Assembly: GCA_020343535.1 (NCBI GenBank)
Contig: CP070799.1
Span: 1,964,019 to 1,997,446 of the forward strand
From: Nitrospinaceae bacterium
GTDB lineage: Bacteria > Nitrospinota > Nitrospinia > Nitrospinales > VA-1
Length of the DNA: 33,428 bases
Direction of reading: 5' to 3'
Shown: positions 1 to 33,428 of the stretch, piece by piece
How positions within the stretch are numbered: the stretch's first letter is position 1
Layout: each line of letters starts with the position of its first letter
Program-made: the position numbers and the translations under genes
Notes under the pieces: model-generated
What the model was told of the DNA's origin: nothing
The model's database searches: none
Seen by the model: the letters and a program-made list of their open reading frames with translations, nothing else

Positions 1-98
1 CCGAATAAAACGTGGAGAAGGCCGCGATAAAGCGGATCGCTGAGCGAAAGTTCTTTTTTGGCGATATGAATTTTGGCCAGTTCGCTGCGTGTCGGCAT
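1..98 (-). CDS. Mu gp16 / GemA-like (DUF1018) protein, cut by the window edge
   Basis: Only the first 32 residues are in the window (they begin MPTRSELAKIHIAKKELSLS and end in a YRGLLHVLF segment). This resembles the N-terminus of the Mu gp16/GemA (DUF1018) family, which starts with a short K-I-H-I-A-K-x-x-L-x-L-x-D-x-x-Y-R-x-x-L helix. In Mu-like phages the protein is an early regulatory protein. The ATG at 96-98 has an excellent ribosome binding site (AAGGAG seven bases upstream). The gene lies about 90 bases downstream of a DnaC-like ATPase on the same strand and could be co-transcribed with it. The rest of the protein is outside the window, so the family call rests on a short stretch. Confidence 0.6.
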   Translation of the reverse strand, partial: MPTRSELAKIHIAKKELSLSDPLYRGLLHVLF

Positions 99-187
99 GG
101 GAGCGCTCCTTACCGGGAAATGTAGTTCCCGGGTGGTGCTCGGGCAAATCTTTTCGGCGGAGCTTTGTGAAAAAAATTCGTTGGCGC

Positions 188-1069
188 TCAGGCCTTGACA
201 CGGCTGTGCGCGAGCTTGACGTTGTGGCGGAAATCATCGCCGTCCATGCGGAGGAACAAGGACATCTCCTCCATTCGGGAATAGATGCGGCCGCCGATGC
301 GCTCTTCCAGGGCTTCGCTTTTGTAGGCGTCGGAAGCCGCCTGGGTGTCGAGCAGCCGGCCCGAAGCCGGCTTGCGGTTTTTCTGCAGGGAGCGGTTGAG
401 AAAGTTGGTGGTGAACAGCGTCACCTTGTCCGCGGCGTTGTAACGGCTGGAGATGAACTGGTCGAGAACGGTGAGTTCCCATTCGTTATTGCGTCCCTTG
501 GCCAGTTCGTCGATCACCAGCAGCCGCGCGCGGATGTAGGGCCGGATGACGGCCTGCTCCGAGAGGTCCTCGGAATAGGCGTGGCGGATGTCGGACAGAA
601 GCTGAAAGAAATCGACGAATTTGCCGTCGACGCCTTCTTCCAGGATCAGAGTTTTCAGGATGGCAACGGCAAGGTGGGTTTTGCCCAGGCCCGGCGGCCC
701 CATAAACACGAGGCCCCGCGGCGGCTTGCCTTTGCTGTTTCTGAAATCGTCAATGAAATCAACGGCGCGGGCCTTGGCGGTTTTCTGCGTTTTATCGACG
801 GCTTTAAAACTTTCGAGGCTGGAGGAAGCGAATTTTCCCGGAATGCCCGCTTCGCCGAGCATTCGGAGCCGTTTTTTGAGGACGGCGCAGCCGCAGTCCT
901 TCAGGTAGGAAACGCCGTCGTCCTTTTCGATGAAAATGCGCCCTTCGCCGCCGCAGCGGTCGCAATGGAAACAATCGCAAAGCGCGCCCTGAACACGGCC
1001 GTTCTCGTTTAAGAGCACGTAAGACTTGCCTTGGCATCGGGCGCAGGGGGGAGAGGTTTCCGCCGTCAT
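188..1069 (-). CDS. DnaC/IstB-type AAA+ ATPase with N-terminal cysteine-rich (zinc) region, probable helicase loader
   Basis: This 293-residue protein has a cysteine-rich N-terminal region (Cys at about 9, 12, 31, 33, 36, 39, 59 and 61, arranged as zinc-finger-like CxxC pairs). A AAA+ core follows, with Walker A GPPGLGKTH at 124-132 and Walker B LLVIDEL at 183-189, and a sensor-1-like LFTTN motif. This is the architecture of DnaC/DnaI helicase loaders, which load the replicative helicase onto DNA. The IstB/Mu B transposition ATPases share the fold, so a transposition role cannot be excluded. An in-frame start 53 codons upstream exists, but the ATG at 1069 is preferred because it overlaps the stop of the upstream gene (ATGA) and begins the recognisable domain. 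It sits between a 92-residue partner and a GemA-like gene. Confidence 0.75.
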   Translation of the reverse strand: MTAETSPPCARCQGKSYVLLNENGRVQGALCDCFHCDRCGGEGRIFIEKDDGVSYLKDCGCAVLKKRLRMLGEAGIPGKFASSSLESFKAVDKTQKTAKARAVDFIDDFRNSKGKPPRGLVFMGPPGLGKTHLAVAILKTLILEEGVDGKFVDFFQLLSDIRHAYSEDLSEQAVIRPYIRARLLVIDELAKGRNNEWELTVLDQFISSRYNAADKVTLFTTNFLNRSLQKNRKPASGRLLDTQAASDAYKSEALEERIGGRIYSRMEEMSLFLRMDGDDFRHNVKLAHSRVKA

Positions 1070-1344
1070 AATTTGCCGCTTCGTTCGATTTCGTTTTCCA
1101 CGATTTCTTTCAGGGCGCCGATGGACACTTTCCTGTTCGCCGCCCGCCGGCTTTGCCGCTGAAATTCGACGAAACCCTTTTCGATGCCGCGGCAAACCAG
1201 GTGCACCGGCACCGCGCGGTCCTCCCATTGGCTGATCAAATGATAGTCATGGGCCGAGAGGGCAAGGCCGGAGTCGGTGAGCGCGAGAAAAAACTGCTCC
1301 ACCTCGGTCAGGTAACTCAGGCGCTCCTTGTCGATCAAACTCAT
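1066..1344 (-). CDS. 92-residue conserved protein paired with the DnaC-like ATPase
   Basis: This is a 92-residue soluble, mostly helical protein. Its N-terminal part reads EVEQFFLALTDSGLALSAHD and is followed by an LISQW...VPVHLVCRGI segment. I recall this pattern from small proteins encoded next to DnaC-like ATPases in Deltaproteobacteria-like genomes, but I cannot name a characterised family. The start ATG at 1342-1344 has GAGG about 11 bases upstream. The stop overlaps the start of the ATPase gene by ATGA, so the two are very likely translationally coupled. A function as an accessory or adaptor for helicase loading is inference from context only. Confidence 0.7.
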   Translation of the reverse strand: MSLIDKERLSYLTEVEQFFLALTDSGLALSAHDYHLISQWEDRAVPVHLVCRGIEKGFVEFQRQSRRAANRKVSIGALKEIVENEIERSGKL

Positions 1345-1410
1345 TGAATTTGTTACCTCTGTATTGTGGCGGCCGGCTTGCGCACGGCGGCGGCCCGAAA
1401 ATGCCGCTTC

Positions 1411-1416
1411 ATTATA
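1411..1416 (-). promoter_or_regulatory. Possible -10 element for the 92-aa / DnaC-like / GemA operon
   Basis: On the minus strand TATAAT (preceded by TTGC) lies about 67 bases upstream of the 92-residue gene, in an otherwise GC-rich gap. No convincing -35 hexamer is visible at the right spacing. This is a sequence-only prediction. Confidence 0.3.
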
Positions 1417-1535
1417 GCAAATTTCAGCGGCGCTCACACGAGGCAGAATGGGCTGGGGGAACGCTGGCCGATCACGGCTTTCGCTCGATGCAGGGAAATC
1501 TGAGGCTCTGCCCATGGGCCGGTGGCGGTTGCCCT

Positions 1536-2033
1536 TCAGCCGGTTTCCGCGAGAGTGGCAGGATCGCTCTTCGAGAGGGGGAAAAGCGGCAACACCATGG
1601 CGGTTTCGTCGCAGCGCTCCTGGTGAATGCAGCCTTGGCAATCGTTCCACACTTTCATGGGAAGCATGCTCTTGTCGACAGTCTTGAAGCCGAGCTTTTC
1701 GAACAGGCTGACGGCGTAGGTCAGCACAAAGGCGGTCTCCCGGCCCTTGACCAGGGCCCGCTCCACGCATTCCCTCACCAGCGCGGTGCCGATGCCCTGG
1801 CGGTAATAGCCGGGGTCAATGCACAGCGAGCGGATCTCCGCCAATCCGTCCCAGGCGGTTTTCAGGCTGCACGCGCCGACGATTTTGTCGTCGTGCACGG
1901 CGACGATGAAATCGTCGATGTGGGCCTCGATCTCGGCGAGCGGGCGGTACAGCACCTGGCCGTTTTCGGTGTAGCGCAACAGCAGGTTTTGAATCGCCTC
2001 GGCTTCTTCAAGTTTTGCGGATCGAATCATCAT
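1536..2033 (-). CDS. argA: GNAT N-acetyltransferase, short ArgA-type (amino-acid N-acetyltransferase)
   Basis: This 165-residue GNAT-fold protein has the acetyl-CoA binding signature RQGIGTAL at about 78-85. An ArgA-like FEKLGF strand-turn follows at 111-116. A C-terminal cysteine-bearing tail (Cys132, Cys135, Cys141) ends in DETAM. That tail and the length are typical of the short stand-alone N-acetylglutamate synthases that make N-acetylglutamate at the first step of arginine synthesis. These lack the kinase-like domain of E. coli ArgA. Placement three genes downstream of argH supports the arginine role. Two ATG codons are adjacent (2031-2033 and 2028-2030), and neither has a strong ribosome binding site. 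The gene begins eight bases after the stop of the GGDEF-like gene, so it is probably in the same operon. Another GNAT substrate remains possible. Confidence 0.7.
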   Translation of the reverse strand: MMIRSAKLEEAEAIQNLLLRYTENGQVLYRPLAEIEAHIDDFIVAVHDDKIVGACSLKTAWDGLAEIRSLCIDPGYYRQGIGTALVRECVERALVKGRETAFVLTYAVSLFEKLGFKTVDKSMLPMKVWNDCQGCIHQERCDETAMVLPLFPLSKSDPATLAETG

Positions 2034-2041
2034 AATAGTGC

Positions 2042-3256
2042 TTATACCGCCCGTTTCTTAGCCAGCGTCATTTCCCGGTTGAGGCTCCTAGTCGCCTGTT
2101 GCACCAGGTCTTGATAACTTGCGATGGACTTTCCAGGATAGGTCGCGGCGCCGATGCTGAGCACGGGAACCTCGAACCCCTTCCACACCTCGAATCGGAG
2201 AGCCTCTACGGCCTTTCGGACGCGCTTGGCCACCAACAGAGCGCTGTTGTGGTCGATCTCCGGCAACAGGATCAGGATCTCGCCGATGTCGGTGCGAATC
2301 AGGATATCGCAGTCCCGGCAGTTGGACGAGAGGGCGTACCCGATGGATTTTATGGCTTGTTCCCCGGCGGTTTCTCCGTAAGTATCGATGAGATCCATTA
2401 AATAGTCAATGCGCAATTTTAGACACGACAGGTGGCTTTTCTTGCGCCGGGCAAAATCGAACTCGCGGTACAGGGCGGGGTCGAGGTAGCCGGCGTTGTA
2501 CAACCCCGTTTGCTTGTCGATGATGGATTGCTTGCGCAACCGGTCCATGAGCAGGATATTATCGACGGCAATGGCCAGCTTGTCCGCCATCTGTTCGAGG
2601 TATTCCGTCCGCTGGCCCTCGTGAAAATGGTCCGGCTCGCGGCTGCCGAGAGCCAGCACCCCCGCCAGGCAATCGCGCACCAGAATGGGGACGAGGATTT
2701 CCGAACGCACGTGTTCCTTGTCCTCTGGGGAATCGAGCACCGCCGAATCGCCTTTTACTTCGTGGCGGATGACCGGACGGCGGGTGCCCTTGAACCAGGC
2801 CTGAATGGTTTGTTGATCGGTGAATTTCAGGCCGCCGCCGTTGGTTTCGCCGTAGCGGTCCTGCAGCTTGTTTTCGATGAAATGGTCCTCGCCGTCGACC
2901 AGGCAGACGCGAACGTGCGGCAGGTTGAACCGGTTCTGGATTTCCCCGCGAAGCTGGTCTACCAGTTGCTTGAGGTTGGTGCTGACAAGGATCAGCCGCT
3001 CGATGTTGAAGATGTGGTCCTGGATCTTCTCGTTGGCCTGGGATATTTCCACGAGCCATTCGAGCTTGCATTTAAGGTTCTCCTGGTCGTCTTTCACGCG
3101 GCTCAGGATGCGGTCGGTGATGCTCAACGTCCCGGAGGGCTGAAAGGGCATGTCCTTTTCATCGAGCGTTTTGATCTTGCTCAGCAACTCGGGGTACTCG
3201 TTGAAAAATTCCGGGTGCTCGTTCAGGTAAATGGCAATTCTTTCTTTGTTCATCAA
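2042..3256 (-). CDS. DUF484/GAF-like sensor with degenerate GGDEF domain
   Basis: This 404-residue cytoplasmic protein has three parts. The N-terminus (1-50) carries the YLNEHPEFFNEYPELL pattern of DUF484 proteins. A helical and GAF-like region (about 60-235) follows, including a hydrophobic KLAIAVDNIL helix. A GGDEF-type domain (about 245-400) starts with the usual DKQTGLYNAGYLDPAL helix. The catalytic loop that should read GGDEF is DIGEI (323-327), so diguanylate cyclase activity is unlikely. A sensory or structural role, perhaps GTP or c-di-GMP binding, is inference. It is downstream of argH and the LptM-like gene and eight bases upstream of the ArgA-like gene. The first residue pair is MM, and the second ATG is equally possible as the start. 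Confidence 0.75.
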   Translation of the reverse strand: MMNKERIAIYLNEHPEFFNEYPELLSKIKTLDEKDMPFQPSGTLSITDRILSRVKDDQENLKCKLEWLVEISQANEKIQDHIFNIERLILVSTNLKQLVDQLRGEIQNRFNLPHVRVCLVDGEDHFIENKLQDRYGETNGGGLKFTDQQTIQAWFKGTRRPVIRHEVKGDSAVLDSPEDKEHVRSEILVPILVRDCLAGVLALGSREPDHFHEGQRTEYLEQMADKLAIAVDNILLMDRLRKQSIIDKQTGLYNAGYLDPALYREFDFARRKKSHLSCLKLRIDYLMDLIDTYGETAGEQAIKSIGYALSSNCRDCDILIRTDIGEILILLPEIDHNSALLVAKRVRKAVEALRFEVWKGFEVPVLSIGAATYPGKSIASYQDLVQQATRSLNREMTLAKKRAV

Positions 3257-3307
3257 GGAATTCTCCCGAGCATCGGGGTTGATAATGTGTGATGATGTGC
3301 TTCGCGC

Positions 3308-3415
3308 TCAGCGGCCGGCCAGCACCGAATCCGGCGGTTTGGGCGGACCCTTGTGGCCGCAACCGGCCGCAAGCAGGGCCAGCACGATGCCGAGGGCAAT
3401 GTATTTTATCAACAT
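3308..3415 (-). CDS. lptM: LptM/YifL-like micro-lipoprotein
   Basis: This 35-residue lipoprotein precursor has an N-terminal MLIKYIALGIVLALLAAGCG signal with a good lipobox (LAAGC). After the cysteine the mature peptide begins CGHKGPPKPP. That CGxKGP-proline pattern is characteristic of the LptM (YifL) family, in which the tiny lipoprotein assists oxidative maturation of the LPS translocon protein LptD at the outer membrane. Family members are commonly found beside argH/lysA/dapF genes, and here argH ends 53 bases upstream on the same strand. The gene is short and easily missed. Its start ATG is at 3413-3415. Confidence 0.75.
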   Translation of the reverse strand: MLIKYIALGIVLALLAAGCGHKGPPKPPDSVLAGR

Positions 3416-3468
3416 GGTTTCTCCGTCTCTCCCGGTTCGCCCGCCCGCTCAGTGGGGTTCAAGGCGCG

Positions 3469-4845
3469 TCATTTCACTAGCGCGCGCCTGAGCCGTGCGA
3501 TCTGCTGGCGGATTCTTTTGCGCGAGGTGCCGCCTAAGACGTCTTTACGATCCACCGATTTTTCCAGCGCGATATAATCGAAAATATCCTTCTCGAAACG
3601 AGATGATATTTTCCTGAGTTCGCCAAGGGTGATCTGTTCCAGATGCTTATTTTCCTCCAGGCAATACGCCACCGTGCGGCCGGTCACGCCGTGCGCCTCG
3701 CGGAACGGCAGCCCTTTTCCCACCAGGTAATCGGCCATGTCGGTGGCGGTGAGAAAACCGCTCTGCCGCAGTTTGTCCAGCGGCACCTGCTTGAACGTCG
3801 CCGTTTGCAGCATGCCGGTGAACACCGCTAGGCACATCTTCACCGTGTCGACGGTGTCGAACAGGGGTTCCTTGTCCTCCTGCAAGTCGCGGTTGTAGGC
3901 CAGGGGCAGCGATTTCATCATGGTCAAGAGCGACACCAGGTTGCCGTAGACGCGGCCGGTCTTGCCGCGCACAAGCTCGGCGGGGTCCGGGTTCTTCTTC
4001 TGCGGCATGATGCTGCTACCTGTGGAAAACGCGTCGGACAATTCGATGAAACCGAACTCGCTCGACGACCAAAGCACCACCTCTTCCGCGAAGCGGCTTA
4101 AATGCATCATGAGCGCCGCCGCCGCCGCGGTGAATTCGATGAGAAAATCGCGGTCGCTGACGGCGTCGATGCTGTTGTTCGATATTTTTGCAAACCCCAG
4201 CAGCTTGGCGGTGTAGGCGCGGTCGATGGGAAAATTGGTGCCCGCCAAGGCCGCCGAGCCAAGGGGCATCACGTCGATGCGCTTCAAGGCGTCGGCCAGG
4301 CGACCGCGGTCGCGCTCCAGCATTTCCAGGTGCGCGAGCAGGTGATGCGCCAGTGACACCGGCTGCGCCCTTTGCAAGTGCGTGTAACCTGGCACGATGA
4401 AGTCGATATGCTTCACGGCCAGATCGAGTAGCGTTTTCTCCAATTCCAGAATCGCCGCGCGGATTTCCCCCACCTCGGCGCGCAGATAGAGGCGGATATC
4501 GAGGCACACCTGATCGTTGCGGCTTCTTGCGGTATGCAGCTTACCGGCCACCGGCCCGATCAGTTCGGCCAAGCGGCTCTCGATGTTCATGTGAATGTCT
4601 TCCAGCGACTGCCTGAACTCGAAGCGTCCGGTCTCGAATTCCTTGCGGATCTTTTCCAAGCCGGAGACGATTTTATTCGCCTCACCAGGCCGGATTATGC
4701 CCGTGTGGGCAAGCATTTTTGCGTGCGCGATGCTGCCGGCGATGTCGTGAGCGTACAGTTTGCTATCGTAGGCAATGGAAGCGGAAAACGCTTCCATCAA
4801 CCGATCGGTGGACTGTTTGAACCGGCCGCTCCAAGGTTTTTTCAT
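3469..4845 (-). CDS. argH: Argininosuccinate lyase
   Basis: This 458-residue protein is the normal family length. It catalyses the last step of arginine synthesis, cleaving argininosuccinate to arginine and fumarate, and acts as a cytoplasmic homotetramer. The sequence begins MKKPWSGRF as in most ArgH proteins. It carries the conserved TARSRNDQV at 105-113, the THLQRAQP segment at 155-162, and the fumarase/lyase-superfamily signature GSSIMPQKKNPD at 276-287, which includes the catalytic serine loop. It is the first gene of a minus-strand cluster with the LptM-like, DUF484 and ArgA-like genes, consistent with an arginine operon. No truncation or unusual residue was seen. Confidence 0.97.
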   Translation of the reverse strand: MKKPWSGRFKQSTDRLMEAFSASIAYDSKLYAHDIAGSIAHAKMLAHTGIIRPGEANKIVSGLEKIRKEFETGRFEFRQSLEDIHMNIESRLAELIGPVAGKLHTARSRNDQVCLDIRLYLRAEVGEIRAAILELEKTLLDLAVKHIDFIVPGYTHLQRAQPVSLAHHLLAHLEMLERDRGRLADALKRIDVMPLGSAALAGTNFPIDRAYTAKLLGFAKISNNSIDAVSDRDFLIEFTAAAAALMMHLSRFAEEVVLWSSSEFGFIELSDAFSTGSSIMPQKKNPDPAELVRGKTGRVYGNLVSLLTMMKSLPLAYNRDLQEDKEPLFDTVDTVKMCLAVFTGMLQTATFKQVPLDKLRQSGFLTATDMADYLVGKGLPFREAHGVTGRTVAYCLEENKHLEQITLGELRKISSRFEKDIFDYIALEKSVDRKDVLGGTSRKRIRQQIARLRRALVK

Positions 4846-5012
4846 TGCGCTCGGGTAACTCCAACGGTTTTAAAGGGTCCGGCGGGCGGGGAGGCGGGCG
4901 GTTTCGGGCTTTACCATTCGCAGGGAGCACCCTGCCGAGCCCGGACGCCACGGCCAAAGCGCTTTCATTTTACTTATAATCCATTTTAATTCAAAGGAAT
5001 AAATCAGGCGGG

Positions 5013-5609
5013 TCAACTCGTGAGACGGAACCTTCTTTTCTGCCAGCCCTCTTTTGCCCGGACCACCCTGGGCCAGGGCTTCACCTGGCACTGGCCATCG
5101 AGGCTACCCCCCTCCTCGATCTTGACGCTGGGGGCGTGAATGTCGCCCTGCACCCGGCCGTTCTGGGTGATGCGGATGAATTTGCTCGCCTGCACCTCGC
5201 CCTGGATTTCGCCCTCGCAGACCACCGTTTCCGCCAGGATGTTGGCGACGACCACTCCGGTTTTCTCCACCATGACCGTGTCGCGTACGCGGATCTCCCC
5301 GTCGAAGCGGCCCTTCACCGTCAGCCCCGCGGCATGCTGGATGTTTCCCGACACGCGGGTGTTTTCGCCGAGCAGAATGCCGAAATTGGCGGCGATGAAG
5401 CGGCGGTAGATTTTCTTCTCGTAGCGCGAGCATTTTCTGTCCGCCTCCTCAAGTTTCCCGAGAATCCAGTATATGCTTTCGCGCATGTCGCGGTCGTAGG
5501 TGCCCGCTGGGTCCTTGCTGGCGATGAATTCGTACTCTTGATCGGTGAGCACGTTTAAAACAGGCTGCGCCCGCTCATCATCCTTATCATTTGTGAAAAA
5601 ATCTAACAA
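5013..5609 (-). CDS. Bactofilin (long form, with N-terminal helical extension)
   Basis: This 198-residue protein has its polymer-forming bactofilin domain at about 80-175. The domain is a run of short beta-helix repeats (GNIQ...GLTVKGRFDGEIRV...GEIQGEVQASKFIRI...GRVQGDIHAPSVKIEEGGSLDGQC). The N-terminal 75 residues are charged and helical (DRDMRESIYWILGKLEEADR), which is unusually long for a bactofilin and may bind partners. The C-terminus is basic. Bactofilins form nucleotide-independent cytoskeletal filaments that scaffold cell-shape or chromosome-segregation proteins. The start is a TTG at 5607-5609, supported by GAGG six bases upstream; no nearby ATG exists. A second bactofilin gene lies at 6823-7239 with rsmI between. 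Confidence 0.85.
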   Translation of the reverse strand: MLDFFTNDKDDERAQPVLNVLTDQEYEFIASKDPAGTYDRDMRESIYWILGKLEEADRKCSRYEKKIYRRFIAANFGILLGENTRVSGNIQHAAGLTVKGRFDGEIRVRDTVMVEKTGVVVANILAETVVCEGEIQGEVQASKFIRITQNGRVQGDIHAPSVKIEEGGSLDGQCQVKPWPRVVRAKEGWQKRRFRLTS

Positions 5610-5936
5610 ACGGCACCTCTTTCCGACCGCCCGCCGGAACGGGGAAACGACTCAATGGCACACTAGGCGGCATGGAGCGGGACGAGGAATTCATCTTCAT
5701 CGACTGACCCGCCGCCATGGGGCGAAGGAAGCTGAAAGCCCTGGCAAACACGCTGCGGCCCTTTTCCTTAATTTTATAACCACCGGGGATTACTGAAGAA
5801 TATCAGAAAAACCGCCCCTTGTGACCGTTTTTTACTCCCTTTCCCGCATTTTGCAAGCTTTTCCTCACAGCCTTCCCGCCACCGCTTTCAGGCACGCCCG
5901 CCCAGAAATTTTTGCATGAATTTATCTAATTAAAAA
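5610..5936. other. Gene-free stretch between bactofilin 1 and rsmI
   Basis: This stretch is 327 bases long. The 5' half is GC-rich; from about 5760 onward it becomes AT-rich, with several T/A runs. A plus-strand reading frame crosses into it but shows no domain, ribosome binding site or believable composition. Promoter elements for bactofilin 1 are expected here, but I cannot point to a convincing pair of hexamers. Confidence 0.5.
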
Positions 5937-6626
5937 TCAATCTGTTATTGGAGTTTTTGGCGCTCCGCCGACAACCAGGGTGATCTCGCCCTTGAACGTC
6001 TTTCCCGCCGCGAACGAGGCCAGTTCGCCGAGCGTGCCGCGCAACACCTCCTCGTGGATTTTGGTCATCTCGCGGGTGAGCGCTGCCGGCCGGTCGCCGA
6101 GCGCCTCGTGCAGCTCCTTCAGGGTCTTGCCGATGCGGTGCGGGGACTCGAACAACACCAGCGTGCGGCGCTCGGTGGAAAGTTCCTGCAACAGTTTTTT
6201 CCGGCCTTTTTTTCGCGGCAGAAAGCCCTCGAAGACAAAACGGTCCATCGGCAAACCCGAAACGGTTAGGGCGGCCAGCAGGGCCGACGGCCCCGGAACC
6301 GGGGAAATTCGAATGCCCTCGTCCACCGCTGATGTGACCAGGTGATACAAGGGGTCGGAGACGCCCGGCGTGCCCGCGTCGGAGACGAGGGCAACGTCCT
6401 TGCCCTCGCCTAGCAGGCTGAGGAAGCGGCTGCCTTTTTTCAGTTTGTTGAAGCTGTTGTAGCTGGAGACCGGCGTGGCTATTCCGTAGTGAGTGAGCAG
6501 CGTGCGGGTGCGGCGCGTGTCCTCCGCCGCGATGAGGTCCACGCTTGCCAAAATCTCCCCCGCGCGGTGCGAGAGGTCCGCCATATGACCGATGGGCGTG
6601 CTGACGATGTAGAGCGTTCCGTTCAT
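5937..6626 (-). CDS. rsmI: 16S rRNA (cytidine1402-2'-O)-methyltransferase
   Basis: This 229-residue tetrapyrrole-methylase-fold protein uses SAM to add the 2'-O-methyl group of m4Cm1402 in the ribosomal P site. It opens with the diagnostic MNGTLYIVSTPIGHMADLS. The family motifs AAEDTRRTRTLL, the SDAGTPGVSDP glycine-rich loop, VPGPSALLAALTVSGLP and FEGFLPRKKGRK follow, and then LFESPHRI. The reading frame extends 21 codons further upstream, but the ATG at 6624-6626 gives the canonical N-terminus. It stands between the two bactofilin genes on the same strand, without an obvious functional link. Confidence 0.95.
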   Translation of the reverse strand: MNGTLYIVSTPIGHMADLSHRAGEILASVDLIAAEDTRRTRTLLTHYGIATPVSSYNSFNKLKKGSRFLSLLGEGKDVALVSDAGTPGVSDPLYHLVTSAVDEGIRISPVPGPSALLAALTVSGLPMDRFVFEGFLPRKKGRKKLLQELSTERRTLVLFESPHRIGKTLKELHEALGDRPAALTREMTKIHEEVLRGTLGELASFAAGKTFKGEITLVVGGAPKTPITD

Positions 6627-6763
6627 TTTCCCGCGGCTGGGCTGCGCCCGGACCCCTATCAGGTTCACCTGCTTACATAACCCGGTCAATGTACGTGAAT
6701 TTTTCCGCGCGGAAAAGGGCTTTGTCCGGATGGGAAATAAAGACCTGCCAAGTAAGAGAGGTT

Positions 6764-6790
6764 AGAAGAAAGCCCGCCCGGGAGGGCGGG
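6764..6790 (-). terminator. Rho-independent terminator after bactofilin 2
   Basis: On the minus strand CCCGCCC pairs with GGGCGGG across a four-base loop. A pyrimidine tract CTTTCTTCT follows. It begins about 30 bases past the stop of bactofilin 2 and probably ends the parA-parB-bactofilin transcript. Confidence 0.7.
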
Positions 6791-6822
6791 GAGATTGGAA
6801 TATTCAGTTGTGGCGGCGGGGC

Positions 6823-7239
6823 TCAGGCCCCGGAGCTGCCAAGGCCCGCGGCGCCGCCTTCGTTTTCACGGGTCTTCACCAGTTTGAGCACCTTGCCCTC
6901 ACCGGTCGTCATCTGGCAGCTGCCGTCGAGGACGGCGCCCACCTCGACCAGCAGCGATGGGGTTTTGAGGCTGCCCGCCACCTGGCTGTTGGCGTGGATT
7001 TCTATTTTTTGTGTCGCGACGATGTTGCCTTCGAGCCGCCCCTTGCAGATGACGGTGCCGGCCATCACCTCGGCGGAAACCTGCCCGGTTTCTCCGACGA
7101 TGAGGGTATCGCCGGTATTGACCTGGCCTTCAAACTTGCCGTCGATGCGGACGGTGCCCTCGAAACTGAGCGAACCATTAAATACGGCATCTTCGCCCAT
7201 ATAGGCTTTTAACTGACTGTCCTCCCTTTTCATGACCAT
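6823..7239 (-). CDS. Bactofilin (short form)
   Basis: This 138-residue protein has the compact classical bactofilin layout. A short charged N-terminus is followed by the beta-helical DUF583 domain (about 14-112), with repeats such as GSLSFEGTVRIDGKFEGQV, GETGQVSAEVMAGTVICKGRLEGNI and SQVAGSLKTPSLLVEVGAVLDG. A short glycine-rich tail ends the protein. It should polymerise into membrane-associated or cytoplasmic filaments. The ATG at 7239 has AGGAG eight bases upstream. It lies about 50 bases downstream of parB on the same strand and so probably belongs to the parAB operon. In Myxococcus, bactofilins encoded with parAB organise the ParABS system, which makes a similar role plausible here. Confidence 0.9.
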   Translation of the reverse strand: MVMKREDSQLKAYMGEDAVFNGSLSFEGTVRIDGKFEGQVNTGDTLIVGETGQVSAEVMAGTVICKGRLEGNIVATQKIEIHANSQVAGSLKTPSLLVEVGAVLDGSCQMTTGEGKVLKLVKTRENEGGAAGLGSSGA

Positions 7240-7287
7240 GGCGCGCTCTCCTCTTGGGTATGGTTACCTTCCTTCATGGGTTTCGGA

Positions 7288-8145
7288 TCAGCTTTTCGGG
7301 ACGATCAAATCGAGCAGCCGGTCGAGATCGTCGATGGAATAATAATGGATGACGAGCTTGCCGCCTTTTTTCTGCGGCACGATGTCCACCTGGGTTCCGA
7401 GCCGGCTTTTCAGCCGGGCTTCGACGTCCTTGATGAAAATGTCTTTAACCGGGGGCGCGGCTTTGGTGGCACTGGTCTTGCGGTGGCGGACCTTGTCTTC
7501 GGTTTCCCGGACGCTTAAACCCTTCTTGACCACCTCGCGCCTAAGCGCTTCGATCTCCTTTTCATTTTCGAGGCCGAGCAGGGCGCGGGCGTGGCCCGCC
7601 GTCAGCCGCCCGGAAATGAGGTCCTGCTTGACCGCGGGCGACAGGTTGAGCAGCCGGAGGGTGTTGGTGATCGCCACGCGGCTTTTGCCCAGCCTTTTGG
7701 CCAGTTGCTCCTGCGTTAATCCAAAATCATTGCCCAAACGGGCATAAGCCTCGGCTTCCTCGATGGGGTTGAGATCCTGCCGCTGGATATTCTCGATAAG
7801 CGCGATTTCGAGCGACCGGGTTTCGCTGACCTCGCGGACGATGACAGGGATCTTTTTCAGGTTGGCCTTCTGGCTGGCGCGCCAGCGCCGCTCCCCCACC
7901 ACCAGCTCGTACCCCTTTTCCTTTTTCTGCACGATCACCGGTTGGAGCACGCCGTTTTCCCGTATCGACTGCACCAGCTCGTCGAGTTTTTCATCGTCAA
8001 AATGCTTGCGCGGCTGAAGGGGATTGGGCTGGATCTCGTCGACCAGAAGTTCCACCACGCCGCCTTGCGCGGCTTTTTCCTCCAGGCCTTCCTCGAAATT
8101 GGGTATCAGTGCGTTGATGCCTTTTCCCAGTGCGTCACGATTCAT
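7288..8145 (-). CDS. parB: Chromosome partitioning protein ParB (Spo0J)
   Basis: This 285-residue protein has an N-terminal linker that likely contacts ParA (MNRDALGKGINALIPNF). Next is the ParB/Srx CTP-binding domain with GERRWRA at 84-90 and ENIQRQDL at 118-125. A helix-turn-helix parS-binding domain lies at about 143-165 (LTQEQLAKRLGKSRVAITN), and a C-terminal dimerisation domain follows. ParB binds parS, spreads as a CTP-dependent clamp and drives origin segregation with ParA. The gene starts five bases after the parA stop. A parS match lies about 1 kb away at the end of rsmG. Confidence 0.97.
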   Translation of the reverse strand: MNRDALGKGINALIPNFEEGLEEKAAQGGVVELLVDEIQPNPLQPRKHFDDEKLDELVQSIRENGVLQPVIVQKKEKGYELVVGERRWRASQKANLKKIPVIVREVSETRSLEIALIENIQRQDLNPIEEAEAYARLGNDFGLTQEQLAKRLGKSRVAITNTLRLLNLSPAVKQDLISGRLTAGHARALLGLENEKEIEALRREVVKKGLSVRETEDKVRHRKTSATKAAPPVKDIFIKDVEARLKSRLGTQVDIVPQKKGGKLVIHYYSIDDLDRLLDLIVPKS

Positions 8146-8150
8146 GAGTA

Positions 8151-8942
8151 TTATGCCGCGGTTCCGGCGTTCTGATGGGGTTTGCCTTTGGCGATGATCT
8201 CCTGCGCCAGCTCCACATAGGAATCCGCACCGGTGGAGCGGTTGGCATAGAGCACTACTGGCTTGCCGTGGCTTGGCGCTTCACTCAGGCGCACATTGCG
8301 CGGGATCACCGTTTTTAACAAGAAATCCTTAAAATATTTCGCCACCTGATCCTTCACCTGGGCAGCAAGCAGGGTTCGGCCATCGAACATGGTGAGCAGA
8401 ATACCTTCGACCTTGAGTTCGGGGTTGATACCATGCTTCACCAGTTTGAGCGTTTTCAACAAGTGGCTGAGACCCTGGAGCGCGTAATATTCGCACTGCA
8501 TGGGTATAAGGACCGTGTGCGCCGCAGCCAATGCGTTCAGCGTCAAGAGGCCCAGCGACGGCGGGCAGTCGATGATGATGAACTCATAGTCCCGCTCCAC
8601 GCCGTTGAGTGCCGCTTTGAGCCGTTTTTCGCGATGTTCCTGGTTGACCAGCTCAATCTCCGCCCCGGCAAGATCCACCGATGCCGGAATCAGGCTCAGA
8701 GTATCGATCAACGTCGAACAGGTGACTTCACTGCGTGTAGCCTCCTGCATCAACAAGTCGTAGATGCCGCGCTTGCCCTCGCCCAATTCCAGACCGAGGC
8801 CACTGGTGGCATTGGCCTGGGGGTCCGAGTCGATCAACAGTACTTTTTTCCCGGCCACTGCGATGCATGCGGCGAGGTTAATCGCTGTGGTGGTTTTACC
8901 GACCCCACCCTTCTGGTTTGCGATACAGATTATTTTTCCCAT
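8151..8942 (-). CDS. parA: Chromosome partitioning ATPase ParA (Soj)
   Basis: This is a 263-residue deviant-Walker ATPase. Walker A is KGGVGKTTT from Lys11 to Thr19, and it includes the signature lysine of ParA/MinD proteins. The A' motif LLIDSDPQANAT and the Walker B segment FIIIDCPPSLGLLTLNAL follow. ATP-bound ParA coats the nucleoid and pulls ParB-parS complexes. The frame extends 15 codons upstream, but the ATG at 8940-8942 matches the family start (MGKIICIANQKGG) and has GGAG nine bases upstream. It is followed directly by parB and then a bactofilin gene. Confidence 0.97.
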   Translation of the reverse strand: MGKIICIANQKGGVGKTTTAINLAACIAVAGKKVLLIDSDPQANATSGLGLELGEGKRGIYDLLMQEATRSEVTCSTLIDTLSLIPASVDLAGAEIELVNQEHREKRLKAALNGVERDYEFIIIDCPPSLGLLTLNALAAAHTVLIPMQCEYYALQGLSHLLKTLKLVKHGINPELKVEGILLTMFDGRTLLAAQVKDQVAKYFKDFLLKTVIPRNVRLSEAPSHGKPVVLYANRSTGADSYVELAQEIIAKGKPHQNAGTAA

Positions 8943-9174
8943 TAATAGCAGCTCCACCGCCCAATGGCTTTCAGGGCCGGGTTCCACAGAGTATCATAGG
9001 ATTGATTATCGATCTGCACCGGTTCAGGCCAAGCGGCAGCCTATCCAGAGGTTGGGCTGGGTTGATTGCAAATAAACTACCATAAAATGGAGACCCACCG
9101 CAAAGAAAAGTTACGGAAGGCCGAAAAATATCCGGTTTCTTTGACCCGTGATATTCAGGCGAGGTGCGGGCCTA

Positions 9175-9190
9175 TGTTTCACGTGGAACA
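9175..9190. promoter_or_regulatory. parS: parS centromere-like site
   Basis: The 16-mer TGTTTCACGTGGAACA (reverse complement TGTTCCACGTGAAACA) matches the widely conserved bacterial parS consensus TGTTNCACGTGAAACA. It overlaps the last codons and stop of rsmG and sits 230 bases upstream of parA, where parS sites commonly occur. ParB should nucleate here. Confidence 0.9.
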
Positions 9191-9853
9191 TTTCTGAAAA
9201 ATCGTAAGTTGTGAGGCCACCCCGGAATAATTGATGGTGGGGATGGGACGCTGCTCAAAAAGCCCAGGATAGGAAGATTGAGGACTGGGAGCAGGACCGG
9301 TCGGTTCCTTTTTAATGATGACCTGCCCGCCAGATTGCAAAAGGGGTTCCCCCCAGAAAAGGCAATCCGCAAGAGGGGCTACGGCTTTGAAAAGAGCGTA
9401 TTGAAAACGTCCCTTATAAGGAAAAGAAAGACTTTCGGCCCGGCTATGAACCACCGTAATTCCAGGCAGTTTGAGCTGCCGAATCACCTCCTGCAAAAAG
9501 CTCACTCTTTTCCGCTGCGCCTCCACTAGAACAAAGGCCCGCTCGGGGAAAGCAAGCTTGAGGGGAATGCCGGGAAACCCCGCACCACTGCCGACATCGA
9601 CGATCTCTCCGGGTTCCACCAACGCTCGGGAATATAACAACGAATCAAAAACATGCCGGGTGAGCAGAGCCACTGGGTCCCGGTCAGCAGAAAGATTGAA
9701 ACGTTGATTCCACTTGCCAAGAAGAGAAAGATAAGCCTGGATCCCAACGACCGTCGCCTGCTCATCACGCAAAACAGGAAGGCCAATCCGCGGATCGGAA
9801 ATAATTTCTGAAGCAAGGGCGGAAAGGTCCATTCCCAATTCAGACGTTGACAC
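9179..9853 (-). CDS. rsmG: 16S rRNA (guanine527-N7)-methyltransferase
   Basis: This 224-residue Rossmann-fold methyltransferase modifies G527 of 16S rRNA. The SAM-binding motif VDVGSGAGFPGIPL is at 85-98, preceded by the family helix KWNQRFNLSADRDP at 47-60 and the RHVFDSLLY segment. RsmG commonly sits beside parA/parB near oriC, as here. The GTG at 9851-9853 overlaps the end of etfA, suggesting translational coupling; an ATG seven codons later (9832) is an alternative. The last codons and stop contain a parS site, so the DNA carries two functions. Confidence 0.93.
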   Translation of the reverse strand: MSTSELGMDLSALASEIISDPRIGLPVLRDEQATVVGIQAYLSLLGKWNQRFNLSADRDPVALLTRHVFDSLLYSRALVEPGEIVDVGSGAGFPGIPLKLAFPERAFVLVEAQRKRVSFLQEVIRQLKLPGITVVHSRAESLSFPYKGRFQYALFKAVAPLADCLFWGEPLLQSGGQVIIKKEPTGPAPSPQSSYPGLFEQRPIPTINYSGVASQLTIFQKCST

Positions 9854-10838
9854 TCAAAACCCGCTTAAATTCCTCGGTCAGTAGAGGCAGAGCGGTCAGA
9901 ACATCGGCGACGATGCCATAATCCGCGAATGAAAAAATCGCCGCATGGGGATCTTTATTAATGGCTACGATGCACTTGGAGGAAGACATGCCGGCAAGAT
10001 GCTGCACCGCGCCGGAAATTCCGCAGGCGATGTAAAGGTCGGGGGAAATGGTCCGGCCGGTCTGTCCCACCTGGTTGGAATAGGGACGCCAGCCATTATC
10101 AACCACCGGCCGGCTCGCCCCCACCGTGCCGCCAAGAACACAGGCTAACTCCTCCAGGAGATGAAAATTCGCAGGCCCCTGCATGCCAAGACCGCCAGAA
10201 ACAACAACCCGCGCTTCGGTAATATCCAGGGCGTCACCCGCCTCCCGCACAATTTCCTTAACGCGCATGGCGAGGGGAGGTTCCTCCAAATTTATATCGA
10301 GTGTTTCCACCGATCCGGTTCTCGAAGCATCGGGCCCTGGGCCGCGAAATACATTGGGGCGCACGGTCATGATCCGGGGTTTGTCGGCGCTGAAATTCAA
10401 GGTGGCGATGGCTTTCCCGGCATTGACCGGCCGCTGCACAGAAAGCTGCGAATCCATTTGCAGGGCAATGCAATCGGTGGCGAGGCCGGTGTCAAGCGAA
10501 GCGGCGAGGGCCGGAGCTAGTTCTTTTCCGTGCAAGGTGGCGGCAAGCACCACCGCTTGGGGTGCACGGAACCGCAAAAATGGCACCAGGGCAGCCAGCC
10601 ACGCTCCCACCGTATAAGGGGTGAGCGCTTCATTTTTTAAGACGATCACCCGGTCCGCGCCGTGCTGGATCAGAGTTTGACCGGTATCCTCCGGCAAATT
10701 GCCTGGGTAAACGGCGGTGACGCTGCCAGCCGCGGCCAAAGCCAAGGAGCGCGCCGCGAACAGGGCCTCCAGGCTGACGGGTTTGACGCCGTGCTCCTGC
10801 GGATCGATGATAACCACAAAATCATTGGAATAATCCAT
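9840..10838 (-). CDS. etfA: Electron transfer flavoprotein alpha subunit
   Basis: This 332-residue FAD-binding subunit of ETF passes electrons between flavin dehydrogenases and the quinone pool or another acceptor. The C-terminal FAD domain is clear: [18 protein letters not shown], then [40 protein letters not shown] and [18 protein letters not shown]. The ATG at 10836-10838 is preferred over the GTG five codons upstream because a GAGAG stretch precedes it. Its partner etfB lies 3.6 kb upstream on the same strand instead of adjacent, separated by a peptidase gene and a pseudogene. It overlaps rsmG by 14 bases. Confidence 0.93.
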
Positions 10839-10928
10839 GCGGGATTCTCTCACACCATAAAAGTCGTGCTGAAATATTAACCACTGGGGCGAAATTCGTC
10901 AACCCGACAAAACCGCAGGCTATATGGC

Positions 10929-10944
10929 CTGTTTAGGCTTCGCC
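10929..10944. repeat. Short perfect hairpin upstream of etfA
   Basis: TTAGGC-TTC-GCCTAA forms a perfect six-base-pair stem about 100 bases upstream of etfA and is followed by AT-rich sequence. It has no poly-T tract. It may be a weak termination or processing element, or chance. Confidence 0.3.
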
Positions 10945-11024
10945 TAATATAACATATTATTAAAATCAGGCGGATCGCCGCGGTATCAGAAAAAACGGGG
11001 GGGACCCGGTTTGGCCGAATAAAA

Positions 11025-11066
11025 AAAAGCGCCGGGCGTCCCCTGGGGGATCACACCGACGCCTTG
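11025..11066 (-). terminator. Possible terminator after the M11 peptidase gene
   Basis: On the minus strand GGCGTC and GACGCC can pair. They are followed by a further GC segment and then eight T residues, about 30 bases past the peptidase stop. The T tract is offset from the stem, so the call is tentative. Confidence 0.4.
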
Positions 11067-11097
11067 GGAAATCCAATCAAGCCATCAGCGATGGCGG

Positions 11098-13236
11098 CTA
11101 TTTTCTCTTCTTGCCATTACCTCCACGGGGACCGCCGGAGCCACCCCCATCGGTATAGGAAACGGCGGCCGGGGCCTCGGAAACATGACCCGCCTGATCG
11201 GTGGAATACACCGTATAATCATTCGCCCCGGTGCTGGAATAGTTGCTGTCGGCGAATTTTAGCTCCGCAACCTGCCCAACCAGCACCCCATTCCGGTATA
11301 TCCTGTATGACACCACCCCTGACCCCGGCGAGGCATCGACCGCCGCCGTCCATTCCAGAAGAACCGACTTTTGGCCCTTCACCTTCCTATGCGTCGCGGT
11401 CAAATCCGAGGGGCTTGCAGGCGCCTGGCTGTCGAGCATCAATTCCGCTTGGCCGCTGCCGTTATGAACCCCTACACTTAAATCATTGGCCTTCACCGTC
11501 AGGGTAAAATTACTGTCCGCCACCGCCTGGGGCGTCAGGGAAAGATTAATACCCGTCGACTGGCCGGGAGCAAGGTTCATACTGGTGGCGCTCAGGTTGT
11601 GGGAGAATCCCGAAGTCACGTTGCTGCCGCTGAAAGCCACCACCGAATCCAACGCAAGATTAAAGGTCGAGTTCTCACAACCCTGGGAATCATTATTGGT
11701 CACCGACATGGTGTAGTTGGCGGTCTGGCCGTTGGCGGCAAGCAACTGGGTGGCGGGTCCCACCGCCACCGACGGGGCGCTCCTCGCGCAATTGACAAAA
11801 TTGATGTCCAGCGTGACGGAGTTCGCGTCGTTGCCAAGCTGGGTGAGGGTGAGGCCGTTGGCATTATCCACGTACTGGCTATTGTTGCCGTTATCCATGA
11901 TTTTAACTTCATAGGAGCGGTTGCCGGTTTCGCTGGCGTGATGAATCGAAGCTCCGTTGGCATATTTAGAAGGCATGCCCGCATCCAGGCCGACCTGCCG
12001 CCGGTAGGAAATGTAATACATTTCATTGGTGTCGGTCTTATCAATTTTAAGGATTTGCGGATGCAAGTTCACTGTCGGATCGCTGCCCAAAGGAGCAATC
12101 TGGTAGGTGCCGCTGGCAAGCACGGTCACGACCGTGTCGGCAAGATCCGGCGCATCGTACCAGCCGATCTGGTCCACATGCACGCTGTTGACCTTGCGTT
12201 TGTAACAACAGTAACCCATTATCCCGGAAGTATCGCCGTATTCCGAATCCCAGACGCCGTCGAGGTTAGGATCGGTACCGGAATGGTGCCAGCCCAGGTT
12301 ATGCCCAAGTTCATGGGCATAGGCGACCGTGTCGTTGCGTGTACTCCAGGAAAGCTTGACCGAGCTTCCTCCATAGCTGCCCACCTGACCCAGGGCCAGC
12401 CAGGAGCAATCGGAAATCGAGGAAGGCGGAACGAGATAAATCCGGTTATGGTAGGACCCAAGATTGACGCCGGCGGTGCTGGCGGCTGAATCGGCGGCGC
12501 TGGCAATGGAATAATAGGGGCAACCTGAAAAATAGGGGATTTCAACCAATACCACGTTGTTGCCCATGGTGGCAGGAAAGGACAGCTGATCGAAGGAAGA
12601 CTCGCGGTACATGCTGTCGACCGAGTAATTGTTATTGAACATCTGCGCTTCAACCTGGGAAATATGGCCGCTGTTATAATAAAGCGGCGCCGATTCATCG
12701 CCAGGCGTGCCAGGGTCGTCCGTCGACGGATAGCTGGCTTCCCCGGGGGAGTCCGGCATATTTACGATCATAACAATGGCATGATGAATCCCCGTTCCAG
12801 CCTCGCTGACATCCGTTTCGGCCCCCTCGAAAGAACCGGTTTCCTGCAGGCCGGAAACGATTTCACTCACATGAAATTTCCGATCGGCTTTGCGCCCGCG
12901 AAGGGTCACCTGCATACCCGAACGGAGAGACTGGGGAGGTTCGCGGTCAAAGACCAGTTCGGTACGATCACCGGTCACCTTATCCTTGATCCAATAAACC
13001 ATCCGCGATTTTCCCTTATCGAATTCATCGATATGGAGGACATCCACCTCACCTTCCACTGACACCCGGTTGGGTTTTCCGGCGGCGGATGAAATTGCGG
13101 GAAGAATCAAAATGACAGCGATGCATAGCGCTGAGACAGACTTCCACAAAATGCCATTGGGGCCACGCGAACCTCGCGAGACCCTGCTCGATCCAGACTG
13201 AATCAGCCTTGATTCCATCCCCTGAACCTCATCCAT
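11098..13236 (-). CDS. Secreted M11 (gametolysin-like) zinc metallopeptidase with C-terminal fibronectin-type domain
   Basis: About 712 residues from the ATG at 13236, which has GGGAG seven bases upstream (another ATG is 11 codons further up). Numbering below is from that upper ATG. A hydrophobic secretion signal spans about 43-63 (SVSALCIAVILILPAISSAA). A zinc-binding motif HELGHNLGWHH lies at 319-329, followed by EYGD and a Met-turn GIMGY at 349-353. This order matches peptidase family M11/gametolysin, known for cell-wall glycoprotein degradation in algae and also found in some bacteria. The middle holds beta-rich segments resembling extracellular adhesion modules (about 500-600). A fibronectin type III-like domain follows (about 612-700), then a Gly-rich basic tail. 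Asn/Ser-rich composition supports export. It lies between etfB and etfA and is not metabolically related to them. Substrate is unknown. Confidence 0.8.
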   Translation of the reverse strand: MDEVQGMESRLIQSGSSRVSRGSRGPNGILWKSVSALCIAVILILPAISSAAGKPNRVSVEGEVDVLHIDEFDKGKSRMVYWIKDKVTGDRTELVFDREPPQSLRSGMQVTLRGRKADRKFHVSEIVSGLQETGSFEGAETDVSEAGTGIHHAIVMIVNMPDSPGEASYPSTDDPGTPGDESAPLYYNSGHISQVEAQMFNNNYSVDSMYRESSFDQLSFPATMGNNVVLVEIPYFSGCPYYSIASAADSAASTAGVNLGSYHNRIYLVPPSSISDCSWLALGQVGSYGGSSVKLSWSTRNDTVAYAHELGHNLGWHHSGTDPNLDGVWDSEYGDTSGIMGYCCYKRKVNSVHVDQIGWYDAPDLADTVVTVLASGTYQIAPLGSDPTVNLHPQILKIDKTDTNEMYYISYRRQVGLDAGMPSKYANGASIHHASETGNRSYEVKIMDNGNNSQYVDNANGLTLTQLGNDANSVTLDINFVNCARSAPSVAVGPATQLLAANGQTANYTMSVTNNDSQGCENSTFNLALDSVVAFSGSNVTSGFSHNLSATSMNLAPGQSTGINLSLTPQAVADSNFTLTVKANDLSVGVHNGSGQAELMLDSQAPASPSDLTATHRKVKGQKSVLLEWTAAVDASPGSGVVSYRIYRNGVLVGQVAELKFADSNYSSTGANDYTVYSTDQAGHVSEAPAAVSYTDGGGSGGPRGGNGKKRK

Positions 13237-13269
13237 AGATGGACTCCCAGAATAGTGATAAAAAAACAT

Positions 13270-13792
13270 CCGATCTTAAAAGCACTTTCACTTAATCCAA
13301 ACAAGATGGATCACATAATGTGCAATAATTCGCACATCCGATAATGGAAGGGCGAATATAGTTTAATCACTATTCAATGGAATAAAGGTCACGGTTTTGT
13401 CACGAACGCAAAAGAACCGGATCCTCAAGCCATTTCGTGATCGCAAAATAGGACCCTTCTTGAACCAAGCGGGAGACCGAGGGCAAACAACAACCACCCG
13501 GCAAGATAAGAGGCCATAATACAATGCTGGGGGAGGACTAAACAGATTGATAAATAAAAATTTTCAGCTATTCGGGCAGAAATCGCGCCATCCCTTGGGG
13601 CTAAAATTTCTGGGTCAGTAGCGCGACTCTCGGGCAAGTGCTGGCAGGAGCTTGAGGCCGCGGAGCCTATAGGGGAGGATCTTATTTCATCTAAAAGGCT
13701 CTGATAAGCAAAAGGGTTTGTTCCATTATTCGGTCGAAAGAATACGATTCGCGAGCAAACCTTAAAGACCTAAGGAAAACATTAAGGGAAAA
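13270..13792. other. Non-coding stretch upstream of the M11 peptidase gene
   Basis: About 520 bases without a believable gene. The part nearest the peptidase is AT-rich and contains an inverted repeat (listed separately). A 70-codon minus-strand frame at 13425-13637 shows no recognisable motif and no ribosome binding site. It may be further decayed coding DNA belonging to the neighbouring pseudogene region. Confidence 0.5.
13318..13337. repeat. Inverted repeat ATGTGC-N8-GCACAT (possible operator)
   Basis: Perfect six-base arms separated by eight AT-rich bases, located 50-100 bases upstream of the M11 peptidase gene in a promoter-like AT-rich region. It could bind a dimeric regulator. No regulator is identified. 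Confidence 0.35.
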
Positions 13793-14416
13793 TCAGCCGA
13801 GCAATTCGGGAAAGGATAGAAGCACAATATTGGCATCCGCAAGCGTCTTGGAATCACAGGGAGGTACCACCAGGCCAGTATGTTAGGGTGACCCCCTCGG
13901 TCCATCACCCGACATGGGTATTCGGGTTGATTACATCCAGATCGAAGTCTTCCCGGATGACGGTAATTCTACTTGGAGGAACCTCGGCATCGACCAATTT
14001 ATTGAACGGCGTGAGCGTGGCGAGAAGAGGCGTGCCCCCAAGGCGATACCTTGTGGATTTTTTATGGCTGTGATGGCCTGCCGACAGCGCACAAGGAAAA
14101 CGCCGACGCCCTTGATGAAAACACAGGGACGGGCTGCGGGAACCGTGACTATTAATTATATCGAAACCCGGGCGCCTAGATTCATTAAGAATCCTGAGGC
14201 TCAGGCCCGCTCGCCAGAGCCCCAATATCGCGGGTGGCTCCCGCTTGGAAAGGGTTCATTCTTCCGCTTTTTTTAAAAAGCAGGCTATCCGGGTGACACA
14301 TGATCCAGCCCGCGTGCCGAGGGTGGTTGAGCCACTCACATTCACTCGCATTGCGGCAGGATGCGGAATTCCTAGCCGCCCCAGTTCACGCTGCATTCCG
14401 TATGCACGATCTCTAC
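13793..14416 (-). pseudogene. Decayed family-4 glycosyltransferase gene (nonsense, frameshifts, internal deletion)
   Basis: Pieces of a GT4-type glycosyltransferase appear in order on the minus strand but in different frames. First is VEIVHTECSVNWGG, a TAG at 14372-14374, then EFRILPQCE and a TGA at 14342-14344; this is the usual H-x-E-x-S-x-x-W-G-G-Q-E-x-R-I-L N-terminus. A piece LNHPRHAGWIMCHPDSLLF follows in a second frame. A third frame holds GFDIINSHGSRS, HHSHKKSTR and LVDAEVPPSRITVIREDFDL, matching the GT4 linker region. A last piece GLVVPPCDSKTLADANIVLL matches the C-terminal domain motif GLLVPPGDxxALA. About 130 residues expected between the last two pieces are missing. The gene cannot be functional. 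It sits between etfB and the M11 gene. Confidence 0.75.
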
Positions 14417-14488
14417 AGACGAATTATCGACTGGTGGGGAAACCCAATTTGATCTGGAAAGTTGATCTCCCGGACGGGGAAACCCGCG

Positions 14489-15280
14489 CTAAATAACCCT
14501 GTCTTCTTTCAACCGGCTCACCAGGGTTGCGACACTCTCATTCAGGGGACCATGTAAAATCTGACCTTTTTTCCTTTCCGGGGGAAGAGAAAGGCCGATG
14601 CCCTCTACGCGATTCCTTGAAATACCCATCGTTTCGGTACGAAACATCAGGTCCTGGGCGGTGAGAATCTCTACCGGTTTCTTCTTTGCGGCCATGATGC
14701 CCTTGAGGGAAGGGAGCCTCGGTATATTGAGACCCTTCTGGCAGGTCACTAAAAGAGGAAGAGCGGATTCCAGCACTTCATTGCCGCCTTCAATCTGACG
14801 GGTGATTTCGGCCTTGTTTTTATCTTCGGACAGTTTGAGGCCGGTGACGACCGTGGCAAAGGGGAGACCCAGCAAAACAGCAAGACTGGGGCCCACCTGG
14901 GCCATGTCGTCGTCCACCGCCTGGCGGCCGCAAAGGATAAGGTCGTAAGGAAGACTCTTGATGACCAGGGCAAGGACGTGCGCGACACCTAGGTTGTCCA
15001 GACCTTCAAAAGCAGGATCCTCAAGGTGAATGGCCCGATCCACCCCCATGGCCAGAGCCGTTTTAAGAGCGTCCTTAAAGCTTTCGGGACCGAGGCTGAT
15101 GGCGGTAACCTGAGTGCCTGAGGCGGGGTCGCTCTCGCGAATACGAATGGCTTCTTCCAGGGCGAATTCATCGTACGGATTGACCACGCGGGAGCTGCCC
15201 TGGGCGTCGACCTTGCCGTCAACGATGCGTATCCTCGCGGAGGTGTCGATAACTTGCTTGATGCAAACGATGATATGCAC
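14489..15280 (-). CDS. etfB: Electron transfer flavoprotein beta subunit
   Basis: This 263-residue protein is the usual length for ETF beta, which binds AMP or FAD and pairs with EtfA. It begins HIIVCIKQVIDTS after a GTG start at 15278-15280 (the frame runs 46 codons further upstream without homology). Family motifs include VVNPYDEFALEEAIRI, the nucleotide-loop region LALGM-type TALAMGVDRAIHLED, and the PYDLILCGRQAVDDDMAQVGPSLAVLLGLP signature region (split here for length). Its partner etfA is 3.6 kb downstream on the same strand rather than adjacent. Confidence 0.93.
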   Translation of the reverse strand: MHIIVCIKQVIDTSARIRIVDGKVDAQGSSRVVNPYDEFALEEAIRIRESDPASGTQVTAISLGPESFKDALKTALAMGVDRAIHLEDPAFEGLDNLGVAHVLALVIKSLPYDLILCGRQAVDDDMAQVGPSLAVLLGLPFATVVTGLKLSEDKNKAEITRQIEGGNEVLESALPLLVTCQKGLNIPRLPSLKGIMAAKKKPVEILTAQDLMFRTETMGISRNRVEGIGLSLPPERKKGQILHGPLNESVATLVSRLKEDRVI

Positions 15281-15430
15281 GGAAAACCCGTCGAGGTTTT
15301 TAATTAACTTAATTTCTGCTATTATTGCACTGTTACCATAGAATGGAAACCCACGGATCAGATTTTTTCTGCGGCGCCATGGCCCTGGCCGATTCGCCCC
15401 CACCCCTCTTCCCAACACTCCGACGAATCC

Positions 15431-16972
15431 ATGCCGACCCTTCCCCCCGATATCCCCTCTCCCTCTTCCCGAGGCACCTGGTGGCTGATAAGATTACTGG
15501 TTCTCGCCTATGCATTTAACGCATTCTCTCTCATCACCCCCGACAACGATCTGTGGGGGAAGATTGCATTTGGCAACCAGATATGGTCCGCCGGAAGCAT
15601 CCCGCTGACAAACGATCATTCCTTTACCGCAGCCGATTATCCTTTCTACAACCATGAATGGCTGGCGGACGTTATTTTTTACCTGATTTTTTCCACATGG
15701 GGTTCCACCGGCCTCCTTATTTTCAAAATGGCAATAGGCCTGATGGTGGTCAACCTGCTATCTTCTCTTTATCTCCGCCGGGGAAAAAGTGTCATTGTCT
15801 ATCTTTTTTATTTTTTCTTCCTGATCCCGGTGCTCGCCCCCGGATTCATGAGCCGAGCGCATTTATTCACCATTTTATTCCTGACCCTGCTCGTTGCCCT
15901 GCTGCAATATTATTATGACGGGCATAAAAAGACGATCTATTGGATACCGCCCCTAATTTTAATTTGGGTCAATTGTCACGGCGGAGTCTTGGCTGGAATG
16001 GGAATATTCGGCGCGGTGACGGGAGTGGAATGGCTGCGCGGCCGCTTCAAAAAAGAATCAAGGGGAACCCCCCTCCTTTACGTTTTCCTTCTTTCCTGCG
16101 CGGCCTTGTTCATCAATCCTTACGGTTACAAACTGTTGCTCTTTCTCAAGGAAACATTAAGCCTTCCCAGACAAATAGGCGAATGGTACCCGGTTCCTAT
16201 TTTGAATACGAGTTTCATGGAATTCAAAATCATCGCCATCCTTTTGATACTGACGATTATTTTGCCCATCAAAAAACGCGTTTGGGAAATCGTGATCGCC
16301 GCCATCGCAATGGTTTATGCATTCAAACATCAGCGCCATACCGTTCTCGCCGCGGTGGTCGTAACGCCTCACATCCCCGTGGTGCTGACACATGCTTCTA
16401 AAAGATGGTTGACCAGCCTGCAGAAAATTCAAATATCGCCGGGCCTGCAAATTTTCTTTCATACCCTCCTGGTCCTCCTAATCGGGATAAACCTGGTCAT
16501 GGGATTACAAAAAAACGCGGCCAACAGATTTAAGATCATCGTCGAGCCACAGATCTACCCTTCTTATGCGGTCCAGTTTATGCGCGCTAACAAAGTTCAA
16601 GGAAACATTTGGGTTCCTTTCGATTGGGGAGACTATATTATTTATAAACTTCCAGAATCTAAGGTTTCCATCGATGGCAGGTTCCGTGCGGCCTATCCGA
16701 TGGACGTGCTGGATGAGCATTGGCGGTTTATTGAGGGACGCCCGGGCTGGGAATCGGTGTTGGAAAAATACTACACGGATTACATATTGACCCGCCGCAA
16801 AGACCGGACTCATGTCCGCCTGGACAGGCACCCGGACTGGCTGAAAATCTATCAGGATCCGATCGCCTTCCTCTATGTTAGAAAGACGGAGCCACCGGGA
16901 TCGATCGAAAACCAATTCATCAAAAATCAGCTCAATCAACCTAAAGATCCGCCCTCCTTCGATTTCCCTTGA
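15431..16972 (+). CDS. Polytopic membrane protein, GT-C glycosyltransferase-like
   Basis: This 513-residue protein has about ten hydrophobic segments (for example around 18-36, 81-112, 120-140, 146-165, 172-205, 218-240, 268-285, 290-305 and 350-370). A C-terminal soluble part follows (about 375-513). It carries a TPDNDLWGKIAFG motif in the first external loop, YNHEWLADVIFYL and WVNCHGG. These match a family of uncharacterised integral membrane proteins related to GT-C (lipid-phosphate-sugar dependent) glycosyltransferases. The acidic pair in the first loop is where GT-C enzymes keep their catalytic acid. It is the only plus-strand gene between 1 and 19.9 kb and faces the minus-strand phage remnant. 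A polysaccharide or protein glycosylation role is inference. Confidence 0.6.
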   Translation: MPTLPPDIPSPSSRGTWWLIRLLVLAYAFNAFSLITPDNDLWGKIAFGNQIWSAGSIPLTNDHSFTAADYPFYNHEWLADVIFYLIFSTWGSTGLLIFKMAIGLMVVNLLSSLYLRRGKSVIVYLFYFFFLIPVLAPGFMSRAHLFTILFLTLLVALLQYYYDGHKKTIYWIPPLILIWVNCHGGVLAGMGIFGAVTGVEWLRGRFKKESRGTPLLYVFLLSCAALFINPYGYKLLLFLKETLSLPRQIGEWYPVPILNTSFMEFKIIAILLILTIILPIKKRVWEIVIAAIAMVYAFKHQRHTVLAAVVVTPHIPVVLTHASKRWLTSLQKIQISPGLQIFFHTLLVLLIGINLVMGLQKNAANRFKIIVEPQIYPSYAVQFMRANKVQGNIWVPFDWGDYIIYKLPESKVSIDGRFRAAYPMDVLDEHWRFIEGRPGWESVLEKYYTDYILTRRKDRTHVRLDRHPDWLKIYQDPIAFLYVRKTEPPGSIENQFIKNQLNQPKDPPSFDFP

Positions 16973-17027
16973 CCCGCCACCTCCTCATGCCACCGGTGCC
17001 GGTGAAGAACCGTGTGGCGGAAACCAA

Positions 17028-17231
17028 CTATAAACTGCGTCGAATTTTTTTCAGCCCGGCTTGAATATGTTCGGTCAAGTCCTGGGGACTGATTTTCATC
17101 ACCCGCGCCGCGCGCATTTTCTTCAACCCACCGTAAAATACCAGGCTGACGGCGATCAGTTGTTTATCGGTCAGGTCCAGGTGGTTGAGGTTGAGACGAT
17201 TTTCCTTGAGATGGGCATCTCCCTGCCGCAT
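17028..17231 (-). CDS. Small sigma-70 region-4-like HTH protein (phage remnant)
   Basis: This 67-residue basic protein ends in a segment LTDKQLIAVSLVFYGGLKKM followed by RAARVMKISPQDLTEHIQAGLKKIRR. That arrangement resembles the helix-turn-helix of sigma-factor region 4 (L-x-x-x-Q-x-x-x-x-x-L-x-x-x-x-G-L and S-x-x-x-L-x-x-x-I-x-x-x-L-x-K-L/I-R). The ATG at 17229-17231 has GGTGGGGA eight bases upstream; an upstream ATG at 17261 is possible. Phages often carry such small late regulators. It lies directly downstream of the broken terminase, and the sequence between them is partly scrambled, so it may itself be truncated. Confidence 0.45.
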   Translation of the reverse strand: MRQGDAHLKENRLNLNHLDLTDKQLIAVSLVFYGGLKKMRAARVMKISPQDLTEHIQAGLKKIRRSL

Positions 17232-17339
17232 AAAAAAATCCCCACCGGCATCCTCTTGCATCTGATTATGTTCATGATTTCCAGAATTTCAGGAGGGAAA
17301 CAACTCATCCGCTCGTCCCACCGTGCAAATTCCCGGGAA

Positions 17340-18094
17340 TTATTCAGATCCCATTTCACGTGAATCATAGTGAAGCAGGGTGCCGATATCGATGAACACC
17401 GTGTATTTGCCGCCGATCTTCATGACGGCTTTGAAAACCAGCGCCGGTCCTTTTCCCGTTGTTCGGGGGAGTCGATGTTTTCGTCGTCTTCCAGATCGTC
17501 GCAGATAATGAGGTCCGGCCATCGATTCCCGAAACGGGCGCCGCGCAACCGCTTTCGCTTTCCCCAGCAGCTGACGCGCACGCCGTTGGAGGTTTCTATC
17601 TTGCCCACCTTCCAGGTGCGCCCGCGTCCGCAGACCCGGGGAAAATCTTCCAGCAACCTCTCATTGGCCACAAGTTCGGCCTTGAGGGATTCGAGAAAAT
17701 CCTCCGCCTGCTCGCTGGTGTCGGAGAGGATGCCGATGAAACGGCGATGGTCCGCCGCAATGCACCAGAGAGGAAGGATCAGCGTCGTCAAGGTGGATTT
17801 GGCGTGGCCGCGGGGCGCCGCCTGAACTTCCCGGGAGCCGATGCCGCTATCCTTGGCGGCAAGAATCCGCTTTTCATAGCTGGCGAGAAGATGCTCGTGC
17901 ATGGCCGAGCTTTTTTCACTCTGGTGATGCGGGAAATAGGTGCGGGCGAAATAGCTTAGGTCGGTTTTGGCCCGGCAGCGGCGAGCATCTTGTTCTTCCT
18001 TGCAGGTTTTCGAGAAAGGGGAGACGGCGGTTTTGACCAATTGGAGAATTTCTCCGTATCCCCGGGAAAGCTTAGTCCTTTGGAACTCAACCAT
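17340..18094 (-). pseudogene. Phage terminase large subunit, frameshifted and truncated (Mu gp28-like)
   Basis: The intact part from the ATG at 18094 (AAGGAG just upstream) reads through a JTYFPHH-type N-terminal segment (LSYFARTYFPHH). A Walker A-like PRGHAKSTL follows, then LWCIAADHRRFIGILSDTSEQAEDFL and Walker B LIICDDLEDDE, typical of terminase large-subunit ATPases that pump DNA into proheads. The frame stops at 17420 after REKDRRWFSKPS. The expected continuation, FKAVMKIGGKYTVFIDIGTLLHYDS, is present in the next frame (a one-base loss near 17432-17437). That continuation itself stops at 17340 after about 160 bases. The nuclease domain is absent. It follows a 102-residue gene, with a short spacer. 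Confidence 0.75.
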
Positions 18095-18101
18095 TGCTCC
18101 T

Positions 18102-18410
18102 TCACTTTTTTCCAATTTCGTGAAGCGATCGGCCCACCAGCTCCGGGGCCCGGGTTTCACCGTTATCCATCAGGATCGACACCACGTTCTTTAGGGTGTC
18201 GATAAGCAGCCGTTCGGGTTCCAGCGCCTGCGATTGGACCCTAATCTTAAGAATCTCAACGAGTTTACTGACATACGTCAGATACACGCGGTGAGCCTGC
18301 AAATTATCGGGGCAATCCTTATGTTGTCGCTTCAGGGCGCTCTTTTGGCCGAGAAGCTCCTTTTCAAGGATTTCCAGAGCCCGCCCGGCGGTCTCATTCC
18401 CTGGGGTCAT
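18102..18410 (-). CDS. Phage-associated small helical protein (position of Mu gp26/gp27)
   Basis: This 102-residue helical, charged protein begins MTPGNETAGRALEILEKELL and contains a long amphipathic middle (AHRVYLTYVSKLVEILKIRV). I do not recognise the family with certainty. It sits directly upstream of the terminase gene, where Mu-like phages encode small proteins (gp26/gp27, DUF1804/DUF3486) thought to act as terminase small subunits. Its start overlaps the end of the preceding coding frame by 17 bases, a typical phage arrangement. Confidence 0.5.
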   Translation of the reverse strand: MTPGNETAGRALEILEKELLGQKSALKRQHKDCPDNLQAHRVYLTYVSKLVEILKIRVQSQALEPERLLIDTLKNVVSILMDNGETRAPELVGRSLHEIGKK

Positions 18411-18750
18411 CGTAGCGGACGTTGAGCGCGCCGATGATCTGGTGGACCGAGCGGCTCATGTCGTTGAGCTGGTCTAAGATCCGCTGGATCAAGGCCTCTG
18501 TTTTTCCAAGGGCCTGCGTGTAATCCTCTTTATTAACGAATTATTCGTAGATGTACTTTTGGTCGAGCTGGCGGCTTTTTTCAAGTTCCTTGATCTCTAC
18601 GCCCAAGTGGCGGATCTGCTGGTGGAGTTCGGCGAACTGCCGGTGGTTGCCGTTGATCATCCACTTAAGAAGCCAGCCGATGATGCCGATGATTACGGCA
18701 AGAAAAAAGGTGGCGTAGGGGGTGAAGACGCCGAGTGCTTCAAAATTCAC
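18394..18750 (-). pseudogene. DUF2730-like membrane-anchored coiled-coil protein split by an in-frame TAA
   Basis: From a GTG at 18748-18750 (AGGAG seven bases upstream) the frame encodes one transmembrane helix (YATFFLAVIIGIIGWLLKWM). A coiled-coil-like stretch follows (RQFAELHQQIRHLGVEIKEL) and ends YIYE at a TAA (18541-18543). The same frame continues without interruption as FVNKEDYTQALGKTEALIQR and then a helical segment ending YDDPRE at 18394. The final bases overlap the next gene start. A 118-residue protein with a TM helix plus coiled coil matches Mu gp25/DUF2730-like or holin-accessory proteins, so the TAA looks like a nonsense mutation. Alternatively two short proteins are made. Confidence 0.55.
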
Positions 18751-18904
18751 GGTGAATCTCCTGGGGTGGGGAGGGAAAAAGTTTTCGGCACGAGGCCGTG
18801 AACATAAGGAAACCGCCTGCTGGCCCAGGGAACGCCGGGTTGCGTGCATTGCGGCCGCAAGCCCGCCACAGCTTCCCGCGCAATCGCAGGAAAGCGGAAA
18901 AACT

Positions 18905-19090
18905 TCAGGGACGTTTGTTAAAACTTTTGACGATGGAGCGGCCAACGGTGTACACGGCGGAGAGCCCGCCGATCAGCGTTGCCGCCTGTTCCGGGGGCAG
19001 GCTGGTCATGACGAAGATTGAGGATAAAAGGCTCACCCAGGCCTCGCTGGTTTTATATCCCGGTTTTGCTTCTGAGTTTTGCACGTTCAT
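18905..19090 (-). CDS. Small putative holin / phage lysis-cassette protein
   Basis: This 61-residue protein starts at the ATG 19088-19090, with AAAGGAG three bases upstream. It has a hydrophobic segment (AWVSLLSSIFVMTSLPPEQA then TLIGGLSAVYTVG) and a basic C-terminus (KSFNKRP). The size, hydrophobicity and place directly after an endolysin-like gene suggest a holin or lysis accessory. No family was recognised. Confidence 0.45.
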   Translation of the reverse strand: MNVQNSEAKPGYKTSEAWVSLLSSIFVMTSLPPEQAATLIGGLSAVYTVGRSIVKSFNKRP

Positions 19091-19113
19091 GGGCTCCTTT
19101 CTCAATGAATTTT

Positions 19114-19473
19114 TCAATAGGTCCAAATGGACGGTTTTACTTTGGTCGTGTCCAGGTCCGCATGCACGAAGGTTTTGCCGATGTCGATGCGCTGGAATCC
19201 CGCTTCCATCAGCCGGGCGATGAGGATGTAGCGTGACAAGCTGAGGGTACACTCCAAATCCACCGCTAGGCCCGCAAGATGGGCGCTGTTCGGAACGCCA
19301 CCCTGGCGCCGGTTATGCTCGGGACAGCGGAACCCGGAGGTCAGGCGCAGGGGTCCAAAATAGTCTCTAACTTTTTGAAATTTTGTTACTAATTCTAGGC
19401 TGACCGCGTCCTGGCCGCAGCCGCAGCGGCAGGCGAATTCTGCCCTGGAAAAATTGCGGCTTAAATCGCCCAT
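19114..19473 (-). CDS. Peptidase M15 (D-Ala-D-Ala carboxypeptidase-like) phage endolysin
   Basis: This 119-residue protein has the M15_3 pattern. SGFRCPEHN lies at 46-54, SAHLAGLAVDLE (zinc ligands His65 and Asp72) at 63-74, and a third ligand in FVHADLD (His104). A Cys-rich CRCGCG segment lies near the N-terminus. Such single-domain enzymes cut peptide cross-links in peptidoglycan and serve as lysis endolysins in Mu-like and other phages. It is followed on the same strand by the small putative holin. The enzyme appears intact although the surrounding module is decayed. The start ATG is at 19471-19473, with a weak ribosome binding site. Confidence 0.85.
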   Translation of the reverse strand: MGDLSRNFSRAEFACRCGCGQDAVSLELVTKFQKVRDYFGPLRLTSGFRCPEHNRRQGGVPNSAHLAGLAVDLECTLSLSRYILIARLMEAGFQRIDIGKTFVHADLDTTKVKPSIWTY

Positions 19474-19913
19474 GGGTCGAACTCGATGCGGGAAGGGAGG
19501 AAGAGGGGGCGGGTTTCCCGCCCCGCTCTTTCAGGGAGGATGACTCCCCGCGCGCGTGGGGAAGGGAGGGATGAATCGACTTGCGATGAGCGATTCCATA
19601 TATAGCCTATAATGGCAATCTTATAATTCATCGGCTCGGGCATGAAACAGGGTTGGCGATCAAACTCGGCAGGCAGGAAAGCGATTCTGTTTTTCCCCGG
19701 CTTTTTTGTCCTCCTCACCTCTTGGGAAAACCGCAGGGCATCTTTCACGTAAAACCATAAAAAACGGCGCTCCATCGCGCTCATTCTGTAAGGGGGGCGA
19801 TTAAAAGGCCGTGGCGGTCCGACTATTGCCAGGCGGGTTCGCCGCGTGGCGCGAAAAAAAACCTTGTTTAGGCTGGGGTTACTGAGAAAGTGGGAAAAGA
19901 AAACTTTTTGCTG
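19474..19913. other. Non-coding gap between phage endolysin and the dnaA promoter
   Basis: About 440 bases. A minus-strand frame of 152 codons crosses it, but it lacks domains and has an irregular composition, so I do not call a gene. It contains the strong hairpin at 19500-19531 and a CCCCGCGCGCGTGGGG palindrome near 19545. Phage attachment or scar sequence may lie here, but no direct repeat was recognised. Confidence 0.5.
19500..19531. repeat. Strong GC-rich hairpin GGGGCGGG-TTT-CCCGCCCC
   Basis: A perfect eight-base-pair core with a three-base loop is extended by GAAGAG/CTCTTT on either side of one bulged G. It lies just upstream of the endolysin start. It could act as a transcription barrier between the dnaA side and the phage module. 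There is no clear poly-T tail in either direction. Confidence 0.5.
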
Positions 19914-19942
19914 TTGCAATTAAAAAAACCGTCTTATATATT
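19914..19942 (+). promoter_or_regulatory. Predicted dnaA promoter
   Basis: TTGCAA (19914-19919), a 17-base spacer and TATATT (19937-19942) form a good sigma-70 type promoter, 44 bases upstream of the dnaA ATG. It covers the upstream TTG, so it supports the ATG at 19987 as the start. Confidence 0.6.
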
Positions 19943-19986
19943 ACCGCTTGCTTCCCACCCAAAAAAACAATTTTACTTCTCGGCAC

Positions 19987-21339
19987 ATGAAAACGAAGAA
20001 CGTTCTCTGGAAGAAGTGTCTTAAGAAAATCGAAGAGCAGATTCTTCCCGAGAGTTTTACCACGTGGTTCTCTCCCACCTATCTGCATAAAACCCAGGGA
20101 AGAGTTTGGACCATCGCTGTTCCAAACGATTTTTACAAAAAGTGCCTGAAGGAAAATTACCAGAACCTGATCGAATCCACGCTCGAATCTCTGACCAAAG
20201 ATAAACCGGAGGTGGATTTTCTCGTCGAGGCTCATCCCGAGGAAGTGGCGACGAAGACCCAGGAACAGGAAAAACCGGAGCCCGCCTCGGAACCTCGCAT
20301 CGAAATTTCAGAGGCCCCGTCCACCCTCAACCCTAAATATACCTTTTCAAGCTTCGTCGTGGGCTCCAGCAATCAATTCGCGCACGCCGCCAGCCTGGCG
20401 GTTGCGAACCACCCGGCGATGGCCTATAATCCTTTGTTTTTATATGGGTTTGTTGGTCTTGGAAAAACGCATCTTCTGCACGCTATCGGTAACGCCATCG
20501 TGGAAAAGGACCCCTCCAGCCGGGTTCGCTACATTTCGGCGGAAAGCTTCACGGTGGATCTCATCGAATCCATCAAAAGCGAGAGGATGCCGGCGTTCAG
20601 GAACCGCTACCGACCACTGGACGTGCTTCTGGTGGACGACATTCAGTTCATCGCCGGCAAGGAAAAAACCCAGGAGGAATTCTTTTTCACCTTCAATTCA
20701 CTGTATGAATCCCACAAGCAGGTGGTCATCTCCAGTGATAAATACCCGAAGGACATCCATAACATGGAGGAGCGGCTCCGCTCCCGCTTCGAATCGGGCC
20801 TGATCGCCGATATCAAGCCGCCCGACCTCGAAACGAAGATGGCCATCCTGTATAAAAAGGCGGATTTTCATCAGAAGACGTTGCCACAAGAGGTCGCGCT
20901 GTTCATCGCCAATAATATCAAATCCAATATTCGCGAGCTCGAAGGGTTCCTCCTCCGGATTATCGCCTATGCTTCATTCACTCAGAGGGACCTCGACCTG
21001 AAGCTGGCCAAGGAGGTGTTGAACGATTTCACTTTCGATAAAACCCGGAATTACACGATTCCCATCATCATCAAAACGGTCGCCACGTATTTCAATATCA
21101 AGGTTTCCGACATCAAGTCAAAAAACCGCTCCAGAAACATTTCCCTCCCCCGGCAAATTGCCATGTTTTTGTGTCGGGAATATACCAAATCGTCCTTGCC
21201 GGATATTGGCCGGCAGTTTGGCGGCAAGGATCACACCACGGTGATTTTCTCCTACAAAAAGATCTCAAAATTAATCAAAGAAAACAATGAGTTAGCGAAG
21301 GATGTCCAAAAGATCATGCGGCTGATTGAGGGTAAGTAA
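19987..21339 (+). CDS. dnaA: Chromosomal replication initiator protein DnaA
   Basis: This 450-residue AAA+ initiator binds DnaA boxes and melts oriC. N-terminal domain I starts WKKCLKKIEEQILPESFTTW. A short acidic linker follows (about 80-110). The AAA+ core has GLGKTH at 157-162 and LLVDDIQFIAGKEKTQEEFF. The C-terminal domain IV helix-turn-helix contains the signature GGKDHTTVIFSYKKI from 412. The Walker A region reads YGFVGLGKT where many DnaA proteins have YGxxGLGKT, so it is normal. The ATG at 19987 is chosen because a promoter covers the upstream TTG at 19948. Directly downstream are DnaA boxes and gyrB; dnaN and recF are absent. Confidence 0.98.
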   Translation: MKTKNVLWKKCLKKIEEQILPESFTTWFSPTYLHKTQGRVWTIAVPNDFYKKCLKENYQNLIESTLESLTKDKPEVDFLVEAHPEEVATKTQEQEKPEPASEPRIEISEAPSTLNPKYTFSSFVVGSSNQFAHAASLAVANHPAMAYNPLFLYGFVGLGKTHLLHAIGNAIVEKDPSSRVRYISAESFTVDLIESIKSERMPAFRNRYRPLDVLLVDDIQFIAGKEKTQEEFFFTFNSLYESHKQVVISSDKYPKDIHNMEERLRSRFESGLIADIKPPDLETKMAILYKKADFHQKTLPQEVALFIANNIKSNIRELEGFLLRIIAYASFTQRDLDLKLAKEVLNDFTFDKTRNYTIPIIIKTVATYFNIKVSDIKSKNRSRNISLPRQIAMFLCREYTKSSLPDIGRQFGGKDHTTVIFSYKKISKLIKENNELAKDVQKIMRLIEGK

Positions 21340-21569
21340 TTTGTCCACAATCTGTGCAAAAATTGTGGGTAAACTTCGCTGAAATAAGGTATAATGTCTT
21401 TGCGTTAGGTTCCTCCTGCCCGTTCCTTGCAAATAACAATTTTTTTAACAATATCTGCAATACTTTTGGCCCCAGAAATCAATTGGTTCGTCTTGTTTTC
21501 CACATACTGACAGTCCCAGCTTCTGCGACCATAGAGTATCTCTTTCATTCAATTCTTTAATACTTGTAA
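21340..21569. other. Candidate oriC: DnaA-box cluster and AT-rich segment between dnaA and gyrB
   Basis: Four DnaA-box-like 9-mers occur in 165 bases. They are TTGTCCACA at 21341-21349 (one mismatch to TTATCCACA), TTTTGCACA on the minus strand at 21353-21361, TTACCCACA on the minus strand at 21364-21372, and TTTTCCACA at 21496-21504. The second and fourth match the consensus TTWTNCACA. Between them lies an AT-rich stretch near 21428-21465, a possible unwinding element. The position after dnaA and the strand switch of surrounding genes agree with an origin. Confidence 0.7.
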
Positions 21570-24206
<2,637 letters not shown>

Positions 24207-24225
24207 GGATTTCCTTAACCCCTGC

Positions 24226-24249
24226 CCCGCCTGGCGCTTGCCGGGCGGG
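24226..24249 (+). repeat. Hairpin in the gyrB-gyrA gap
   Basis: CCCGCCTGGC pairs with GCCGGGCGGG (nine Watson-Crick pairs and one G-U) around a GCTT loop. No T tract follows, so it is not a simple terminator. It could stabilise or tune the gyrB/gyrA mRNA. Confidence 0.5.
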
Positions 24250-24311
24250 CTTGGCCCGTGGACGGTTTTCGCCTGGCGTTAATCGCAACCTGAAGTTTTG
24301 AAAGGGAAAAT

Positions 24312-26729
24312 ATGGCCGAGATCATCGAGCCGATCAATATCGACGATGAGATGAAAAGCGCCTATCTGGATTACGCGATGAGCGTGATCATCGGGCGGGC
24401 GCTGCCGGATGTCCGCGATGGGTTGAAGCCGGTGCACCGGCGGGTGCTCTACGCCATGGATGTGGCGGGCAACCACTGGAACAAACCGCCCAAGAAATCC
24501 GCTCATATCGTCGGCGACGTCCTCGGTAAATATCACCCGCATGGCGACACCGCCGTTTACGACACCATCGTGCGCATGGCGCAGGATTTTTCGCAGCGCT
24601 ACGTCATCATCAACGGCCAGGGCAATTTTGGTTCCATTGACGGCGATTCGGCGGCGGCCATGCGTTACACGGAAATCCGCATGGCGCCGATTGCCCAGGA
24701 GCTGCTGCGCGACCTGGACAAGGAGACCGTCCGCTTCGACCCGAACTACGATGAATCCCTTGTGGAACCTTCGGTGTTGCCGGCGGGCTTTCCGCACCTC
24801 TTGGTCAACGGTTCGTCGGGCATAGCCGTGGGCATGGCGACCAACATCCCGCCGCACAACTTGGGCGAAGTCATTGATGCGGTCACTCACCTGATAGAAA
24901 ACCCCAATTGCTCAGTGGACGATCTTATTAAATTGGTTCCGGGCCCCGATTTCCCCACTTGCGGCCAGATTTATGGAAGTGCCGGCATTCGTTCGGCCTA
25001 CAGAACGGGCCGCGGCATCATCAAGGTGCGCGCCCGCATCGAGGTCGAGCCGATGGAAAAGGGCGATCGCGAGCGCATCGTGGTGCGCGAGCTGCCCTAC
25101 CAGGTGAACAAGGCCCGGCTGGTGGAGAAAATCGCCGAGCTGGTCCGGGATAAAAGACTTGAGGGCATCTCCGACTTGAGGGACGAGTCGGACCGCCAAG
25201 GCATTCGCGTTGTCGTGGAACTCAAGAAGGGAACGCATGCGCAGATTGTCATCAACACGCTGTATAAAAACACCCAGCTTCAGGACAGCTTTGGCGTCAT
25301 CCTGCTCGCCCTGGTGAACCATCAGCCGAAGATATTGACGCTCAAGGAGATCCTCCGGCAGTTCATTCTCTTCCGCAAGGAGGTGGTGACCCGCCGGACC
25401 CAGTTCGACCTGAGAAAAGCGCGCGAGCGCGAGCATGTGCTCGAGGGCCTCAAGGTCGCCGTCGACAATATGGACGAGGTGGTGCGCTTGATTCGCGCGG
25501 CGAAGGACCCCGAGGAGGCCAAGGAGGGCCTCATGACCTCGTTCGCGTTGTCCGAAATCCAGGCCAAGGCCATCCTGGACATGCGCCTGCAGCGCCTGAC
25601 CGGCCTTGAGCGGCAGAAAATTATAGACGACCTCCAGGCGGTACGCGAGGAGATTGCGGGGCTGGAACACATTCTGGGCCACGATGCGGTCAAGCTCGAC
25701 ATTATCAAGAATGAGCTTGGCGAAATAAAGGAACGCTACAGCGATGAACGGCGCACCGAGATCGTCGAAACCGAGGAGGTGGATATTGATATCGAGGACA
25801 CCATCGCCGATGAGGACGTGGTGGTGGTGTATTCCCGCGGCGGCTACATCAAGCGCCAGGGCTTGGAAAATTACCGCTCACAGAAGCGCGGGGGCAGGGG
25901 CATCAAGGGCATGGACCTGCGCGAGGAGGATGTGGTGGAAAAGCTCATCATCGCCTCGGCGCTCAGCAACTTGCTCATATTCACAAGCGTCGGCAAAGTG
26001 CACTGGCTCAAGGTCTACCAGATCCCCGACGTCAGCCGGGTCGCCAAGGGCAAATCCATCGCCAACCTGCTGCAACTGGTGGCTGGGGAGTCAATCGCCA
26101 GTATTCTTTCGGTCAAGCAGTTCGAGGAGGACAAGTCGGTCATCGTCATCACCGAGCGCGGCATCGTCAAGAAAACCTTGCTGATGGCCTACAGCAAGCC
26201 GCGGCAGGGAGGAATCATCGGGCTCACCATCGACGAGGGCGACCGGGTAATCGCCGCGGAACTTTGCGAGCCGGGAAAAGACATCCTCCTCGTGACCGAC
26301 AGGGGGTATTCGATCCGATTCAAGGAGGATGAAGTCCGCCCTATTGGCCGCACGGCGCGTGGGGTGCGGGGCATCAAGATCCGCGAGGGCGACCGGGTGG
26401 TGGGTGCGGAAATCGTGGAACCGGGTAACATGCTGCTCACGGTGACGGCGAATGGCTACGGCAAACGAACCCGGCTGGATGAATACCCGGTGCAGGGCCG
26501 CGGCGGTTACGGCGTCATGACCCTCAAGTGCAATGAGAAAACCGGATCGGTGATTGGAATTCAGCAGGTGACGGATCAGGAAGAACTCCTGCTCATCACC
26601 TCCGATGGCAATATCGTCCGTACCCCTGTCAACGAGATTTCCGTGATTGGCCGCAATACGCAGGGAGTGCGGCTGGTGAGCCTGCGCGATGAAAATTTTC
26701 TGGTCAGCGTGGAAAAGGTGGTGGAGTGA
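24312..26729 (+). CDS. gyrA: DNA gyrase subunit A
   Basis: This 805-residue breakage-reunion subunit has its catalytic Tyr119 within the [12 protein letters not shown] motif. The quinolone-resistance region ([21 protein letters not shown], given as two overlapping motifs [12 protein letters not shown] and TIVRMAQDF) is wild-type in appearance. The C-terminal beta-pinwheel carries the GyrA box QKRGGRG at 524-530, which marks gyrase rather than topoisomerase IV and allows negative supercoiling. It follows gyrB on the same strand, and the stop overlaps the start of the next gene as GTGA. No separate parC/parE appears in the window. Confidence 0.97.
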
Positions 26730-27640
26730 GTTCCCCGGTTGACCATACCCCCGGGCCGGCTCTGGTTCGTGGAGAGGTTGAGGATGTTTTATCGGCAACG
26801 GTAACAAACCCGGCCGGGATCATCTTCCGGGTCAAAGCGTTGCTGGCCGCCTGGGCTTGTGCGCTGGTTCTGATGGGTTTTTTTGTGACCGCCTGCAACG
26901 ACGACCGTGCTGGGCGGTTGCTTAAAAAAGCCAACGACGAATGGGTGAAGGGAAACCTGCCGCAGGCCGTCGAGCTCCTCAAGGAAATCATGGAAAACCT
27001 TCCCCGGAGTGCCACCGCCGAGGAGGCGATGTTCCGGCTGGGTGAGATCCACCAATACAGTCTGGGCGAAAACGAAAAGGCGGTTGGGTATTACCAGGAC
27101 GTGCTGAAAACCTATCCCGACGGCGCATTCACTTACGAATCTCAGAAAAACATCGCCGATATTCTTGAGTTTTCGTTGAAAAACCTGGATCAGGCGATCA
27201 TCGAATATCAGAAACTGATTTTTAATTTCAACCATCCCGGAGAAAACAGTGATCACCAGTACCGCATTGCCTCCATTTATTTGAAAAAACAGGAATATGA
27301 CCAGGCCCTGGTGGAATTTAATACGTTGATCAATGAATATCCCAACAGCCCCTGGCAGGAGGACTCGCGGTTCAAGGTGGCCGAACTGTTGTACACCCTC
27401 GACCGTTGCCAGGAGGTTCACGCGCTCTACAAGGATTTCGAAAAGAATTTCCCCAACAGCCGGTTTTTGCCGGAGCTGGATTTTGTCGTGGCTTCGTGCC
27501 TGGAGGACGAGGGCCGACTGAATGAAGCCTACGATAAACTCAAATCCCTGGAAGGCCGCTACAGTTACCCGGCCATGCTGGAGATGAAGCTCGCGGGCCT
27601 TGAGAAGCGGATCATCAAGCGCGGGAAGAAGAAAAAATAA
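26726..27640 (+). CDS. TPR-repeat lipoprotein (BamD/YbgF-like)
   Basis: About 304 residues from a GTG that overlaps the gyrA stop. The first 38 residues look non-homologous, and the true start may lie further in (a TTG just before [19 protein letters not shown]). The lipobox VTAC puts a lipidated Cys after a hydrophobic signal, and NDDRAGRL follows. The rest contains repeated tetratricopeptide units: [75 protein letters not shown] and [17 protein letters not shown]. BamD and YbgF/CpoB-type outer-membrane-associated adaptors share this form. Its partner is unknown. It overlaps serS by one base (TAATG). Confidence 0.7.
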
Positions 27641-28923
27641 TGCTCGATATCAAATGGCTGAGGGAAAATCTTGACGAGGCGGGAGCGAGCCTCAAGCGGC
27701 GAGGCGATGGCACTCCGGTGGAGCTTGAAGGGTTGCTTGATCGCGATGAACAGAGACGGCAATGCCTCAAGGAATCGGAAACCCTCAAGAACCAGAAGAA
27801 AAAGCTCTCGGCCACCGTCGGTCGCCTGAAAAAGGACGGCCAGGATGCCGCGGATGAGATGGAGCAAGTCCGGCAAATCAACTTGCGCATCAAGGACCTG
27901 GACGCCGAGGTCGAAACCTGCGAAAGGGAAATCGAGGCCAAGCTCCTCAGGATTCCAAATTTGCCCGACCGGTCCATTCCGGATGGGGTGGACGAGGGCC
28001 AGAACCGGGAGATTCGTTCCTGCGGCCAGCCGCCGGATTTTTCATTTGAGCCAAAAAGCCATGTGGATTTGGGAGAGAGCCTGGATATCCTCGATTTCAA
28101 GCGCGCTGCCAAAATATCCGGAGCCCGGTTTGCCGTCTACAAGGGCCTGGGCGCGCGGCTGTTGAGGGCTCTTATCAATTTCATGATCGACGTGCACACG
28201 AAGGAGAACGGCTACGAAGAGATTTATCCTCCCTTCCTGGTGAACGAGGACAGCCTGACGGGCACGGGCCAGTTGCCGAAATTCGCCGAGGAGCTGTTCC
28301 AAATGAGGGACGACCCATTGTATCTGATTCCCACCGCCGAAGTTCCGGTGACGAATTACCACCGCGATGAAATTCTGCCGGAGGAGGCCTTGCCGGTCCG
28401 GTACGTGGCCTACACGCCTTGTTTTCGCCGTGAGGCGGGGTCCTATGGCAAGGACACCCGCGGGTTGATTCGCCAGCACCAGTTCGACAAGGTGGAACTC
28501 GTCCAGTTCGTGCCGCCGGGGCGGTCGTGGGAAGCTCTGGAATTGCTGGTTGCCAACGCGGAGTCTATTTTGCAGAAGCTTAATCTGCCCTACCGGGTGG
28601 TGGTGCTTTGCGCGGGCGATCTGGGGTTTTCCGCCGCGAAAACCTATGATCTGGAGGTATGGCTTCCCAGCCAGGGAACCTATAGGGAGATTTCTTCCTG
28701 CAGCAATTTCACGGATTATCAGGCCCGGCGTTCGCACATCCGATACAAGAAGAAAGAGGACGGCAAAACCGGATTTGTCCATACCCTGAACGGTTCCGGG
28801 CTAGCGGCAGGGCGGCTGTTTGTCGCTATTCTTGAAAATTACCAGCAGGCGGACGGGTCGGTTTTGGTGCCGGAGGCGCTTCGGCACTACCTGGATGGGG
28901 AGAAGTGGATCCGGGCTCGATGA
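27640..28923 (+). CDS. serS: Seryl-tRNA synthetase
   Basis: This 427-residue class II synthetase charges tRNA-Ser. The N-terminal antiparallel coiled-coil arm that recognises the long variable arm of tRNA-Ser spans about 30-100 ([20 protein letters not shown] and onward). The catalytic core has [15 protein letters not shown], motif 2 [20 protein letters not shown] from 262, and motif 3 [19 protein letters not shown] from 384. The ATG overlaps the stop of the TPR lipoprotein (TAATG), suggesting coupled translation. Two tRNA-Ser genes follow within 330 bases and two more within 1.4 kb. Confidence 0.97.
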
Positions 28924-28987
28924 CCGCCCCGACCGAACGCTAAAAGGTGGCAGGGCATGGAAATTGTTGGCCTTCCCGTTGCACGGC

Positions 28988-29016
28988 TTGACATTTCCCT
29001 CGAACTGGATAACTAT
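28988..29016 (+). promoter_or_regulatory. Predicted tRNA-Ser promoter
   Basis: TTGACA (28988-28993), about 16-17 bases, then TAACTAT at about 29010-29016. The tRNA-Ser(TGA) gene begins 30 bases downstream, the usual spacing for a tRNA transcript. Confidence 0.55.
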
Positions 29017-29045
29017 GGCATATTGGAAAAACACGGAGGGAAGAA

Positions 29046-29131
29046 GGAGGGATGGCCGAGTGGTTTAAGGCGGCGGTCTTGAAAACCGTTGAACGAAAGT
29101 TCCGTGGGTTCGAATCCTACTCCCTCCGCCA
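29046..29131 (+). tRNA. tRNA-Ser(TGA)
   Basis: The acceptor stem GGAGGGA/TCCCTCC, G discriminator and encoded CCA are all present. The anticodon loop CTTGAAA gives TGA and reads UCA/UCG. A long variable arm between the anticodon and T arms fits serine. It is the first of four serine tRNAs. Confidence 0.95.
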
Positions 29132-29160
29132 TTCCCACTTAATAAATCAGTGATTAGCGC

Positions 29161-29254
<94 letters not shown>

Positions 29255-29298
29255 AAACTCCTTGGCGGAAGGGATTTTTTCGCACGACCTTGAATCGG

Positions 29299-29925
29299 AT
29301 GATGTTAAATAGTATTCAACCTAAACGGCTATTCCCGGCTTTATTGCTGGCGTTTGGCATGGCGTTTTCAGGCTGTGCCGACTCCGGCAACGGTCCGGTG
29401 GCGGAGTCTGGCAACTCGCCCGAGGTGATTGCCGACATGGCCGGCCGGAGTGAGGGCTCGGACAGTGTCCAACCCGCCCCGGCGAGCCAACTGCTGGCGG
29501 AGGGATCAGGCTCCAAAATGGTCGATCACCCCGAGGTCCAACCGGTGGAAAAGGTGGAGCGGGGCATCCTGGTTCCGGAAGGGGTTAAAGGTAAGTGGAA
29601 GGCGGTCAAGCTCCTGGTTCTCGACCGGCGCAATGAGGAGAATAACGAAATCAAGACCGTGGACCTTGGCTCGAGTTTTGTCCTGGGGGAATCGGGCATC
29701 ACGGTCACGGTGGGGCCCTTTCTCCCCAATTTTGTGATGAATAAGAGCGTGTATTCGTCGATGGACAACCGGCTGATCAACCCGGCGGTGCAACTGGTGG
29801 TTGAAGAAAACGGAAAAATTTTCTATAAAGGATGGGCGTTCAAGAAATATCCCACCCTGTATGCCTTCGAGCACCCCTATTACAGGCTGGAATTGCTGGA
29901 TTCCATTCCCGCGGAGGTGTCCTGA
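29299..29925 (+). CDS. DUF2155-like lipoprotein
   Basis: About 208 residues from the ATG at 29299 (a TTG three codons earlier and an ATG one codon later are alternatives). The signal sequence FPALLLAFGMAFSGC has an FSGC lipobox variant. A disordered Ser/Glu/Pro-rich spacer (about 30-85) is followed by a C-terminal domain. That domain has WKAVKLLVLDRR, SGITVTVGPFLPNFVM, NPAVQLVVEENGKIFYKGWAF and KYPTLYAFEHPYYRLELL, matching the DUF2155 pattern (a G-W-x-F...H-P-x-Y core). Function is unknown. It lies between the second tRNA-Ser and tRNA-Arg. Confidence 0.7.
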   Translation: MMLNSIQPKRLFPALLLAFGMAFSGCADSGNGPVAESGNSPEVIADMAGRSEGSDSVQPAPASQLLAEGSGSKMVDHPEVQPVEKVERGILVPEGVKGKWKAVKLLVLDRRNEENNEIKTVDLGSSFVLGESGITVTVGPFLPNFVMNKSVYSSMDNRLINPAVQLVVEENGKIFYKGWAFKKYPTLYAFEHPYYRLELLDSIPAEVS

Positions 29926-29999
29926 AGGGCAGGAAGATGGAACAGAAGGGAAAATACGGCGCCCTTTTCGTTTCTGTTCCTTTTTTCTGCGAATGACAT

Positions 30000-30073
30000 G
30001 CGCCCATAGCTCAGCTGGATAGAGCGACGGTTTGCGGAACCGTAGGTCGGAGGTTCGAGTCCTCTTGGGCGTA
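30000..30073 (+). tRNA. tRNA-Arg(GCG)
   Basis: The acceptor GCGCCCA/TGGGCGT begins with a G-U pair. The D-loop is AGCTGGATA with the arginine identity base A20. The anticodon stem ACGGT/ACCGT encloses TTGCGGA, giving anticodon GCG. The discriminator A fits arginine. CCA is not encoded. Most bacteria use ACG (inosine) for these codons. Confidence 0.9.
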
Positions 30074-30120
30074 CTTTTTTCCGCCTCCCCGCAGGGGAAG
30101 GGGCGGCACATGATGCAAGG

Positions 30121-30210
30121 GGAGAGGTGGCCGAGAGGTCGAAGGCGATTGACTCGAAATCAATTGTCCCCTTCCGGGGACCGGGGGTTCGAATCCCTCC
30201 CTCTCCGCCA
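30121..30210 (+). tRNA. tRNA-Ser(CGA)
   Basis: The acceptor GGAGAGG/CCTCTCC is followed by G and encoded CCA. The anticodon stem ATTGA/TCAAT encloses CTCGAAA, giving CGA, which reads UCG. The long variable arm is TGTCCCCTTCCGGGGAC. Confidence 0.93.
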
Positions 30211-30289
30211 GTCCTCCGATGACGCCTTTACCCGGTGCCGGTCAAACAGCCGCTTGCAGACCCGGCAGGCGGCGAAATGTTCGTTTTAA

Positions 30290-30378
30290 GGAGAGGTGGC
30301 CGAGCTGGCTTAAGGCGCACGCTTGGAAAGCGTGTGTAGGCTAAACCCCTACCGAGGGTTCGAATCCCTCCCTCTCCG
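30290..30378 (+). tRNA. tRNA-Ser(GGA)
   Basis: The acceptor GGAGAGG/CCTCTCC has a G discriminator. CCA is not encoded; the next bases are CTG. The anticodon stem CACGC/GCGTG encloses TTGGAAA, giving GGA, which reads UCC/UCU. A long variable arm follows. It lies 18 bases upstream of the SRP RNA. Confidence 0.93.
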
Positions 30379-30396
30379 CTGACATGCAAAAAAAAT

Positions 30397-30509
30397 GGGC
30401 AGTGTTGTTGGGCCTCACGCAACGTGGAGTTGTGAACCCCGTCAGGTCCGGAAGGAAGCAGCGGTAGCAAATTCCCATGGGTGCTGTGAGATCCCCAGCA
30501 ACTCTGCCT
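30397..30509 (+). ncRNA. ffs: Signal recognition particle RNA (4.5S, small bacterial type)
   Basis: The conserved helix 8 sequence GTCAGGTCCGGAAGGAAGCAG is visible near 30441-30461 (quoted here in two parts, GTCAGGTCCGGAAG and GAAGCAG). The ends GGCAGTGTTGTTGGG and CCCCAGCAACTCTGCC pair to close the rod, and a short T run follows. Gene placement directly upstream of dnaX is the classic arrangement. It forms the SRP with Ffh. Boundaries are approximate. Confidence 0.9.
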
Positions 30510-30562
30510 TTTAATTCTTTACCACTCCGGTGGCGTCGCACCCCGAAATGCGGGGGGTCTCT

Positions 30563-32182
30563 ATGGAATTCCAGGTTTCGGCGCGCAAGTGGCGGCCGCA
30601 GAAGTTCAGCCAGCTCATCGGCCAGGAACACATCATCCGCACCCTCCAAAACGCGGTCGAGCTCAACCGCATTTCTCATGCTTATCTTTTTTCCGGCACC
30701 CGCGGCGTCGGCAAAACCACCACCGCCAGAATCCTCGCCAAGGCGTTGAACTGTGAAAACGGCCCCACGCCAGAGCCTTGCGACACCTGTGTGGCTTGCC
30801 GGGAAATCCGTGAGGGGTCCAGCATCGATGTCCGGGAAATCGACGGGGCGTCGAACAACGGCGTGGCCGAGGTGCGCGACCTGATCGACAATGTGCAGTA
30901 CGCCACCTCGTCCTGCCGCTACAAGGTGTACATCATCGACGAGGTGCACATGCTCTCCAAGAGCGCTTTCAACGCTCTCTTGAAGACGCTTGAGGAGCCG
31001 CCGGAGCGAGTCGTCTTCATCTTCGCCACCACCGAATCCGACAAGATTCCCGAGACCATTCTTTCCCGGTGCCAGTGTTTCGAGTTCAAGCCGCTGACGC
31101 ACAAGCAGATTATCCAACAGTTGCAGTTGATCAGCGAGCAGGAAGGCATTGCCGTTTATACGCTTTCCCTGGAGGAAATCGCAAAAAACGGCGCCGGCAG
31201 CATGCGTGACGCGCAAAGCCTGCTCGATCAGGTGGTCGCTTTTTCCGGCAAGGAGGTGACTCCGGGCTCGGTGGAGGCGGTGCTGGGCATCGTCGGCCAG
31301 AAAACGCTGGAGATTTTCATCGACGCGATTCGTGCGCAGGATTGCTCCGCCCTCTTTGCTCAGGTGCAGGACACGGTGAATGCCGGAAAGGATTTGAGCT
31401 ACATCTGCCGTGATCTTGCGGATTACGTGCGCAACCTTCTGGTGGTCAAAATGGCCGATGCTCCGGAAAAGCTCGTGGATGCCCAGGCATGGGACCTTGA
31501 GGTGCTCAAGCGGCAGGCTGAGAATTTTCATGCCGATGAGTTGCATCAGATTTTTTCCTTGCTCACCCGCACCGAGGTGGAGATGAAACGCAGCTCCCTG
31601 CCGCAGCAGGTTTTCGAGATGGCGCTTTTCCGCCTCGTCGACGTGCGGCCATTTCAAAACATCGACGATTTGATAAAGCGCATCGGCGAGATGGAAGATG
31701 CGGGTTCGCCGCCCGCTGCGGTGCCGGCGCAAGCGAAGCCGGCTGCGGAAGCGGAAAAGGGGCCCGCCGTGCCTGTGGCAAAAGTCCAGGCGGAGCAGGG
31801 CGCGGCGGATGTGGCGCTGTGGGAAAAGGTCAAGGCGGAAATCTGTGCCAGGAAACCGGTTTTCCTGCATTATCTGGAAAGTTGCCAGGTGGTCGAATTT
31901 TCCGATTCGGTGCTTCACCTTGCTTTTCAGGACCCATACACGCGCGACTTGGTGGAGCGGGAGGAAAATCGGAGCCTGATCGCGCAGGCGGTCAGGAGTG
32001 TTTCGGGTGGGGAGGTGCGGGTTGGGACCTCCGAGATCAAGGCCCCGGAATCGCAAGCGTCCGGGCAGACGGATGAGATCGAAAAAAAAAAGTCCGCCGC
32101 ACCTAGCGCGCTCATGACCAAATCCGAATCCGAAATTATTCAGCAGGCGCTCGATGTTTTTGGCGGAGTGCTGATGCGCTGA
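30563..32182 (+). CDS. dnaX: DNA polymerase III subunit tau/gamma
   Basis: This 539-residue clamp-loader ATPase from the ATG at 30563 (GGGGGG just upstream; earlier GTG and ATG codons are less likely) begins with FQVSARKWRPQKFSQLIGQEH. Walker A is GVGKTTT around 48-54. Zinc cysteines follow in ALNCENG and CDTCVAC. Walker B is YIIDEVHMLS, and the sensor motif is FIFATTE. The C-terminal third is a proline/alanine-rich linker plus a short tau-like domain ending ALDVFGGVLM. A run of ten A residues at codons near 506 (GAA AAA AAA AAG) is a potential frameshift/slippage site. It is in an operon with ebfC and recR. Confidence 0.95.
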   Translation: MEFQVSARKWRPQKFSQLIGQEHIIRTLQNAVELNRISHAYLFSGTRGVGKTTTARILAKALNCENGPTPEPCDTCVACREIREGSSIDVREIDGASNNGVAEVRDLIDNVQYATSSCRYKVYIIDEVHMLSKSAFNALLKTLEEPPERVVFIFATTESDKIPETILSRCQCFEFKPLTHKQIIQQLQLISEQEGIAVYTLSLEEIAKNGAGSMRDAQSLLDQVVAFSGKEVTPGSVEAVLGIVGQKTLEIFIDAIRAQDCSALFAQVQDTVNAGKDLSYICRDLADYVRNLLVVKMADAPEKLVDAQAWDLEVLKRQAENFHADELHQIFSLLTRTEVEMKRSSLPQQVFEMALFRLVDVRPFQNIDDLIKRIGEMEDAGSPPAAVPAQAKPAAEAEKGPAVPVAKVQAEQGAADVALWEKVKAEICARKPVFLHYLESCQVVEFSDSVLHLAFQDPYTRDLVEREENRSLIAQAVRSVSGGEVRVGTSEIKAPESQASGQTDEIEKKKSAAPSALMTKSESEIIQQALDVFGGVLMR

Positions 32183-32210
32183 GCGAGTCGCCCGGCAAAG
32201 CAAGGACGTC

Positions 32211-32531
32211 ATGACGGAAAAAAGCTGGTTGTCGTTGTTCAAGCAGGTTCAGAATATTCAGTCGAAGATGGCCGAGGTGCAGGCGGAACTGGCGGGTAAA
32301 ACTGTGCAGGTGTCCACCGGCGGGGGTATGGTCGAGATCACCGCCAATGGCGTCAACGAGATTCTATCGGTAAAGATAGATGAAGAGCTCATCAACATGC
32401 AGGACCGGGAAGTGCTGGAAGATCTCGTCATGGGCGCCATCAATGAGGTTCACCATCGGGTGAAGGATCTCGCCCAGGAAGAGGCGTCCCGGTTGACCGG
32501 AGGCATAAAATTTCCCGGTTTGTTTCCATGA
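32211..32531 (+). CDS. YbaB/EbfC-family nucleoid-associated protein
   Basis: This 106-residue YbaB/EbfC protein has an N-terminal helix (KQVQNIQSKMAEVQAELAGK) and the diagnostic VEITANGVNEILSVKIDEEL strand pattern. A final helix (EVHHRVKDLAQEEASRL) follows. Such dimers bind DNA and are usually encoded between dnaX and recR, as here. It starts 28 bases after the dnaX stop. Confidence 0.93.
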   Translation: MTEKSWLSLFKQVQNIQSKMAEVQAELAGKTVQVSTGGGMVEITANGVNEILSVKIDEELINMQDREVLEDLVMGAINEVHHRVKDLAQEEASRLTGGIKFPGLFP

Positions 32532-32577
32532 GCCGCCGATCCATATCTTGTAATCCGCCTCATTTCCCCGCGATGAT

Positions 32578-33177
32578 ATGAAAAGACCATCCGCCGTCAC
32601 AGAGTTGATCGAGGAGCTCAAGAAACTTCCCGGCGTTGGCCAGAAAACCGCCGAGCGCCTGTCGTTTTTTCTCATGCGAGGCTCCGTCGAGCAGGCCGCA
32701 AAGCTAGCCCGCGCCATTCAGGGGGTGAAGGAAAAAATAATTCTTTGCAGTAATTGTCATGGCATCACCGAAAACGATCCCTGCGATATTTGCCGCGACC
32801 GTTCGCGCGATCATTCCCTGATCTGCGTGGTGGAAGAGCCCCACGATGTGTATGTCATAGAAAATATGGGGCATTATAGGGGCGTCTACCATGTATTGAT
32901 GGGAGTCATTTCACCTCTCGACGGCATCGGGCCTGGCGAATTGACCATCGCCTCACTGAAGGAAAAAGTGGAAAAGGGCGGCGTCAAGGAGGTGATTCTC
33001 GCGACCAATCCCGACATGGAGGGAGAATCCACGGCGGTCTATATCGGCAAGGTTCTCAAGCCCCATGCGGTACGGGTTACGCGAATCGCACGCGGCCTGC
33101 CCATCGGCGCGGATATCGAATATGCCGACTCGGTGACGTTGATGAAATCCCTGGAAGGGCGTTCGGAAATGTTGTAA
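32578..33177 (+). CDS. recR: Recombination mediator protein RecR
   Basis: This 199-residue protein works with RecFO to load RecA at gaps. A helix-hairpin-helix LPGVGQKTAERLSFFLM spans 17-33. Next is a zinc finger with Cys57, Cys60, Cys69 and Cys72 (CSNCHGITENDPCDIC), and then a TOPRIM domain (EEPHDVY, ATNPDMEGESTA) with the Walker B-like IARGLPIGADIEYADSVTL near the end. It is the last gene of the dnaX-ebfC-recR operon. The length is normal. Confidence 0.97.
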   Translation: MKRPSAVTELIEELKKLPGVGQKTAERLSFFLMRGSVEQAAKLARAIQGVKEKIILCSNCHGITENDPCDICRDRSRDHSLICVVEEPHDVYVIENMGHYRGVYHVLMGVISPLDGIGPGELTIASLKEKVEKGGVKEVILATNPDMEGESTAVYIGKVLKPHAVRVTRIARGLPIGADIEYADSVTLMKSLEGRSEML

Positions 33178-33196
33178 ATTAGAAGATCGAAACAAC

Positions 33197-33225
33197 TTGA
33201 CATTGAATCGGAATTGGATTAATTT
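33197..33225 (+). promoter_or_regulatory. Predicted tRNA-Asn promoter
   Basis: TTGACA (33197-33202), a 17-base spacer and TAATTT (33220-33225). tRNA-Asn starts 33 bases downstream. It separates this tRNA from the recR operon. Confidence 0.6.
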
Positions 33226-33257
33226 TCAATACTTTCGTATCAACGACCCCTCTACCT

Positions 33258-33332
33258 TCCGGTGTGGCGCAATGGTAGCGCAAGCGGCTGTTAACCGCTG
33301 TGTTACAGGTTCGAGTCCTGTCACCGGAGCCA
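33258..33332 (+). tRNA. tRNA-Asn(GTT)
   Basis: The acceptor stem TCCGGTG/CACCGGA, G discriminator and encoded CCA are present. The anticodon stem GCGGC/ACCGC region encloses CTGTTAA, giving GTT, which reads AAC/AAU. The T-loop TTCGAGT is present. Confidence 0.95.
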
Positions 33333-33344
33333 GTTATCATAAAT

Positions 33345-33380
33345 GCCGGTTTGAGTTCGCTCAGCCGGCGTTTTTATTTT
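33345..33380 (+). terminator. Rho-independent terminator after tRNA-Asn
   Basis: GCCGG-(T)TTGAG pairs with CTCAGCCGGC around a TTCG loop, and GTTTTTATTTT follows. It lies 13 bases past tRNA-Asn. Confidence 0.8.
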
Positions 33381-33428
33381 CTGGGCCATCACGCTTTTTG
33401 CAAGAAGATCAAAGGGTTGGCGGTAATT

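Follow-up and report, generated by a model that had tools for sequence, protein, structure and literature searches.

Remains of a decayed GT4 glycosyltransferase gene in the etfB-etfA gap of a Nitrospinaceae bacterium

The etf locus of this Nitrospinaceae bacterium contains a 1.2-kb stretch that looks empty, and the question is what occupies it. The window analysed here, 33,428 nucleotides in length, corresponds to positions 1964019-1997446 of a 2.53-Mb genome, which forms a single contig and is estimated to be 86.46% complete. In the order of transcription of the minus strand, etfB (14489-15418, Pfam PF01012, with orthologues in 19 relatives) is followed by the stretch in question, then by a gene of a 723-aa M11-type metallopeptidase (11098-13269, minus strand, PF05548) and by etfA (9840-10853, minus strand, PF01012 and PF00766). 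All three genes are intact. An initial annotation had proposed that the stretch holds the remains of a GT4 family glycosyltransferase gene, recognisable on the minus strand as pieces in the right order but in three frames.

The homology was first expressed as a stitched read-through query composed of the N-terminal pieces. It matched PF13439 with an E-value of 2.5e-5, which is under the cut-off of that family; when the genome was searched in six frames with PF00534, the stretch was not listed at all. Since the frames of the stitched query had been picked by eye, a frameshift-tolerant profile alignment was written, which selects the frames by itself. With a profile of 20 members the stretch scored 125.0 (1500 dinucleotide shuffles: mean 45.2, maximum 87), while other stretches of the same length in the window, on both strands, reached at most 62; with a profile of 106 members it scored 153.6 (500 shuffles: mean 45, maximum 73). 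The members of the profiles were found via the stitched query, and the family was thus selected for resemblance; shuffled sequences and the genome's other GT4 genes served as guards against this. In single-protein comparisons, members of the WGGQE type reached z values of up to 18, whereas six of the seven other GT4 genes of this genome gave z below 1 and the seventh 2.9. Judged by sequence comparison, the relic is closer to the WGGQE-type GT4 subfamily than to other GT4 types. Its identity to intact members over aligned columns does not exceed 0.37, and the median among the intact members themselves is 0.37. Among named records, those with the closest full-length GT4 proteins are from Nitrospinota. 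In a tree the relic was placed beside a mostly Nitrospinota group (support 0.80, branch length 1.1), a placement too weak for use, given also that the alignment profile is biased that way.

The alignment is collinear from the N- to the C-terminus, covering profile columns 6-370 of 370, and bears out the proposed order of the pieces. In the three-frame translation of the minus strand, VEIVHTECSVNWGG*EFRILPQCE lies in frame one, HAGWIMCHPDSLLFKKSGRMN in frame two, LRILNESRRPGFDIINSHGS and PPSRITVIREDFDLDVINPN in frame three, and GLVVPPCDSKTLADANIVLL in frame one again. Seven pieces were each compared with the whole profile in a single frame without frameshifts, with 1000 shuffles apiece, and five of them were at or beyond the tail of the shuffles. 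The N-terminal piece VEIVHTECSVNWGG*EFRIL (14345-14416) scored 81.0 against a shuffle maximum of 42.4. The second piece, HAGWIMCHPDSLLFKKSGRMN (14240-14330), was surpassed in 4 of 1000 shuffles; for the third, LRILNESRRPGFDIINSHGS (14130-14215), this happened in 1 of 1000. Past the main internal loss, the piece TGLVVPPCDSKTLADANIVLLSFPEL (13796-13900) scored 73.2 (shuffle maximum 51.6), and a C-terminal piece missing from the initial annotation, RFARESYSFDRIMEQTLL.YQSLLDEIRS (13677-13770, tested as 13670-13770), scored 58.8 (maximum 54.6). The middle of the relic (13910-14128), including PPSRITVIREDFDLDVINPN, is plausible by eye and by position, but its two pieces, 13990-14128 and 13910-13990, are not significant alone; the latter is the region 'ITVI...NP' which had been assigned to GT4.

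The relic extends further than was thought. It had been placed at 13793-14416, where it is indeed found, but this end is too early: positions 13270-13945 taken by themselves reached a score of 111 with the full profile, where shuffles gave 69 at most, and the match continues to 13677, in the final columns of the family. The relic thus spans approximately 14416-13677 on the minus strand and accounts for most of the 1.2-kb gap.

Its lesions were traced as a single path over profile columns 6-370, in which long deletions were allowed cheaply; in the middle, where the match is weak, the precise placement of lesions varies with the chosen penalties. The path contains seven frame changes, where at least two frameshifts had been claimed, and further stops in unaligned insertions. 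The relic is 734 bp long versus approximately 1095 bp expected, so that on balance some 360 bp, about one third of the coding length, have gone. The internal loss lies between profile columns 92 and 307, where approximately 260 bp are left of the 645 bp or so expected, and this net loss of about 385 bp agrees well with the internal deletion of roughly 400 bases that had been suggested. Of the two nonsense codons reported, the TAG at 14374-14372, found where WGGQE has its invariant glutamine, stands. The TGA at 14344-14342 is present, but it coincides with a site where the alignment switches frame and is therefore not an independent lesion; the frameshift may have brought it about. One clear nonsense codon is left.

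A functional GT4 enzyme would be encoded by a single uninterrupted frame of some 370 codons, which the relic does not have; it carries lesions that are disabling by comparison with intact homologues and lies between intact flanks. The breaks might be errors of sequencing or assembly in a gene that is intact in the organism, as the genome is a single contig of 86.46% completeness, of the kind obtained in long-read assemblies with indel errors. This is most improbable: some seven changes of frame, one stop and the loss of about 360 bp are crowded into 740 bases, whereas the neighbouring genes run without interruption for up to 878 codons (etfB, the M11 gene and etfA, as well as the more distant gyrB and gyrA, are long unbroken frames), and the missing 360 bp are beyond the reach of point or single-base errors. 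Hardly any credence can be given to a real small gene at this place. Two short frames are open, 13905-14225 on the minus strand (106 aa) and 13914-14276 on the plus strand (120 aa), but the former has only a sub-threshold match to PF13439 (E-value of 0.016) that stems from the GT4 relic itself, and the latter matches no Pfam family and runs antisense over the relic. Nor is the DNA conserved, a search of 40 relatives with the relic stretch having returned only matches of chance size (26-32 bp). The stretch is, almost certainly, the decayed remnant of a WGGQE-type GT4 gene between intact genes, most likely without function. Neither of the two outcomes named in advance as refuting it, a lack of GT4 homology or an inconsistent order of the pieces, occurred, and the proposal of a decayed GT4 gene is upheld with a longer extent and a single clear nonsense codon.

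The initial annotation had suggested looking for an intact orthologue in close relatives. Twelve relatives have etfB and etfA on one contig, and none of them has an intact GT4 gene between the two. In ten of these the gap is 184-637 bp long; the other two have other genes there (L037:6478-8816 and L041:4846-9162), namely two ORFs which by eye resemble cytochrome bd subunits in genome G004, and a histidine kinase-like ORF with others in G032. The same 12 gaps were scanned for GT4 relics and no convincing one was found. A possible older relic in the gap of G005 (L046) scored 59 against a shuffle maximum of 61 (n=300) and was judged to be due to chance. As a GT4 gene lies between etfB and etfA in no relative examined, there is no evidence that such a gene has long belonged to the etf locus. 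Genome G001, of the same genus and 97% complete, has no ETF domain match at all, while etfB is present in most relatives.

The usual surroundings of the gene are different. The phylum set comprised 77 genomes, including that of the window, and among the 76 others, searched with the stitched query, intact GT4 members (free of internal stops and in most cases about 370-430 codons long) were found in 37, with a best E-value of 3.6e-13. In these relatives a second GT4 gene almost always follows the WGGQE gene and GT9 genes are often nearby. The gene is typically part of a glycosyltransferase cluster, whose product is probably LPS or a different surface polysaccharide. An intact WGGQE member is absent from both genomes of the genus (that of the window and G001); their matches belong to other GT4 types and fall chiefly within the C-terminal domain that these share. 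In G001 a GT9 gene, another GT4-type gene and a full second GT4 gene stand in a row beside a peptidase-like gene (L201:6966-10417), and the WGGQE gene is absent among them. Beyond the window, the stretches around the GT4 loci of its genome were read; there the second GT4 gene, again next to the peptidase-like gene, is reduced to its C-terminal third (L189:1488-1811, genome positions 1358457-1358801, plus strand), without the two further glycosyltransferase genes of G001. This truncated cluster looks like the result of a large deletion. Together with the relic it would record the erosion of a probable surface-polysaccharide pathway in one Nitrospinota lineage.

The GT4 gene would once have been functional in this lineage. 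A copy may have come to lie between etfB and etfA by a rearrangement or with acquired DNA such as the M11 gene, which has no comparable homologue in any other genome of the phylum and was probably acquired (gametolysin-type). The flanks of the relic showed no repeats that would indicate an insertion element. Selection on the copy would then have ended, and the frameshifts, at least one nonsense mutation and the net loss of about 360 bp seen today would have accumulated, with the flanking genes staying intact. The etfB-etfA gap may be a tolerant insertion site. It is doubtful that it is a recurrent landing site in the phylum and that the relic is horizontally transferred cargo which arrived with the protease and was then discarded.

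The position of the relic directly upstream of the M11 gene on the same strand, with a spacer of lower GC content between them (13270-13669, 46% GC), might suggest that it was co-opted, for instance to serve the protease gene as a leader or as regulatory DNA. This is quite improbable, as no sigma-70-like promoter was found in the region, its terminator-like sites are all weak, and it has no Rfam match. As far as its sequence tells, the decayed GT4 gene most likely yields no working enzyme and does nothing beyond filling the gap.

The relic resembles intact WGGQE-type genes (e.g. L078:667-1779, minus strand, and L056:1453-2607, plus strand) in being collinear with them over nearly the full length and in the WGGxE and C-terminal motifs, and differs from them in having no open frame, in the loss of about one third of the coding length and in its location between etfB and etfA instead of a glycosyltransferase cluster. 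For this type of gene the nearest NCBIfam model is TIGR03088, which is matched far below its cut-off. The relic is an ordinary bacterial pseudogene. The literature found concerns pseudogenes in general and none of it this locus. Pseudofinder detects intergenic bacterial pseudogenes (PMC9336565), and the relic is the same in kind as those, a fragment broken by frameshifts, a stop and deletions amid intact genes, with a decay deep enough to escape the six-frame PF00534 search, as had been foreseen for ordinary gene detection. The case illustrates that six-frame Pfam searches can overlook relics so decayed.

Elsewhere in the window, the 3-kb gap before dnaA contains a part of a phage terminase large subunit (17420-18160, minus strand; PHROG 38, E-value of 1.3e-42, with partial coverage of the profile) and a part of an M15-type endolysin (19114-19473, minus strand; PHROG 894, E-value of 2.5e-29), which together look like a prophage remnant.
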